Shown piece by piece: positions 1 through 64,000 of a stretch of 64,000 nt of DNA (within the stretch, counting starts at the first letter, position 1; each line of letters begins with the position of its first letter). The stretch covers positions 682,001-746,000 of the forward strand of contig JAGYIV010000008.1 in the NCBI GenBank assembly GCA_018402345.1, given 5' to 3'. Made by a program: the position numbers and the translations under genes. The notes beneath the pieces are model-generated. The model ran no database searches. It worked only from the letters and a program-made list of their open reading frames with translations, and had not been told where the DNA came from. The DNA is from Terrimicrobiaceae bacterium (GTDB lineage Bacteria; Verrucomicrobiota; Verrucomicrobiia; Chthoniobacterales; Terrimicrobiaceae).

Positions 1-464
1 AACTCGGGCAATGCGGATTCACCGGGCTCAAATATTCCAAGCAGACGGCAAAGCTCCTCCTCGAAAAACACCAAAGCCCTCTCGGTGGCTGGAGCGGCCC
101 CCAGATGTGTCAACGCCCGCACGAGCAGGTTGTGGATTTCCGGCACCGCATGCCCTGGTTCTGTCGTCCGGTCGACCAACTCGGCGAAATACCCTGCCAG
201 AAAGAGATTCGCGGCCGCGCTTGCCGCAAACGGTGCTACCAATCGTATCTCGCAGAGGGTGTGCAGATCGCCCCGCCGCGCCGGCACGTAGCCGATCTCG
301 ACGCGGTGGAACAAATCCAACCGCCCCGCAAACGCACTGCCCGCCCGCCGCGCCCCCTTGGCCATCGTCCGCACCTTGCCGTGCCCGGACGTGCTCCAGG
401 TCAGCACGAGGCTGGTGTCGCTCCAGGCGTGACGCCGGATCAAAATCGCCTCGGTTTGTTCCAT
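1..464 (-). CDS. recO: DNA repair protein RecO (3' end outside the window)
   Basis: RecO helps RecF/RecR load RecA on gapped DNA and anneals single strands. The frame opens with an ATG at 464 and stays open for about 154 codons to the left edge, so the C-terminal part is missing. The N-terminus reads as the RecO OB-fold: a start like MEQTEAILIRRHAWSDTSLV, then HGKVRTMAKGARR and a FAGRLDLFHRVEIGY segment, all in the expected order. It lies 30 bases downstream of serA on the same strand and may be co-transcribed with it. Identification rests on the N-terminal domain only. Confidence 0.8.
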   Translation of the reverse strand, partial: MEQTEAILIRRHAWSDTSLVLTWSTSGHGKVRTMAKGARRAGSAFAGRLDLFHRVEIGYVPARRGDLHTLCEIRLVAPFAASAAANLFLAGYFAELVDRTTEPGHAVPEIHNLLVRALTHLGAAPATERALVFFEEELCRLLGIFEPGESALPE

Positions 465-494
465 GGCCCAGCGGGCGCACCGGATCGGCGCAGG

Positions 495-2099
495 TTACAG
501 CGAGATCACTTTGGCGCTGCGGATATCGGGATCGGCCGCGAATTTCGCAATCACATCCGGCCCGGGGGCGCTGTCGAGGTTCAGGAGCGTGAGTGCCTGC
601 CCGCCCTGCTCGGTCCGCGACAGGCTCATGCTGGCGATATTAATGTTCTCCGCGCCTAGGAATGTCCCGATGTGGCCGACGATGCCGGGGCGGTCACGGT
701 TTTCAAGCATGAGGACGACACCGGCGGGCGTGACCTCGACCGGATGGCCATTCACGCGCACGATGCGGGGATCGTTTTTCGCTCCGAAAAAGGTGCCGCC
801 GATCGACACCTTCGACTCGCCGCTGAACACAGCGACATGAAGCCACTCGTTGAAATCGGTCTGCTCGCTGGAGCGGATCTCCTCGACATCGAGGCCGATC
901 GTCGCGGCCATGCTGCGCACATTGACGCTGTTCACCTCCTCGCCTCCGGCATGCTTGAGGAATCCGGTGAGGATCGCCCGGCTGATCGCGTCGGTGGGCA
1001 TCTCGACTGCCTTCCCGCCATAGGTGATGACCACACGGTCATTGCGCTTCGGCGCGAGCTGTGCGACGAAGCGGCCGAGCTTGTCGCCGAGGGTGATATA
1101 GGGTTTCACCACCGCAGCGGTCTTGGCGTCGATGCTCGGCATGTTCACAGCATTGCGGATTTCACCCTCGAGCAGCGCGGCACGAATGGCCTGCGCGATT
1201 TCGATACCCACATTTTCCTGCGCCTCGGCCGTGCTGGCACCGAGGTGCGGAGTGAAGACGATATTCGCCATGGCGCGCAGCGGGAAATCGGCGGGCGGCG
1301 GCTCGACCTCGTAAACATCAAGTGCGGCGGCCCCAACTTGGCCGGACTGGAGTGCGTCGTGCAGCGCGGATTCGTCAACCAATCCACCCCGGGCGCAATT
1401 CACGATGCGAACGCCTTTTTTGCACAGCGCAAGCCGGCGGGCATCGAGCATGTGGCGCGTCTCTTCGGTCAACGGCATGTGCATGCTGATAAAATCGGCC
1501 TGCGGGAGGAGCGTGTCGATGTCCTCAACCAACTCGACCTGCAAACTGCGCGCCCGGCTTGTGGAAAGGTAGGGATCATAGGCCAGCACGCGCATGCCGA
1601 AGGCCATCGCACGGCGCGCCAACTCGGTCCCGATCCGCCCCATGCCGAGGATGCCGAGCGTTTTGTTGTAAAGCTCGACACCTTCGAATTTCTTCCGGTC
1701 CCAACGCCCGGCCTTCATGCTGGCATCGGCCTGCGGAATGTTCCGAGCGATGCTCATCAGTAGCGAAAACGCATGCTCGGCTGTGGACACCGTGTTGCCG
1801 CCGGGTGTGTTCATGACGATCACCCCACGGTGCGTCGCGGCTTCGACATCCACATTGTCCACCCCGACCCCGGCGCGGCCGACAACCTTCAGGTTCGTCG
1901 CGGCCTCGAGCACTGCGGCGGTGACCTTCGTTTGGCTCCGGACAACGAGCGCGGCGAATTCAGGAATGATTTTAATCAGTTCGGCTTCGGGCAGGCCGGT
2001 ATTGACGATGACTTCGAGTGTTCCGTTGGCGGAGAGTTCTTCGACGCCTCGTTGGGACACGGGATCGGCGACAAGAACCTTGGGAGCGGGAAATGACAT
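495..2099 (-). CDS. serA: D-3-phosphoglycerate dehydrogenase
   Basis: SerA oxidises 3-phosphoglycerate with NAD+, the first step of serine synthesis. The 534-residue protein has the long bacterial architecture: catalytic and nucleotide-binding domains (Rossmann motif LGILGMGRIGTELA near residue 145, RGGLVDE, and the catalytic His in FTPHLGAST), then an intervening domain (about 315-450) and a C-terminal ACT domain starting near VMLENRDRPGIVGHIG. I chose the ATG at 2099 (MSFPAPKVLVADPV) because it matches the family start. The frame is open 29 codons further upstream, but that stretch looks non-coding. It is divergent from the M50 protease gene. Confidence 0.95.
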   Translation of the reverse strand: MSFPAPKVLVADPVSQRGVEELSANGTLEVIVNTGLPEAELIKIIPEFAALVVRSQTKVTAAVLEAATNLKVVGRAGVGVDNVDVEAATHRGVIVMNTPGGNTVSTAEHAFSLLMSIARNIPQADASMKAGRWDRKKFEGVELYNKTLGILGMGRIGTELARRAMAFGMRVLAYDPYLSTSRARSLQVELVEDIDTLLPQADFISMHMPLTEETRHMLDARRLALCKKGVRIVNCARGGLVDESALHDALQSGQVGAAALDVYEVEPPPADFPLRAMANIVFTPHLGASTAEAQENVGIEIAQAIRAALLEGEIRNAVNMPSIDAKTAAVVKPYITLGDKLGRFVAQLAPKRNDRVVITYGGKAVEMPTDAISRAILTGFLKHAGGEEVNSVNVRSMAATIGLDVEEIRSSEQTDFNEWLHVAVFSGESKVSIGGTFFGAKNDPRIVRVNGHPVEVTPAGVVLMLENRDRPGIVGHIGTFLGAENINIASMSLSRTEQGGQALTLLNLDSAPGPDVIAKFAADPDIRSAKVISL

Positions 2100-2204
2100 T
2101 TTCTTTTTAATGATTGAAGTTTCAGTGATGGTGGAGAGGAGCAAACAATCCGTCCTCGGCACCAAGTGTTTATCGGGGATGGGCACGCGGCGGAATCACT
2201 TTTT

Positions 2205-2930
2205 ATGAAATGGTCGTATCGGATTGCACGGATTGCAGGTATCGACGTGAGGATTCACCTCTCGTTTGTCCTGCTGCCGGTCATTTTTGGATTTATCGGC
2301 TGGCGCGAGGGAGGCCTCGCGGCGGCGGGTGAATCCGTCTTGTTCATTCTCCTCCTCTTCTTTTGCGTTGTCCTGCACGAGTTCGGACACGCGATGGCCG
2401 GTCGGCACTTCGGCATCCGCACGCCGGACATCACCCTCCTCCCGATCGGCGGCGTCGCCCACATGGAGCGCATCCCTGAAAAACCTTGGCAGGAACTTGT
2501 GGTCGCCCTCGCCGGCCCGGCAGTGAATGTCGTCATTGCCGTTGTGCTGGGTGCGATCCTCGCCGTGACTGGTGGACTTTGGATCGTCACCCCGGACGCC
2601 TGGCGCACGCTGTTGCAGAACCTCATGACCATCAACCTCGCGCTGGTTGCATTCAATTTGATCCCGGCATTTCCCATGGATGGCGGCCGGGTGCTCCGCG
2701 CGGTGCTTGGGTTCTTTCTCCCGTTCACCACCTCGAGCCGGATCGCCGCGCGGACTGGACAGGTGATGGCCTTGCTCTTTGTGGCTGGGGGCTTTTTATG
2801 GAATCCCATGCTGCTGCTGATTGCTTTTTTCGTCTTCAACGGGGCCCGGCAGGAAATCGAATACATCCGCCAACGGGAGGAATTCGACGCTCTTGTGGCT
2901 GACATGGATTCTCGCGAGGATCGGCCTTGA
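2205..2930 (+). CDS. Site-2 protease family (M50) membrane metalloprotease
   Basis: Membrane-embedded zinc protease of the S2P/SpoIVFB type, 241 residues. Visible are a hydrophobic first segment, the zinc-binding HEFGHA motif on a transmembrane helix near residue 60, and the third-ligand segment NLIPAFPMDGGRVLRA near 160. There are no C-terminal CBS or PDZ domains, so this is the short SpoIVFB-like form. The start at 2205 (MKWSYRIARIAGIDVRIH) matches the family, and an in-frame ATG-like start exists 13 codons upstream. The substrate cannot be inferred: no sigma or anti-sigma factor lies nearby. Confidence 0.88.
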   Translation: MKWSYRIARIAGIDVRIHLSFVLLPVIFGFIGWREGGLAAAGESVLFILLLFFCVVLHEFGHAMAGRHFGIRTPDITLLPIGGVAHMERIPEKPWQELVVALAGPAVNVVIAVVLGAILAVTGGLWIVTPDAWRTLLQNLMTINLALVAFNLIPAFPMDGGRVLRAVLGFFLPFTTSSRIAARTGQVMALLFVAGGFLWNPMLLLIAFFVFNGARQEIEYIRQREEFDALVADMDSREDRP

Positions 2931-2963
2931 GTGGGCCGCAAGGCGCACCTAATCTGAATTCCT

Positions 2964-3695
2964 ATGGGCAGACAATGGCTCCATGCCAAACGCGAAGTGG
3001 CCAACCTGAAAAAAGGTCAGGCCGTGGGAAAGCTTGTGAAGGAAATCATGGTTGCCGCCAAAACTGGCGGGCCTGATCTCGAAGGCAACGCGCGGCTCCA
3101 TGCCGCGGTCGAGAAGGCCCGCAAGGCCTCTGTCACACGCGATGTCATCGAACGTGCGATCAAAAAGGGCGCGGGCATCGGCGACGAAAAACTCACCCTT
3201 GAGCATGTTGTCTTCGAGGGCTACGCCCCCCACAAGGTGCCGGTGATTGTCGAGGCCCTCACGGACAACGTGAACCGCACCGCCCCGGAAATGCGCGTCC
3301 TCTTCAAAAAGGGCCAACTCGGGACCGCGGGCAGCAACAAGTTTCTCTTCGACCATGTCGGCATCGTCGAGGCACACCACGCAGATCCCTCTGCGGATGC
3401 CGAGGCTGCCGCGATCGAGGCGGGCGCGAACGATTTTGTGGAACTCGCTGAGGGCGAGAACGACGACATCCCGGCGGGAACGAAAGGTGTCAAATTCCTC
3501 ACCGACCGCACGGCTCCGGCGGCGGTATCGAAATGGCTCTCGGCAAACGGTTGGACCGTGGTCACCTGCGAACTCGGCCACACCGCGAAACAATTTCCCG
3601 ACCTCACCGACGAGCAACGCGCCGAGGCGGGCGAGTTCCTCCAGGCCCTCGAGGACCACGACGACGTCCATCGTGTCTGGGCCGCGCTGAGATAG
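2964..3695 (+). CDS. yebC: YebC/PmpR family protein
   Basis: A 243-residue member of the YebC/PmpR/TACO1 family. Family members are annotated as DNA-binding regulators, and more recent work links them to translation of difficult peptide motifs. Seen here: the conserved N-terminus MGRQWLHAKREVANLKKGQA, a family-typical helical domain containing RDVIERAIKKGAG, and the EGYAPHKVPVIVEALTDN core. The usual start is MAGHSKWANIKHRK, so this is a slightly divergent subgroup, as in mitochondrial or verrucomicrobial forms. It ends 3 bases before cca, which suggests co-transcription. Confidence 0.93.
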   Translation: MGRQWLHAKREVANLKKGQAVGKLVKEIMVAAKTGGPDLEGNARLHAAVEKARKASVTRDVIERAIKKGAGIGDEKLTLEHVVFEGYAPHKVPVIVEALTDNVNRTAPEMRVLFKKGQLGTAGSNKFLFDHVGIVEAHHADPSADAEAAAIEAGANDFVELAEGENDDIPAGTKGVKFLTDRTAPAAVSKWLSANGWTVVTCELGHTAKQFPDLTDEQRAEAGEFLQALEDHDDVHRVWAALR

Positions 3696-3698
3696 CAG

Positions 3699-5030
3699 AT
3701 GGAAGCCACCGCCACCCGTCTGGTGCGCACCCTGCGGGAGGCCGGACACCAGGCTCTCTTCGCGGGCGGTTGCGTCCGCGACATGCTCCTTGGCAAGGAG
3801 GCCCACGATATCGATATCGCCACAAGCGCACGCCCGGAGGAGGTGCAAAAACTCTTCCCGCGCACTGTGGCGGTCGGCGCCCATTTTGGCGTGGTTGTCG
3901 TGCTGCAGGACGGCATGGAATTCCAAGTCGCCACGTTCCGCTCGGATGGCGCCTACCGCGACGGGAGGCATCCTGAGTCGGTGACATTCACAGATGCTGA
4001 GGGCGATGCGAAGCGGCGAGACTTCACCGTGAACGGGTTGTTTTTCGATCCGGTCGACCGGCGGATTCTGGACTACGTGGGGGGTGAAAAAGACCTGCGC
4101 TCTGGCATCCTGCGGTGCATCGGAAATCCGGCAGCCCGCTTTTCAGAAGACAAGCTCCGCCTCCTGCGGTGCGTGCGCTTCGGCGCATCGCTCGGATTCG
4201 AGATCGAGAAGGCGACCTTCGACGCACTGCTCGCGAAGGCCCCGGAAATCACGGACGTCAGCGCGGAGCGCATCCGCGATGAGTTGGTGAAAATCTTCAC
4301 CCACCCGAACCGCCTGCAGGGATTCGACCTGCTTGATGAAAGCGGTCTGCTGGCGCTCCTCCTGCCCGAAGTCGCCGCCCTGAAGGGCTGCGAGCAACCG
4401 CCGGACTTTCATCCGGAGGGGGATGTCTTCATTCACACCCGCCTCATGCTCTCGCTGCTGCCGACGCACGTTTCTGTTCCGCTGGTGTTTTCCGTCCTGT
4501 TCCACGACATCGGCAAACCCCCGACGTTCCGCCGCGACGAGACCGGCCGCATCCGCTTCAATGGTCACGAGGGCGTGAGCGCGACTATGACCACCGCGAT
4601 CTTCCACCGCCTCCGGTTTTCGAATGCCGAAACAGAGGAGACCGTGACCTGTGTGAAAAACCACATGTCGTTCAAGGATGTGAAAAACATGCGCGTGGCA
4701 ACCTTGAAGCGATTCCTCGCCCGGCCATCCATCGAGGACGAACTGGAGCTCCACCGCGTGGATTGCCTCGGCTCCCACGGGCTTTTGGACAACCTCGAAT
4801 TCCTGCGGGAGAAACAGGTGGAATTTTCAAACGCCCCGCTCATTCCGGAGCCCCTGATCACCGGCCGCGACCTGATCACCGCAGGGAGAAAACCCGGGCC
4901 TCAATTCAAAAAAATCCTCGATGCCGTCCAAGCGCTTCAACTCGAAGGCACCCTGGGCTCGCCCGACGAGGCGCTGGCATGGGTCGCCGCGCAACCGGAG
5001 TTTAGGGAAGCGGAAACCGGCGCACGGTAA
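3699..5030 (+). CDS. cca: CCA tRNA nucleotidyltransferase / poly(A) polymerase family, with HD domain
   Basis: Class II nucleotidyltransferase that adds or repairs the CCA end of tRNA; 443 residues. The N-terminal catalytic core shows GGCVRDMLLGKEAHDIDIAT with the metal-binding DxD, followed by RRDFTVNG and the RNA-binding RFSEDKLRLLRCVRF segment. The C-terminal half carries an HD phosphohydrolase-like domain (FHDIGKP, then GHEG). The tRNA-Leu gene in this window does not encode CCA, consistent with a need for the enzyme. Sequence alone does not separate full CCA addition from A- or CC-only addition. The last 29 bases overlap the convergent PAP2 gene. Confidence 0.9.
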   Translation: MEATATRLVRTLREAGHQALFAGGCVRDMLLGKEAHDIDIATSARPEEVQKLFPRTVAVGAHFGVVVVLQDGMEFQVATFRSDGAYRDGRHPESVTFTDAEGDAKRRDFTVNGLFFDPVDRRILDYVGGEKDLRSGILRCIGNPAARFSEDKLRLLRCVRFGASLGFEIEKATFDALLAKAPEITDVSAERIRDELVKIFTHPNRLQGFDLLDESGLLALLLPEVAALKGCEQPPDFHPEGDVFIHTRLMLSLLPTHVSVPLVFSVLFHDIGKPPTFRRDETGRIRFNGHEGVSATMTTAIFHRLRFSNAETEETVTCVKNHMSFKDVKNMRVATLKRFLARPSIEDELELHRVDCLGSHGLLDNLEFLREKQVEFSNAPLIPEPLITGRDLITAGRKPGPQFKKILDAVQALQLEGTLGSPDEALAWVAAQPEFREAETGAR

Positions 5031-5649
5031 TCCGCCAGACCCCCCACGCCACCGCGAAGGACAGCACGATCGACACGCCAACATCCGACGGATGGTGCGC
5101 TCCGATCACAATACTCGACCAGGCCACGAGCGCCGCGGGAACAAGCACCAGCACCCCCCACCCCGGCGCGGCGATCAACACCACGGCGGCGAAACCAAAC
5201 GCCGTGGCCGTGTGGCCGGATGGAAAGGAATTGTAGGCGGGCACACCGATCAACAAACGACCGTCGTGGTAAGGTCCGTAAAATCCCTGCTCGATTTTCG
5301 GACTCTCCCGCGGGCGCGTGCGTCCGGTCGTGAGCCGGGAGGCATTGGCGAGCATGCCCGCAAGTGTGGAGGCGACCATCGCGGCGAGCAGGATGCGCGT
5401 CCAACGCCTGTTGCCACGCCACCGCGCCAGTGCCACACCGAGCGTCGCGGCAACCATGATCCATGGCCAGTCCCCCCATTTTCGGATCGCTCCATGCATT
5501 TTCCCCTCGGGTGATTTGCTCCACTTCGGCTCCTGCGAGGCCACAATCCGTTCACGCACCGGTTCGTCCCACTGGAATGTCACGGCGGCCACCCCGCCAC
5601 AAGCAATCAAGGCGATCAGAACCAAGCGTAAAAAAGCCGACATGGTCAT
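5002..5649 (-). CDS. PAP2 superfamily phosphatase (membrane)
   Basis: Type 2 phosphatidic acid phosphatase-like integral membrane enzyme, 215 residues, with five or six hydrophobic segments. The three PAP2 motifs are present: a relaxed first motif (LTTGRTRPRESP), the second PSGHT (with the catalytic acid/base His) near residue 143, and the third SSIVIGAHHPSDV with the nucleophilic His. Family members dephosphorylate lipid phosphates such as undecaprenyl pyrophosphate, and the substrate here is unknown. The start ATG at 5649 overlaps the hemB stop as ATGA, indicating translational coupling and making it the last gene of the rplS-hemB operon. Confidence 0.85.
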   Translation of the reverse strand: MTMSAFLRLVLIALIACGGVAAVTFQWDEPVRERIVASQEPKWSKSPEGKMHGAIRKWGDWPWIMVAATLGVALARWRGNRRWTRILLAAMVASTLAGMLANASRLTTGRTRPRESPKIEQGFYGPYHDGRLLIGVPAYNSFPSGHTATAFGFAAVVLIAAPGWGVLVLVPAALVAWSSIVIGAHHPSDVGVSIVLSFAVAWGVWRITVRRFPLP

Positions 5650-6635
5650 CGGAGGGCTGCCGCCACCTCGGGCGCGAAATACGTCAGGATCACATCCGCC
5701 CCGGCGCGCTTGATTCCCAATAACGACTCGTCGCGCGTGCGCTCGTAATCCAACCAACCCAAACGCGCGGCGGCGTGGATTTGGGAAAATTCCCCGCTCA
5801 CCTGATATGCGGCAACAGGCACCTGCACAGCCTCGCGCACGGCACGGATCACATCGAGATACGGCCCAGCGGGCTTGACCATGACAATGTCCGCGCCTTC
5901 CTCGACATCGAGCAGCACCTCGCGCACCGCCTCGCGGGCATTGGCGGGATCCATCTGGTAGGTTGCCTTGCTGATCGCGTCCTTCCCGATCTTGCTCCCG
6001 ACCGCATCGCGAAACGGGCCGTAGTAGGCGGAACAAAACTTGGCGGCATACGAAAGGATCGCCGTGTCATGGTGGCCGGCGGCATCCAATGCCCGGCGAA
6101 TCGCGACGACGCGGCCGTCCATCATGTCGGACGGCGCCACCAAATCCGCCCCGGCATCGGCCTCGAGAACAGCTAGACGACACAAGGCTTCGACCGTCGG
6201 GTCGTTGTCAACCGAACCGCCGCCCTCGGCGAGGAGCCCGTCGTGCCCGTGGCTGGTGTAGGGATCGAGAGCCACATCCGTGATGACCAACAGCCCGGGA
6301 AAGCGCCGCTTCACCTCGGCCACGCTGGAATACAAGAGATTCCCGGCGTCAAAGGCATGCGTCCCGGAGTCGTCCTTGAGCGCCGCCGGAATACACGGAA
6401 ACAACGCTACGGCGGGAATCCCAAGCATCATCGCTTGCTCGCAGGACCTCAACAACGATTCCCTCCCCTGTCGCGACACACCGGGCATCGAATCGATCGC
6501 CATGTCGTCCGCTTCGGAGTGAATGAACAACGGCCAGATCAAATCCTCCGCGCGCAACACGGTTTCCCGCACCATCCGCCGCAAGGCGTCCGAGCGTCTC
6601 GTGCGGCGGGGGCGTTGAATCAGGTCGAGCAGCAT
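5646..6635 (-). CDS. hemB: Delta-aminolevulinic acid dehydratase (porphobilinogen synthase)
   Basis: HemB condenses two 5-aminolevulinate molecules to porphobilinogen in tetrapyrrole synthesis; 329 residues. The two Schiff-base lysines are visible in SYAAKFCSAYYGPFRDA and IVMVKPAGPYLD. At the metal site the three zinc cysteines of the E. coli type are replaced (ALDPYTSHGHDG, with Ala, Asp and Asp), as in the Mg2+-dependent Pseudomonas/Bradyrhizobium type. It starts 11 bases after the rapA stop and is translationally coupled to the PAP2 gene. Confidence 0.95.
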   Translation of the reverse strand: MLLDLIQRPRRTRRSDALRRMVRETVLRAEDLIWPLFIHSEADDMAIDSMPGVSRQGRESLLRSCEQAMMLGIPAVALFPCIPAALKDDSGTHAFDAGNLLYSSVAEVKRRFPGLLVITDVALDPYTSHGHDGLLAEGGGSVDNDPTVEALCRLAVLEADAGADLVAPSDMMDGRVVAIRRALDAAGHHDTAILSYAAKFCSAYYGPFRDAVGSKIGKDAISKATYQMDPANAREAVREVLLDVEEGADIVMVKPAGPYLDVIRAVREAVQVPVAAYQVSGEFSQIHAAARLGWLDYERTRDESLLGIKRAGADVILTYFAPEVAAALR

Positions 6636-6646
6636 GGAAGTGGTTT

Positions 6647-9379
6647 TTATTTGTCGGCGAGTCGCAGCACAAGCTTGAGGGCGTCGGTGCGGACGGTGGC
6701 GGAGGCGAACGCCTCAAGCAGGCTGTTTTTCAATTCCTGCAGCCCCGTGATTTCCTCGTTCCGAATCGAAGGATTGATGCGCCGCAAATCCTCAAGGCGC
6801 TCGATCTCGCCTTTCAACTGATCAGTTGGCCTTCAGCGCGGCCGCCGCTTGAACAATCGATTCCTTGCGCTTCCCGGCGATTTCGGTCGCTTTGGCGAGC
6901 ATCGCCGGCAGGTGCTTCTTTTTGAAGACAGGCGTGTCGAGCAACCGGAAGACATCCCCTTTCTCGAACTCCGCCGCTCGGAAGGAGTCATCGTCACTGC
7001 GATCACCCAGCGTTTGATCGACCACGACGCGCACGGGCGTGGCGGGCAAAAAGCGGTCCGCATGCAATCCCGGCGGCGCCACACACTCGATGACAAAGTG
7101 GATCTCGAGAAGAATGCCGTCCGCCTCTCCCGATCGCCACACCCCGAAGACGGAGTTGCCCGCTTCGATGCCCAAGAGCGCGTCCAGCGAGGCTTGGACA
7201 AGCGGATGGTCCGGCGTCAGAAATCCGACATCCTCCCGCGACAGGGCGCGCGCCCGCTCAAAGGTGAACATCGCCCCCTCGGGCGTGAGCCCGGGCAGGG
7301 CGGCGTTTTGGGATGCCCCGCTCCTCAACAGATACGAGCGGCTGCCGAGCTCCTCGACCTCGACACCCAGATGGTCGAGCATGCGAATGAAGAACGCCTC
7401 GAACCCAGGGTCGCCGTCCTGTTTGCGGATTGTGTCGATCAGCGGAAGAGCCAACTCGGGCCGTTTTGAGTGGATTTCCAGCAGCCGATCATGGCCGCGC
7501 TGGAGGCGCTTGGAGATGCTCTTATTCGCAACCACAGTCTCCTCCAACAGTGCCCGAAAGGCATTTTCATCCTGTGTGACCGGCACACGGCTGCAAGACG
7601 CTTGAACGAAATTGCTCCATCAGCGTTGGCGCACCGTGCGGATGCTTCTGAAACGCATCCAATCCCTCGTGATACCACCTGCGACAAATATTCCTCGGGT
7701 AACCCCTTGAGCACAGGGATATGGATATGAATGGTCGAGGTCTGGCCGATGCGATCCAGTCGCCCGATACGCTGCTCGAGCAACTCGGGGTTTTCCGGCA
7801 CATCGAACAACACAAGATGGTGGGCGAACTGGAAATTGCGCCCCTCGCTTCCGATCTCAGAGCACACAAGCAAGCGGGCCCCGTCCTCCTCGGCAAAGAA
7901 CGCCGCGTTCCTGTCGCGCTGGAGCAGTGTCAATCCCTCATGGAACACAGCCGCCGGGATTTTGACGATGCGTTGCAAGCGCTCGAGCACCTCGACCGCC
8001 AACTCACGCGAATGGCAGATCAGCAGGACTTTTTGTTTTTTCAGTTCCTTGAGCAACCCGACCAGCCAACTGATTTTTGCCTGAACGGCATCGCCCTCAT
8101 CATCCAATACCGAGAGGCTCGCCTTGCGCTTTGGAAACCCGCCAGGGCCGCGCGAGTATTCCGAAACATGACGCGGCCAGTGCCAAACTCGTCGAGCAAT
8201 CCAGCCACCACGCGATCCCTGGCGGCCGCGTCGCCAGCCAAACTCGCGGCGTAATGCTCCGCCAGTCGCGTGCCTTCGATCATTTTCTTGTCGGGAATTT
8301 TTTTGCCGGCCAGCACAGCATCCACCGCCTTTGCCACGGCCTCGTAGCGGTCGGCCTCCTTCAAAAACCCCTCCAGATCGTTGTAGCGATCGGGATCGAG
8401 CAACCGCAACCGTGCGAAGTGGCCTTCCATGCCGAGTTGCTGCGGCGTGGCTGTCAGCAGCAGGAGCGAAGGCACCGACGCGGCGAGCGACTCCACCAGC
8501 GCGTAGGCGGGCCCGGCCGCAGCCGGAGACCACTCGAGGTGGTGCGCCTCGTCGACAACCAGCACATCCCAACCGGCCTCCCGCGCCTGCTCCGCGCGCT
8601 TGGGATTCGTGACAAGGAAGTCCAAGGCACAAATCACGAGCTGACTGTCGAGAAACGGATTCGCTCCGTCCTGCTCGAGCGAGGTGCAACGCTCCTCGTC
8701 GAAGATGCTGAAGGTCATTTGAAACCGGCGGAACATTTCGACGAACCATTGGTTGAGCAACGCGGGGGGAAGCAGAATCAGCATCCGCCCGGCCCTGCCC
8801 GTGACATGGAGGCGGTGCAAAATGAGACCGGCTTCGATCGTTTTTCCAAGCCCGACCTCGTCTGCCAACAACACGCGCGGCGACAGGCGCCCTGCAACCT
8901 CGGCGGCGATCGAAATCTGGTGCGGGATCAAATCCACCCGACCCCCAGCAGAACCCCCGGGCCGGAGCCTGCCGGATCGCCCGGCGGCGGTTCAGGCACT
9001 CGACGCGCAGGCGGAACGATTCCATCTCGTCGACCTGACCCGCAAACAGCCTGTCCTCTGGCTTGGCGAATCCGATCTGGTCGGACAACTCGGCTTCGGT
9101 GACTGCCCGTCCACCGCACCTGTAGGTGAGCAATCCGCCGTTGTCCTCAACCGAATCAACCACCATCGCCTCGCCGGAATGGGTGCGAATATTGTCGCCC
9201 TCGCTGAAGACCACCCGCCGCACCGGAGCGCTGCCGAGCGCGTATTGCCGGTGCTCGCCGGAGGCCGGAAAGAACATCTCCGCGCGGCCCAATTCGCTTT
9301 TCAACACAATGCCGAGGCCTAGCTCGGGCTCCGTGTCACTCACCCAGCGCTGGCCGGGAACCGGTGTTGTCATACTCAT
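6647..9379 (-). pseudogene. rapA: RNA polymerase-associated helicase RapA, frame-disrupted at about five sites
   Basis: RapA is a SWI2/SNF2 ATPase that recycles RNA polymerase. The complete gene can be followed end to end, about 910 codons against 968 in E. coli, but it changes frame near 8956, 8137, 7680, 7605 and 6830. In order: N-terminal domain (TPVPGQRWVSDTEPELGLG, PEDRLFAGQVDEMESF), Walker A LLADEVGLGKTIEAG, DEAHH, LLLLTATPQQLGMEGHFA, helicase C part (VLLICHSRELA, CSEIGSEGRNFQFAHH, EQRIGRLDRIGQ), WYHEGLDAF, and a C-terminus ending DALKLVLRLADK. The start overlaps the ABC-F stop as ATGA. Five breaks could mean true decay, but conservation between breaks is excellent and neighbouring genes carry similar lesions, so sequence error is at least as likely. 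Confidence 0.85.
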
Positions 9380-11264
9380 AAAGTGGAAAGTTCCTCCCAG
9401 CGGGCGTAGAGACGCTCAATCTCCGATTTTGCACCCCCCAGGCGCGCGACCGTCAAGGGAGCCTCGGCCGCACGGGTGGCATGGAACGCGGGATCGTTCA
9501 GGAGGGCTTCGAGATCCGCGACCGCCTGTTCTGCCTTCAGAATCGCCTCCTCCATGCCGTCGAGCTCGACTTTTTCCTTGTTGGTCAGCTTCCGGACAGG
9601 TCGAACCTCCACCGGCGGCAGCGATGGCTCGGCCGACACGGTGTATTTGCGCTCGAGATTCCTGTGGTGGCGAAGCCGCTCCTGCTTTTTCTCGAGATAA
9701 TACGAATAGTTCCCCGACTGGATGTGAATCCCTCCGGCTCGAAGGCGATAATCTGGTCGCAAACGCGGTCCAAAAAATACCGGTCATGGCTGACCACCAG
9801 AATCGTCCCGTCAAACGCCGCCAGCGCCTCCTCAAGCATACGCAGGCTCCCGAGATCGAGATCGTTTGTGGGCTCGTCGAGCACGATCACGTTGCCTCCG
9901 CGGCAAAGCGCCTTGGCCAGCGCCAAACGCGCCCGCTCGCCACCGGACAGCTTGCCGACGCATTCGTTGACCCTCGCGTCGTCGAAAAGAAACCGCCGCA
10001 GATAGGAACGGACCGTGATTTTCTGGTCTCCGAATTCCACCATGCCGGCCGTTCCGCCGATTTCCTCCATCACCGTGCCATTCGGATTCAAGCGCGCGCG
10101 GTCCTGGTCGATCGAGTTGAAGGCCACCCGTTTTCCGATCGTTACGGTTCCCTCGCTCGGCTCCAACTGGCCGAGGCACAACCGCAGCAACGTCGTCTTT
10201 CCCGAACCATTCCGCCCAACGATCCCTGTGCACTGGCCGGGGCGGAGGGAAAGCTCAAGACCACGAAAGAGCCAACGCTCTCCATCGCCGGTTGGAAAAC
10301 GCACCCCGGTGTTGATCATTTCTACAGCTGTATTTCCAATCTCCGTCGCGGGCGGAATCACCAGATCAAGCTCACGTTCCTCGGGCGGAGCGTCCTGCCC
10401 GGCGACTTGATAAAACTCCTCGAGTCGCTTCTTGGATTTCGTCCGCCGCGCACGCACCCCGGCGCGCACGAATTCAAGCTCGGCCTTGATGAACCGCTGG
10501 CGACGGCGCTCGGACTGCTCGGCGACCTGCTGGCGAATCGCCTTCGACTCAAGGTAGGCGGTGTAGTTGCCCGGATGCGAATACGCCTGCCCGAAACTCA
10601 ACTCGACGATCCGTGTGGCGATTGTTTCGAGGAAATAACGGTCGTGCGTCACAAACACCACCGCGCCGGAAAAGCCGCGCAAAAATTCCTCCAGCCAATC
10701 GATCGACTCGGCGTCGAGGTGGTTCGTTGGCTCGTCGAGCAACAGAAGATCGGGCTGCGAGGCCAATGCCCGGCACAGGGCGACGCGCCGCTTCTCGCCG
10801 CCGGAGAGAGTGGCCACTGGCGTTTCCAGCGGCGGGGTGCAGAGCGCCCCGGCAAGCGACTTGATGCGCTGCTCGAGATTCCAACCGTCGGCATGCTGGA
10901 TGCGGTCCAAGAGCGACTGAAGCTCGTCCTCGCTTCCCTCGCCGCGCTCGTATTCGCGCATCCACGCAACAAGATCCGCCGCGCCCGCCTCGATGTTTTC
11001 AAAAACAGTCCGTCCAAGATCGAGTTCGAACTCCTGCGGCAAATACCCGACCCGCAATCCGCGGCGAACGGACATCGCCCCCGCATCCGGATCCTGCGCC
11101 CCGGCGAGGATTTTCAACAGGCTCGTCTTCCCGCATCCGTTCCGCCCGACCAAGCCCACCTTCTCGCCTGGAGCGACGGTCAACGAAACGCCTGCCAGGA
11201 GTTCTTGCGGACCATAGGCCAACCGCAGGCCGTTGGCGGATAGAATTGCAGGAACCGCAGACAT
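9376..11264 (-). CDS. ABC-F family ATPase (Uup-like), one frameshift near 9731
   Basis: Soluble tandem-ATPase ABC-F protein; family members act on the ribosome, and Uup-type members have a C-terminal coiled coil. First ATPase: GRNGCGKTS, LSGGEKRRVALCRAL, LLLDEPTNHLD. The linker is charged, and the second ATPase has GRNGSGKTT, LSGGERARLALAKAL and VLDEPTNDLD. The frame then breaks at a CCC run (9730-9732 on the plus strand). Restoring one base joins it to the C-terminal part IHIQSGNYSYYLEKKQERLR through a basic, coiled-coil-like tail ending in EELSTL. The start ATG overlaps the yraN stop (TGATG) and the stop overlaps the rapA start. There are no transmembrane segments. Confidence 0.88.
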
Positions 11265-11635
11265 CAGTAGACGAAATGCTCGGGCACCTGGAAGGCGTTC
11301 TCGATATGCCTCACCTCAAGGGAATCGCCTGCGACGACCTCGACCACATCGAACCGGTAGGTGATATCTGGCATGCCGAGCATGTGGAGCCACTTCATCG
11401 CGCCGCGCAGGATAAGTTGGCGTTTCTTTTTGTCCACCGCATCGAGCGGACGCCCGAACTCCTCGCCGGATCGGGTCTTGACCTCGACAAACACAAGCTC
11501 CCCGTGCCGCTTGTCACGGCAGACGATATCGACCTCCCCGCCGTGTGGCGCTCGGAAATTGCATCGCAGAATCTTGTGCCCGTGCCGCCGCAGATATCCC
11601 GCGGCGATCCGCTCGCCTCTCCGGCCAAGCGCCAT
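11264..11635 (-). CDS. yraN: YraN family (UPF0102) putative nuclease-like protein
   Basis: Small protein of the UPF0102/YraN family, which has a restriction-endonuclease-like fold; cellular role unsettled. Motifs: LGRRGERIAAGYLRRHGH near the N-terminus, then GGEVDIVCRD and LVFVEVKTRSG, matching the E-D-ExK core. The ATG at 11635 gives 123 residues, the normal family length, and has a GGTGAG Shine-Dalgarno-like sequence upstream. Longer starts would run into rnhB. It follows rnhB directly, the classical rplS-rnhB-yraN order. Confidence 0.9.
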   Translation of the reverse strand: MALGRRGERIAAGYLRRHGHKILRCNFRAPHGGEVDIVCRDKRHGELVFVEVKTRSGEEFGRPLDAVDKKKRQLILRGAMKWLHMLGMPDITYRFDVVEVVAGDSLEVRHIENAFQVPEHFVY

Positions 11636-11645
11636 GTGGGGTGCC

Positions 11646-12263
11646 TCACCAAAGCTCGCGCTGCGCCACAGGCGCAAAACTTTTTCGGTGAATTGGACAA
11701 GGCCCATGGGCACGCAGTTTGTCAAAGTGCTCGCGCGTTGGGTAGCCTTTATGCTTTGCAAATCCATACTCCGGATACTCGCGGTCCAGCTCCACCATCG
11801 ACCGGTCGCGCTCGACCTTCGCGATGATACTCGCGGCGGCGATACTCAAACTGATGCCGTCCCCTCCGACCAACGCGGTCTGCGGACAAGGAAAATCCGG
11901 GACCGGCAACCCGTCGATCAACACATGCGCGGGGCGAGGATCCAGCCTCGACCACGCCTCACGCATCGCCGCATGCGTGGCGCGAAGGATGTTCAACCGA
12001 TCAATCTCAGCCGGTGACATCGAAACGGATGCCCAGAAAACCCCGCGCATTGTGGTCAACCGCTCGTAAATCCGCTCACGGCGAGCGGCACTCAACTTCT
12101 TCGAGTCGTCCAACCCTTCGAGATGAAACCCCTCGGGCAACACAACCGCCGCTGCAAAAAGAGGCCCCGCCAAGGGGCCTCGTCCCGCTTCATCGATCCC
12201 GGCCACCGGGGAAATTCCCCGGGCGTTTAGTGATGCCTCGTGCTCCAGCGAGCAACCCGGCAT
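11646..12263 (-). CDS. rnhB: Ribonuclease HII
   Basis: RNase HII removes ribonucleotides and RNA from RNA:DNA hybrids. The 205-residue protein begins the catalytic fold with GIDEAGRGPLAGP (Asp and Glu of the DEDD set), followed by LDDSKKLS, an HVLIDGLPVP segment with another catalytic Asp, GDGISLSIAAASIIAKVERD, and the C-terminal HKGYPTREH / HRKSF signature. Its ATG abuts the rplS stop with no spacer, indicating translational coupling within the rplS operon. Confidence 0.95.
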   Translation of the reverse strand: MPGCSLEHEASLNARGISPVAGIDEAGRGPLAGPLFAAAVVLPEGFHLEGLDDSKKLSAARRERIYERLTTMRGVFWASVSMSPAEIDRLNILRATHAAMREAWSRLDPRPAHVLIDGLPVPDFPCPQTALVGGDGISLSIAAASIIAKVERDRSMVELDREYPEYGFAKHKGYPTREHFDKLRAHGPCPIHRKSFAPVAQRELW

Positions 12264-12617
12264 TTAGGAACGATCAGCGCGGTCTTTGACAGTCGTTGCC
12301 GATTTGCCCTTGCGCGAGCGGAGGTAATTCAGCTTCGCACGGCGCACTGCCCCACGACGCTCCACCTCGATCTTCGCGATACGGGGAGAATGCAACGGAA
12401 ATACCCGCTCGACTCCCTCACCGTAAGAGACACGGCGCACCGTGAAATTCTCGTTGATCCCGGTCCCCTTGCGGCCAATCACGATGCCAGAGTAAATCTG
12501 GATACGCTCCTTGTCGCCTTCAACAACGCGCGTGTGAACTTTGATCGTGTCGCCAACATTGAAAGGGGTCGTGTCGGACTTGAGTTGTTCGGATTCGATT
12601 TTTTGGATGATGGTCAT
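12264..12617 (-). CDS. rplS: 50S ribosomal protein L19
   Basis: Large-subunit ribosomal protein at the 30S-50S interface; 117 residues, normal length. Conserved blocks [40 protein letters not shown], and [17 protein letters not shown] followed by RRAKLNYLR are all present. It is the first gene of the chain rplS-rnhB-yraN-ABC-F-rapA-hemB-PAP2. The usual upstream partners rpsP, rimM and trmD are not here: a pseudopilin gene lies 26 bases upstream instead. Confidence 0.97.
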
Positions 12618-12643
12618 ACGGTTTGTTAAATAATGCAGACTTG

Positions 12644-13267
12644 TTAGTTAGATGGAGGATTAAGCGCTGTATCTAATGCATTGTAGAAAGCGTCTGGGAA
12701 AAAGAGCGTATCGTTTTCTGCTTGCGCACCTTGGTATACCAAACCATCCCCACCTTTTCTAAAGACCACAAATGCTTTGTTTCCGAAAGGCTGAGCGTCT
12801 GGTTCGAGTGCCGTTCCAGGGGCCACAAAGTTTGCTGATGTAATAAAAATAGCTTGCATCGGGCTGCTCTCACGAACTCCATAAACAGTCAATGCGCTCG
12901 GTGTCGCGGTAGTGACATCTTCGGTGGCGTTTCGACTTACACCAGGCGCAACGAGCATTTTGTTAAAATCATTTGTGGACAGGTATCCACCAGTTGTAAG
13001 GGGAGTAGCCCATCCGTCCCAATCGTCACCAGTATCACCAGGCCACCCTAATGTAGTGTCACCAGTGGTCATGCCATCCGCAGCCATGTTAAAGGTAGCA
13101 ACATACAGCTGTCGTGCGTTGCTCATTGTTTGGGCAGCTTGACCTCTGGTCAACGCTCCAGTGATCGCCGGCAGCGCCAAAGCCGCCAAAATCGCGATGA
13201 TCGAAATGACCACGAGAAGTTCAATGAGGGTGAATCCGGAACGGAAGTATTTTTTGAGGGTTTTCAT
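12644..13267 (-). CDS. Type IV/II pseudopilin with class III signal peptide
   Basis: A 207-residue exported protein with a classical prepilin leader: a short basic N-terminus ([11 protein letters not shown]), cleavage expected between Gly and Phe, the [17 protein letters not shown] helix with Glu at +5, then [19 protein letters not shown]. The C-terminal domain (to residue 207) is soluble and not recognised. Verrucomicrobia encode many such single pseudopilins, usually tied to type II secretion-like machinery, but no pilus ATPase, platform or peptidase gene is nearby. Base composition is noticeably more AT-rich than in its neighbours. The start at 13267 is set by the leader; the frame is open further upstream. 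Confidence 0.85.
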
Positions 13268-13296
13268 AATATGAGGGTGGTTTGAATTGCGCCGCG

Positions 13297-13324
13297 TTGT
13301 TATCAGTTGTTCAACGTCGGTCAA
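13297..13324 (-). promoter_or_regulatory. Candidate sigma-70-type promoter for the pseudopilin gene
   Basis: On the minus strand TTGACC (13324-13319) is followed after 16 bases by TAACAA (13302-13297), placing a start site about 20-25 bases before the pseudopilin ATG. The -35 element is good and the -10 element is weak. It could also drive rplS and the genes behind it, since no terminator is visible in the 26 bases between. Confidence 0.3.
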
Positions 13325-13408
13325 CTCAATTTCGCTGAATTTTTCTCCCGCGCAACTCCCGTTGTCTTTCCTCTTGCCCCGGCGCACTTCATTGTCTAAC
13401 TCAGCCGC

Positions 13409-13820
13409 ATGAAATTTTTCTCCCTCCTCATCGTCGCATTGGCCCTCGCCGTCCCTGCCCAAGCCGACATCCAAGCACCTCCCGGCTCGGACTTCGGCCC
13501 CACACGCAAGCTCGGTCGGGGTATCGCGAACCTCGCCTATGGTGCCACGGAGATTCCTTTTCAATGGGCGCTCATCAACGACCTCGAGGGCAACGCCGCC
13601 GCGTGGAGCTACGGCCTCGTCCGCGGCACCGGCCGGACACTGGCGCGACTCGGCTACGGCATCTACGAAGTGGCATTGTTCCCCTTCCCGCTTCACAACG
13701 GTTCCTACCGTCCCCCTACCGCAGCGATATTCCATGGATCAACTCCGGCTACTCGAATTCCCACCCGAGTTGGGATTTGAAACTCGATACAACTACACTC
13801 GGTTCTATCCCGATCTGTAG
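13409..13820 (+). CDS. TIGR04073-type exosortase-associated protein, frameshifted near the 3' end
   Basis: Small secreted protein with a Sec signal peptide (MKFFSLLIVALALAVPAQA). The mature part, RKLGRGIANLAYGATEIPFQ and GRTLARLGYGIYEVALFPFP, matches the family called exosortase system-associated TIGR04073, whose function is unknown. The first frame runs on to 13780 with an unnatural tail. A plausible native tail is reached by changing frame at the C-run near 13712 (PYRSDIPWINSGYS) and again near 13755 (EFPPELGFETRYNYTRFYPD), stopping at 13820. The frame reconstruction is my inference; the N-terminal 95 residues are secure. Confidence 0.65.
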
Positions 13821-13909
13821 GCTCGTTGCCCTCGGCATCATCCGCGTTGGCACTCTCCGACCTTGACGGGGGTCCGTCTGGCTTGGAAAACGTCGCTCGG
13901 TTTTCCTGC

Positions 13910-14868
13910 ATGATCTCTCTTACTGTTCCAGTCTACAACGAGCGCGAGGCCCTTGGTCCGCTGTTTGAAAAAGTCCGCGCCGTCATGGAGCGGAATTACT
14001 CTGACAATTGGGAGATCATCTTCGTCAACGACGGCAGTCACGATGGCAGTGCCGAGTTCTTGGACTCCCTCGCCGCATCCTGCCCAAGGGTGAAAGTCGT
14101 CCACTTCCGCAGAAACTTCGGCCAGACCGCCGCCATGATGGCTGGCTTTGATTTCGCGCAGGGCGAGACCATCATTCCGCTCGACGGCGATGGCCAGAAC
14201 GATCCTGAAGACATCCCCCGCATGATCGCGAAGCTCGAGGAGGGGTATGAAGTCTGCTCCGGATGGAGAAAAGACAGGCAGGACAACGCGCTCCAACGCA
14301 ACCTCCCCAGCATCCTCGCCAACAAGCTCATCTCCGCCATGTCTGGCGTCCAACTCCACGACTTCGGTTGCTCGCTCAAGGCATACCGCGCCGAGGTCAT
14401 CAAAGGCGTCCGCCTCTACGGGGAAATGCACCGCTTCCTGCCCATCTACGCCAAGTGGCACGGCGCGCGGATCACTGAGATCCCCGTCAGCCACCATGCC
14501 CGCAAGACCGGCCACTCGAAATACGGCCTCGAACGCGTGCTCAAAGTCATCATGGATCTCATGACCGTGCGCTTCCTCGACCGCTACATGCTGAAGCCGA
14601 TGTATCTTTTTGGTTTCTGGGGATTCCTCTCACTCGTGGCCTCGCTCGGATTCAGCGTCTGGGCCGTCTACATGCGCACCAGGGATACTTTTTCACCGAT
14701 ACCCCGCTTCCCATGATGGCCGTCTTTGCCTTTATGACGGGCGTGATCTGCATTCTCATGGGTCTCCTCGCCGAGATGATCACGCGCACCTTCCACGAAT
14801 CCCAAAACAAGGCGATCTACATGGTTCGCGACACCCGGAACCTCGACGGGAAAACCTCCGCGGACTGA
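13910..14868 (+). CDS. Family 2 glycosyltransferase (polyprenyl-phosphate sugar transferase type), one frameshift near 14683
   Basis: Membrane-anchored GT2 enzyme of the DPM/GtrB/ArnC kind, which moves a sugar from a nucleotide donor to a polyprenyl phosphate. Seen: start MISLTVPVYNEREALGPLFE, the DDG-type donor site (FVNDGSHDGS), HFRRNFGQTAAMMAGFDFA, LDGDGQNDPEDIP, and two C-terminal hydrophobic helices. The first helix ends where the frame breaks, at a GGG run (14682-14684). One extra base joins it to DTPLPMMAVFAFMTGVICIL and the conserved end RDTRNLDG. The stop overlaps the asparagine synthase ATG (TGATG). The most likely role is in exopolysaccharide or glycolipid assembly with the next three genes. 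Confidence 0.85.
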
Positions 14869-16718
14869 TGTGCGGCATCGCCGGATTCGTCGGCCGGGGG
14901 GGCAGCGCCGATCTGCGCCGCATGACGCAATGCCTCACGCACCGCGGCCCCGATGCCGAAGGCTACTTTGAAAAACCCGCAGCCGGCGTGTTTCTGGGCC
15001 ACCGCCGGTTGTCCATCATCGACCTCTCCGGCGGCGCTCAACCCATGTCCACGCCGGACGCGCTCACGACGATCGTCTTCAACGGCGAAATCTACAACCA
15101 CGCCGAACTCCGGCGCGACTTGCTGGCCAAAGGCCACACGTTCGCCACCGACCACTCGGACACCGAAGTCCTGCTCCACGCCTGGCGCGCGTGGGGCCCT
15201 GCGATGCTCGACCGCCTCAATGGCATGTGGGCGTTCGCCATTCTCGATGAAGCACACCGCCGCCTTTTCCTCGCCCGCGACCGCTTTGGAAAAAAACCGC
15301 TCTACTGGTTCTTCCACAACGGCACGTTTGCCTTTTCCTCCGAACTCACCTCCCTCCGCCAACATCCAGACGCCCCGCAAAACGCCTCCGAACTCGCCCG
15401 GGTCAAATTCCTCGCCCACGCCCTGATCCCCGCTCCACATACACCGATCGAGGGCATCCACAAACTCCCCGCCGGCCACCATCTCTCACTCCCCCTCGAT
15501 GGCTCCTCTCCGACTCTCCAGCGCTGGTGGCGCTACACGCTCGAACCGGATGCCTCCCCGAAAAACGAATCCGCCCTCGTCGATGAACTCCTCGAAACCC
15601 TCACCCGTGCCACCGATCGCCGCCTCGTTGCCGATGTCCCACTCGGCGTTTTCCTGAGCGGCGGCCTCGACTCCTCCACCATCGCCGCCCTGGCAAGCGC
15701 CTCCCGGAAGACCTCCGCCACCCAAGCCCTCCAAACATTCACCATCGGCTTCCAAGAACCCACCTTCGACGAGTCCCCCTTCGCCGCCCGTGTCGCCCAA
15801 TTTCTCCAAACCGACCACCACACCGACACGCTTAGCCTCGATGCCGCGCTGGAATCCATGCCGCGCATCTTCGATCTTCTCGACGAACCCCAAGGCGACG
15901 GCTCGCTCCTCCCGACATGGCTCCTGTGCCGCTTCGCCCGCACGAAAGTCACCGTCGCCCTCAGCGGCGACGGCGGGGATGAACTCTTCGCCGGCTACGA
16001 CCCCTTCCGCGCCCTCCGGCTTGCCTCGCTCTACCAAAAAACCGTCCCCCGCCCTTTCCACGACGCCCTCCGCCTCCTTGCTGCCCGCCTCCCCGTTTCC
16101 CATCAAAACCTCAGCCTCGATTTCAAAATCAAACGCACCCTCCGCGGACTCGACCATGCCCCCCGCCTCTGGAACCCGGTCTGGCTTGGCGCGCTTGAGC
16201 CAGCCGACCTCGCCCGCCTCACCCAGTCACGCTTTTCACTCGAGGAAATCTACAGCGAGGCCATCGAGTCGTGGGAATCCTGCAGTTCCACCGATCCAGT
16301 CGACCGCACCCTTCAGTTCTATACAGAAATCTATCTGCAGGACGGCATCCTCGCGAAAGCCGATCGCGCCAGCATGATGAATTCCCTCGAGGTCCGCAGC
16401 CCCCTTCTCGACATCGAAGTCGCCAACTTCGCCCGACGCCTTCCCCATTCCTTCAAGCTCCGCGGCAAAACCACCAAATACCTCCTCAAGCGCGCCGCAG
16501 AACGCCTCCTCCCTCGCGACATCGTTCACCGCAAAAAGAAAGGCTTCGGATCTCCCATCGGTGCCTGGCTCCGCTCGGAGCGCATCACCCCGGCCCCCAC
16601 CAACCCCCTTCTCAAGGATCACCTCGCGTCCCACCTCGCCGGACACTCAGACGAACGCCTCCACCTCTGGTGCGAATACGTCTGGCAGCAATGGGAAAAA
16701 CGAACCTCCATTCCGTGA
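14868..16718 (+). CDS. asnB: Asparagine synthase (glutamine-hydrolysing), polysaccharide-cluster type
   Basis: A 616-residue two-domain enzyme. N-terminal class II glutaminase: Met-Cys start MCGIAGFVGRGG with the nucleophilic Cys2, then LTHRGPDAEGYF, HRRLSIIDLSGG and VFNGEIYNH. C-terminal synthetase: PPi-loop motif VFLSGGLDSSTIAALA, ALSGDGGDELFAGYDPF, and MNSLEVRSPLLD near the end. The domain order and length are typical of AsnB. Members in surface-polysaccharide clusters may amidate sugar acids rather than make free asparagine. The placement between a GT2 and two GT4 genes, with overlapping ends on both sides, favours that reading but does not prove it. A longer in-frame extension exists upstream, but Cys2 fixes the start. 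Confidence 0.92.
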   Translation: MCGIAGFVGRGGSADLRRMTQCLTHRGPDAEGYFEKPAAGVFLGHRRLSIIDLSGGAQPMSTPDALTTIVFNGEIYNHAELRRDLLAKGHTFATDHSDTEVLLHAWRAWGPAMLDRLNGMWAFAILDEAHRRLFLARDRFGKKPLYWFFHNGTFAFSSELTSLRQHPDAPQNASELARVKFLAHALIPAPHTPIEGIHKLPAGHHLSLPLDGSSPTLQRWWRYTLEPDASPKNESALVDELLETLTRATDRRLVADVPLGVFLSGGLDSSTIAALASASRKTSATQALQTFTIGFQEPTFDESPFAARVAQFLQTDHHTDTLSLDAALESMPRIFDLLDEPQGDGSLLPTWLLCRFARTKVTVALSGDGGDELFAGYDPFRALRLASLYQKTVPRPFHDALRLLAARLPVSHQNLSLDFKIKRTLRGLDHAPRLWNPVWLGALEPADLARLTQSRFSLEEIYSEAIESWESCSSTDPVDRTLQFYTEIYLQDGILAKADRASMMNSLEVRSPLLDIEVANFARRLPHSFKLRGKTTKYLLKRAAERLLPRDIVHRKKKGFGSPIGAWLRSERITPAPTNPLLKDHLASHLAGHSDERLHLWCEYVWQQWEKRTSIP

Positions 16719-17821
16719 AGCGAGTCCTCCACGTCATCGACAGTCTCCACCTCGGCGGCGCGCAAGAGGTCGTGCAGAACCTTGCGACGTGCGGCTCCCC
16801 GCGTTTCAAACATGAAGTCGCCACCATGCACGGGCGCGGCATTTATTGGAACCGCTTGCGCGACGCAGGCATCGCCGTCCACTCGCTCTCTCCCCACAAG
16901 CATCTCCCCCTCTACCTCGCGACCCTTCCGGCACTCATCCTCTCGACGCGCCCGGACATCCTCCACTGCCACTTGATTCCGTCGAACATCATCGCCAAGC
17001 CCATCGGATCCCTCCTCGGCGTCCCCCTCGTCATCAATCACGACCACACAAACGACCCCCACCGCATCGACAACAAGCTCCTCCTCGCGCTGGACAAATC
17101 CACCAACCGCTTCGCCCGCCACATCATCGCCGTTGCTGCCGCCTGCCGCGATTTCCTCATCCACCACGAATCCATCCCGCCGGAAAAAATCACCCTCGTT
17201 CCAAATGCCATCGACTTGCGCCGCTTCTCACCGGGCACCATCGATCGCCGGGAATCCCGGGCCAAGCTGGGACTGCCGCCGGAGGCTCCCGTCATCGCAG
17301 GCGTCGGACGCCTGAACCCGCAAAAAAATTTCTCCCTGTTTCTGGAAATCGCCGCCGCCGTGTCGGCCGAAATCCCCGATGCCCGCTTTCTTCTCGCGGG
17401 CGAGGGTCCGGAGGAACCACTCCTTCGCGAACAAGCCTCGACACTCGGAATCGCCGACCGCGTCGTCTTTGCGGGCTACGTCCCGGACACCAGACTCGTT
17501 TACTCGGCCTCCGACATCCTCCTCATGCCCTCGCGCTTCGAGGGCCTTCCCATGACCCTCCTCGAAGCCATGGCCATGGGTCTCCCGGTGGTTGCATCCA
17601 ATCTCGACGGCATCGCGGAAGTGATCACCGATGCCTGCGAGGGATTCCTCGCCGAACCGGGCCATGCCCCGGCGTTCACTTCCCGCATCCTGCAACTCCT
17701 CCAAGATCCCTCGCTCGCCTCCCGCATCGCCACCTCCGCCCGCGCAACAATCGAAACGAACCACTCGGTGGAGAAAATGACTTCCGCCGTGGAGGCCATC
17801 TACGACCGATTCCTCCCATGA
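16691..17821 (+). CDS. Family 4 glycosyltransferase
   Basis: GT-B fold glycosyltransferase, about 376 residues. The N-terminal domain begins KRVLHVIDSLHLGGAQEVVQ, typical of GT4 enzymes. The C-terminal nucleotide-sugar domain has GVGRLNPQKNFSLFLEIAA, FLLAGEGPEEPLLREQA, and the EX7E-like SRFEGLPMTLLEAMAMGLPV ending in a conserved GIAEVI. The start is uncertain: ATG at 16691 (inside the end of asnB) or GTG at 16715 overlapping the asnB stop. The stop overlaps the next gene as ATGA. Acceptor and donor are unknown. Confidence 0.88.
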   Translation: MGKTNLHSVKRVLHVIDSLHLGGAQEVVQNLATCGSPRFKHEVATMHGRGIYWNRLRDAGIAVHSLSPHKHLPLYLATLPALILSTRPDILHCHLIPSNIIAKPIGSLLGVPLVINHDHTNDPHRIDNKLLLALDKSTNRFARHIIAVAAACRDFLIHHESIPPEKITLVPNAIDLRRFSPGTIDRRESRAKLGLPPEAPVIAGVGRLNPQKNFSLFLEIAAAVSAEIPDARFLLAGEGPEEPLLREQASTLGIADRVVFAGYVPDTRLVYSASDILLMPSRFEGLPMTLLEAMAMGLPVVASNLDGIAEVITDACEGFLAEPGHAPAFTSRILQLLQDPSLASRIATSARATIETNHSVEKMTSAVEAIYDRFLP

Positions 17822-18942
17822 AAATCCTCGTCCTCTGCTACGAATACCCACCCGTGGGCGGCGGCGGCGGACGCGTGGCGGCATCGGTCGCGGAGGGTCT
17901 CGCCGCCCGGGCACACGAAGTGAAAGTTGTTTCTGCTGGTCTCCGGCACTTGCCTCGGCGGGCCGCAACCGGCGGCGTCGAGGTGCACCGTCCAGAATCG
18001 TTTCGAAGTCGCGAGGACACTTGCTCGGTGCTGGAGATGTCCCTCTATTTGGCCACCGCTTTCTTCCCCGCATGGCGGCTTTGCAGGCGGTGGAAGCCGG
18101 ATGTCATCCACGCCCACTTTGTTGTTCCCACCGGAGCCCTCGCCTTGGCGCTCCATTGGATCACCGGCATCCCCTATGTGCTCACCGCCCATCTGGGCGA
18201 TGTCCCCGGCGGCGTGCCGGAGCAGACCGATTCCCTCTTCCGCGTTCTCGGCCCATTCATCCGCCCGATCTGGAAACACGCCTCAGCCGTCACTGCGGTC
18301 AGCGGATTTGTCGCCGCTCTCGCGCGCAAGAATTGCGGCACTCCCGCCACCGTCATTCTCAACGGCGTGTCGATGCTTCCTCGTCCCGCCACCATCGCCT
18401 TGGGCACTCCGCCCCGTATCGTCCTGCTGGGACGTCTGAGCGTTCAAAAAAATCCACTCCTCGCCATCCGCTCCCTCGCCCTTCTGCATGACATCCCGTG
18501 GCAACTGGAAATCATCGGCGAAGGCCCGCTGGCAGACGACGTGCGCCAACTCATCGAAACCCACACCCTCTCAACTCGGGTGACGTTTTCCGGATGGCTC
18601 GACGCCCCAACCGTGTCCCAACGACTCGCCTCATCGGACATCCTGCTCATGACCTCGACCTCGGAAGGCCTCCCCATGGCCGCCATCGAAGCCATGCGCC
18701 ACGGACTCGCCATTGTCGGCAGCCGCATCGAAGGACTCTCGGATGTCATCTCGGAGGGACAAAACGGCCTTTTCTGCGACCTCACCCCCGGATCCTTCTC
18801 AGCCGCACTGCGCGGACTACTGGAATCCCCGGACCGCCTGCGCGCCATGCGCCTGGCTTCGCTGGACAAGGTCTCCGAATTCAACCTCCCCGACCGCGTG
18901 GCCGACTACGGGCGCGTTCTTCAAGCCGCCGCGAAGTGCTGA
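17818..18942 (+). CDS. Family 4 glycosyltransferase
   Basis: Second GT4 enzyme of the cluster, 374 residues. It starts MKILVLCYEYPPVGGGGGRV, a common GT4 opening, with DVIHAHFVVPTGALA in the acceptor domain. The donor domain shows ILNGVSM, LLGRLSVQKNPLLAIRSLA, EIIGEGPLADDVRQL and TSEGLPMAAIEAMRHGLAIV (EX7E-like). The ATGA overlap with the preceding GT4 gene indicates coupled translation. It ends 6 bases before the convergent lpxA. Probably works in the same surface-glycan pathway; specificity unknown. Confidence 0.88.
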   Translation: MKILVLCYEYPPVGGGGGRVAASVAEGLAARAHEVKVVSAGLRHLPRRAATGGVEVHRPESFRSREDTCSVLEMSLYLATAFFPAWRLCRRWKPDVIHAHFVVPTGALALALHWITGIPYVLTAHLGDVPGGVPEQTDSLFRVLGPFIRPIWKHASAVTAVSGFVAALARKNCGTPATVILNGVSMLPRPATIALGTPPRIVLLGRLSVQKNPLLAIRSLALLHDIPWQLEIIGEGPLADDVRQLIETHTLSTRVTFSGWLDAPTVSQRLASSDILLMTSTSEGLPMAAIEAMRHGLAIVGSRIEGLSDVISEGQNGLFCDLTPGSFSAALRGLLESPDRLRAMRLASLDKVSEFNLPDRVADYGRVLQAAAKC

Positions 18943-18948
18943 CCGCGC

Positions 18949-19722
18949 CTACCGGACAATCCCGCGCTGGCTGGCAGCAATGAAATCCAGCACATGCGCA
19001 ACCACATCGGGCCCGGCATGCTCCTCCCGGATTTTTTCGCATGCCTGTTTCACGTTCAGGTTCGAGCGGTAAAGCAACCGGTAGGCCTCGCGGAGCGCAC
19101 GGGTCGCCTCGGCGGGAAACCCACGGCGCTCGAGCCCGACCTGGTTGATGCCCCGAATCTCCGCGGGATTCCCGTCGGCGATCATGTAAGGCGGCACGTC
19201 CTGGACGATCTTGGTGCAACCGCCGATGATCGAGTGCCGCCCGAGCCGGCAAAACTGGTGCACTCCAGAGAGGCCTCCGATGATCGCGTGGTCCTCGACG
19301 ATCACATGCCCGGCGATCGTGCCGTTGTTCGAAAAAATCACATGGTCCCCGACCACGCAGTCGTGGGCGACATGCGAATACGCGAGGAAATTTCCATGGC
19401 TGCCGATGACCGTCTTTGTTCCCGGCAAGGTTCCGCGGTTCACGGTGCAGAATTCGCGGAACGAATTGTTGTCGCCGATCTCAAGATACGTCGGCTCGAC
19501 CTCGTATTTCAAATCCTGCGACCGCTGGCCGATCGAACAGTAGGGATAAAACACATTCCCCTCCCCGATCCGCGTGGGCCCGAACACTGTGGCGTGACCA
19601 ATCAGCCTTGTCCCGGTGCCGATCTCGACATCCGGACCAATATGACAAAACGGACCGACCTCCACCCCGGGGTGCAACATGGCAGCGGGATCGACCACGG
19701 AACTCGGATGCACCGTGATCAT
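18949..19722 (-). CDS. lpxA: UDP-N-acetylglucosamine acyltransferase
   Basis: LpxA adds the first acyl chain to UDP-GlcNAc in lipid A synthesis; cytoplasmic trimer. The 257-residue protein is made of left-handed beta-helix hexapeptide repeats (from IHPSSVVDPAAMLHPGVEVG-like repeats through SIIGGCTKIVQDVPPYMIAD). It contains the catalytic His segment AYSHVAHDCVVGDH and the C-terminal helical part with LLYRSNLNVKQA. The start ATG overlaps the lpxC-fabZ stop by four bases, so the three lipid A functions are translated together. Confidence 0.95.
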   Translation of the reverse strand: MITVHPSSVVDPAAMLHPGVEVGPFCHIGPDVEIGTGTRLIGHATVFGPTRIGEGNVFYPYCSIGQRSQDLKYEVEPTYLEIGDNNSFREFCTVNRGTLPGTKTVIGSHGNFLAYSHVAHDCVVGDHVIFSNNGTIAGHVIVEDHAIIGGLSGVHQFCRLGRHSIIGGCTKIVQDVPPYMIADGNPAEIRGINQVGLERRGFPAEATRALREAYRLLYRSNLNVKQACEKIREEHAGPDVVAHVLDFIAASQRGIVR

Positions 19723-21041
19723 TTGTCAACCAACCCGAACAACAACTGCCCCTCGGAAACCACCTCGCCGTTCACCAGGCAGCGGCAAGAAGCCTTGCCC
19801 AGACGCTTCTTCGCGCTGGTCAGTTCGCACTCGATGAAAAGAGTGTCGCCGGGCATCACAGGCTTCCGGAACTTCACCTCGTCCGCGCTCATGAAATACC
19901 CGATCTTTCCCTCATTCTCGGTCTTCCGCATCATGACAATGCTCGCCACCTGAGCCATGGCCTCGAGTTGCAGCACGCCGGGCATCACAGGGTGTCCGGG
20001 AAAGTGACCCTGGAAAAACGGTTCGTTGATCGTCACCGCCTTCACCCCCACCGCCTTCAAGTCGCCTTCGAACTCGATCACCCTGTCGACCATGAGGAAT
20101 GGATACCGGTGCGGCAGCGTGGCCATGATGCCGTTGATATCGAGCGCCCCGGGCATCGCGGGCACGGGCCTTGCCGCGCCGGCGGCAACTGTGGCGAACC
20201 GCTCGGCGAGCTTCTTCGCGGCTTCCGTGTTGATCCCGTGACCGGGCTTCACCGCAACGATGTGGGCTTTTAAAAACCGCCCGGAAAGTGAAAGATCGCC
20301 AATAATATCAAGGATTTTGTGCCTCACGAACTCATCGGGAAACCGGAGCGGCTCCTTGCTCAACACGCTGTCCCCGCGGGCCACAATCGCGTTCTCCAGA
20401 CTGCCGCCCTTGATCAGCCCCTTGTCCATGAGCGGTTTCACGTCCTCGTAAAAAACAAACGTCCGCGCCGGGGCGATGTCCCTCTCATAGACCTCAGGCG
20501 TGATCTCAGTGGAAAGATACTGTGTGAACCGCCCCTCGGGCCCGACCTGCGTGCAGGAAATCCGGAATTTCGTGTCGGGCAGGATCATCAACAACGACCC
20601 GTTCGCCTCGATCGTCAGCGGCTCGGTGACCTCAAGGTAACGGCGCGGCGCATCTTGCTCGACGATCCCGGCCTGCTTGATCAACGCGACATACGCCGCT
20701 GCACTGCCGTCCCCGATCGGCGGCTCGTTCGCGTCCATCTGGATCAACGCGTTGTCGACCCCCATCCCGGTCAGGGCGGAAATGACATGCTCGACCGTGT
20801 GGATTTTCACCATCCCCTGCACCAGCGTCGTGGCCCGCTCGACCGTCTTCACATGCATCGCGGCGGCATCGACCACCGGTTCGTCGGGCAAATCAATCCG
20901 CTGGAACTTGAATCCATGCCCAACTGGAGCGGGTTGCAGGGTGAGCGTGACGTTTTCCCCGGTGTGAAGAGCGCCGCCGGTCAGGCTGGCGGAGGTGGCG
21001 AGTGTGCGTTGTTTTTCCACGTGGCTTGAATGAAGTTCCAT
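19719..21041 (-). CDS. lpxC-fabZ: Bifunctional UDP-3-O-acyl-GlcNAc deacetylase / 3-hydroxyacyl-ACP dehydratase
   Basis: Fusion of LpxC (about residues 8-285) and FabZ (about 300-440). The LpxC part has the zinc site HTVEHVISALTGMG plus the downstream RHKILDIIGDLSLSG (His and Asp ligands), and FVFYEDVKPLMDKGLIKGGS. The FabZ part has HRYPFLMVDRV with the catalytic His, and GHFPGHPVMPGVLQLEAMAQ with the catalytic acid in the following helix. One chain therefore deacetylates the lipid A precursor and also makes enoyl-ACP for fatty acids. The same fusion is known from Bacteroidota and PVC bacteria. It stands between a LolD-like ATPase and lpxA. Confidence 0.95.
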   Translation of the reverse strand: MELHSSHVEKQRTLATSASLTGGALHTGENVTLTLQPAPVGHGFKFQRIDLPDEPVVDAAAMHVKTVERATTLVQGMVKIHTVEHVISALTGMGVDNALIQMDANEPPIGDGSAAAYVALIKQAGIVEQDAPRRYLEVTEPLTIEANGSLLMILPDTKFRISCTQVGPEGRFTQYLSTEITPEVYERDIAPARTFVFYEDVKPLMDKGLIKGGSLENAIVARGDSVLSKEPLRFPDEFVRHKILDIIGDLSLSGRFLKAHIVAVKPGHGINTEAAKKLAERFATVAAGAARPVPAMPGALDINGIMATLPHRYPFLMVDRVIEFEGDLKAVGVKAVTINEPFFQGHFPGHPVMPGVLQLEAMAQVASIVMMRKTENEGKIGYFMSADEVKFRKPVMPGDTLFIECELTSAKKRLGKASCRCLVNGEVVSEGQLLFGLVDK

Positions 21042-21107
21042 GACTGCACGCCAGATGCGTGCGGGAGGTCGAGATATTTTTGAACGGCAATTCCGGTTCG
21101 ATGGGCG

Positions 21108-21796
21108 TCAGACGCCTGGGGAACTTCGTTTTGAAACGATCTTCCCGTCGAGCATCTCGATCCGGGTCGGGGCGAGGGAGGCCACTGTGTCGCTGTGCGT
21201 CACGATCATCAACGTCGCGACTTTCCGCGCGGCGATCGCCGTGAACGTCTCGCAAACCATCGCGGCATTTTTTGAATCCAGATTCCCCGTGGGCTCGTCG
21301 GCGAGGATCAGTGCCGGACGCCCCGACAACGCCCGCGCGATCGCCGTGCGCTGCATTTCGCCACCGCTCAACTGATGCGGGAAATGCCTCGCGCGATCTT
21401 CCATTCGCACCAGCGCCAGCATCTCGCCGACCCTCGCGGCGACCACCTTCTGAGACTCACCCCGCAGCAACAACGGGAGCCCGATATTCTCCGCCACCGT
21501 CATCGCAGGCAGCAGATTGAAAAACTGGAATACGATCCCAAGCGTGTGACGCCGGTAGGCAGTGAGTTCCGCCTCGCCGGCCTCGTGCAAGGGAATCCCA
21601 GCCACTTCGATTCTCCCGGAGGTCGGAGTGTCCAATCCCCAAGCAGGTTCAACAACGTGCTCTTCCCGCACCCGCTCGGCCCGGTGATCGTTGCAAACTC
21701 CCCTTGCTCCAGATCCAGCGACACCCCGTCAAGGGCGCTCACATTCCCGGTGCCGGAGGAATAAATCCGCGTGACGTTTTCAAGGTGGACCATCAA
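21108..21796 (-). CDS. ABC transporter ATP-binding protein (LolD/MacB type), one frameshift at 21637-21640
   Basis: About 229-residue ATPase of the LolD/MacB/FtsE family. The first part reads [20 protein letters not shown] and Walker [16 protein letters not shown]. The frame then breaks at a CCCC run; restoring one base gives [14 protein letters not shown], the Q-loop [16 protein letters not shown], signature [15 protein letters not shown], Walker [15 protein letters not shown] and the switch His (MIVTHSD). LolD-type ATPases power lipoprotein release or MacB-like export. No permease gene is adjacent, so the partner is unknown. It lies 66 bases upstream of lpxC-fabZ on the same strand and is divergent from the rluA-like gene. 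Confidence 0.85.
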
Positions 21797-21817
21797 GAAG
21801 GCGATCCTTCACACCAA

Positions 21818-22562
21818 ATGCACCGCGATCAAGCAGACTTCCGCATCATCGGTGAAACAGCCGATCTGGTTGCGGTTGAAAAACCGGCGGGCCTCCTCGT
21901 CCACCCGAGCAAGCCGGGCGGCCCACGGACCCTGTGGGACGGCTTGCGCGACCTCCTTGCTTTCGAAATTGCGAACGCCGGGCAGGTCTCCCTCATCAAC
22001 CGCCTGGACCGCGAAACCAGTGGCATCGTTTTGGTGGCAAAACACCCCGCCGCCGCTCGATCGGCAGCCATCGCCATGCAGGAGGGCCGGATCAGCAAGA
22101 CCTATCTCGCCCTCGTTCAGGGCCACCCGGAGTGGGAAACCCTCCGCGTGGACGCCCCGATCATCCGCCAAGGCGAAGTGGCACCAACCCGCATCCACCT
22201 CAAACGCATGGTGCACCCGGAGGGCGCGGAGGCCTCCACCCGCTTCCGCGTTCTCCAACGAACAACCGGCCACGCAGGCCCGTTGACGCTGCTCGAAGCC
22301 CGCCCGATCACAGGCCGCACCCACCAAATCCGCGTGCACGCAGCACACCTCGGCCACCCGGTCCTCGGCGATAAAATCTACGGCCCGTCAGAGGAGTGCT
22401 ACCTGGAATTCATCCGCACCGGTTGGACCGCCTCCTTGGCCGGATCGCCTCGTTCTCGACCGGCACGCCCTGCATTCCTCGGGACTGTCGCTGGATTGGG
22501 AGGGAGAAACACTCTCTTGGACATCCCCGCTTCCTCCGGAGATCGCGGCGTTGCTGGATTGA
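21818..22562 (+). CDS. RluA-family RNA pseudouridine synthase, one frameshift near 22442
   Basis: Pseudouridine synthase of the RluA/RluD superfamily, about 248 residues once repaired, without an N-terminal S4 domain. Seen: LVAVEKPAGLLVHPSK, the catalytic segment LINRLDRETSGIVLVAK with the essential Asp, ISKTYLALVQG, and the ARPITGRTHQIRVHAAHLGH motif followed by GDKIYG. At 22442-22443 one surplus G shifts the frame. Skipping it gives the family-like end DRLVLDRHALHSSGLSLDW and a stop at 22562, four bases from the convergent pabB end. The target uridine is unknown. Confidence 0.82.
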
Positions 22563-22565
22563 CCC

Positions 22566-23726
22566 TCAACGTCCAACCAGCAATCCCGCCGCCTTGTGCT
22601 GCGTTTCCTCCCACTCCAACGCGGGCACCGAGTCGGCTACGATGCCGGCCCCGGCATGAAAATGCGCCACCCCCCGCTCAAAGACCGCCGTCCGGATCGC
22701 GATCGAAAACCCGCTTGTTCCATCACTGCCGAAATACCCGATCGCACCCGTGTATATCCCCCGCGGCACAGGCTCCAACTCGGCGATGATTTCCATGGCT
22801 CGCTTTTTCGGAGCCCCGGTGATCGACCCACCGGGAAAACACTCGCGTAGCGCCCGCACATGCGACACTCCCTCCCGCAATCGGCCACGCACCGTGGAGA
22901 CCAGATGGAACACCTGACGGAACGCCTCGAGTTCCAACAAAACAGGCACTTCCACGCTTCCATATTCGCAAACGCGCCCGAGATCGTTGCGCTCGAGATC
23001 CGTGATCATCGTCAACTCCGCGATCTCTTTCGGTGAATTCACCAACTCGCTGGAATTCGTCCGGTCCGCTGCTTCATCGACCGCTCGCGGCCTCGTTCCC
23101 TTGATCGGCCGGGTCAAAATCTCTCGCCCGTCCATTTTTAAAAAACACTCGGGCGATACAGACGCCACCTTGACCCCGCCACAGTCGAGATAGGCGGCAA
23201 AAGGCGCGGGGGAATGTCTTCGCAACAATTCATGGTAGCCCCAAGCGTCATATTCCCCCGCCGCGCTGAAACGACGGCTCAGGCACACCTGATAGATATC
23301 ACCAGCGGCGATATACTCCTGCGCCCGCTCGACCATCGACAAAAACTCCTCCCTACGCATTTCCGACTCGAACACCGGCACGCCGCCAATCGCAGCAACC
23401 GCGTCGAACCCCTCAGGCTCCACATCCCAGCTCCCGGACTCATGAAAAAAACGGTGCACCCTTTGATAAAAGCCAAACCGAAACCCGCCGTCATAGGCTA
23501 CCCAGCCGATCGCCGCACCGCCGTAGCGACCTTGCCACCCCGCCACCTCCGTCTCGAGCTTGCCCCAATCCGACCCCTCCACCACAAACTCAGGCTCGCA
23601 GGCAAGCATCGAGACCGCGCCGCCACTCGGCAGCGCGGAATCCAGATACACGAATCCCTCCCTGCGCCTCATCGCTCGGGCCGCTTCCAATGGGCCGCGG
23701 AAGGCCGTCGCAAGGGTTGGATTCAT
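22566..23726 (-). CDS. pabB: Aminodeoxychorismate synthase component I
   Basis: Chorismate-binding enzyme, 386 residues, making 4-amino-4-deoxychorismate for folate. The key residue distinguishing it from TrpE is visible: PIKGTRPR has the Lys of PabB where anthranilate synthase has Ala. Further motifs: AGDIYQVCLSRRF, VASVSPECFLK, MITDLERNDLGRVC, and FPGGSITGAPKKRAMEII near the C-terminus. The N-terminal tryptophan-binding-like subdomain is short. No pabA or pabC gene is nearby. Confidence 0.9.
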   Translation of the reverse strand: MNPTLATAFRGPLEAARAMRRREGFVYLDSALPSGGAVSMLACEPEFVVEGSDWGKLETEVAGWQGRYGGAAIGWVAYDGGFRFGFYQRVHRFFHESGSWDVEPEGFDAVAAIGGVPVFESEMRREEFLSMVERAQEYIAAGDIYQVCLSRRFSAAGEYDAWGYHELLRRHSPAPFAAYLDCGGVKVASVSPECFLKMDGREILTRPIKGTRPRAVDEAADRTNSSELVNSPKEIAELTMITDLERNDLGRVCEYGSVEVPVLLELEAFRQVFHLVSTVRGRLREGVSHVRALRECFPGGSITGAPKKRAMEIIAELEPVPRGIYTGAIGYFGSDGTSGFSIAIRTAVFERGVAHFHAGAGIVADSVPALEWEETQHKAAGLLVGR

Positions 23727-23791
23727 GATCTTGCCAAGTCATCCCAAAATTGCTGTCATTTCAAGCGCGCCCGACGCGCTTCTCTCGATAG

Positions 23792-24454
23792 ATGCGATAT
23801 CACACCCTACTCTGCACCCTCCTTTTCCCTCTCGGCGCGCTTGCCCAAACCGCCTCAGAACCCTCCGACCCCACACTCGCCTCCGAGACCGTCACGGAGG
23901 GCGACGCCGCCAAGGAACCGGCTGCATTGGAGTCACCGGCCACTCCCACCGAATCCCCGTCCCAAGACGCAGCCTCCTCCCTTCAGATTTCCGATCAGGA
24001 TTTCCTTCTCCTTCCCGACGATTCATCCGCCGCTGATTCGGAAAACGTCCTCTCCGGCGAGGTCCTCACCACCGAGGAGACATTCATCGAGCCCATGGAA
24101 TTCGAGGACGCACCCCCGCCTTCAATCGACCCGCGCACGCTCGCAGCCTCCAGCGAAGCCGAGGAGCGCCGTCTCAAAATCCGCTACAAACAAGCCCGCC
24201 TCAAAGCCGAGAAGGACCCCTCCGTCACCGCCCTGCTCGACAAGGCCCAATCCGCCACAACCTTCGAAGCAGAGCGCGCCGCCTACCGAGCCTACTACCG
24301 CGACCTCTTCCGCCTCATGCGCAAACTCGACTCCAGCATCGCCAAACAATGCGACCTTATGGAGCGCACCTACCTTACCAAGCTCGCTCAAACCCGCATC
24401 GAGCCGACCATCCCCCTCGAACCTCCTCCCAAACCCGACCTCCTCGCCAACTAA
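23792..24454 (+). CDS. Secreted hypothetical protein with acidic linker
   Basis: Unrecognised 220-residue protein. A Sec signal peptide (MRYHTLLCTLLFPLGALAQ, cleavage after ALA/Q) is followed by a Pro/Ser/Glu-rich, probably disordered acidic stretch to about residue 115. Then comes a charged helical region (SEAEERRLKIRYKQARLKAE to about 205), probably a coiled coil, and a proline-rich tail. Codon use is like the neighbours and it has its own upstream space, so it is probably real. It is divergent from pabB and 64 bases before prs. No function can be assigned; the periplasm or outer surface is the expected location. Confidence 0.65.
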   Translation: MRYHTLLCTLLFPLGALAQTASEPSDPTLASETVTEGDAAKEPAALESPATPTESPSQDAASSLQISDQDFLLLPDDSSAADSENVLSGEVLTTEETFIEPMEFEDAPPPSIDPRTLAASSEAEERRLKIRYKQARLKAEKDPSVTALLDKAQSATTFEAERAAYRAYYRDLFRLMRKLDSSIAKQCDLMERTYLTKLAQTRIEPTIPLEPPPKPDLLAN

Positions 24455-24518
24455 AACCCGAACACCACACATCCCGCGTTGCCCGACCTACCAATGAATC
24501 TTTCCTCCAGCTCCGGAA

Positions 24519-25458
24519 ATGAAACTCTTCACAGGCAACGCCCACCCCGCGCTCGCCAAGGACATCTGCTCATACCTCGGCGTCGAACTTGGAAACGCCA
24601 CCGTCAGCTCGTTTCCAGACGGCGAGACGTTTGTCAAAATCAATGACAACATTCGCGGCCGCGATGTCTTTATCATCCAGCCGACCTGCCCCCCGACCAA
24701 CCAGAACCTCATGGAATTGCTGATTCTTGTGGATGCCGCCCGCCGCGCCAGTGCGGCCCGCATCACGGCAGTGATCCCGTTCTTCGGCTACGCCCGCCAG
24801 GACCGCAAGGACCAGCCCCGCGTTCCCATCACCGCGAAACTCGTGGCCAACATCCTCGTCGCCTCGGGCGTCAACCGTGTTCTCACCATGGACTTGCATG
24901 CCCAGCAGCTACAGGGCTTTTTTGACATCCCCGTGGACCACCTCCACGCCCTGCCGGTCATGGTGGAATACATCCGCACCCTGAATATCCCGAACCTCAT
25001 CGTCGTCTCGCCGGATGTCGGCGGCGTCAAGATGGCCTCCGCCTACGCCACCGCCCTCGGCACCCGCCTTGCCATTGTCGTCAAACAACGCAAAAGCGCC
25101 ACCGAGACCGAAGCCTCCCACATCATCGGCGACATTCACGGCAAAAATATCCTCATCGTCGACGACCTCACGGAAACCGCCGGCACCAATCACCGGCGCC
25201 GCCCGCATCCTTCGTGAAAACGGCGCACTCGATATTTATGCTGGCATTTCCCATACCATCCTGACAGATTTGGCGGTCGAGCGGTTGAAGGGTTCCGACC
25301 TCAAGGAATTGATCACCACAAATAGTGTCCCCGCCCGCCTCGTTACAGGCAGCAGGGTGACCTCCCTCTCCGTAGCCGGGCTTCTGGGCGAGGGCATCAA
25401 GCGCATCCACGACGATGAATCCGTAAGTTCGCTCTTCGAAGTCAAATCAATCAAGTAA
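24519..25458 (+). CDS. prs: Ribose-phosphate pyrophosphokinase, one frameshift near 25188
   Basis: Makes PRPP from ribose 5-phosphate and ATP; about 312 residues, normal for class I enzymes. Seen: start MKLFTGNAHPALAKDICSYL, DGETFVKINDNIRGRDVFII, the flexible loop YARQDRKDQPRVPITAK, and DLHAQQLQGFFDIPVDHL. The PRPP-binding loop IVDDLTETAGT is interrupted by one surplus A at 25188-25189. Skipping it restores GTITGAARILRENGA and the normal C-terminus with SVAGLLGEGIKRIHDDESVS. An essential gene broken in its active-site loop strongly suggests a sequence error. Followed 13 bases later by rplY, a common pairing (prs-rplY-pth). Confidence 0.92.
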
Positions 25459-25471
25459 CATCCAAAAGACC

Positions 25472-26128
25472 ATGGCCAACCAAGTCAAACTCACCGCCCG
25501 CACCCGCGCCGAAAGCGGGCGCAATGCCGTCAAGCGCGTCCGCTCCCGTGGAGCAGTCCCCGCCGTCATCTACGGCTCCCGCCAAACCCCTGCGAATCTC
25601 GAAGTCAGCAAACGCGATCTGGAGGTCCTCCTCTCCCACGCCGTCGGTGAAAGCATCCTCGTCGATCTCGAAATCAAGGACGGCGAATCCACCAAAAACC
25701 AACTCTCCCTCATCCAAGAGGTCCAACACCACGCCGTCCGCCGGGAGATTCTTCACGTCGACTTCCAAGCCGTCTCCATGACCGAGGAAATCACCGCCGA
25801 AATCACCATCGAAACCGTGGGCGAGTCGGACGGAGTCAAAAACCACGGAGGTCTCCTCGAGCAAAGCATCCGCTCGATCGAAATCCGCTGCCTCCCGCAA
25901 AACCTTCCCGAGTTGCTCAAGGTCGACGTCTCCCACCTGAAGGTCGGCGAATCCATCCACATCCGCGACCTCGTCCTTCCCACCGGCGTCACCGCCACTG
26001 CGGACCCCGACCTCACCGTCATCATCGTCGCCGAGTCGAAGGTCTCCGCCGAAGCCCCAGCCCAAGCAGCGACCGCTCCGGAAGCCATCAAGGAAAAGAA
26101 ATCCGAAGGCGCCGACGCCAAGAAATAA
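25472..26128 (+). CDS. rplY: 50S ribosomal protein L25 (general stress protein Ctc form)
   Basis: 5S rRNA-binding ribosomal protein of the long two-domain Ctc type, 218 residues. The N-terminal L25 domain shows KLTARTRAESGRNAVKRVRS, GAVPAVIYG and REILHVDFQAV; the C-terminal TL5-like beta domain has SIEIRCLPQNLPELLKVDVS and SIHIRDLVLP. The tail is rich in Ala/Lys. It sits between prs and pth, the conserved bacterial order. Confidence 0.95.
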   Translation: MANQVKLTARTRAESGRNAVKRVRSRGAVPAVIYGSRQTPANLEVSKRDLEVLLSHAVGESILVDLEIKDGESTKNQLSLIQEVQHHAVRREILHVDFQAVSMTEEITAEITIETVGESDGVKNHGGLLEQSIRSIEIRCLPQNLPELLKVDVSHLKVGESIHIRDLVLPTGVTATADPDLTVIIVAESKVSAEAPAQAATAPEAIKEKKSEGADAKK

Positions 26129-26143
26129 CAGCCCGGCCACCAC

Positions 26144-26725
26144 GTGGACACCCCAGCGGCATTCCGCCTTGTTGCCTGCCTCGGAAACCCCGGCGCGCAA
26201 TACGACGGAACCCGCCACAACATCGGCTTTCAAATCGCCGACGAACTGGCCCGCCGCTCGCTCTGCGCTTTCCGGATCGATCCGAAATGGAACGCCCAAA
26301 CCGCTCAAACCGGCGGACGCACGATCATGAAACCCCAGACTTTCATGAATCTCAGCGGGGAAGCCGTGGGCGAATTCTCCCGCTATTACAAGATCCCTCC
26401 CAATGAGATTCTTGTGGTGCTGGACGATATTTCCCTCCCCCTCGGCTCCCTCCGCCTCCGCAAATCCGGAAGCCCGGGGGGGCATAACGGCCTGGAGTCG
26501 ATCCTCGTCCACCTCGGCACCGAGGCGGTCCCCCGCCTCCGCGTCGGAATCGGCTCACCGGGAACCTCCCCGCTGCACAACCACGTGCTCGGCCGTTTCA
26601 ACAAAGAAGAACTTCCCCGCGTCGAAGATGCTGTTCTTCGCGCGGCGGATGCGTTTGAATACTCCAACGCTCGCGGCCTCGACGCCGCGATGAACCAATT
26701 CAACCAAAAAACACAGGAACCATGA
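26144..26725 (+). CDS. pth: Peptidyl-tRNA hydrolase
   Basis: Releases tRNA from stalled peptidyl-tRNAs; 193 residues. Conserved residues are in place: Asn in CLGNPGAQYDGTRHNIGF with the catalytic His, Asn in KPQTFMNLSGEAV, Asp in LVVLDDISLPLG, and GGHNGLESI. The start is a GTG at 26144 giving MDTPAAFRLVACLG; no ATG is better placed. The stop overlaps the rpsF start as ATGA, so the two are translated together. Confidence 0.95.
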   Translation: MDTPAAFRLVACLGNPGAQYDGTRHNIGFQIADELARRSLCAFRIDPKWNAQTAQTGGRTIMKPQTFMNLSGEAVGEFSRYYKIPPNEILVVLDDISLPLGSLRLRKSGSPGGHNGLESILVHLGTEAVPRLRVGIGSPGTSPLHNHVLGRFNKEELPRVEDAVLRAADAFEYSNARGLDAAMNQFNQKTQEP

Positions 26726-27030
26726 ATAGATACGAAGCACTGATCGCCCTCAACACGAAGGGCAAAGAGGAAACCATCAAGGACACCATCGAACGCATCG
26801 AAAAAGTCCTCCAAGCCGAAGGCGCCACCATCGAGCAGGTCCAGCGGCTTGAAAAACGCGAACTCGCCTACGAGTCCGAACACGTCAACAACGCCTACTA
26901 CGTGAACTACATCTTTGAGGCCGCACCCGAGGTCATCGACAAAATGCGCTCCAAACTCAAATTGGAGTCGGACGTCCTTCTCCAGAACTACCTCAAGCTC
27001 GCTCCCCGCAAGGAAGCCGCCGCGGCGTAA
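26722..27030 (+). CDS. rpsF: 30S ribosomal protein S6
   Basis: Small-subunit ribosomal protein that pairs with S18; 102 residues. The core MNRYEALIALNTKGKEETIK, the RRLEKRELAYE-like segment (here RLEKRELAYESEHVNNAYY) and the YVNYIFEAAPEVIDKMRSKL helix fit the family. It is followed by ssb after 17 bases, the conserved rpsF-ssb order; rpsR and rplI, which usually follow, are absent here. Confidence 0.95.
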   Translation: MNRYEALIALNTKGKEETIKDTIERIEKVLQAEGATIEQVQRLEKRELAYESEHVNNAYYVNYIFEAAPEVIDKMRSKLKLESDVLLQNYLKLAPRKEAAAA

Positions 27031-27047
27031 CCTCCACACAACCGATC

Positions 27048-27521
27048 ATGGCCAACGTCAATAAAGTCATCCTCATCGGAAACGTCACCCGCGATCCCGA
27101 AATCAAGTTCACCTCCAAGGGCAGCGCTGTCACGGATATCGGCTTGGCCATCAACCGGACCTACACCCTCGACAGCGGCGAAAAACGCGAGGAAACCACC
27201 TTCGTCGATGTCGAACTCTGGGGCCGACTCGCCGAAATCGCCGGCGAATACGCCAAAAAAGGCCGCCCGGTCTACATCGAAGGCCGCCTTCGCATGGACA
27301 CTTGGGAGGACAAGGCCAGCGGCCAAAAACGCAGCCGCCTCAAAGTCGTCGGCGAAAACCTCCAACTCCTCGGCTCCCGCACAGATGGTGCTGCTCGATC
27401 CCATGGCAGCGACGACTCCCGCGACTCCCACGACTCCCCACCCCAGCGCTCGAGCGCCCCGCCCCGTCGGCCAGCCACCCCGCCGCCGGCCGAACTCGAG
27501 GACGACGACATCCCGTTTTAG
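27048..27521 (+). CDS. ssb: Single-stranded DNA-binding protein
   Basis: Tetrameric SSB of replication, repair and recombination; 157 residues. The N-terminal OB fold runs from MANVNKVILIGNVTRDPEIK through YIEGRLRMDTWED to LKVVGENLQLLG (about residue 107). A Ser/Asp/Pro-rich disordered linker follows, ending in the acidic tip DDDIPF that docks partner proteins such as RecJ, RecG and RecO. Genes for all three partners are in this window. Confidence 0.96.
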   Translation: MANVNKVILIGNVTRDPEIKFTSKGSAVTDIGLAINRTYTLDSGEKREETTFVDVELWGRLAEIAGEYAKKGRPVYIEGRLRMDTWEDKASGQKRSRLKVVGENLQLLGSRTDGAARSHGSDDSRDSHDSPPQRSSAPPRRPATPPPAELEDDDIPF

Positions 27522-27533
27522 GATTCCACACCG

Positions 27534-28268
27534 ATGCAACGCCAAGCCACAATTCTGTTTCTTGGCAAGGATACTTCCCCGCTCGACCTGGTCCATGCGG
27601 CGGTTTCGCGGGCGGATGTCCTAGTCTCCACAGTCACCGATTGGCTTGCTGCGCTCCACAGCGCCTCGACAAAACCTCCAACGGTGCTGTTGATCGGTCC
27701 CGATATTCCCGTAGCGGACATGCGCTCGTTCACCGAACAAGCGAAGTCCAATCCGGCATTGAAAAACATCCCCTCCGTCCTTCTCGTTTCCGAGGCGTCG
27801 AGGGATGTCATCCTCGAATTCATCACCCTCGGAGTCCGCTCCTACATTGTCATCCCGTGTCGGACAACCGCACTCCGCACCCGTCTCGCTTTTCACATTC
27901 CGGCACTGTCCGGAAACGCCTCGGCCCGCCCCCAACCACCCGCTAAAAGCGTTGGCGAACGCCTGCGTCAGCGCATGGAGCGAAAGTCGATCCAAGACCT
28001 GCAAAACTCCCTCCAAACCCCCGCGGAAACCATGCCGTTTCCCTCCATCCTTGTCGTTGAGCAAATCTTCTCGGAAAATTTCGGCCTCACCGTCCGCGAA
28101 AATGAACGCCACGTCTCCCTCTACGAGAAAATCGACGACCTGAAGCTCCGCCTCGGCGGCAACAATTCCCACCTCGTCGGGGTTGTCATCCAACTCCTCT
28201 CCGTCGGCAAAGTCCGCATCGGCTTCCGCGAAAAACCGAACGCCTTTGCCTTGCCGATCCAGCCATGA
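27534..28268 (+). CDS. Pseudo-receiver domain protein of unknown function
   Basis: A 244-residue soluble protein. Residues 1-120 follow the beta/alpha pattern of a response-regulator receiver: strand ATILFLGKD, strand [15 protein letters not shown], strand [15 protein letters not shown] and strand [19 protein letters not shown]. The phospho-accepting Asp position is Gly (LIGPDIP), and the conserved Lys before the last helix is not present (IPCRT), so phosphorylation is not expected. A Pro-rich, basic linker follows. The C-terminal domain (about 160-244, with [20 protein letters not shown] and [20 protein letters not shown]) I do not recognise. It lies 12 bases after ssb and may share its transcript. 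Confidence 0.7.
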
Positions 28269-28375
28269 TCATGCCGAGGGACAGGGCCATCGCCCTCGTC
28301 GATTCCTACCTCGCGGCGACCGAGCGCAACGATCCGGAGCCGAATCCCCTGACCTGCCGCCTCATCGTGCGCTGA
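28265..28375 (+). CDS. Possible 36-residue protein
   Basis: A short frame whose ATG overlaps the stop of the pseudo-receiver gene as ATGA, the coupling used by many real gene pairs in this window. It encodes a charged peptide beginning [20 protein letters not shown] and ending LTCRLIVR. It has no recognisable domain and no homologue I know of. It could equally be the start of a gene truncated by a frameshift, or chance. The 68 bases between it and ruvB hold nothing else. Confidence 0.25.
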
Positions 28376-28443
28376 ACACTTCCCGGCAACCCTCCGCGCA
28401 AACCCGGTTGCAGTCCACTCTCCACCACGACTACTCTCGTTCC

Positions 28444-29484
28444 ATGCCCGAGCCAGATGTCAAATCTCCCCACGCCGACCCGCTTGACGCCACGTTCGAG
28501 GTCTCGCTCCGCCCCCCGCTCTTCGAGGAATTCGCCGGACAGGATAAAACCGTGGAGCGACTCAAGGTCATGGTCGATGCCGCCAAGACCCGGGGCGACA
28601 CGCTCCAGCACATCCTCCTCAGCGGCCCCCCCGGCCTCGGAAAAACCACCCTCGCCTACATCATCGGCAACGCCATGGGCGCCGAAGTTCGCACCACCAG
28701 CGGCCCCATGATCGAAAAGGCGGGCGATCTCGCCGGACTCCTCACGAACATCGAACGCGGCGGCGTCCTTTTCATCGATGAAATCCACCGCCTCCAACCC
28801 GCCATCGAGGAGTATCTCTACCCCGCCATGGAGGACTTCAAACTCGATATCGTCATCGACCAGGGCCCGAGCGCGCGCACCGTCCGCCTCAACCTCGCCC
28901 CCTTCACCCTCGTCGGAGCCACCACCCGCTCGGGCATGATCAGTGACCCCCTCCGCTCGCGCTTCGGCATGAACTGCCGCCTCGACTACTACTCGGCCGA
29001 GCATCTCGCCTCGATCGTTTCCCGCAGCGCGGGCCTGCTTGGCACGGACATGAAACCCGGAGCCGACCTCGAAATCGCCCGTCGCGCCCGCGGCACGCCC
29101 CGCATCGCGAACAACCTCCTCCGCTGGGTCCGCGACTACGCCCTCGTCCGGGCAGACGGCTCCATCACCCCGCACATCGCCGCTGAGGCGCTCACCATGC
29201 TCGATATCGATGCCGACGGGTTCGACGAAATGGACAAGCGCATCCTCGAAGCCCTGATCGGCCTTTTCGACGGCGGCCCGGTGGGTGTGGGCAGCCTTGC
29301 CGTCGCGATCGGCGAGGAGGCCGGAACCATCGAGGAGGTCCACGAACCCTACCTCATCATGCAGGGCTACATCAAACGCACCGCCCAAGGCCGCGTGGCC
29401 ATGCCGAAAGCCTACCGCAAAATCGGCCTCGAAGCACCCGCTGCCACGAGCACCGCCCCGCAGCCCGACCTCTTCGGCAAATAA
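28444..29484 (+). CDS. ruvB: Holliday junction branch migration helicase RuvB
   Basis: AAA+ motor that drives branch migration with RuvA; 346 residues. Seen: [20 protein letters not shown], Walker [18 protein letters not shown], Walker [11 protein letters not shown], sensor 1 [20 protein letters not shown], sensor 2 [18 protein letters not shown], and the C-terminal winged helix with [22 protein letters not shown] and [17 protein letters not shown]. The ATG at 28444 gives the family start ([20 protein letters not shown]); the frame is open further upstream but without family similarity. ruvA and ruvC are not in the window. Confidence 0.95.
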
Positions 29485-29490
29485 TCCACC

Positions 29491-30583
29491 ATGCCCGCCT
29501 CAGCCGCCCGATTGGTTCTCCTCGCCATCCTTCTAGCCGCCACCGCATCCACATTGCCCGCCTCCACCCTTCGCGTGGGCGTCCATGACAAACCCCCGTT
29601 CGCCATCAAAGAAAGCGACGGCTCATGGCACGGCCTCTCCGTCGCCCTGTGGCGGAATGTCGCCAACTCTGCCAACATCGATTTCGAATTCGTCGAAACC
29701 CCCTACGAAGACCTCCTCGCCGATATTTCAAAAGGAAAAATCGATGTCGCCGTCGGAGAGGTTCCCGTTCGGCCGACTTCCCTCCCGGGCGTCGAATTCA
29801 CCCAACCCTTTCTGATCTCCTCGATCGGCGTCGCCATGCCCGACATACCCTTGGAATACGCTTGGAGAAGCCTCGCCCGTGAATTCATGGACTGGACCTG
29901 TCGGGCGCGTCTTGCTGGGCATTTTTGCGGCTCTGGCACTTGTCAGCATGATCCTCTGGATCATCGAACGCCACCATGGACACGGCCACTTCCACGGCGG
30001 TCTCCGAGGCTTCGGCTCGGCGCTGTGGTTCTCGGCAGTGACAATGACCACCGTGGGCTACGGGGACAAAACACCGGTCACCTTCCCGGGCAGGTTGCTT
30101 ACATTTTTTTGGATGCTCTCCGGTGTCCTCCTCGTTTCGATCTTTACCGCGACTGCGACATCGCGCATGGCGGCCGCGCGCATCTCGACTTCCATCTCCC
30201 ATATCCACGACTTGAACAAATTCGTCTGCGGTGCCCTCAAGGGCTCGGAATCCGAACAAATTCTCCACGAACTCGGACTCCGCACCCTCCCCTTCGAATC
30301 CCTCGAAGAGGCCCTTGCCCAAATGTCCAACGATCGCCTGAAAGCCGTTGTTGCCGATAAAAACTCCCTGCTCTACCTCCGAAAAACACTTGCTGCCACG
30401 GACCCATCCCTGGACTTCGACGTCCTCGACATCGCCGTGCGGCAAACATTTATTGCGATACCCCACCGGGAAAATCTTCCCGAGTCCCAACAAATCAACC
30501 ACGCCCTCGTGGCTTTCATCAACTCCAACGAGTGGGTCATGCTTCAAAACGAGTGGCTGGGCTCGCGCGGATTGATCCCATGA
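29491..30583 (+). CDS. GluR0-like prokaryotic receptor channel (ligand-binding domain split around a K+ pore), one frameshift near 29895
   Basis: About 363 residues once repaired. Signal peptide (residues 1-25), then a periplasmic-binding-protein lobe (S1: LRVGVHDKPPFAIKESDGSW, GKIDVAVGEVPVRPTSLPGV, EFTQPFLISSIGVAM). Next come transmembrane helix M1 (GRVLLGIFAALALVSMILWI), a pore loop with the K+ filter MTTVGYGDKTPV, helix M3 (LLTFFWMLSGVLLVSIFTAT), and a second binding lobe (S2, about 215-363). This is the order of Synechocystis GluR0, the potassium-selective glutamate receptor ancestor type. The frame shifts between S1 and M1 (29881-29905). The S1 position that usually carries an Arg for the amino acid carboxylate (T-x-E-R) reads RPTS, so the ligand is uncertain. 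It sits in the cytoplasmic membrane, 6 bases after ruvB. Confidence 0.82.
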
Positions 30584-30591
30584 GCCGCTCG

Positions 30592-30619
30592 GGCTGCGAA
30601 AGATGTCTTTTCCGCAGCC
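30592..30619 (+). terminator. Stem-loop after the receptor-channel gene
   Basis: GGCTGCG (30592-30598) pairs with CGCAGCC (30613-30619), and AAAG/CTTT extends the stem inside around an ATGT loop. It starts 8 bases after the stop at 30583. The downstream stretch (TCTCGATTTG) is only weakly U-rich, so termination may be partial. Confidence 0.4.
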
Positions 30620-30632
30620 TCTCGATTTGTGA

Positions 30633-31490
30633 ATGCTCGACGCCATGAACAGCGTCCAAGTGCGAGTGCCGGCGACCACGGCGAATTTGGGTCCGGGCTT
30701 TGATGCCATGGGCATCGCCCTCCGCCTCTACAACACAACCACCGTCAAGCGCGGACGCGGATCCGAACCAGGTGACATGGCCCGTGCCGCGGCGGACCTA
30801 TTCTTCGAACACTCCGGAACCAAGCCATTTGCCTTTTCCTGGACCGTGGAGGGCGATGTCCCCCGCTCTCGAGGCCTGGGCAGCAGCGTCACCGTGCGCC
30901 TCGGCATCCTCCACGGCCTGAACTCCCTCGCAGGGAAACCACTCGCCCGCCGCGACCTCTTCGAACTCTGCTCGCGCCTCGAGGGTCATCCCGACAATGC
31001 CGCCCCGGCGGCCTTCGGCGGGTTCTGCATCTCCCCTCGAGACGGGGCCACCCAGCGCTATCCCGTTGCCATGGATGCTGCATTCGTGCTTCTCGTCCCG
31101 GCCATGGAACTCGAAACCTCGCTGGCACGCGGCGTCCTTCCCGCAAAAATCCCCCTGCGCGACGCAGTCCTCTCGGCGGGCAATGCGGCGGCCATCGCCG
31201 GAGCATTCGCCAGCGCCGACTACCGCAAGCTCGCAGGCTGTTTCGCAGACCGACTCCACCAACCCCACCGCGCCAGGCTTATGCCCTACCTCGATCCCGT
31301 TATCGAAGCAGGCTCAAAGGCGGGCGCGCTGGGCGGATGGCTCAGCGGCGCGGGATCGACCGTCGCCTGCATCACCCTCAAAAACCCCGCCCGCGTCGCC
31401 AATGCCATGGCGGCGGCCTGCGGCATCGATGCCTGGGCGCTCGTCGTGCGGGCGGACAACGCCGGCGTCCGTGAACTCCCGGCCACCTGA
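30633..31490 (+). CDS. thrB: Homoserine kinase
   Basis: GHMP-family kinase that phosphorylates homoserine on the way to threonine; 285 residues. Motif 1 VRVPATTANLGPGFDAMGIA, the ATP loop PRSRGLGSSVTVRLGILHGL, EGHPDNAAPAAFGGFCI and the C-terminal GGWLSGAGSTVACI are all visible. The ATG at 30633 is used here; the second ATG at 30645 would also fit the family. Overall length is slightly short (usual 300-320). No thrA or thrC is nearby; the MscS gene follows after 10 bases. Confidence 0.9.
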   Translation: MLDAMNSVQVRVPATTANLGPGFDAMGIALRLYNTTTVKRGRGSEPGDMARAAADLFFEHSGTKPFAFSWTVEGDVPRSRGLGSSVTVRLGILHGLNSLAGKPLARRDLFELCSRLEGHPDNAAPAAFGGFCISPRDGATQRYPVAMDAAFVLLVPAMELETSLARGVLPAKIPLRDAVLSAGNAAAIAGAFASADYRKLAGCFADRLHQPHRARLMPYLDPVIEAGSKAGALGGWLSGAGSTVACITLKNPARVANAMAAACGIDAWALVVRADNAGVRELPAT

Positions 31491-31500
31491 GAAAACTTCC

Positions 31501-32463
31501 GTGCGCTCCCCGTTCCCTATCCTCCTCGCCCTCCTCGCCCTCTCCGCATCGCTCCACGCCGCGGAACCACACCGAAACCCAGCACGCCCGCCGCTGGTCG
31601 ACCTCGCGATCAAGGGCCTCGGCCACCACATCTACGAAGTGTGGACCACCCCGCTCTTCACTCTCACCGACTCGGCCATGGTCAACGGGCAAGTCGTCCA
31701 GCGCCCGAGCTCGGTGACCCTTGGCATGCTGCTCACCGCCCTAGCGATCCTGCTCGTGGGCGGCATCTTCGCGGCGGGCTTCAGCCGCTGGTTGCGCTCC
31801 CACCTCGCCAAGCGGTTCAACCTCGAACCCACCACCGCCGCGATCGTCCAGAAATTCACAAACTACACACTCCTCTTTCTGGTCAGCCTTCTCGCCCTCT
31901 CGGCCGTCCGGATTCCCCTCACCATTTTCGCCCTCCTCGGCGGCGCCGCAGCCATTGCCGTCGGATTCGGCGCCCAGCAACTCGTCAATAACCTCATCAG
32001 CGGTCTCATCCTCCTTTTCGAACGCCCGATCCGCATCGGCGACCGCATCGAAGTCGGCACGTTCTCGGGCACCGTCTCGTCGATCGGCACCCGCTGCTGC
32101 CAACTCCACCGCGACGACGGTGTCGAAATCCTCATCCCGAACAGCGTCATCCTCCAAGGGACCGTTGTAAACCACACCCTCCGCGACAACTCGAGCCTTG
32201 TCACCCTGCCGGTCTCCATCGCGCCCGACGCTTCAGCCGAATCCGCCATCCAAGTCCTCCGCGAGATCGCTGACTCCCACCCCGACATCCTCAAAAACCG
32301 CCCCTCCTCGGCCCGCGTCACCGAGATCGGAGCCTCTTCGATCTCCCTCGAACTCGCCTGCTGGATCAAAAGCAAAAACCCGGATGAAATCGACCGGGTT
32401 CAAAGCGATCTCCGCATCGCAATCCTCCAGCGTGTTCAGTCGGGCGACATCAAACTCGCCTGA
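31501..32463 (+). CDS. MscS-type mechanosensitive ion channel
   Basis: Small-conductance mechanosensitive channel, 320 residues from a GTG start at 31501. It has a signal-like N-terminus (ending SASLHAAEP), a periplasmic stretch, and three transmembrane helices: MLLTALAILLVGGIFAAGF, YTLLFLVSLLALSAV, and the pore helix FALLGGAAAIAVGFGAQQLV. The MscS beta domain follows (LLFERPIRIGDRIEVGTFSG, TVSSIGTRCCQL, ILIPNSVILQGTVVNHT) and then the C-terminal domain. The frame is open far upstream, overlapping thrB, so the start is inferred from the signal-like segment. Opens under membrane tension to release osmolytes. Confidence 0.9.
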   Translation: MRSPFPILLALLALSASLHAAEPHRNPARPPLVDLAIKGLGHHIYEVWTTPLFTLTDSAMVNGQVVQRPSSVTLGMLLTALAILLVGGIFAAGFSRWLRSHLAKRFNLEPTTAAIVQKFTNYTLLFLVSLLALSAVRIPLTIFALLGGAAAIAVGFGAQQLVNNLISGLILLFERPIRIGDRIEVGTFSGTVSSIGTRCCQLHRDDGVEILIPNSVILQGTVVNHTLRDNSSLVTLPVSIAPDASAESAIQVLREIADSHPDILKNRPSSARVTEIGASSISLELACWIKSKNPDEIDRVQSDLRIAILQRVQSGDIKLA

Positions 32464-32479
32464 TCCCACTGCCGACCGC

Positions 32480-33682
32480 TCAAAACGATATTCCCATCTG
32501 CGCCCCGAGCACCAAAGCGTTCGGGATTTCACCGCTCCCTCCGGGTTGCAAAACCCATTGCAGGTTCGGCTGCACAAATGCCTCGCCGGGAAGCTGAATC
32601 CTATAGCCGAATTCCATCACACACTCCCACCCGCCCCCGGAGGGAAACCCACTCTCTACATCCCCGATCTGCCCGGAGGCCAGTCCGACCATCACCACAT
32701 CCTCCGCTCGGCCGGGAATCAACCCAGTGTAAACAATGCCGGCATTCACTTGGAAAGGAACCTCCTCAGAGCCCAACGGCTCCATCAACACCGCCACCGC
32801 CCACAACGACATCCCCTCCTCCCCGGACTTCCCCTCGCGGTAAACCATCTGCTCGGCCTGCCAGTAGAATCCATGCGTCGCCGGAGCCGGTTCGGGCCCG
32901 CCTTGGCCTGTGGATGCGAATCCGCCGAACCCGTAACGTCCTGACAAGCCGGACCCCTCGCCGCTTTTTCCGATCACTGGAGACCAAGCCCCCTGCGCAA
33001 CCAGCAATACCCCATCGCCACCGCCGATCGCCCAGTCGAATCCATGCCCGGCATACAAATCGATCGCCGTCGTTTGAAACACACCCGCAAGCACACTCCA
33101 CCCGGGCGCAGGGTCGACACGCGCCGTCGCACCCCAGACCGCCTCGGGTGAGGTCGTAAAGGCGGGATTCAATCCCAGCGTCTGCGGATTGCTGTCGATC
33201 CCGTAGTTCATATACAGCTCGTAGAGATCAGCCGTTGCAAAGTCGTCCCCGACACTGAACCGCCCCGCCTTCAACGCCGCCTTCCCTTCTGCAAACTCCT
33301 GCTCGAAGAAAAGCGTGTAAAAAGAAAATGTCTGCCCGCCGTAGACCTGCTGCACCGTAAACACATTCCCGATTGCATCATCGGACAAACTCCGCCCGTT
33401 CCGGTCAAACGCCCCGGCGCTCAACGTCAAGCCATGCCACCCGGCGATTTCGCCGAAATCGATCTCCACTCCGATCTCGATACTGTCGGCATACGTGAAC
33501 CCCTGCCTCACTCCACCCACCGGATTCCCTGCAATGTTGTTCGTGTAATTCGCCGAAACATCCACCCCATCGATATCCAATGCCTCAAGCGGCCCGCCCT
33601 CGGCCCGCGCCGATCCACAGAAAAGGATGAAAACAACAAGCCACCCCGCAGATTTGAAAAAAACGGTATCAAGGAATGCCAT
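32480..33682 (-). CDS. OprB-like carbohydrate-selective porin
   Basis: Outer-membrane beta-barrel protein, 400 residues, with a signal peptide (hydrophobic stretch LVVFILFCGSARA). It ends with the C-terminal Phe (GAQMGISF) used by the Bam machinery. Alternating polar and aromatic strands run throughout. Segments such as FSFYTLFFEQEFAEGKAALK followed by AGRFSVGDDFA resemble OprB-family porins, which pass sugars. The ATG at 33682 gives a slightly long n-region. It is convergent with the MscS gene (17 bases between) and 6 bases downstream of the TauE-like gene on the same strand. Confidence 0.75.
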   Translation of the reverse strand: MAFLDTVFFKSAGWLVVFILFCGSARAEGGPLEALDIDGVDVSANYTNNIAGNPVGGVRQGFTYADSIEIGVEIDFGEIAGWHGLTLSAGAFDRNGRSLSDDAIGNVFTVQQVYGGQTFSFYTLFFEQEFAEGKAALKAGRFSVGDDFATADLYELYMNYGIDSNPQTLGLNPAFTTSPEAVWGATARVDPAPGWSVLAGVFQTTAIDLYAGHGFDWAIGGGDGVLLVAQGAWSPVIGKSGEGSGLSGRYGFGGFASTGQGGPEPAPATHGFYWQAEQMVYREGKSGEEGMSLWAVAVLMEPLGSEEVPFQVNAGIVYTGLIPGRAEDVVMVGLASGQIGDVESGFPSGGGWECVMEFGYRIQLPGEAFVQPNLQWVLQPGGSGEIPNALVLGAQMGISF

Positions 33683-33688
33683 GCCCGC

Positions 33689-34729
33689 TCACGTATCCAC
33701 CGACTCCGACCGCTTGGCAATCCGCGGATTCGCCGCCAGTTCGGTGCCGCGCGTCCGCAACCTCTCGAATCCCAACACCACCAGCGCCACTCCGCCGATA
33801 GCGAGCAAAACGCCCCCGCCCCCCAGTGCCTGACGCTCGTGGTGACACGTCCACACAAATTGCCCGACACAAAGCACCGCCACGAACACCATGGTGGTCC
33901 GGCGCCCGATCACCCCCGCCAGAAAAGCCCCCAACGGAGCACCAAGCGCCACAACCGGCGCCGCGGCCAGCCACTTCTCATAAACCCCGGACTGCAACCC
34001 TCCGCCCGCCACCTTCACCGCCAGCCCGAGCAGCGAATTGAACGCCATGATCAATACCGAGGTCGGAATCGCAATCCGCGGATCAGCCCGGCACAGCAGC
34101 ACCAGCACGGCGTAAAGCAACATGTCGACCCCGACACCTGTCACCGAAACAATCGTCAGCCCAGCCGAAAAACCAACCGCCGCCCCAACACGAAAATCCC
34201 ACCGCTCGTTGAATTCATTCATCCCCACCTGCCGCGAGATGTCACCGAACCTGACCAGATGCACCACCCCGAAGGCCGCCCACAATGTCGCAAAAACCAT
34301 TTTGATCCAAAACTCCGGCACCACCGGCGCAATCCACCAAATCCCCAGCGGCGTCCCGAAAAGTGATCCAAGCACCGCGCCGGACAACATCGCCCGCGCC
34401 AGCGGTGTCCTCCGGCAAAGGATGAAAATCGACGCACTTGTCATGCCGACTGACTGGATCGCAAAACTGAAATCCCGCCCGAGCGAGGCCGGCTCGTCGA
34501 AGAACAGGACCAGCACAGGAAACGCCACCGTCCCCCCGCCCATCGGCGTCGATCCTGCAACATACCCCCCGAAGGCCATCGTCGCCGCGATCGGCCATTG
34601 GCCTACAATCGCCTCCCACCCTCCAGATCGCTCCACCAACAGCGCCCAGGCCGCATAGAACAACGCCAACCAGGCGAACCAAATCCACAGATGCGTCTTG
34701 CGTTCTTTCGTTAGCGGCACGCGGCGCAT
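33689..34729 (-). CDS. TauE/SafE family membrane exporter
   Basis: Integral membrane protein, 346 residues, with about eight hydrophobic helices. Two related glycine-rich halves are visible: MAFGGYVAGSTPMGGGTVAF and VGFSAGLTIVSVTGVGVDML, with APLGAFLAGVIGRR and a GTPLGIWW segment. This is the inverted-repeat pattern of TauE/SafE/YfcA proteins, linked to export of sulfite, sulfoacetate or related organosulfur anions. The substrate is unknown here. The ATG at 34729 (MRRVPLTKERKTHLWIW) is preferred; an upstream extension would run into the divergent lpxK region. Confidence 0.75.
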   Translation of the reverse strand: MRRVPLTKERKTHLWIWFAWLALFYAAWALLVERSGGWEAIVGQWPIAATMAFGGYVAGSTPMGGGTVAFPVLVLFFDEPASLGRDFSFAIQSVGMTSASIFILCRRTPLARAMLSGAVLGSLFGTPLGIWWIAPVVPEFWIKMVFATLWAAFGVVHLVRFGDISRQVGMNEFNERWDFRVGAAVGFSAGLTIVSVTGVGVDMLLYAVLVLLCRADPRIAIPTSVLIMAFNSLLGLAVKVAGGGLQSGVYEKWLAAAPVVALGAPLGAFLAGVIGRRTTMVFVAVLCVGQFVWTCHHERQALGGGGVLLAIGGVALVVLGFERLRTRGTELAANPRIAKRSESVDT

Positions 34730-34823
34730 CCTGCCCGATCCCGCAAGCTCCTCAAGCCTGTCCTGTCCTAGAAAAAGACTTTCCCGAACGCCGATCCGGT
34801 TCAATCTGCCCCCATTCCACCAC

Positions 34824-36014
34824 ATGAGGCGCTGGTTCGAGAGTCTGGAGTCGTTTGCGATCGATGTGATCCTGGAGCGCCGCGCGGGCAAGCGCGCCCA
34901 CACGCTTCGCACCATCCTGCACGCCCTCTCGAAGGTCTACCTCGGCATCGTCCAGACCCGCCTCGCCCTCTACCGCTCGCGCATCATCCGCCCGCATTCC
35001 CACGGTTGCCTCGTCATCAGTGTGGGAAACCTCACTGTCGGTGGCACCGGAAAAACCCCGGTCGTCGAAATGCTCGCCCGCGCCCTCCGCGATGGCGGCC
35101 GCCGCGTAGCCATCCTCAGCCGTGGATACAAAAGCGTCCCCCGCCCCTTTCTTCTCCGCCTTGCCGACAAATTCACCCGCCACAAGTCACTCTTCGTTCC
35201 CCGCGTGGTCTCGGATGGTGTTTCCCTACTCCTCGACTCACGCACCGCGGGCGACGAACCATTCATGCTGGCGAACAACCTGCGCGGGGTCGTCGTCCTT
35301 GTGGACCGCGACCGCGTCAAAAGCGGCATCTACGCGATCCGCGAATTCGGCGCGGATACCCTCATCCTCGACGACGGCCTCCAATACATCAAAATGCGCC
35401 ACGGCCTTGAAGTCGTCCTCGTAGACCGCCAGTCGCCCTTCGGAAACGAACACCTCCTCCCCCGCGGCACCCTCCGCGAACCCCCGGCGAATCTCGCCCG
35501 CGCCACCCACATCTTCCTTACCAAGTGCGATGGCGGCGACAACTCGGAGGTCATCTCCCGCATCCGCTGCCACAACCGCACCGCGGACATCATCGAGTGC
35601 ACACACCGCCCGAAACACATCAAAAACTTCTCCACCGGCGAGACCAAGCCCCTCGAGTTCCTCCAAGGCCTCAAAGTCGGTTCCCTCTCGGGCATCGCCG
35701 TTCCTGAAAGCTTCGAGAACGCCCTCCGCTCCCTCGGCGCGGAACTCGAACTCACACAGTCCTACACCGACCACCACCGCTACTCGGTGAAGGAAATCGA
35801 ACGCTTCATCCGCCGCTGTGCCCGACGCAACCTCGATGCCGTCCTCACCACCGAAAAGGACGCCGTCCGCATCCCGCGCATCACCGACCCGGAAGTTCCC
35901 GTCTACTACATGCGCGTCGAAATCGAAATCCTCGCCGGCCAAGAGGAATGGGACCGCTTCGTGGACCGCCTCACCCGCGACCAACCCGTCCTCGCCCCAG
36001 AACGCATCTACTAA
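34824..36014 (+). CDS. lpxK: Tetraacyldisaccharide 4'-kinase
   Basis: LpxK phosphorylates the lipid A disaccharide at the inner membrane; 396 residues. The P-loop VGNLTVGGTGKTPVVEMLA, the following ILSRGYK, DEPFMLA, LILDDGLQY and the RGTLREP segment are characteristic. An N-terminal amphipathic or hydrophobic helix is expected for membrane contact. The ATG at 34824 (MRRWFESLESFAIDVILERR) was chosen over an earlier in-frame start because family members begin this close to the P-loop. The last four bases overlap the convergent SRPBCC gene. Confidence 0.94.
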   Translation: MRRWFESLESFAIDVILERRAGKRAHTLRTILHALSKVYLGIVQTRLALYRSRIIRPHSHGCLVISVGNLTVGGTGKTPVVEMLARALRDGGRRVAILSRGYKSVPRPFLLRLADKFTRHKSLFVPRVVSDGVSLLLDSRTAGDEPFMLANNLRGVVVLVDRDRVKSGIYAIREFGADTLILDDGLQYIKMRHGLEVVLVDRQSPFGNEHLLPRGTLREPPANLARATHIFLTKCDGGDNSEVISRIRCHNRTADIIECTHRPKHIKNFSTGETKPLEFLQGLKVGSLSGIAVPESFENALRSLGAELELTQSYTDHHRYSVKEIERFIRRCARRNLDAVLTTEKDAVRIPRITDPEVPVYYMRVEIEILAGQEEWDRFVDRLTRDQPVLAPERIY

Positions 36015-36466
36015 CCTCCCGCGAAATACCTCCGCGTCGCCTCGTGGCGCGCCCGGAACATCGCCCGGAACACCAGCGGCAAAACCCACCGCGACACCAA
36101 CTCACCGGCCACCCCGCCTTTCAACAGATACTCGACCCTGTCGGTCATCACACTCCCCCCGCCATCGGCCTCGAACACATGGCTGTGCCGCCACACCGAG
36201 AACGGCGACCGCACCCCCTCATCCACCAAAATGCCGGGCCTCTCGACACGCTCCCACCTCCCGGTCCAGTCGATCGGCAACCCGAATTGCGCCGCGCGGA
36301 TGCGGAACTCCCCGCCCTCGACCGCCACAGGCGCGCACTCGACCGAACGGACCCTCAGGGACGCGGGCGCGATCTTCGCGATGTTCCCGGGGTTTTCATG
36401 GAATAAGAAGAGCGCATCGGGACTCGCGGAAACCCGCGTCGATGCTTGGAACACGTGTGTTGTCAT
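36011..36466 (-). CDS. SRPBCC (START/Bet v1-like) ligand-binding protein
   Basis: A 151-residue cytoplasmic protein with the coenzyme Q-binding/polyketide cyclase-like SRPBCC pattern. It begins [20 protein letters not shown], then a helix, and later [20 protein letters not shown] and a C-terminal helix [16 protein letters not shown]. Members bind hydrophobic ligands; those with this C-terminus are often annotated as cell-division inhibitor/epimerase-linked SRPBCC proteins. No catalytic function is assigned. It is convergent with lpxK and divergent from acpP. Confidence 0.75.
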
Positions 36467-36593
36467 GATTGTTTTACGCTTGACCTCTCGCGGGGTTCGG
36501 AAAAGTTGTCGCTATTCCGGTCTTTGGCCAAAATTACTTGTTGCAAAAAGAGCGGAGCCCAAATACTCAATCCCGCCAACAAAAACCAACAAC

Positions 36594-36839
36594 ATGTCTG
36601 AAAAATCCATCGAAGAAAAAGTCAAAGATATCATCGTCGAGCAACTCGGTGTGAATCCCGAGCAAGTCACCCCCACCGCCTCCTTCATCGAGGACCTCGG
36701 GGCCGACTCCCTCGACACCGTCGAACTCGTCATGGCCTTTGAAGAGGAATTCTCGGTGGAAGTCCCCGACGAGGACGCCGAAAAACTTCAAAACGTCGGC
36801 GACGTCATCAAATACATCGAGGAAAAGTCCGGCAAATAG
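36594..36839 (+). CDS. acpP: Acyl carrier protein
   Basis: Carries growing acyl chains on phosphopantetheine; 81 residues, acidic. The attachment Ser lies in [20 protein letters not shown], and the start [20 protein letters not shown] is typical. It stands alone rather than next to fabF/fabG, with a strong terminator 23 bases downstream and about 127 bases of upstream space for its own promoter, suggesting a monocistronic unit. Confidence 0.97.
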
Positions 36840-36862
36840 GTCGACTTCCACGTTACCCTTTC

Positions 36863-36891
36863 AAAAAACCCCGCTCCAGCGGGGTTTTTTT
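36863..36891 (+). terminator. Rho-independent terminator of acpP
   Basis: ACCCCGC (36868-36874) pairs with GCGGGGT (36879-36885) around a TCCA loop, with A6 before and T7 after the stem. It is a near-ideal intrinsic terminator directly behind acpP. The flanking A and T runs make it potentially bidirectional, but no minus-strand gene ends here. Confidence 0.93.
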
Positions 36892-36958
36892 GTGCCCAAA
36901 CGGGCCATGCCCCCTTTTCAATCGACTTCACCCTTGCCGATTTCGCAGGATGCACCCT

Positions 36959-38362
36959 ATGAAAATCCTCATGGCTGCCAGCGAGGTTTCGCCTTTGGCG
37001 GAATCCGGGGAACTCGGGCGCTCTGTCAGTGAATTGGCCCGCGCCATGGCCCGCGCGGGCCATGATGTCTCCGTGGCAGTTCCCTTCTACCGCTGCATTC
37101 GCGAAAACAAGGCCGCCGGGGCCCGGAAATCAAAAATCCGCTTCTCCGTCGACCTCGGATCCTCGGTCCTCCCCTGCGAAATCTGGGAGGCGCCGGGACC
37201 GGATGGCGTGAAACTCCTCTTCATCGGCCGCGACGAGTTCTTCGACCGCTCGGGCCTCTACGGTGCCGATGGACGCGACTACCAGGACAATGCCGCCCGC
37301 TTCATCTTCTTCGCCAAGTGCGTCACTGAACTCTCCCGCCTCCAACTCCCGGATATCGTCCATGCAATCGGTTGGCAACCCGCGCTTGCCGCCGTCTTCA
37401 TCAGACACCAAGGCCTGCGCATCTCAACCATCTTCTCCCCGGCCTCCCTCTCCTACCAAGGGAACTTCTGGAGCCACGACTTCGCCCTCACCAACCTCCC
37501 GGGCGACTACTTTTCCGCCGGCGCGCTGGAGTTTTACGGCAGCATGAACTTCCTCAAGGCTGGCATCGTCTTCGCGGACGCCGTTGTCCTTCCGGGCGAG
37601 CGCTTCCTTTCCGGTGCCCTCACCCCGCTCCATGGTTGCGGACTTGAAAATGTCCTCCACCAGTTCTCGCACAAACTGGAAGGCATCCGGCCAGGAATGG
37701 CCCCCGGCTCCCTTCCCCGCCTCGACACCTCCGCAAAACCGCGCGCAGCCGCCCGCAAGGCCCTCTTCCCGTCCCTCAAGCCGGATTCCGCCGCCCGCCT
37801 CTTCGTGGCGGATACAGCGTCATTCTCCGGACCGGGTCTCCCGACACTTCTCCAAGCGCTCGACCGCATCCCCTCGCCGGATTTCCGCCTCGTCCTCCTC
37901 GGCCCTGTGGAGCCTGAACACACCACAGCCACCCTCGTTGCCGAGCGCCGCCACGCGGGCCGCTTCCTCCACTTTCCGGAAATCGACCCGGCGATCCTCG
38001 ACAAGGTTCTCGTCGCAGCTGACTTTGCCTGCGCCCCGGGCCCGCTGAATCCCGATGCCGCGTTTTTCATCCTCGCCATGCACAACGGCATCGTGCCGGT
38101 CGCGGAACATTGCCACGGCCTAGAGGAACTCGTCACCGATTTCGACCATTCCACCGGTGGCGGCAACGGACTCGTCTTCCACCGGCACTCCGTGGATGCC
38201 CTTGCCGACGCCCTGCGCCGCGCCATTTACCTGCCTGAAGGGGAACGCGCCATCCTCTCCTCCCGCGCAAGGGACATCGACCTCTCCTGGGACGCCTGCG
38301 CGGCCAGACTCACCTCGCTCGCAAAACGCCTCACCGGGGCAACCGCGAAATCCGCCGCCTGA
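36959..38362 (+). CDS. Glycogen/starch synthase-like (GT5) protein with degenerate active site
   Basis: A 467-residue GT-B protein whose overall layout matches GlgA: start MKILMAASEVSPLAESGELG, RFIFFAKCVTELSRLQLPDI, HAIGWQPALAAVFIRHQ, LSYQGNFWS and a C-terminal donor domain. Several hallmark residues are changed. The ADP-glucose Lys-Thr/Val-Gly-Gly-Leu loop is ESGELG (no Lys). The usual His-Asn before AYQG is replaced (TIFSPASLSYQG), and the C-terminal GGL(A/T)DTV-type motif reads GLEELVTDFD. A true glycogen synthase is therefore unlikely; altered specificity or a non-catalytic role is possible. It is 5 bases upstream of recJ. The start could also be the ATG at 36950. Confidence 0.72.
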   Translation: MKILMAASEVSPLAESGELGRSVSELARAMARAGHDVSVAVPFYRCIRENKAAGARKSKIRFSVDLGSSVLPCEIWEAPGPDGVKLLFIGRDEFFDRSGLYGADGRDYQDNAARFIFFAKCVTELSRLQLPDIVHAIGWQPALAAVFIRHQGLRISTIFSPASLSYQGNFWSHDFALTNLPGDYFSAGALEFYGSMNFLKAGIVFADAVVLPGERFLSGALTPLHGCGLENVLHQFSHKLEGIRPGMAPGSLPRLDTSAKPRAAARKALFPSLKPDSAARLFVADTASFSGPGLPTLLQALDRIPSPDFRLVLLGPVEPEHTTATLVAERRHAGRFLHFPEIDPAILDKVLVAADFACAPGPLNPDAAFFILAMHNGIVPVAEHCHGLEELVTDFDHSTGGGNGLVFHRHSVDALADALRRAIYLPEGERAILSSRARDIDLSWDACAARLTSLAKRLTGATAKSAA

Positions 38363-38367
38363 GCCAG

Positions 38368-40056
38368 ATGCGGAAACGCTGGATCTTCCCTGCGCATCCA
38401 GACCCGGTCGCTGTCTCACGGGTCAGGGACGGGCTTGGCCTGCCCGATTTTCTTGCGGGAATGATCGTCAACCGCGGCTTCGATCATGCGCCGGATGCCG
38501 AGGCCTACATGAACCCGCGCCTCCGCTCCCTCTCCCCTCCGGATCTCCTGCCGGAAATGCCCGCGGCAGTCGACCGGCTCACGACCGCGCTCCGTCGAAA
38601 CGAACGCATCGTCATTTACGGCGACTACGATGTGGACGGCGTCACCTCTCTGGCGATCCTCGCAAGGTTCCTCCGGGCCTACGGCGCGGAACCAACCTGC
38701 TTTCTCCCCCACCGCGTGGAGGAGGGCTACGGCCTGAGCGAGGCGGGCCTCGAACGCTGCGTGGCGGAGCACACCCCGCGCCTTCTGATCGCGGTGGATT
38801 GCGGCACGAATTCTGTGGCCGAAATCGAGGGACTCCGCCGACGAGGAGTCGATGTCATCGTGCTCGACCACCACGAACCGGGCAGCGTCCGCCCGGATTG
38901 CGCGGCGCTGGTAAATCCGAAATGCGGGGATTCCCTCCATTATCTTTGTAGCGCGGGCGTCGTCTTCAAACTCGCACACGCCATGCTCAAAGCCTCCCCG
39001 GTGGAGGACCTCGATTTACGCGACTTCCTCGACTTGGTAGCCATGGCGACTGTCGCCGACATTGTGCCGCTTGTGGGTGAAAACCGCATCCTCGTCCGCC
39101 ACGGTCTCCAGCAAATGGAACGCACCCGTTGGCCGGGCCTCCGCTCCCTTCGGGAGGTCGCGGGCGTGGGCTCGCCCGTCCGCTCGGGGGATATCGGATT
39201 CCGTATGGGCCCGCGCATCAATGCCGCCGGACGCCTCGGCCCGGCCAACGAGGCCCTCGCCCTCCTTCTCACCGACGACGCCCTGGAGGCCCACCGCATC
39301 GCTTCGGACCTCGATGTCCGAAACCGGGAACGCCAAACCCTCGAAAAACAGGTCGTGCGCGATGCCGAGGACTGGGTCGCCAACCATTTCAACCCGGAAT
39401 CCCAAACCTCGATCGTCGCCGGCAGCCGCGACTGGCATGTCGGCGTCATCGGCGTTGTCGCCGCACGCCTCATGCGCCAATACCATCGCCCGGCATTTGT
39501 CATCGGCTTCGACACGGAGGGCTGCGGCAAGGGCAGCGGACGCAGCATCGAGGGGCTCCCCCTCGTCAGCCTTCTGAACGATTGCGCGGAGCATCTGGAA
39601 AAATTCGGCGGCCACGACATGGCGGCGGGCATCACAATTACGGAAACACGCCTCGAAGCCTTCCGGGAGGCCTTTGAGGCCGCTTCGCGCACCATGGCGA
39701 CCCCGGACTTGCTCACCCCGAAACTTGATTTCGATTGCGAGGTTCCCCTCAGCGAGGTGGGCGCGCCACTTCTGGAAACCCTGGCCCAACTCGAACCCTT
39801 CGGAAACGCGAACACCCGTCCCCTCATGGTCTCCCGCGCGGTCGCCCCCTCGTCCACCCCGCGCATCATGAAGGAGAAACACCTGCGCATCGAGTTCGGC
39901 TCCGGCAGGAACCGCGTTTCGGCCGTCTATTTCAACGCTCCGGTGGACCAAATGCCCCGCCCGCCTTGGGATATCGCGTTCACCCTCGAATGGAACACCT
40001 GGCAGGGCCGCTCGGAGCCCCAACTCCAAATCGTGGAAATTCGCGGCGCAGAATGA
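38368..40056 (+). CDS. recJ: Single-stranded-DNA-specific exonuclease RecJ
   Basis: 5'-3' ssDNA exonuclease of recombination and repair; 562 residues. The DHH phosphoesterase core is complete: IVIYGDYDVDGVTSLAILAR, LLIAVDCGTNS, VIVLDHHEPG, MATVADIVPL; then the DHHA1 domain with GKGSGRSIEGL and KFGGHDMAAG, and a C-terminal OB-like domain with PFGNANTRPLM. Its stop overlaps the recG start as ATGA, so both repair enzymes are translated together. Confidence 0.95.
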   Translation: MRKRWIFPAHPDPVAVSRVRDGLGLPDFLAGMIVNRGFDHAPDAEAYMNPRLRSLSPPDLLPEMPAAVDRLTTALRRNERIVIYGDYDVDGVTSLAILARFLRAYGAEPTCFLPHRVEEGYGLSEAGLERCVAEHTPRLLIAVDCGTNSVAEIEGLRRRGVDVIVLDHHEPGSVRPDCAALVNPKCGDSLHYLCSAGVVFKLAHAMLKASPVEDLDLRDFLDLVAMATVADIVPLVGENRILVRHGLQQMERTRWPGLRSLREVAGVGSPVRSGDIGFRMGPRINAAGRLGPANEALALLLTDDALEAHRIASDLDVRNRERQTLEKQVVRDAEDWVANHFNPESQTSIVAGSRDWHVGVIGVVAARLMRQYHRPAFVIGFDTEGCGKGSGRSIEGLPLVSLLNDCAEHLEKFGGHDMAAGITITETRLEAFREAFEAASRTMATPDLLTPKLDFDCEVPLSEVGAPLLETLAQLEPFGNANTRPLMVSRAVAPSSTPRIMKEKHLRIEFGSGRNRVSAVYFNAPVDQMPRPPWDIAFTLEWNTWQGRSEPQLQIVEIRGAE

Positions 40057-42125
40057 ACTCTCTCCCGCCGGATACCCCACTGGAATCGCTCGACTGGATT
40101 CCCCGCCAGCGATTCGCCCCGCTCCGCAGGCTTGGTCTCCTCACCCTTGAGGACTTGATCCGCCACCTCCCGAGACGCTACGAGGACCGCAGAACCTTCG
40201 ACCGGTTCCCCACAGACCCCTCCGAAACTCCGCTCTGCGTCTGCGGCACCGTGCAGAAGACCTCCTACCGCCGCTTCGGCCCGCGCCGCATCTTCGAGGC
40301 CATCCTGGAGGATGAGGCCCACGGCATTCTGGGCGGCCACCTCACCTGCCGCTGGTATAACATGCCATGGGTCCGCAACATGATCTGTCAAGGCCAGCGC
40401 CTTGTGATCTTTGGAAAACCCCGGGAGCGCTCGCGCAAAATTGTCATGGAACACCCGGAGTTCGAGGAGATCGAGGAGGACGCCGTCTCATCGATCCACT
40501 TCAACCGCATCACTCCCGTCCACGCGGCGGGTGATGGCGTTTCGCCGAAGGTCCTCCGCGAACTCGTCCATCGCGCCCTGGCGGAAACCGACATCTCATC
40601 CATTCCCCGCCTCTGGCCGCCCGAACCAGGCAGCCTCGCGACACCTGCATGGCACGCGGTCCACTTCCCGGAATCACCGGAGGACAGCGAAGCCGCCCGT
40701 CGCGACCTGGTGCGCGATGTCTTTTTCGGCATCCAACTCGTCATCGGTTCCCGCCACGGCGCGGTCCGCCGCTCGGGTGGCGTGGCACGCCCAGGCACCG
40801 GATTCCTATGGAAAAAACTCGAGGCCTCGCTCCCGTTCGACCCCACCCCTTCCCAACGCGAGGTCTTTGCCGAAATCTCGGAGGACATGGCCGCTCCGGC
40901 GCGCATGAACCGCCTCCTCCAAGGCGATGTCGGATCAGGCAAAACCCTCGTTGCTCTCCGCGCGATGATCCAAGCCCACGAGTCGGGCTGGCAGGCGGCC
41001 CTCATGGCTCCCACTCAGATTCTCGCCGAACAGCACTATCTGAACTTCCGCCGCCTCCTCGATCCGCTGGGCATTCCGGTCTCGCTGCGCACCGCAAGCC
41101 GCCGCGAGGAGGCGAGCACCTCGGGCCTGCCGGGCCTGTTCCAAAAGGACGCTCCCGGTGGCCTCGTTGTCGGCACCCACGCCCTCCTCTTCGAGGCCTC
41201 GGAATTCGACCACCTCGGCCTCGTGGTCATCGACGAACAACACAAATTCGGCGTCGCCCAGCGCATGCGCCTCATCGAACGCGCGGACAAGCCAGATGTC
41301 CTTGTCATGACCGCCACCCCCATTCCCCGCACGATCACTCAGACCCTCTACGGAGATCTCGATGTCTCGATCCTCCGCGAAAAACCCGCCGGACGCGGAC
41401 GCATCACAACCGTCGTTCGCGGGGACGAGAAACGCCCGGCGATTGTCGACTTCCTGAAATCCGAACTCGCCGCGGGACGCCAAGCCTACATCGTCTGCCC
41501 ACTCGTCGAGGAATCGGATAAACTCGTCGCCAAGGCCGCCACCGCCGAATTTGAAAAGTGGACCGATCTCCTCGCGCCCGCTTCCGTGGGACTCGTTCAC
41601 GGCCGCATGGATGCCGACAACAAGGAACATGTCATGGCAGCCTTCCGCTCGGGCAAACTCTCCGCGCTCGTTTCAACAACCGTCATCGAGGTGGGTGTCG
41701 ATGTGCCGAATGCAACCATCATGCTCATCGAGGAGGCGGGCCGCTTCGGACTCGCGCAGATGCACCAACTCCGGGGCCGCATCGGTCGCGGATCGCTCAA
41801 ATCCTGGTGCATCCTCATGAACAACGGCACCACTGGCCAATCGCTCGAAAAACTCCAGATCATGGAACAAACCACGGACGGTTTTGAAATCGCCGAGGCG
41901 GACCTCCACCTGCGCGGTCCGGGCGACCTCATGGGCACCGCCCAAACAGGATTGCCGGATTTCGGTCCCGGCGACCTAGTGCGCGACGCTGATCTCATGA
42001 CCGAGGCCCGCCGCAAGGCGCGCGCCACGCTCGACGCGGATCCCGATCTGGCTTCCCCGGAGCACACAATCCTGCGCGCCTACGTGAAGAAAAACAGCAT
42101 TGCCGCGATCCTCTCGGACGGCTGA
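40053..42125 (+). CDS. recG: ATP-dependent DNA helicase RecG
   Basis: RecG reverses and remodels stalled forks; 690 residues. The N-terminal wedge OB domain includes LTLEDLIRHLPRRYEDRRTF. Helicase part: Walker A LLQGDVGSGKTLVALRAM, ALMAPTQILAEQHY, Walker B LVVIDEQHKFGVAQR, MTATPIPRT, then the second RecA-like domain with STTVIEVGVDVPNATIML and HQLRGRIGRG, and the TRG-region DGFEIAEADLHLRGPGDLMG. The ATG at 40053 overlaps recJ. Confidence 0.96.
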   Translation: MNSLPPDTPLESLDWIPRQRFAPLRRLGLLTLEDLIRHLPRRYEDRRTFDRFPTDPSETPLCVCGTVQKTSYRRFGPRRIFEAILEDEAHGILGGHLTCRWYNMPWVRNMICQGQRLVIFGKPRERSRKIVMEHPEFEEIEEDAVSSIHFNRITPVHAAGDGVSPKVLRELVHRALAETDISSIPRLWPPEPGSLATPAWHAVHFPESPEDSEAARRDLVRDVFFGIQLVIGSRHGAVRRSGGVARPGTGFLWKKLEASLPFDPTPSQREVFAEISEDMAAPARMNRLLQGDVGSGKTLVALRAMIQAHESGWQAALMAPTQILAEQHYLNFRRLLDPLGIPVSLRTASRREEASTSGLPGLFQKDAPGGLVVGTHALLFEASEFDHLGLVVIDEQHKFGVAQRMRLIERADKPDVLVMTATPIPRTITQTLYGDLDVSILREKPAGRGRITTVVRGDEKRPAIVDFLKSELAAGRQAYIVCPLVEESDKLVAKAATAEFEKWTDLLAPASVGLVHGRMDADNKEHVMAAFRSGKLSALVSTTVIEVGVDVPNATIMLIEEAGRFGLAQMHQLRGRIGRGSLKSWCILMNNGTTGQSLEKLQIMEQTTDGFEIAEADLHLRGPGDLMGTAQTGLPDFGPGDLVRDADLMTEARRKARATLDADPDLASPEHTILRAYVKKNSIAAILSDG

Positions 42126-42152
42126 AGCCGACACATCGTGGAGCGCCGGGCC

Positions 42153-42755
42153 TCAGGCGGCCATGTAGGGCAGGCTGGCCGCCCGCTCATTCACGGCATC
42201 GACGCCCTCGAGCAAATCCGCAATCGCATCCCACCTGCCGCTCACAAGCGCCTCGTGGGCATGGTCGGCGATCGTCACCGGAAAATCCGTATCGGCGATG
42301 GATAGCTTTTTCTCGGTCAGATCGAGTGTGAGCATCGCCTGCGGGTCGGACTCGATCAGCTTGGCGATGGAGCGAATGTCCTCGCCGGAAGCCACCACAC
42401 ACGGCATGCCGAGCGTGATCGAGTTGCCGAAGAAAATCTCGGCGAAGCTTTCCGCAATGATCGCGCGGATACCGAAGCGGCAGAGCGCCTGTGGCGCATG
42501 CTCTCGGGAACTGCCGCACCCGAAATTCGAACCGGACAGAAGAATACTGGCCCCTTCGAAGCGCAGGTCGTCGAGAGGATGCACTTCGCCGGCCTCCTTG
42601 GCGAAGGCGCGGGCATCGTAAAACGCAAACTCCCCGAGCCCGTCGAAGGTGATACATTTCATGAACCGCGCTGGAATGATGCGGTCGGTGTCGAGATCGT
42701 CGCCGGGGACATAAACGCCGCGTCCGGCGACTTGGGTGATTTTTTCGAGAGCCAT
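42153..42755 (-). CDS. leuD: 3-isopropylmalate dehydratase small subunit
   Basis: Forms isopropylmalate isomerase with LeuC in leucine synthesis; 200 residues. Seen: GDDLDTDRIIPARFMKCITF, the swivel-domain LLSGSNFGCGSSREHAPQAL and IIAESFAEIFFGNSITLGMP. It lies 46 bases behind leuC on the same strand. It is convergent with recG. Confidence 0.95.
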   Translation of the reverse strand: MALEKITQVAGRGVYVPGDDLDTDRIIPARFMKCITFDGLGEFAFYDARAFAKEAGEVHPLDDLRFEGASILLSGSNFGCGSSREHAPQALCRFGIRAIIAESFAEIFFGNSITLGMPCVVASGEDIRSIAKLIESDPQAMLTLDLTEKKLSIADTDFPVTIADHAHEALVSGRWDAIADLLEGVDAVNERAASLPYMAA

Positions 42756-42801
42756 GGGTTTTAAAATTTCGAAATGGGAAATGCTGGTTGCGAACGTTGG
42801 T

Positions 42802-44211
42802 TTAGTTCACCCCGAAGACCTCGCGGGCGTCGGAGATTTCGCCGGTGACAGCCGCGGCGGCGACCATGAGTGGAGACATGAGCATCGTGCGCCCGGTCGG
42901 GCTGCCTTGGCGGCCTTTGAAATTCCGGTTGCTCGAACTCGCGCAAAGCTGGTCTCCGACGAGCTTGTCGGGGTTCATGCCAAGGCACATCGAGCATCCG
43001 GCACCGCGCCACTCGAACCCGGCGTCGCGGAAGATCTCTGCCAACCCCATGCTCTCGGCCACAGAGGCGACCCCCTGCGATCCCGGCACGACAATCGCCT
43101 TCACCCCCTCGCGGACCTTCCGGCCCTTGAGGTGCTTCGCGACCTCCTGCAGATCGCTCAGGCGTCCGTTTGTGCAACTGCCAAGGAATGCCACATCGAC
43201 CTTTGTTCCCTTGATCGGCACGCCGGACGTCAAATTCATATGCGCCAGGGCCTCCTCGGCCGTCGCGCGGTCTTTCTCGGGAACCTCGTTCGGGAACGGA
43301 ACCTTCTCATGAATGAACATCGCCTGCCCGGGGTTGATTCCCCATGTCACCGTCGGAGCGATCTCGGCGGCGTCATAGGTCACCACATCGTCGTAGGACG
43401 CGTCATGATCGGAGGCGATCGCCTTCCAACGGGCAACCGCAGCATCCCATTCCCCGCCTTTCGGCGAGTAGGGCCGCCCCTTAAGGTATTCAAAGGTCGT
43501 CTCGTCGGGATTCACATAGCCGACACGAGCCCCCCCCTCGATCGACATGTTGCATACCGTCATGCGCTCCTCCTGCGTGAACGCATCGAAGGTTGTTCCG
43601 CCATATTCGTAGGCGTAACCAAGCCCGCCATTCACTCCGAGCTTACGGATGATGTGCAGGATCACGTCCTTGGCGTAAACTCCGGGAGCGAGCTTTCCGT
43701 TCACATTGATCCGCCGCACCTTGGGTTTGTGGAGAGCCATCGTCTGCGTGGCCAGCACATCGCGCACCTGACTGGTGCCGATGCCGAACGCAATCGCTCC
43801 GAAGGCACCGTGAGTGGAGGTATGGGAGTCGCCGCAGGCGATTGTTGTTCCGGGCTGGGTGATGCCCTGCTCGGGACCGACGATATGCACGATCCCCTGC
43901 TTCCCGGTGGGTAAATCGAAAAAGGTAATCCCGCTCTCCTCGCAATTCTTGCGCAACGCCTTGATCATCGCATCCGCCAACTCGTCGCTGAAAGGCTCGA
44001 CCCGCTCGTCGGTGGGAACAATGTGGTCGACTGTGGCGAAAGTTCTCTTGGGATAAAGCACCTTCAACCCCAAATCCCGCAACATCCCGAACGCCTGCGG
44101 ACTCGTCACCTCGTGGATCAAATGCGTCCCGATCAACAACTGCGTGGCTCCATTGGGAAGGGTGCGAACGGTGTGCGCCTGCCACACCTTGTCTAATAAC
44201 GTCTGGCTCAT
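42802..44211 (-). CDS. leuC: 3-isopropylmalate dehydratase large subunit
   Basis: Catalytic [4Fe-4S] subunit of isopropylmalate isomerase; 469 residues. Motifs: [33 protein letters not shown], the first cluster Cys in [13 protein letters not shown], and the two further cluster cysteines in [14 protein letters not shown]. The C-terminus has [11 protein letters not shown]. The ATG at 44211 gives the family start ([11 protein letters not shown]). Upstream it faces the divergent sulfurtransferase gene. No other leu genes are in the window. Confidence 0.96.
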
Positions 44212-44321
44212 AAATTCAAGGGGGTGCATCTTAACCCCTGCCCACCGCCTTGCAAGCCGCGATCGGCGTCTTGGCGCTTGGCAGCCGCGCGGCTCGGCGT
44301 TACCTTGCCCCACTCCAAGCC

Positions 44322-45179
44322 ATGATCGATAAAAATTACGCCCACCCCGAAGTGCTCGTCTCCACCGAATGGGTCGCCGAGCACCTCGCCGACCCGGGCC
44401 TCCGACTCGTCGAAAGCAACGAAGACATCCTCCTCTACGACATGGGCCACATCCAGGGAGCCGTCCACATCGACTGGCGCTCGGATCTCCAAGACCAACT
44501 GATCCGCGATTACATCACCCCGGAAAAATTCGCCGCTCTCTGCGAACACCACGGCATCTCGAACGACACCACCGTGGTCTTCTACGGCGACAAATCCAAC
44601 TGGTGGGCCTGCTACGCCCTCTGGGCTTTCCGCCTCTACGGGCACACCAAGGTCAAGGTCATGGATGGCGGACGCGAAAAATGGGTCGCCGAGGGCCGCC
44701 ACCTCACCCGCGCCGTGCCCCACTTCACCAAAGGAACCTACCGCCCGGCTCCTGAGCGTCTGGATGCCGAAATCCGGGCTTTCTTCGATCAAACCCTCGC
44801 GCACAGCAAGGCTGGCAAGCCGCTCATCGATGTGCGCTCGCCGGGCGAATTCCGTGGCGAACTCACCCATATGCCGGAATATCCCCAGGAGGGTGTCCTC
44901 CGCGGTGGCCATGTTCCCGGGGCTGCCAGCGTGCCTTGGAAAATGGCGGTCAATGACGACGCGACCTTCAAGTCAGCCGACGAACTCCGCCGCATCTACG
45001 AAGAGGAGGCCGGCCTCCGCGCGGGAGACGATGTCATTGCCTACTGCCGCATCGGTGAACGCTCGAGCCACACCTGGTTCGTGCTGACCTACCTTCTCGG
45101 CTACAAAAACGTGCGCAACTACGATGGCTCCTGGACCGAGTGGGGCAACCGCGTGGGCGCGCCGATCGAACGCAACTGA
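44322..45179 (+). CDS. Two-domain rhodanese sulfurtransferase
   Basis: Thiosulfate or 3-mercaptopyruvate sulfurtransferase, 285 residues. The N-terminal inactive rhodanese domain includes [20 protein letters not shown] and [17 protein letters not shown]. The catalytic C-terminal domain has [13 protein letters not shown] and the active-site Cys loop [14 protein letters not shown]; the CRxGxRS loop fits thiosulfate sulfurtransferases. The TGATG overlap with sufE couples the two, suggesting sulfane sulfur from this enzyme feeds a SufE acceptor. The ATG at 44322 is chosen; the frame is open 24 codons further up. Confidence 0.9.
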
Positions 45180-45643
45180 TGGATTCCAGCTACCCCGCAC
45201 CCCTCACGCGGATCATCTCCCTCTTCGAGGGACTGCCCGACGCGGAAAAACGCGAGTCGCTCATTTCCTATGCCGACTCCGCGCCGAAACAAGCCCCCCG
45301 CGACGGGGAAACATTCGACCTCGAGGACATCCGCAAGGACGAGGAGTGCACAGACACCGTGGGCGTCTACATGAAGGTCACGCCGGACCGCGCCTGCACG
45401 TTCCGCATCACCCTCGGCCCGCAGGTGCAAACCCTCACCAAGGCCATGACCTCGATCCTCTGCAAAGGCCTCGCCGGCTCGACCCCGGAGCAAATCCTGG
45501 AGGTTCCCGCCGACTTCGTTCCGAAAATCGTGGGCGCCGACCTCGTGCGCCAGCGCAGTCAGACCGTCTACTACATCCTCACCCGCATGAAAAGCGCCGC
45601 CCGCGTTTGGCTCAACCGCCAACGCGCCGCCTCGCACCATTAG
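45179..45643 (+). CDS. sufE: SufE family Fe-S/sulfur transfer protein
   Basis: SufE accepts persulfide sulfur (classically from SufS) for Fe-S cluster or other sulfur-carrier pathways; 154 residues. The family fold is recognisable from [20 protein letters not shown], the acceptor Cys in [13 protein letters not shown], and [20 protein letters not shown]. The start overlaps the rhodanese stop. No sufS, sufB, sufC or sufD is in the window, so the sulfur donor may be the coupled sulfurtransferase. It is convergent with the next, minus-strand operon. Confidence 0.88.
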
Positions 45644-45652
45644 CCGACCGCC

Positions 45653-46165
45653 TCAACGGCGGCGGCGGGATGTCAGAAACTCCAGCGCTTTATCGGGATT
45701 CCCACCGCTGTCGCGCACCACAATCAAGAAATCCGGCAGCGTCGCTCCGTATTCCTTCAAAAACGCACGGTCCCCAGCACAGCCATACATCACGTCGGAA
45801 CACAGGCTTCCCTCCAGAAAACACTGCGCCTTGCGAATGATCCTGGGCAACCAGCCCACCCCGCGGTGCTGTTCGCTCTTCTGGGGTAACTCGGACTCTG
45901 GCACTTCAGGCTTGGCATCGGATTCAGCGCGGAATTGGAGGATTCGCAACGCCCCCAACTCGACAAAAACATCCGCCGCAGGCTCCCCGTAGCGCGACAA
46001 GTCGTCCACACAATCGTAAAGAAAAACCGGACTGATCCCCAACCCCGCCAGCGTTTCCATGCCTGCTGGCGAGACAATCCGCGAAGGGTCGCGCACCGCC
46101 TCGCGGTAAGACTTCATGGCCTCTTCGTGTAGCGACATCAACTGCATCAGATCTGTGGTGTTCAT
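45653..46165 (-). CDS. DUF5069-like protein
   Basis: A 170-residue protein. The C-terminal half, GWLPRIIRKAQCFLEGSLCS followed by MYGCAGDRAFLKEYGATLPD, resembles in pattern the family I know as DUF5069 (LPR...KA...G.L...YGC..DR.FL). Function is unknown. The N-terminal half is helical (LMQLMSLHEEAMKSYREAV) with a linker of low complexity. Its start overlaps the histidine kinase stop by four bases, so it is translated with the kinase. The family assignment is from memory and tentative; the gene itself is well supported by context. Confidence 0.6.
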   Translation of the reverse strand: MNTTDLMQLMSLHEEAMKSYREAVRDPSRIVSPAGMETLAGLGISPVFLYDCVDDLSRYGEPAADVFVELGALRILQFRAESDAKPEVPESELPQKSEQHRGVGWLPRIIRKAQCFLEGSLCSDVMYGCAGDRAFLKEYGATLPDFLIVVRDSGGNPDKALEFLTSRRRR

Positions 46166-47349
46166 GATTCTTTCTCCCCGCCGCCGCTGCCCTGCTCCAA
46201 CATGCGGACCCGCGCATCGGCGCGCGGCAAATTGATCGTGAGAGTAAGCCCCCGGCCGTGTGCGCTTTCAAGCACCACCTCGCCCCCGTGCGCACGCACG
46301 ATCCGCCGCACAATAAGCAAGCCCAGCCCGTTCCCGTCCGTCTTCGTCGTGAAATACGGCTCGAAAATCCGCGTGATGTTTTCCGGCGCGATCCCGCCGC
46401 CGGTGTCCGCGAACACAACACTCACATGCGTCGGATCGACGCTCGTCTCGATGCGCAGGATGCCCCCGGTCTTCATCGCCTGGAACGCATTCCGGCAAAT
46501 GTTGTAGAACGCCTGCTTGATCTGCTCGCGGTCGAGCTGCAACAGCGGCGAATTCCTCGCCAGCCGCTGCTCGACAAGAATGTCGCGGTCCTGGATCTCC
46601 GCCTGCAAAAACTCCAGCACTTCCTTGAGGATGGCATTGATGTCCTCCGGCGCGAGCTGGATGGGTTGCGGACGGATCGCCCGCAGGAACTGCGTGATGA
46701 TATTGTCCAACCGCGCCACCTCCCCGCGGGCGATCGAAACCGACTCCTCGAGCTGGGCGCGCATCTTGGGCGGCACCTTTCCGAGGGTTCTCTGCATGAG
46801 CTGGAGATGGATGTTCAGCGAATTCAGCGGATTTCCAATCTCGTGAGCGACCCCCGCCGCCAGCATCGTCAACGCCGAAAAGCGCTCTACCTCGATCGTC
46901 TCCTGCGTGGCCCGGTGGTCTTGGGTGATGTCGCGCAGGATCACCGCACGCCCCACCGCCTCCGGTGTTTTTCCTTTCGGCTCGTCGCTCATCAACGGCA
47001 CCACGTAAAAATTCAGCAAGCGGTTCTCGGGATAGAACACCTCCAAGTCCCGGCTCACCACATCGCCGAGGGGACCGCTGAGCGATTCCCAGTCGATTCC
47101 ACGGACCACCTCCGCCAGCGGACGCCCAAGGCTCCCGTCCGACTCGATCCCGAAAAATCCGCACGCCGCCCGGTTCAAATACAAGATGCGCCCGTCCTTG
47201 TCCGTCACCACGACCCCCTCGAGGATCGCGTTGAAGATTGTTTCCAGAAAGCCCTTCTCGCGGGCGATCTCCACGAGATAGTTCTGGACCTCGCCCGGTT
47301 GCACCAACGGGAGGCGTTCGATCAACTTGTCGAGGAATCCACGTTTCAT
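46162..47349 (-). CDS. PAS-domain sensor histidine kinase (NtrB-like)
   Basis: Cytoplasmic two-component kinase, 395 residues, no transmembrane segments. A PAS domain (about 38-150: ILEGVVVTDKDGRILYLNRA, AVILRDITQDHRA) precedes the HisKA dimerisation domain with phospho-acceptor His (LAAGVAHEIGNPLNSLNIHL). The HATPase domain has an N box (FYNICRNAFQAM), G1 (FADTGGGIAP) and G2 (TDGNGLGLLIVRRIV). This build matches NtrB-type kinases that pair with sigma-54 regulators. No response regulator is adjacent. It overlaps the MDR gene upstream and the DUF5069-like gene downstream by four bases each. Confidence 0.9.
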   Translation of the reverse strand: MKRGFLDKLIERLPLVQPGEVQNYLVEIAREKGFLETIFNAILEGVVVTDKDGRILYLNRAACGFFGIESDGSLGRPLAEVVRGIDWESLSGPLGDVVSRDLEVFYPENRLLNFYVVPLMSDEPKGKTPEAVGRAVILRDITQDHRATQETIEVERFSALTMLAAGVAHEIGNPLNSLNIHLQLMQRTLGKVPPKMRAQLEESVSIARGEVARLDNIITQFLRAIRPQPIQLAPEDINAILKEVLEFLQAEIQDRDILVEQRLARNSPLLQLDREQIKQAFYNICRNAFQAMKTGGILRIETSVDPTHVSVVFADTGGGIAPENITRIFEPYFTTKTDGNGLGLLIVRRIVRAHGGEVVLESAHGRGLTLTINLPRADARVRMLEQGSGGGEKES

Positions 47350-48377
47350 GGCGCGATCCTTCCATCGGCAACCGATCCGGCACACGACAAATCAAGCATC
47401 ACCTTCCCGCCAACTCCGCCTGAGGCGGCCGCAGCCAGCGCATCCGCAACTTCGGTCAGCGGATAAATCCGGCCCACCGGTGTGGAAAAAACTCCTGTGC
47501 GCAGCAACCCGGCGAGCTTTTCATAAAGCGCACGGACCTCAGGCAACGGAGCCGACTCGCGCCAGCGACGCAACCAGAATCCCCGGAACTCCAACCCGCG
47601 AAAGATCAGCAAGCCGTTCGGGACTTTCAACGGCTGACGCCCCATCCCCCCGTATGTCACGTGCACTCCGCCGTCCGCCAAGGCGTTCGCAAGATTCAAC
47701 GCGCTCGCCCCGCCCACCGCGTTCAACGCCAACGCCGGACGCTTTCCCCCGCACAACGTTTCCACACCTGCTCTCAAATCTAACTCCTCGGTCACCACCA
47801 CATCTGCCCCAAGTCCCAGGAGTTCCTCGACCAATTCCTCCCGTCTCACCACATTCAGCGTGCGTAGTCCCAGTTGCCGAGCGAATCCGATCACTGCCCG
47901 TCCGACACCCGAATTCGCCGCGTTCTGCACGACCCAATCGCCCGATGCGAGCGATCGGAACCCATGAAGCATCAGCCAAGCCGTCGCGGGATTCACCCCG
48001 AGCATCGCCGCCTGAACAGGGTCAATCCCCTCCGGCAACCGCACCAACGCCTCCGCGGAAACCACCATTTCAGAAGTCCATGTGCCTCCGCATAACGGCA
48101 TGACCATGTCGCCCTCGTCGAGCCCGGTCCCTTCACCCGCATCCAACACCACCCCGCACCCCTCGTTACCGATCGTCGTCGGCAACTCCGGCAACTCGCC
48201 GTAGGTCCCATGGATCACATTCAAATCCGCCGGATTCATAGGAGCAAAAAGCATCCCCACACGCACCTCCCCAGGCGCTAACGTCCTAGATGGAAACTTC
48301 TCCACACGAAGCGCCGAGGCATCCCCACCGAACGCCTGCAACTGACACCTCACCCCCTGTAATTCACGCCCACCCAT
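47346..48377 (-). CDS. Zinc-independent MDR-family NAD(P)H oxidoreductase (quinone/enoyl-CoA reductase-like)
   Basis: Medium-chain dehydrogenase/reductase, 343 residues. Visible: catalytic-fold N-terminus with MLFAPMNPADLNVIHGTYGE and TIGNEGCGVVLDAGEG, and a Rossmann domain with WVVQNAANSGVGRAVIGFAR. The pattern around NPADLN and NAANSGVGR is that of mitochondrial trans-2-enoyl-CoA reductase (ETR1/MECR) relatives. No structural zinc cysteines are evident. The ATG at 48377 is chosen because AAAGGGG lies 7 bases upstream. The stop overlaps the kinase start (ATGA). Substrate not established. Confidence 0.82.
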   Translation of the reverse strand: MGGRELQGVRCQLQAFGGDASALRVEKFPSRTLAPGEVRVGMLFAPMNPADLNVIHGTYGELPELPTTIGNEGCGVVLDAGEGTGLDEGDMVMPLCGGTWTSEMVVSAEALVRLPEGIDPVQAAMLGVNPATAWLMLHGFRSLASGDWVVQNAANSGVGRAVIGFARQLGLRTLNVVRREELVEELLGLGADVVVTEELDLRAGVETLCGGKRPALALNAVGGASALNLANALADGGVHVTYGGMGRQPLKVPNGLLIFRGLEFRGFWLRRWRESAPLPEVRALYEKLAGLLRTGVFSTPVGRIYPLTEVADALAAAASGGVGGKVMLDLSCAGSVADGRIAP

Positions 48378-48575
48378 TCCCGGCCCCTTTCTCAAAACCA
48401 ATCACCTCAACAGAAATCGCCATCACCCTCAACATGCCCCCTCTCCTCCCCGTTGTCGATAAAAGCACAACCGCCCGCCGACCGGCCCCCCGCTGGGCGC
48501 GCTTGGTCGCCGCTGATTTCTTGAAGTTCCAGCTTGCAGTCGATCCCAAAACCCCTAACATTTCCGTTCCATCTC

Positions 48576-48656
48576 GCTCGGGTGGTGAAATGGCAGACAC
48601 GTGCGTTTGAGGGGCGCATGCCGCAAGGCATGGGGGTTCGAGTCCCCCCCCGAGCA
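48576..48656 (+). tRNA. tRNA-Leu (anticodon GAG)
   Basis: Class II tRNA. Acceptor arms GCTCGGG (48576-48582) and CCCGAGC (48649-48655) pair fully, with A as discriminator. The anticodon stem TGCGT/GCGCA encloses loop TTGAGGG with anticodon GAG. A long variable arm (ATGCC-GCAA-GGCAT) and T arm GGGGG-TTCGAGT-CCCCC follow. CCA is not encoded. Confidence 0.93.
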
Positions 48657-48817
48657 GTTTCCCTCCCTCCCCCAATCTTTTCTCAACCTCATCTCGAACC
48701 CATGGACTGGCGATTAGCTTCCAGCCTTGTTTTGCGGCTGTATCAAGAATGGCTCTTGATGCTCCTGATTTGGAACGACAGGCGGAAAGAAGGACACTTG
48801 TATCCTCAGACTCTCAC
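48657..48817 (-). pseudogene. Fragment of a PIN-domain toxin gene truncated at tRNA-Leu
   Basis: Read on the minus strand, a GTG at 48817 overlaps the antitoxin-like stop (GTGA). After a small frame change near 48805 comes a typical PIN-domain beginning: DTSVLLSACRSKSGASRAIL, then DTAAKQGWKLIASPWVRDEV and EKRLGEGG. The first conserved PIN Asp is present. The reading frame then runs into the 3' end of tRNA-Leu, so the rest of the nuclease domain (usually about 130 residues) is missing. Non-functional remnant. Confidence 0.6.
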
Positions 48818-49002
48818 GATCCCGCGAGAAATTTTCTGTAGCCCTCTTCGTCATCAGCAACCCACCTGTCGATAGTTTCCTTGGGAATGTCGCAGACAGG
48901 AGGAAGTTCAGCCTCAGAACCGCGAAGGCGGGTCAGAAGGAAAGCGACAAGCTCTTTCTTCTCCTCAACGGGAAGAACATCGGCGGCTTCTTCAATTTCC
49001 AA
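48814..49002 (-). CDS. Antitoxin-like small protein, probably an orphan
   Basis: A 62-residue acidic protein beginning EIEEAADVLPVEEKKELVAF and ending WVADDEEGYRKFLAGS. This matches the style of short antitoxins found in front of PIN toxins (a helix with LPVEEKKEL, then an acidic toxin-wrapping tail). No ATG is available: the best start is a TTG at 49002, and a stop codon lies 24 bases upstream of it, so the gene may have lost its original start. It overlaps the start of the truncated PIN gene, as in intact vapBC-like operons. Confidence 0.5.
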   Translation of the reverse strand: MEIEEAADVLPVEEKKELVAFLLTRLRGSEAELPPVCDIPKETIDRWVADDEEGYRKFLAGS

Positions 49003-49276
49003 GAGCGAAGTCCTATCGAAATTTTACTCCCGTAATTTCCAGTTGCAAGAATCGCATCATCCTTGGCGATGCCGATAAAATCTAGCTCTGCCAGTAAATA
49101 GGGTGTTCCCGCATATCACAACCGACATCATTTTTATCAATGCCTCCAAAATACGCTCTGGTGCTGGTTTTTCTACAGTCCTCAGATTTCTTGGCACCTT
49201 GGAAAAAACAGGGGTCCAAAATAAAGCCGCGGCAACGACACGAATCTTATTTCTGCAGATGTTTGCTTCCCCGCTG
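49003..49276. other. Gene-poor AT-richer spacer
   Basis: Lower GC than the neighbouring genes and no convincing coding region. A short plus-strand frame beginning at 49103 has no family features. No repeats or att-like duplication of the tRNA 3' end were spotted by eye. Together with the toxin-antitoxin remnant it looks like the residue of a small island next to tRNA-Leu. Confidence 0.4.
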
Positions 49277-49314
49277 AAAACAGAAGCGGCGGGGGATCAC
49301 AGCTCCCCCACCGC
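49277..49314 (-). terminator. Rho-independent terminator of amtB-glnB
   Basis: On the minus strand GCGGTGGGGGA (49314-49304) pairs with TCCCCCGCCGC (49296-49286) around a 7-base loop, followed by TTCTGTTTT. It lies 34 bases after the glnB stop and in the correct orientation. Confidence 0.85.
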
Positions 49315-49347
49315 TTGGCAGTTAGACCAACCAGTCTGTTTTTTGCC

Positions 49348-49764
<417 letters not shown>

Positions 49765-51219
49765 TTACTTGTTGGGCACGAAGTTCGGGTAGGCTTCCTG
49801 GCCATGCTCCCCGATATCGAGGCCTTCCTCTTCCTCCTCGGCACTGACGCGGAGACCGATGGTGGCTTTGATGGCACCGAAGATGATGAGCGAGACGATG
49901 AAGGCGAACCCGCAGACCGCCAGCGTTCCGATCAACTGTGTCACGAAGCTCAATTCGGCATTGCCGCCATTGAGGAACCCGATGCCGACAGCGATCGTGC
50001 CCCAGATGCCACACACTCCATGGACGGAGATCGCGCCAACAGGGTCGTCAATCTTGATCTTGTCAAAAAAGAGGATCGAGAAAACCACTAGGACGCCCGA
50101 GATCAGCCCGATGATGACCGCCCCGAGAAGAGTCACCGAATCCGCTCCGGCGGTAATGCCAACCAAGCCGGCGAGAATTCCGTTTAAGGACATCGAGAGG
50201 TCGGGTTTTTTAAGTAAAAGCCAACCGGTGAAGATGGTGGCAATTCCACCGGCTGAAGCGGCGACCGCTGTTGTCACGAAGACAAATGAAACCGCCTCGG
50301 GATTTGCGCTTAGCACAGAGCCACCATTGAACCCAAACCAGCCGAAGAAGAGGAGAAAGACACCGATCGTGGCCAACGGCATGCTGTGACCAAGGATGGG
50401 CTTGATTCTTCCATCGGCAAGATACTTCCCGGCGCGTGGCCCGAGCACAATGACAGCGGCAAGCGCGGCAAAGCCTCCGAATCCGTGGACGAGCGAGGAT
50501 CCGGCGAAATCATAGAAACCCATCTGGTCGAGCCAGCCGCCGCCCCATTTCCAAGAACCGGTGATCGGATAGATGAGACCGACAAGCACGGTGGCGCCCA
50601 GCATGAAGGATGGCAACTTGATGCGCTCCGCGACCGCACCGGAGACAATCGTGGCCGCGGTGGCCGCGAACATGGCCTGGAAAATAAAGTCCGTGTAACC
50701 TGTCATACAAAGACTGGTGCCTCCGTAAGAGAAGTCAGTGTTTCCGTAAGCGGCCATGGTGACTGGCGAACCCAAGGCGAAGTAGCCGTTGAAGTCCCCC
50801 GGATACATCGCATTGAAGCCGTAGACCAAGTAGACGAGAATGCCCATGCAGATGATGAACACGTTTTTGAACAAAATGTTCGTCGTGTTCTTGGACTGCG
50901 TCAGACCGGTCTCGAGCGTTGCAAAGCCCAAGTGCATCATGAATACCAGCCCGGCAGCGATCAGAATCCAAAGGTTGCTGATCGTGAAGAAATCGAACGT
51001 CGTCCCGTATTTCTTCGCCATTTCGAGGTAGTCCTCATCGGGCTCCGCGGGACCGGAGGGCTTTTCATCGCCTGCCGCCTCTTCGGCGACGACGACTGCC
51101 GTGGTCTCGACCACGGTGGTTGACGACTCTTGGGCTTGCGCCGGAGTCCCGATGAACAGACCGCCCGCAAGCAGTGCGATTGCGGCGATCCCCGACAGGA
51201 TGGATGTGTGTTTTTTCAT
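49765..51219 (-). CDS. amtB: Ammonium transporter
   Basis: Amt/Rh family ammonium channel in the inner membrane; 484 residues. A signal peptide (SGIAAIALLAGGLFIGTPAQA) is followed by an acidic, Thr/Val/Glu-rich periplasmic extension of about 45 residues, then 11 predicted helices starting LWILIAAGLVFMMHLGFATL. Pore hallmarks: SLVHGFGGFAALAA and VHGVCGIWGT (the two pore histidines), and GSWKWGGGWL. It heads the amtB-glnB operon and has a sigma-54-type promoter upstream, so induction under nitrogen limitation is expected. Confidence 0.95.
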   Translation of the reverse strand: MKKHTSILSGIAAIALLAGGLFIGTPAQAQESSTTVVETTAVVVAEEAAGDEKPSGPAEPDEDYLEMAKKYGTTFDFFTISNLWILIAAGLVFMMHLGFATLETGLTQSKNTTNILFKNVFIICMGILVYLVYGFNAMYPGDFNGYFALGSPVTMAAYGNTDFSYGGTSLCMTGYTDFIFQAMFAATAATIVSGAVAERIKLPSFMLGATVLVGLIYPITGSWKWGGGWLDQMGFYDFAGSSLVHGFGGFAALAAVIVLGPRAGKYLADGRIKPILGHSMPLATIGVFLLFFGWFGFNGGSVLSANPEAVSFVFVTTAVAASAGGIATIFTGWLLLKKPDLSMSLNGILAGLVGITAGADSVTLLGAVIIGLISGVLVVFSILFFDKIKIDDPVGAISVHGVCGIWGTIAVGIGFLNGGNAELSFVTQLIGTLAVCGFAFIVSLIIFGAIKATIGLRVSAEEEEEGLDIGEHGQEAYPNFVPNK

Positions 51220-51264
51220 TGAGTTTGGTTTTTTGACCGACCGATGCCGGTCGCGAGTGCCATT

Positions 51265-51283
51265 AAGCAATCGCCATGCCAAG
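51265..51283 (-). promoter_or_regulatory. Sigma-54 (RpoN) promoter of amtB-glnB
   Basis: On the minus strand TTGGCATGGCGATTGCTT matches the -24/-12 consensus TGGCAC-N5-TTGC, with one change (T for C at the last base of the -24 box) and the invariant GG and GC 10 bases apart. The expected start site is near 51255, about 36 bases before the amtB ATG. Activation would need an NtrC-type regulator, which is not in the window. Confidence 0.75.
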
Positions 51284-51474
51284 CTGTCCCTCCTTGGGCA
51301 GAGCCTGAAATCAGGCCTGAGAAAAATCGAACAATCGCCAATGGCCTGCATTTTTTTGACCACAAGTGCATGCCAAGATTGCAGCGAAAAGGAACGTAAG
51401 GCCCGCCGCAGATTCAAGGCGGGAACGCTCGGAAGACCTCTGGAACAGGGTTCGCAGGCGGATCGATCCGCGAG

Positions 51475-52128
51475 CTACCCTTGATTGGCTTGAATGCCGA
51501 GGGCTTGAAGGAGTTCGGGATTGATTGTGCCGGTGACCCCAAGGCCGTTTTGTTGTTGGTAGGCTTCGATGGCCGCTCGGCAGGAGGAAATCTGGCCGTT
51601 CACCGGGCCTTCATAGAGCCCGAGTTGCTGGAGGGCGACCTGCACAGCGGTCTCGACCGGGTAGGTCGCGTAAACGGGATAGTTCAAATACACGGGCTGC
51701 GTGACCACCGACCATCCGACCCATGGCCCGAACGGAACGGCGTAGGCGACAAAGGGATCGCAGTCCACCGCGACATAGCCACCGTTGCGCCAGATGTAGC
51801 CGTTGCGGTAGCCATCGGGACCCGCCACATTGGCGTCGTAGTCTTTTCCACTCGACGTGCGGACATTCACATTGTCCTCGTCGTCGCCGTCGGGGCGGAC
51901 GCGCACGTTGGCGGAGCCGTTGTCATCATCCACGCGAAAATCGTCGTTTCCCTCGCGCTGGATGTTCACATCGTCGCGCTGCTCGTCGTTGAAGCGCGGA
52001 GCCTCTTCACGAAAACCTCCACCTTCGAAGCCTCCGCCGTGAAAACCTCCGCCTCCGCCTCCACCACCCCGGGCGTGGAGTTCATGGATTGCAACAACGA
52101 GGAGAAGGGCAGGCAGGAGGAATTTCAT
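51475..52128 (-). CDS. Secreted Gly-rich protein with C-terminal peptidoglycan-binding domain
   Basis: A 217-residue exported protein. Signal peptide MKFLLPALLLVVAIHELHA, then a Gly-rich run (GGGGGGGGFHGGGFEGGGF), an acidic Asp/Asn-rich middle (about 50-100), a Tyr/Pro/Val-rich stretch around YIWRNGGYVAVDCDPFVAYA, and a C-terminal peptidoglycan-binding (PG_binding_1-like) domain with VALQQLGLYEGPVNGQISSC, IEAYQQQNGLGVTGTINPEL and LLQALGI. Likely a periplasmic or envelope protein that attaches to the wall. It is 13 bases downstream... of no gene on its own strand except cysI (ends at its start side), so it may be transcribed behind cysI's reading direction; its own role is unknown. Confidence 0.7.
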   Translation of the reverse strand: MKFLLPALLLVVAIHELHARGGGGGGGGFHGGGFEGGGFREEAPRFNDEQRDDVNIQREGNDDFRVDDDNGSANVRVRPDGDDEDNVNVRTSSGKDYDANVAGPDGYRNGYIWRNGGYVAVDCDPFVAYAVPFGPWVGWSVVTQPVYLNYPVYATYPVETAVQVALQQLGLYEGPVNGQISSCRAAIEAYQQQNGLGVTGTINPELLQALGIQANQG

Positions 52129-52141
52129 GGACGTTGTTTTT

Positions 52142-53857
52142 TTATGCGGCGGCGGGTGTTCCGACACTGTGGAACGTGGCGTCCGCAGGCAGAACGACAC
52201 GGTCGCAAAAATCGCCAAAGCCCTCGGATTCGCTGCGCTCGAGGGCGTAGCGCTTGATGATGGGGCGGAGCATCTCAACCGCGTTGTCGATCGTGGTGCT
52301 TGGCGAGAAAAGGCGGTTCAAGCGGGTGCCGTCGTAGCGGGCGCCGAGATAGAGCGCGTATTTGCTCGGCGCCTTGCCGACAAACCCGATCTCGCCGAGA
52401 TAGGGCCGGGCGCAACCGTTCGGGCAACCGGTGATGCGAATGCTGATCGCGTCATGGCGGAGGCCGTTTTCATCGAGGACAGCTTCGAATTTTTCCAGCA
52501 CCTCGGGAAGGATGCGCTCGCTCTCGGCCAGCGCGAGGCCACATGTGGGAAGGGCGACGCAGGAGAGGGCGTTGAGGCGCAGGCCGGACCGCTCGTTTTC
52601 CTTGTCGAGGCCGTGCTTGGCGAGGATCGCCTCGATGCGGGGTTTCATGTCGGGAGTGACTCCCGAGATGGTGAGATTCTGTGATGGCGTGAGGCGGAAG
52701 TCGCCGGTGTGAATCTCCGCGATCTCGCGCAGGGCCGTCTTCATCGGCCATCCCTCCTTGTCGACAATGCGGCCGCTGAGGATATGGAGGCCGTAGAACC
52801 AGTTGCCATCGGCGCAGGCGTGCCAGCCGAACGGATCCTGAATAGTGCTGAAGGAAAACGGACGGGCGGGCGCGAAGGTGACGCCAGAGCGTTTCTCAAC
52901 CTCTCCCTTGAACCACTCGATGCCGCGGTCCTGAATGGTGTATTTGAGCCGTGCATGCTTGCGGTTCGTGCGGTCGCCGAAGTCGCGTTGTGTGGTGAGA
53001 ACCGCTTCTCCGACATTGTTCACTTGATCGGGAGCGATGAATCCGAGGACATCCGCCAGACGGGGAAAGGTCTCGGCGTTTCCATGGCTCATGCCTAGCC
53101 CGCCACCGACGGTGACATTGTAGCCGACGAGCTTGCCGTGCTCGACGATGGCGATGTAGCCGAGGTCTTGGGAAAAAATATCCACGTCGTTCGAGGGTGG
53201 CAGCACAAACCCGGTCTTGAACTTGCGGGGGAGGTAGGTGTCGCCATACATCGGCTCGTTTTCGGGCTCGCCACCGGCGACGAGTTCCTCGTCGAGGTAG
53301 ATTTCATGATAAGCGCGGGTCTTCGGCAGGGCGAATTCGCTCCACGCCTTGGCGTGGTCGTAGACCTGTTGGGCGGCCGCGCTGCACTCGGGGTTCGGCG
53401 GCGCCATGACGTTGCGGTTCACGTCTCCACAGGCGGCGATGGAATCCAAAAGAACTTTGTGCATGCCCTTGATCAGCGGCTTCACATTTCCCTTGAGCAC
53501 GCCGTGGAATTGAAAGGTCTGCCGCGTCGTCAAGCGGAGCGAAGGGGAGGAAACGTCGCCGGCAAGCTTGTCGAGCACGAGCCACTGGTGCGGGGTCGCC
53601 TTACCGCCGGGTAGACGCACGCGGAGCATGAAGGAAAAAGCCTTTTCCTTTCCGGCTTTTTTCAATGCCACCCTCAGGTCGCGGTCGTCTTGGAGATACA
53701 ATCCGTGGAACTTCGTCAGCTGCCCGGTGCCCTCGGTGACGGCCCCGTTGGAGGTGTCGGCGAGTTCCTCGGCGATCTGGCCGCGCAGGTGGCGGGAGTC
53801 GGCTTTCAAGGGCTCGTTTGCGCTGAGTGGTTTGGGTTCCTGTGTGGCTGTGCTCAT
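52142..53857 (-). CDS. cysI: Sulfite reductase hemoprotein subunit
   Basis: Sirohaem/[4Fe-4S] enzyme reducing sulfite to sulfide in assimilation; 571 residues. It begins with LSANEPLKADSRHLRGQIAE and carries two ferredoxin-like halves: GVLKGNVKPLIKGM and RLTTRQTFQFHG in the first, and the cluster cysteines in LSCVALPTCGLALAESE and RITGCPNGCARPYLGEIGFV. The end is DRVVLPADATFHS. The architecture equals NADPH-type CysI, although electron partner cysJ is not nearby. The ATG at 53857 is the first with family similarity (MSTATQEPKPLS). The PG-binding protein gene follows after 13 bases on the same strand. Confidence 0.93.
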   Translation of the reverse strand: MSTATQEPKPLSANEPLKADSRHLRGQIAEELADTSNGAVTEGTGQLTKFHGLYLQDDRDLRVALKKAGKEKAFSFMLRVRLPGGKATPHQWLVLDKLAGDVSSPSLRLTTRQTFQFHGVLKGNVKPLIKGMHKVLLDSIAACGDVNRNVMAPPNPECSAAAQQVYDHAKAWSEFALPKTRAYHEIYLDEELVAGGEPENEPMYGDTYLPRKFKTGFVLPPSNDVDIFSQDLGYIAIVEHGKLVGYNVTVGGGLGMSHGNAETFPRLADVLGFIAPDQVNNVGEAVLTTQRDFGDRTNRKHARLKYTIQDRGIEWFKGEVEKRSGVTFAPARPFSFSTIQDPFGWHACADGNWFYGLHILSGRIVDKEGWPMKTALREIAEIHTGDFRLTPSQNLTISGVTPDMKPRIEAILAKHGLDKENERSGLRLNALSCVALPTCGLALAESERILPEVLEKFEAVLDENGLRHDAISIRITGCPNGCARPYLGEIGFVGKAPSKYALYLGARYDGTRLNRLFSPSTTIDNAVEMLRPIIKRYALERSESEGFGDFCDRVVLPADATFHSVGTPAAA

Positions 53858-53933
53858 GAATTGAAGGGAGGTAATCTTGTAGATGATGTTTCGCTGCGCA
53901 ATGCCTTTCTTGGCGTTGCAGGAATGCAAAAAC

Positions 53934-53970
53934 AAAAAAACCGCCGCTGGGTGGCCTGCGGCGGTTTTTT
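53934..53970 (-). terminator. Rho-independent terminator
   Basis: CCGCCGC (53941-53947) pairs with GCGGCGG (53958-53964), flanked by A7 and T6 that extend the stem. It lies 14 bases after the stop of the Ala/Thr-rich protein gene on the minus strand and isolates it from cysI. The symmetry makes it active in either direction. Confidence 0.9.
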
Positions 53971-53983
53971 GAAATACCAGTAG

Positions 53984-54571
53984 TTACTCTTTGGTCTTGG
54001 GCTTGACGGCGTCGACAGCCTGCCCAGCGGCCGCACCGGCGGTCTTCGCGGCGTCTGTCGTGGTCTTCACAGCGCCTTCCGTGGCGGAAACGCCCGTGGC
54101 TGTGGTGTCGGAAGCGGCTCCCAGTCCTGTCTCGACGGCGTCGGCCGCTGTTTTCAGGGTGCCTCCAACGGCTGCGCCGGTGGTTTTGAGTGTGCCCTCA
54201 ACGGCGGTCCCAACGGCTTGCGTGGCCCCTTTGACAGGGTTTTTGTTCACTGCCGCCTTGCCGGTTTCCACAACGGTGTTAACGGCGGACTTGGCGGTGT
54301 TTACCGCAGTGCCTGCAGCCGATCCGGCTGTGGCAGCGGTGCCAGCGGCGGCATTGGCGGCTGTGGCACCGACATTCTTCGCGGTGGTTTTGGCCGTGTT
54401 GACAGCAGAGGAGCCAGTGGCCTTGGCTTGTGAAGCGGTTTTGTTCGATGGGGCCGGGGAGGCGGCAGCAACTGGAGACGGCGAGGGGGCCGCAGCCTCC
54501 TTCTTGGCGCCGGCATGAGCGGCTGTTGCGAGTGCGAGTGTGGTGACGCAGAGGAGTGTGGTTGTTTTCAT
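53984..54571 (-). CDS. Secreted Ala/Thr-rich LEA-like repeat protein
   Basis: A 195-residue low-complexity protein. A signal peptide (MKTTTLLCVTTLALATAAHA) is followed by an Ala/Pro/Ser-rich spacer and then degenerate repeats of about 11 residues rich in Ala, Thr, Gly, Val and Lys (for example AGTAVNTAKSAVNTVVETGK, and GAAVGGTLKTAADAVETGLG). The pattern resembles LEA_4/desiccation-type amphipathic helices. Extracytoplasmic and possibly stress-protective (inference). The composition makes homology assignment unreliable. It has its own terminator and is divergent from birA. Confidence 0.65.
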   Translation of the reverse strand: MKTTTLLCVTTLALATAAHAGAKKEAAAPSPSPVAAASPAPSNKTASQAKATGSSAVNTAKTTAKNVGATAANAAAGTAATAGSAAGTAVNTAKSAVNTVVETGKAAVNKNPVKGATQAVGTAVEGTLKTTGAAVGGTLKTAADAVETGLGAASDTTATGVSATEGAVKTTTDAAKTAGAAAGQAVDAVKPKTKE

Positions 54572-54612
54572 AATGGGTTTTATCTGAACGGCCGTTCTGA
54601 CAAATTCCGGCG

Positions 54613-55362
54613 GTGCTTGTCAACGATACTGCCTCCCTACATTCCGGCCCGTGGACTCTTTCCCATGTCGATTCCACCGGGTCCACAAACACAATATGCC
54701 GCGATCTGCCGCCATGGAGCGCGGTGCGCGCTGAGACGCAAACGCATGGACGGGGCCGCCTCGGGCGGGCCTACGCCTGTGCGCGGGGAGGGCTTTGGAT
54801 CTCAGCCGTCCTTCCGGCCGATGTCCCCGCGACCCGGTGGGCGGGATTTTCTCTGCAGGTGGGTGTTTCCCTGATGGATTGCCTCCGATCGATGGGAGTC
54901 GCTGGCGTTCGCTTGCGCTGGCCGAACGATTTGTTGATCGGCGAAAAAAAACTCGCCGGCCTTCTGATAGAGCAACCCGCCACGGGCAAGCTCATCGTGG
55001 GATTCGGGTTGAATATCCACAACGCCCCGTGGGAACAAATGCCCGAACTTACCGGTGTGACCACGCGCCTTGGTGATTGGATGACCCCACCGCCACTCGA
55101 GGAGATCGCCGCCGCTGTGCTGCATGCGATCGCGTCGGCGCACGCATCCATGGAAGAGCATGGCATGGCCCCGGCGATCGAGGCGCTCAACCGCCACTGG
55201 CGGGAGCCGCTGGCCGTGGAATTGCTTCTCACCGATGGTCGCAGGCTGTCCGGAGCATTCACCGGCCTAGATGCGGTTGGAAATTTGCGCCTGCTGGATG
55301 AGGAAGAGCGGGAGTTTGTCGTGGAGCACCAGTTGGTCGAGCGCCTCAAGGAGCTTTTCTAA
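54613..55362 (+). CDS. birA: Biotin--[acetyl-CoA-carboxylase] ligase
   Basis: Biotinylates the biotin carboxyl carrier protein; 249 residues, the short form without the N-terminal DNA-binding repressor domain. Motifs: HVDSTGSTN, biotinyl-AMP loop ETQTHGRGRLGRAY, LRWPNDLLIGEKKLAGLLIE, FGLNIHN, and a C-terminal SH3-like domain ending LVERLKELF. The start is a GTG at 54613. gatC follows 56 bases later. Confidence 0.9.
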   Translation: MLVNDTASLHSGPWTLSHVDSTGSTNTICRDLPPWSAVRAETQTHGRGRLGRAYACARGGLWISAVLPADVPATRWAGFSLQVGVSLMDCLRSMGVAGVRLRWPNDLLIGEKKLAGLLIEQPATGKLIVGFGLNIHNAPWEQMPELTGVTTRLGDWMTPPPLEEIAAAVLHAIASAHASMEEHGMAPAIEALNRHWREPLAVELLLTDGRRLSGAFTGLDAVGNLRLLDEEEREFVVEHQLVERLKELF

Positions 55363-55418
55363 ACGACGGGATCAAATTTTTGGACAAACGGAATCCGAAC
55401 TCCTACCAATATCCAAGC

Positions 55419-55706
55419 ATGAGCAGTCCCAATCTTGATGTCCGCGATGTCGCCCGCCTGGCTCGCATCGAACTTACCGACGACGAGGCGGCCACTTTCC
55501 AATCGCAACTGGGCCGTGTGCTGGAATACGTCGAACAACTCAACGCTCTCGATGTGTCGTCCGTCGAACCGACCGCGCATGCAAACCCTGTCTTCAACGT
55601 CCTCCGCGCCGACGAGGCCCGCCCCGGCCTGGAACGAAGCGCCGCCCTCGCGAATGCGCCCCATGCCGCGAACAACCTCGTCGTCGTCACCAAAGTCATC
55701 GAATAA
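55419..55706 (+). CDS. gatC: Asp/Glu-tRNA amidotransferase subunit C
   Basis: Structural subunit of the GatCAB amidotransferase that makes Gln-tRNA(Gln) and/or Asn-tRNA(Asn); 95 residues. It shows the family layout: DVRDVARLARIELTDDEAAT, LGRVLEYVEQLNALDVSSVE PT-type core, and the tail NLVVVTKVIE. The ATG at 55419 was chosen over an upstream in-frame start because family similarity begins at SSPNLDVRDVA. It is followed 2 bases later by gatA. Confidence 0.93.
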   Translation: MSSPNLDVRDVARLARIELTDDEAATFQSQLGRVLEYVEQLNALDVSSVEPTAHANPVFNVLRADEARPGLERSAALANAPHAANNLVVVTKVIE

Positions 55707-55708
55707 AA

Positions 55709-57175
55709 ATGAGCAATCCGACCGACCTGACCATTTCCGGCCTTCAAGACGGCTACCGCTCCGGCGCATTCACGCCGGTGGATGTCCTGCGCGCACTCGA
55801 TGAACGCATCACCGCTGTCGATCCTGTCGTGGGGGCGTATCTCTCCCGCGATTTTGAATCTGCCATCGCCGCTGCCGAAAAGGCCGACATCAACTTGCCT
55901 CTTGGCGGGGTGCCTATTGGAATCAAGGACGCCATCAATGTGCTGGGCGAATCTTGCACCTGCGCCTCGCGCATGCTCGAGGGGTTCCGCTCCCCCTACG
56001 ACGCCACGGTGATTTCACGCCTGCGTGCTGCCGGAGCGATTCCATTCGGCCGCATGAACATGGATGAATTCGCCATGGGGTCCTCAACCGAAAACTCCGC
56101 CTGGCAAAAAACCCGCAATCCGTGGGACCCCTCGCGCATTCCCGGCGGCTCGAGCGGTGGATCCGCCGCCGCCGTGGCAGCCCGCGAGGCGTTCGCCACC
56201 CTCGGCAGCGACACCGGTGGATCGATCCGCCAACCCGCCTCGCTGTGCGGTGTGGTCGGCTTGAAACCAAGCTACGGACGCGTCTCGCGGTATGGCCTCG
56301 TGGCATTTGCCTCCTCGCTCGACCAGATCGGACCGATCGCCCGCAGCACACGTGATTGCGCAAGCATCCTGAATGTCATCGCGGGAAAGGATGCCCACGA
56401 CTCGACCTCGCTCGACCTCCCAGCGGAGGATTTCACCGCGCGACTGGGCGGGGATTTAAAAGGGGTGAAACTCGGCATCCCGAAGGAATATTTCGTCGAT
56501 GGCATGGACCAACGCGTCCGCGAAAGCGTGCAAAACGCAATCCGCAAATGCGAACAACTCGGCGCGGAACTCGTTGACATCTCGTTGCCCCACACCAGCT
56601 ACGCGGTTGGCGTGTATTACATCATTGCCACGGCAGAAGCCTCGGCGAATCTGGCACGCTTCGACGGCGTGCGCTACGGACACCGCGCGAAGAACCCCAA
56701 AGATCTCCTCGACCACTACATGCGCAGCCGCGAGGAGGGTTTCGGCAGTGAGGTCAAGCGCCGCATCATCCTCGGCACCTACGTCCTCTCAAGCGGATAC
56801 TACGACGCCTACTACCTCAAAGCCCAAAAGGTGCGCACACTCATCCGCCGAGACTTCACCGAGGCTTTTGAAAAAGTCGATGCCATCGTCTGCCCAACCT
56901 CGCCGGACCTTGCATTCAAGCTGGGCGAGCGCGTTGACGATCCCCTCCGCATGTATCTGGCGGATATTTTCACCATCGCTACGAACCTCGCCGGAATCTG
57001 CGGCATCAGCGTGCCCTGCGGCCTCGTAGAGGAAGATGGAAAAAGCCTCCCTGTCGGCCTCCAATTCCTCGGCAAAGCCCTTGACGAAACGCGCCTTCTG
57101 GGCATCGCCGACGCCTTTGAGCGCACTGGATCAGGGAACATCCTCACACGATCAGACCTGCCCCGACCGGCGTAG
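55709..57175 (+). CDS. gatA: Asp/Glu-tRNA amidotransferase subunit A
   Basis: Amidase subunit that frees ammonia from glutamine; 488 residues. The Ser-cisSer-Lys triad is visible: Lys in GVPIGIKDAINVLG, cis-Ser in PGGSSGGSAAAVAA, and nucleophilic Ser in LGSDTGGSIRQPASLCG. Then GLKPSYGRVSRYGLVAFASS and a full-length C-terminus with NLAGICGISVPCGLVEEDGK. gatB is not in the window, so it must lie elsewhere. Confidence 0.96.
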   Translation: MSNPTDLTISGLQDGYRSGAFTPVDVLRALDERITAVDPVVGAYLSRDFESAIAAAEKADINLPLGGVPIGIKDAINVLGESCTCASRMLEGFRSPYDATVISRLRAAGAIPFGRMNMDEFAMGSSTENSAWQKTRNPWDPSRIPGGSSGGSAAAVAAREAFATLGSDTGGSIRQPASLCGVVGLKPSYGRVSRYGLVAFASSLDQIGPIARSTRDCASILNVIAGKDAHDSTSLDLPAEDFTARLGGDLKGVKLGIPKEYFVDGMDQRVRESVQNAIRKCEQLGAELVDISLPHTSYAVGVYYIIATAEASANLARFDGVRYGHRAKNPKDLLDHYMRSREEGFGSEVKRRIILGTYVLSSGYYDAYYLKAQKVRTLIRRDFTEAFEKVDAIVCPTSPDLAFKLGERVDDPLRMYLADIFTIATNLAGICGISVPCGLVEEDGKSLPVGLQFLGKALDETRLLGIADAFERTGSGNILTRSDLPRPA

Positions 57176-57264
57176 TCCTCGCCCCCCAAACGCTGGGCAT
57201 CGCAGCCGCTTCGAAGCCACCAACTTTTGTCTTTTCCAGCGTTGCGCATCCGGTTTAAATCCGC

Positions 57265-57894
57265 ATGCGTATGAAAAGTTTGGCGTATCTCATTGTATTC
57301 GCGGCGGCAGCCTATTTCTGCTGGCAGCAATTCCAACCCACGCCTGAATTGACTCCGGAGCAGCAAATCGAGGCGATCGCTCATAGTGGCCACACAAGCT
57401 CAACCCAACTCTCAGCCTTGGCCAAATCTCACCCAATCCTCCTGACAAAAGCCCTGCGCGGGCGCCGCCTCTCGGTCAGCGGGGTGCTTCAAAAAGCCTT
57501 GGTGCGCGGTGTTGCGGCGGACGAATTGTCCTTGGACCTCGCTGGTGTTCCCGGCAAAAAAATATTCTTCGCATCACACCACCAGCGTCTGGCAAACAAG
57601 GGGAACTACAGACCCTCCCACAAATTCGAAAAAGTCGGCGGCACAATCTATATGATCGTCGAAGCCAAAAAAGAAATAGTGGCTGGCGGGGGTGGCGGGG
57701 CGGGGGTGGCCCAAACCGTCAAAGGGAAACTGGCCTCGTTGACCGGCGGGACAAAACCCCGCACCGCCTCTTCCCTGCCCGAAATAGAGAAAACCCCGCT
57801 TTTCGCAGAAGGGGCCCAAACGACACTCGAAGGCACTTTCAAATACATCAACGCGGCAAGCGTGATGCTTGAGTGGCATCCGCCGGGGGCCTGA
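57265..57894 (+). CDS. Membrane-anchored hypothetical protein with possible OB-fold
   Basis: Unrecognised 209-residue protein. An N-terminal signal anchor (LAYLIVFAAAAYFCWQQF) is followed by a periplasmic region. Residues about 70-135 (RGRRLSVSGVLQKALVRGVA to GTIYMIVEAKK) alternate like a small beta-barrel/OB fold of the tRNA_anti-like kind. Then come a Gly-rich hinge (VAGGGGGAGVAQ) and a last stretch with QTTLEGTFKYINAASVMLEW that may be a second strand set. It follows gatA by 89 bases. Function unknown. Confidence 0.6.
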   Translation: MRMKSLAYLIVFAAAAYFCWQQFQPTPELTPEQQIEAIAHSGHTSSTQLSALAKSHPILLTKALRGRRLSVSGVLQKALVRGVAADELSLDLAGVPGKKIFFASHHQRLANKGNYRPSHKFEKVGGTIYMIVEAKKEIVAGGGGGAGVAQTVKGKLASLTGGTKPRTASSLPEIEKTPLFAEGAQTTLEGTFKYINAASVMLEWHPPGA

Positions 57895-58043
57895 ATCCCT
57901 CGCTTTCTTTTCGGACCAGGCGTCTATTGCGCCTCCTTAATTGCAACCGACTTTTTTTGCCAAGATCGCGCTCTCTGAAATCGGTGGTTCAGCCGATCCC
58001 CCCTCTCCAATTGGAGACTCGATCGAGACAAAAAAGAGACAAA

Positions 58044-58115
58044 GAGACGCATTTTGCGTCTCGATATAGCGACAATAAGTCGCTTATTTCAGGTCGGACA
58101 GGTAGCGATGCGCTA
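58044..58115 (+). repeat. Three successive inverted repeats upstream of dnaK
   Basis: GAGACGCA-TTT-TGCGTCTC (58044-58062, 8-bp perfect arms), AGCGAC-AATAA-GTCGCT (58068-58084) and TAGCG-ATG-CGCTA (58103-58115) lie in the 315-base gap between the hypothetical gene ending at 57894 and dnaK. Short GAGAC direct repeats precede the first. None fits the CIRCE element (TTAGCACTC-N9-GAGTGCTAA). The first could be a terminator or an operator; no good T-run follows it. The rest of the gap (57895-58043, 58116-58154) shows nothing else certain. Confidence 0.6.
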
Positions 58116-58146
58116 TAAATTAAACGGATCACTCTTATCACAATGA

Positions 58147-60138
<1,992 letters not shown>

Positions 60139-60218
60139 TCCTCAATCAACTTTAACAACCCGCTCCGGCCTTCACACGGCCGAGGCATGTTAAAAACCAA
60201 CCAACAAGAAAAACACAC

Positions 60219-60515
60219 ATGGCAAAAGCAAACATCAGACCCCTCGCCGACCGCGTGCTCGTCAAGCCGCTCGAGGCCGAGGAACAAACCAAGGGTGGAA
60301 TCATCATCCCTGATTCCGCAAAGGAAAAACCCCAGGAAGCAGAGGTCGTCTCCCTCGGCACCGGCAAGCGTGACGACGATGGCAAACTCATCGAATTCAC
60401 TGTCAAGCCTGGCGACAAGGTCCTCATCTCCAAATACGGAGGCACCGAGGTCAAGGTCGAAGGCGAAAGCTACCTCATCATGCGCGAGGACGACATCCTC
60501 GGCATCATCGGCTAA
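60219..60515 (+). CDS. groES: Co-chaperonin GroES
   Basis: Ring-forming lid of the GroEL chamber; 98 residues. It starts [20 protein letters not shown], with the mobile loop [17 protein letters not shown] that contacts GroEL, then [14 protein letters not shown] and the C-terminal [14 protein letters not shown]. groEL follows after 48 bases. Confidence 0.98.
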
Positions 60516-60563
60516 CACAGCCACTCCTGAAACCTGAACTCTGAAAACTGAAAACTAATTAAT

Positions 60564-62204
60564 ATGGCAGCAAAACAACTCCTGTTCGACGAAGCCGCGC
60601 GCCACGCCCTGCTTCGCGGTGTCGAGAAACTCGCGGCGGCCGTCAAGGCCACCCTCGGGCCATCCGGCCGCAACGTCATCCTCGACAAAAAATTCGGCAG
60701 CCCGACCATTACCAAGGACGGCGTGACCGTCGCCAAGGAAATCGAGCTCGAAGACCCCTACGAAAACATGGGCGCCCAGCTCATCCGCGAGGTCTCCAGC
60801 AAAACCAGCGACACCGCCGGTGACGGCACCACCACAGCGACCGTTCTCGCCGAAGCGATCTACCGCGAAGGCCTCAAGAACGTCACTGCCGGTGCCAACC
60901 CGACGAACCTCAAGCGCGGCATCGACAAAGCCGTTGAAGCCATCACCGCCGAGATTGCAAACATCTCGAAGAAGGTGAAGGACAGCGCCGAAATCGCCCA
61001 GGTCGCCACCGTCTCCGCCAACTGGGACACCACCATCGGCCAGATCATCGCCGACGCGATGGACAAGGTCGGCAAGGACGGCACCATCACCGTCGAAGAG
61101 GCCAAGTCCATCGAGACCACCCTCGACGTCGTTGAAGGCATGCAATTCGACAAAGGCTACCTCTCGCCCTACTTCGTCACGAGCGCCGAAAGCCTCGAGG
61201 CAGTCCTTGAGAGCGCCTACATCCTCATCCACGAGAAAAAAATCAGCAGCCTCAAAGACCTGCTCCCGATCCTCGAGAAGATCGCCAAGACTGGCAAACC
61301 CTTCCTCATCATCGCGGAAGACGTCGAAGGCGAAGCCCTCGCGACCCTCGTGGTCAACAAGCTCCGCGGCACGCTCCAAGTCTGCGCCGTCAAGGCCCCC
61401 GGCTTCGGCGACCGCCGCAAAGCCATGCTCGAAGACATCGCGGCCCTCACAGGCGGCAAATGCATCAGCGAAGACCTCGGCATCAAGCTCGAGAACCTCA
61501 GCCTTGAGGACCTCGGCCGCGCCAAGCGCCTCGTCATCGACAAGGAAAACACCACCATCATCGAAGGCGAAGGCAAGAGCGCTGATATCCAGAGCCGCGT
61601 GAATCAAATCCGCCGCCAGATCGAGGAGACCACCAGCGACTACGACCGCGAGAAGCTCCAAGAGCGCCTCGCCAAGCTCGCCGGCGGCGTCGCCGTCATC
61701 AATGTCGGTGCAGCCACCGAGACCGAGATGAAGGAAAAGAAAGCCCGCGTCGAAGACGCCCTCCACGCCACCCGCGCAGCGGTGGAAGAGGGAATCGTCC
61801 CCGGCGGCGGTGTCGCCCTCATCCGCGCCCAGAAGGCCCTCGACAGCCTCACCCTCACCGGTGACGAGGCCATCGGCGCCGGCATCGTGCGCCGCGCCAT
61901 CGAGCAACCGCTCCGCACCCTCGCCGACAATGCCGGCCAGGAAGGCGCGCTCATCGTGCAGGAAGTCAAGAAGCGCGGCGGCAACGAAGGTTACAACGTG
62001 GCCACCGGCGAATACGTCGACCTCATCAAGGCCGGCGTCGTCGATCCAGCAAAGGTCACCCGCAGCGCCTTGCAAAATGCCTCGTCCATCAGCGGACTCC
62101 TCCTCACCACAGAGGCTCTCATCACCGAGATCCCCGAGAAGGAAAAAGCTCCCGCCATGCCTCACGGCGGCGGAATGGGCGGTATGGGCGGCATGGACTA
62201 CTAA
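60564..62204 (+). CDS. groEL: Chaperonin GroEL
   Basis: Hsp60 folding chamber subunit, 546 residues, normal length. Motifs: [23 protein letters not shown] site [50 protein letters not shown], and the Gly-Met-rich C-terminal tail [12 protein letters not shown]. Asp in the TAGDGTTTA loop is present, so ATPase function is expected. A strong terminator lies 34 bases downstream, closing the dnaK-groES-groEL unit. Confidence 0.98.
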
Positions 62205-62238
62205 GTCCCGCAGGCCGACAAAGCCAAACTCAACAACT

Positions 62239-62272
62239 CAGCCGGGTTCGCAAGAACCCGGCTGTTTTGTTT
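62239..62272 (+). terminator. Rho-independent terminator of the chaperone operon
   Basis: CAGCCGGGTTC (62239-62249) pairs perfectly with GAACCCGGCTG (62254-62264) around a GCAA tetraloop, followed by TTTTGTTT. Confidence 0.95.
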
Positions 62273-62346
62273 CCGGGGTCATGGGTGACGAAATTGTTTG
62301 AAAACTCCGGTGGCGCATTTGCCTGCCAAGAATATTCGTCGCCGCG

Positions 62347-64000
62347 ATGAAACCCATCCAACTCCTTCCTGCGGCACTCAACCGCTATCTCCCGCTCCTC
62401 TCGACAGCACTCGTTTGCTCGTTGGTTCCCCACTCGCAGGCACAAAGCGACGGCATCGCCAATGATTATTGGGGACCGGCGATCACCGGCTCCGCGCTCG
62501 CCTCGCCGGCCCAATCCAACACCTCCTTTCCCTATGGTGTCGCCTCTGGCGATCCCCACAGCGACTCGGTGGTCCTCTGGACGAAATTCGCTCCGGCGGG
62601 AAATTCCACCGCGAGCCAAGAGGTGACTTGGCAAATCTCCACCTCCCGCACCGATTTCTCGGCGCCGGTCGCTTCGGGAACTGTCGAAGCCACGACGGAG
62701 AACAATTTCACCGTCAAGCTCGTCGCCCCGGGCCTCCAGGCAGGAACGGAATATTTCTACCGATTTATCACGGATGGCGGCGCCGCTGTTTCAACGGTGG
62801 GACGCACGAAAACCCTTCCAACAGGTTCTGTCGATTCGGTGCGCCTCGCCTTGTTCAGTTGCTCGAATATCACCGCAGACCCCTTCTACGCCTACGACAA
62901 GGTCGCCCGCAAAGGGGATTTCGACGCTCTCGTCCATGTCGGCGACTACATTTATGAATACGGCCCCGGTGGATACGCCGCAGCGGAATCACTCGCCGGA
63001 TCGGTGGGCTTCGAGCCGAACGGCGAACTCCTGACCCTCGAGGACTACCGCGCGCGCTATGCCCAATACCACCGGCAGAACTCCCTCCAATCAGCCCGCG
63101 CCTCCGCTCCGCTCATCGCCATCTGGGACGACCACGAGACCGCGAACGACTCCTACAAGGACGGCGCTCAAAATCACACCGAGGACACCGAAGGCTCATG
63201 GAACGATCGCGTCACCGCCGCCCTCGAGGCCTATTACGAGTGGATGCCAATCCGCGAACCCGCCAGCGGCAACCGCAAGGAGGCCTACCGCTCCTTCGAC
63301 TTCGGCGATCTCGTCTCGCTCCACATGCTCGAAACCCGCCTCACCGGCCGGGACAAGCAAATCTCCCTCGCTCCTGCTTCCGATGATGTTCAAACACGCA
63401 TCGGCCAGATTTTAGCCGATCCCACACTGACCGCTTACTACGCCACGACCTATGGGTTGACCGCTCCAGCCACTCCAGCCGACATCACCGCTTTCGGCGC
63501 GGCCTTGGCCACGCCGGTGGTGAACGAACTCGTCTACACAAATGTCGTCGAGATGTATTCCGGCAACCGCACCCTCCTCGGAGCGACCCAGCTCGGCTGG
63601 CTGCAAAGCGAACTGGCAACCTCCAATGCCACCTACCAAGTGCTAGGCCAACAAACCCTTATGGGAAACATGGTCATGCCGGCCGAACTCCTCCTCGAAC
63701 TCGCCGGGGGCGACGTCAATCCCGACACCATCGCGAAATACCTCACCCCGATCGCCAAAATGGCCGCCGGCGTGCCATTCGACGCCCTCGAATCCGCCGA
63801 GCAAGCCGCCTACACCAACGCCAATGCCCTTCCCTACAACGAGGACGCTTGGGACGGCTACGGCAAGGATCGTGAAACAATCCTCCAAACCGCGCTTGCC
63901 CACGGCAAAAAACTCTTCGTCTTCTCGGGAGATACCCACAACGCATGGTCCAACCAACTCAAGACCATGTCGCCCACCTCCGCCGGACTCGCCCCCAAGG
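62347..64000 (+). CDS. PhoD-like alkaline phosphatase/phosphodiesterase (3' end outside the window)
   Basis: Secreted metal-dependent phosphatase of the PhoD family, with at least 551 residues before the right edge. An N-terminal export signal (hydrophobic stretch LLSTALVCSLVPHSQAQ) precedes the PhoD N-terminal Fn3-like domain (FPYGVASGDPHSDSVVLWTK, GLQAGTEYFYRF). The metallophosphatase domain has LFSCSN, LVHVGDYIYEYG, IAIWDDHETANDSY, and FVFSGDTHNAWSNQL near the end of the window. PhoD enzymes release phosphate from phosphodiesters and monoesters outside the cytoplasm and are usually induced by phosphate starvation; no Pho box was recognised. The signal lacks an obvious twin-arginine, unlike classical PhoD. 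Confidence 0.88.
   Translation, partial: MKPIQLLPAALNRYLPLLSTALVCSLVPHSQAQSDGIANDYWGPAITGSALASPAQSNTSFPYGVASGDPHSDSVVLWTKFAPAGNSTASQEVTWQISTSRTDFSAPVASGTVEATTENNFTVKLVAPGLQAGTEYFYRFITDGGAAVSTVGRTKTLPTGSVDSVRLALFSCSNITADPFYAYDKVARKGDFDALVHVGDYIYEYGPGGYAAAESLAGSVGFEPNGELLTLEDYRARYAQYHRQNSLQSARASAPLIAIWDDHETANDSYKDGAQNHTEDTEGSWNDRVTAALEAYYEWMPIREPASGNRKEAYRSFDFGDLVSLHMLETRLTGRDKQISLAPASDDVQTRIGQILADPTLTAYYATTYGLTAPATPADITAFGAALATPVVNELVYTNVVEMYSGNRTLLGATQLGWLQSELATSNATYQVLGQQTLMGNMVMPAELLLELAGGDVNPDTIAKYLTPIAKMAAGVPFDALESAEQAAYTNANALPYNEDAWDGYGKDRETILQTALAHGKKLFVFSGDTHNAWSNQLKTMSPTSAGLAPK

Follow-up and report, generated by a model that had tools for sequence, protein, structure and literature searches.

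A GluR0-type K+ channel gene of a Terrimicrobiaceae bacterium, interrupted by a single extra base, belongs to a clade lacking the S1 arginine

The locus described here raises two questions: whether a gene that runs through two reading frames encodes one receptor channel, and what that channel would bind, given that the arginine which holds the ligand carboxylate in GluR0 is missing from it. To our knowledge, few prokaryotic ionotropic glutamate receptors (iGluRs) have been characterised by experiment. The architecture of GluR0-type channels is known; what is new is a clade with a rewired pocket that lacks the S1 Arg. The window, that is, the whole 64,000-nucleotide stretch of DNA analysed, contains one member of this clade, whose features are listed in Table 1.

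Table 1 The channel gene, its parts and the adjacent ruvB gene in window coordinates
Feature	Positions	Strand	Basis or remark
ruvB	28444-29484	+	6 bases upstream of the channel gene
Whole gene, GluR0-type receptor channel	29491-30583	+	363 aa with the extra base read through
Signal peptide (predicted), residues 1-24	29491-29562	+	hydrophobic N-terminal helix; sequence and model helix 3-17
Binding lobe S1, residues 26-118	29566-29844	+	SBP_bac_3; alignment to GluR0 S1
His32-Asp-Lys34	29584-29592	+	His32 and Lys34 shared by all 12 members of the arginine-less clade
Glu90	29758-29760	+	invariant in the arginine-less clade; elsewhere mostly Ala or Pro
RPTS at the T-x-E-R site, residues 94-97	29770-29781	+	Ser97 at the position of the carboxylate-binding Arg
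Frame break, one extra base	29897-29902	+	orthologue alignment and codon model; exact base ambiguous from sequence alone
Transmembrane helix 1 (TM1), residues 135-162	29893-29977	+	model
Pore helix and K+ selectivity filter TVGYGD (30050-30067)	30002-30067	+	Ion_trans_2; model
Transmembrane helix 2 (TM2), residues 198-233	30083-30190	+	model
Binding lobe S2, residues 238-357; Asp289 at 30356-30358	30203-30562	+	alignment; model

Domain order and fold of the read-through protein

Frame 1 is open from the ATG at 29491 and encodes a hydrophobic leader followed by S1, which matches SBP_bac_3 in Pfam (1.2e-14). Frame 2, which ends with the stop at 30583, encodes TM1, the pore, TM2 and S2 and matches Ion_trans_2 (5.8e-15) and Lig_chan (7.9e-14). 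The full-length protein was obtained by reading one four-base step (TGTC). It contains a single SBP_bac_3 domain at residues 27-357, into which the K+ pore is inserted, together with Ion_trans_2 and Lig_chan.

The AlphaFold2 model, calculated with an alignment of 79 sequences, has a mean pLDDT of 92.4 and a pTM of 0.81. Its top solved match in VIA-align is the Synechocystis GluR0 core with L-glutamate (1ii5; Z 25.8, rmsd 2.6 Å), covering 216 of 221 residues and model residues 22-357. Since this core ranks first over that range, S1 and S2 come out in the model as the two lobes of a single ligand-binding domain. The Nostoc punctiforme GluR0 core (2pyy) shares the fold as well (Z 24.6), whereas it keeps T-A-E-R at the S1 site. 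The top ranks in Foldseek are occupied by whole AMPA receptors, and the channel is a distant relative of the glutamate receptors of the brain.

As in GluR0-type (Group 1) channels, a single solute-binding domain is divided into S1 and S2 by two TM helices with a P loop, the K+ selectivity filter within Ion_trans_2 reads TVGYGD, the ligand core has the GluR0 fold, and the amino-group-binding Asp of S2 is present as Asp289. The best structural match, Synechocystis GluR0 (slr1257), shares the order signal peptide-S1-TM1-P-TM2-S2, the K+ filter and the S2 Asp, whereas core identity is about 24% and RPTS stands in place of T-x-E-R. The protein differs from a glutamate receptor in the strict sense in that the S1 alpha-carboxylate Arg is replaced by Ser97. 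An earlier note, made from the sequence of the window, had proposed this domain order, the K+ filter and the missing S1 Arg; the order is borne out by Pfam, the model and the read-through domain match, and the filter and the RPTS motif are as it described them. The note would have given up its reading had S1 and S2 not modelled as a pair of lobes; the model shows both.

The channel gene, ruvB and the two genes that follow lie on the plus strand. Downstream of it come first a homoserine-kinase-like gene of the GHMP family and then one for an MscS-type channel, and ruvB also neighbours the channel gene in two other members of the genus. The locus gave no Rfam match, and neither a promoter nor a forward terminator was found at the channel gene. 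Between ssb and ruvB, positions 27534-28268 (plus strand) encode a 244-aa protein without a Pfam match.

Orthologues encoded in one frame, with 43-48% identity, occur in 11 genomes of the same family. The verrucomicrobial origin that had been proposed for the receptor is supported. One further relative, in genome G004, is spread over two contig ends. Within the order, 36 of 197 genomes have a match at E ≤ 1e-40. The earlier note had spoken of few prokaryotic receptors of the GluR0 type, whereas an alignment search of public species genomes found relatives encoded at no fewer than 504 loci (80 of these at least 504 loci are covered here); the matches listed include Verrucomicrobia, Proteobacteria, Bacteroidetes, Chlorobi, Planctomycetes and others. 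A pattern search of genome contigs with a single protein gave no match.

Origin of the frame break

A codon model built from 464 kb of the same contig, which uses no homology, places the switch of frame at 29900. The alignment with intact orthologues agrees on the site (EFMDWT/VGRVLLGI versus DFLNWTVGQFVIGI, the slash marking the break) and requires exactly one base to be skipped, at about 29897-29902. The earlier note had called the break a one-base change and probably a sequence error; the error is supported by the split genes described below, whereas the change itself is an insertion and not a substitution.

The second frame has a GTG start at 29879, from which a separate protein could be made, and the two products might also be joined through programmed frameshifting. 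S1 by itself is only half a domain, the orthologues are encoded in one frame without any frameshift, and inspection of the break by eye showed no slippery site, all of which makes either arrangement extremely improbable. Moreover, none of the orthologue matches in the genus is split at the same point.

The insertion is present in the assembled sequence, and a genuine break would make the gene a recent pseudogene in this strain. The conserved sites argue against it. The 31 columns that are invariant across all 29 sequences (the window and 28 relatives) are retained by both halves, far beyond chance. In addition, of 75 positions that are invariant in the clade, the window protein differs at 6, within the range of 0-9 in its intact kin, which gives no indication of decay.

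Breaks of the same kind on the same contig also count against a genuine break. With a strict penalty, the codon frameshift model missed the break in the channel gene; with a loose one it called many ordinary gene junctions, and the candidates were filtered by open reading past the switch. Three filtered break candidates were checked against family models. The pheT, hisD and ftsH genes are broken in a similar way, near positions 444515, 472795 and 538876 of the contig (G000:C2), and PheT, HisD and FtsH, read across the breaks, each give one continuous NCBIfam equivalog match above cut-off. Particularly, PheT is essential, and the only pheT copy of the genome sits in two adjacent pieces. Because these three genes are split alike, the assembly carries single-base indels, and the break in the channel gene is most simply one more of them. 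A pseudogene is thus quite unlikely; an assembly indel is the best account of the break, with the gene intact in the organism. It is a genuine channel gene of GluR0 architecture with a K+ filter, hidden by the indel, and it serves as a warning that this assembly splits intact genes.

Elsewhere in the window, breaks in a SNF2/RapA-like helicase gene and an ABC-F-like gene were noticed by eye only, near 8165, 8937 and 9724.

The binding site of the arginine-less clade

Outside Verrucomicrobia, almost every relative resembles GluR0 in having Arg as the last residue of the S1 motif. In a survey of 22 prokaryotic channels, this Arg and the Asp of S2 were reported as conserved without exception (Ger et al. 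2010, PMC2950845). The Group 1 channels of that study share the K+ filter and the domain order with the window protein, whereas the S1 Arg, totally conserved there, is absent from its clade. This clade comprises 12 proteins, namely that of the window, ten from members of the genus and one from a member of a sister genus, with a branch support of 95-99%. The Arg position is occupied by Ala, Ser or Asp in all 12, so the loss, which the earlier note had treated as an oddity of one protein, is clade-wide; only the RPTS motif itself is peculiar to the window protein.

The comparison of ligand contacts with GluR0 gives a carboxylate Arg that is lost and an S2 Asp, Asp289, that is kept in 12/12 members. 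His32, Lys34 and Glu90 are invariant among them. Residue 290 is Lys or Arg throughout the clade, and at position 92 the usual Thr has given way to Glu, Ser or Pro. In sister verrucomicrobial proteins that retain the Arg, the S2 Asp is often missing.

By parsimony over 118 sequences with the K+ filter, the Arg position needs at least four changes. The S1 Arg thus appears from these sequences to have been lost at least four times, against its reported total conservation. His32 is also found in proteins of Martelella and Rhodobacteraceae that lost the Arg. It occurs in 16 of 30 arginine-less versus 4 of 88 arginine-bearing sequences, a difference that is not significant because only about four independent losses, and hence about four independent contrasts, underlie it.

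Further iGluR-like channels occur in the same family. Those encoded at L022, L023, L027, L028 and L029 (about 1300-2560) and those at L024, L025, L026 and L031 form two groups without the K+ filter, in which TGKSxYKGFPG (TSHSVYKGFPG in L027) and VGGADNKGP, respectively, replace TVGYGDK. Members of both groups match SBP_bac_3 and Lig_chan, and the second group keeps the S1 Arg. A separate verrucomicrobial set (L152, L154, L156 and L158; about 1500-2500) carries TIGYGDK and has neither the S1 Arg nor the S2 Asp, with INIELLKKLAF and LSELEQLR as example motifs.

Predicted ligand and function

GluR0 carries K+ and is oriented like the animal receptors (PMC13099474). By analogy, the signal peptide would export the membrane protein, the periplasmic two-lobed S1+S2 domain would close on a small molecule, and closure would pull open a tetrameric, K+-selective pore in an inverted, iGluR-like orientation. 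With the Arg lost to Ala, Ser or Asp, the S2 Asp kept, and His32, Lys34 and Glu90 fixed, the site is most likely retuned to another ligand. Having lost the Arg that grips amino acids, the clade probably senses something other than glutamate; the ligand may be an amine or a cation, or perhaps an acid held by another side chain. From the missing carboxylate Arg, the added Glu and the retained Asp, we infer that an amine or a cation would suit the pocket better than glutamate. An arginine-less site could also bind poorly or leave the channel constitutive.

An ordinary alpha-amino acid might still be bound if Lys34, Arg94 or the Lys/Arg at 290 replaced the lost Arg. Every clade member has Lys34, a basic residue at 290 and the S2 Asp for the ligand amino group, and Arg94 of the window protein lies three residues before the lost Arg, where its relatives have Thr or Ser. 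Yet only one other protein, a distant arginine-less one (L071), shares Arg94 with the window protein, and a basic side chain at 290 is seen in relatives that have kept the S1 Arg as well, so that we consider such a replacement rather doubtful. A GluR0-type K+ channel encoded by the read-through gene, its break arising in the assembly and its pocket retuned, is the explanation that we hold as a whole to be likely.

Under KCl stress, GluR0 contributes to the control of cell volume, and an MscS-type gene lies two genes downstream of the channel gene, which makes an osmotic role a possible candidate function.

Insect ionotropic receptors (IRs) lack the K+ filter. Like the clade described here, they are channels of the iGluR type in which residues that contact glutamate have disappeared from the binding domain (PMC2924276), whereas they are animal proteins and represent a parallel case, not relatives of the clade. 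We suggest tentatively, and with somewhat less than even confidence, that a Spartobacteria clade of K+-selective receptor channels gave up amino-acid recognition and is gated by other molecules through a joint His32/Lys34/Glu90/Asp289 site. The same Arg loss together with His32 in alphaproteobacteria raises the prospect that GluR0 channels may serve bacteria as general chemosensors, much as IRs serve insects. If this is true, the arginine-less clade and the several independent lineages would mean that bacterial ligand-gated K+ channels sense beyond amino acids, and they would offer a small, testable model for ligand change in iGluR pockets.
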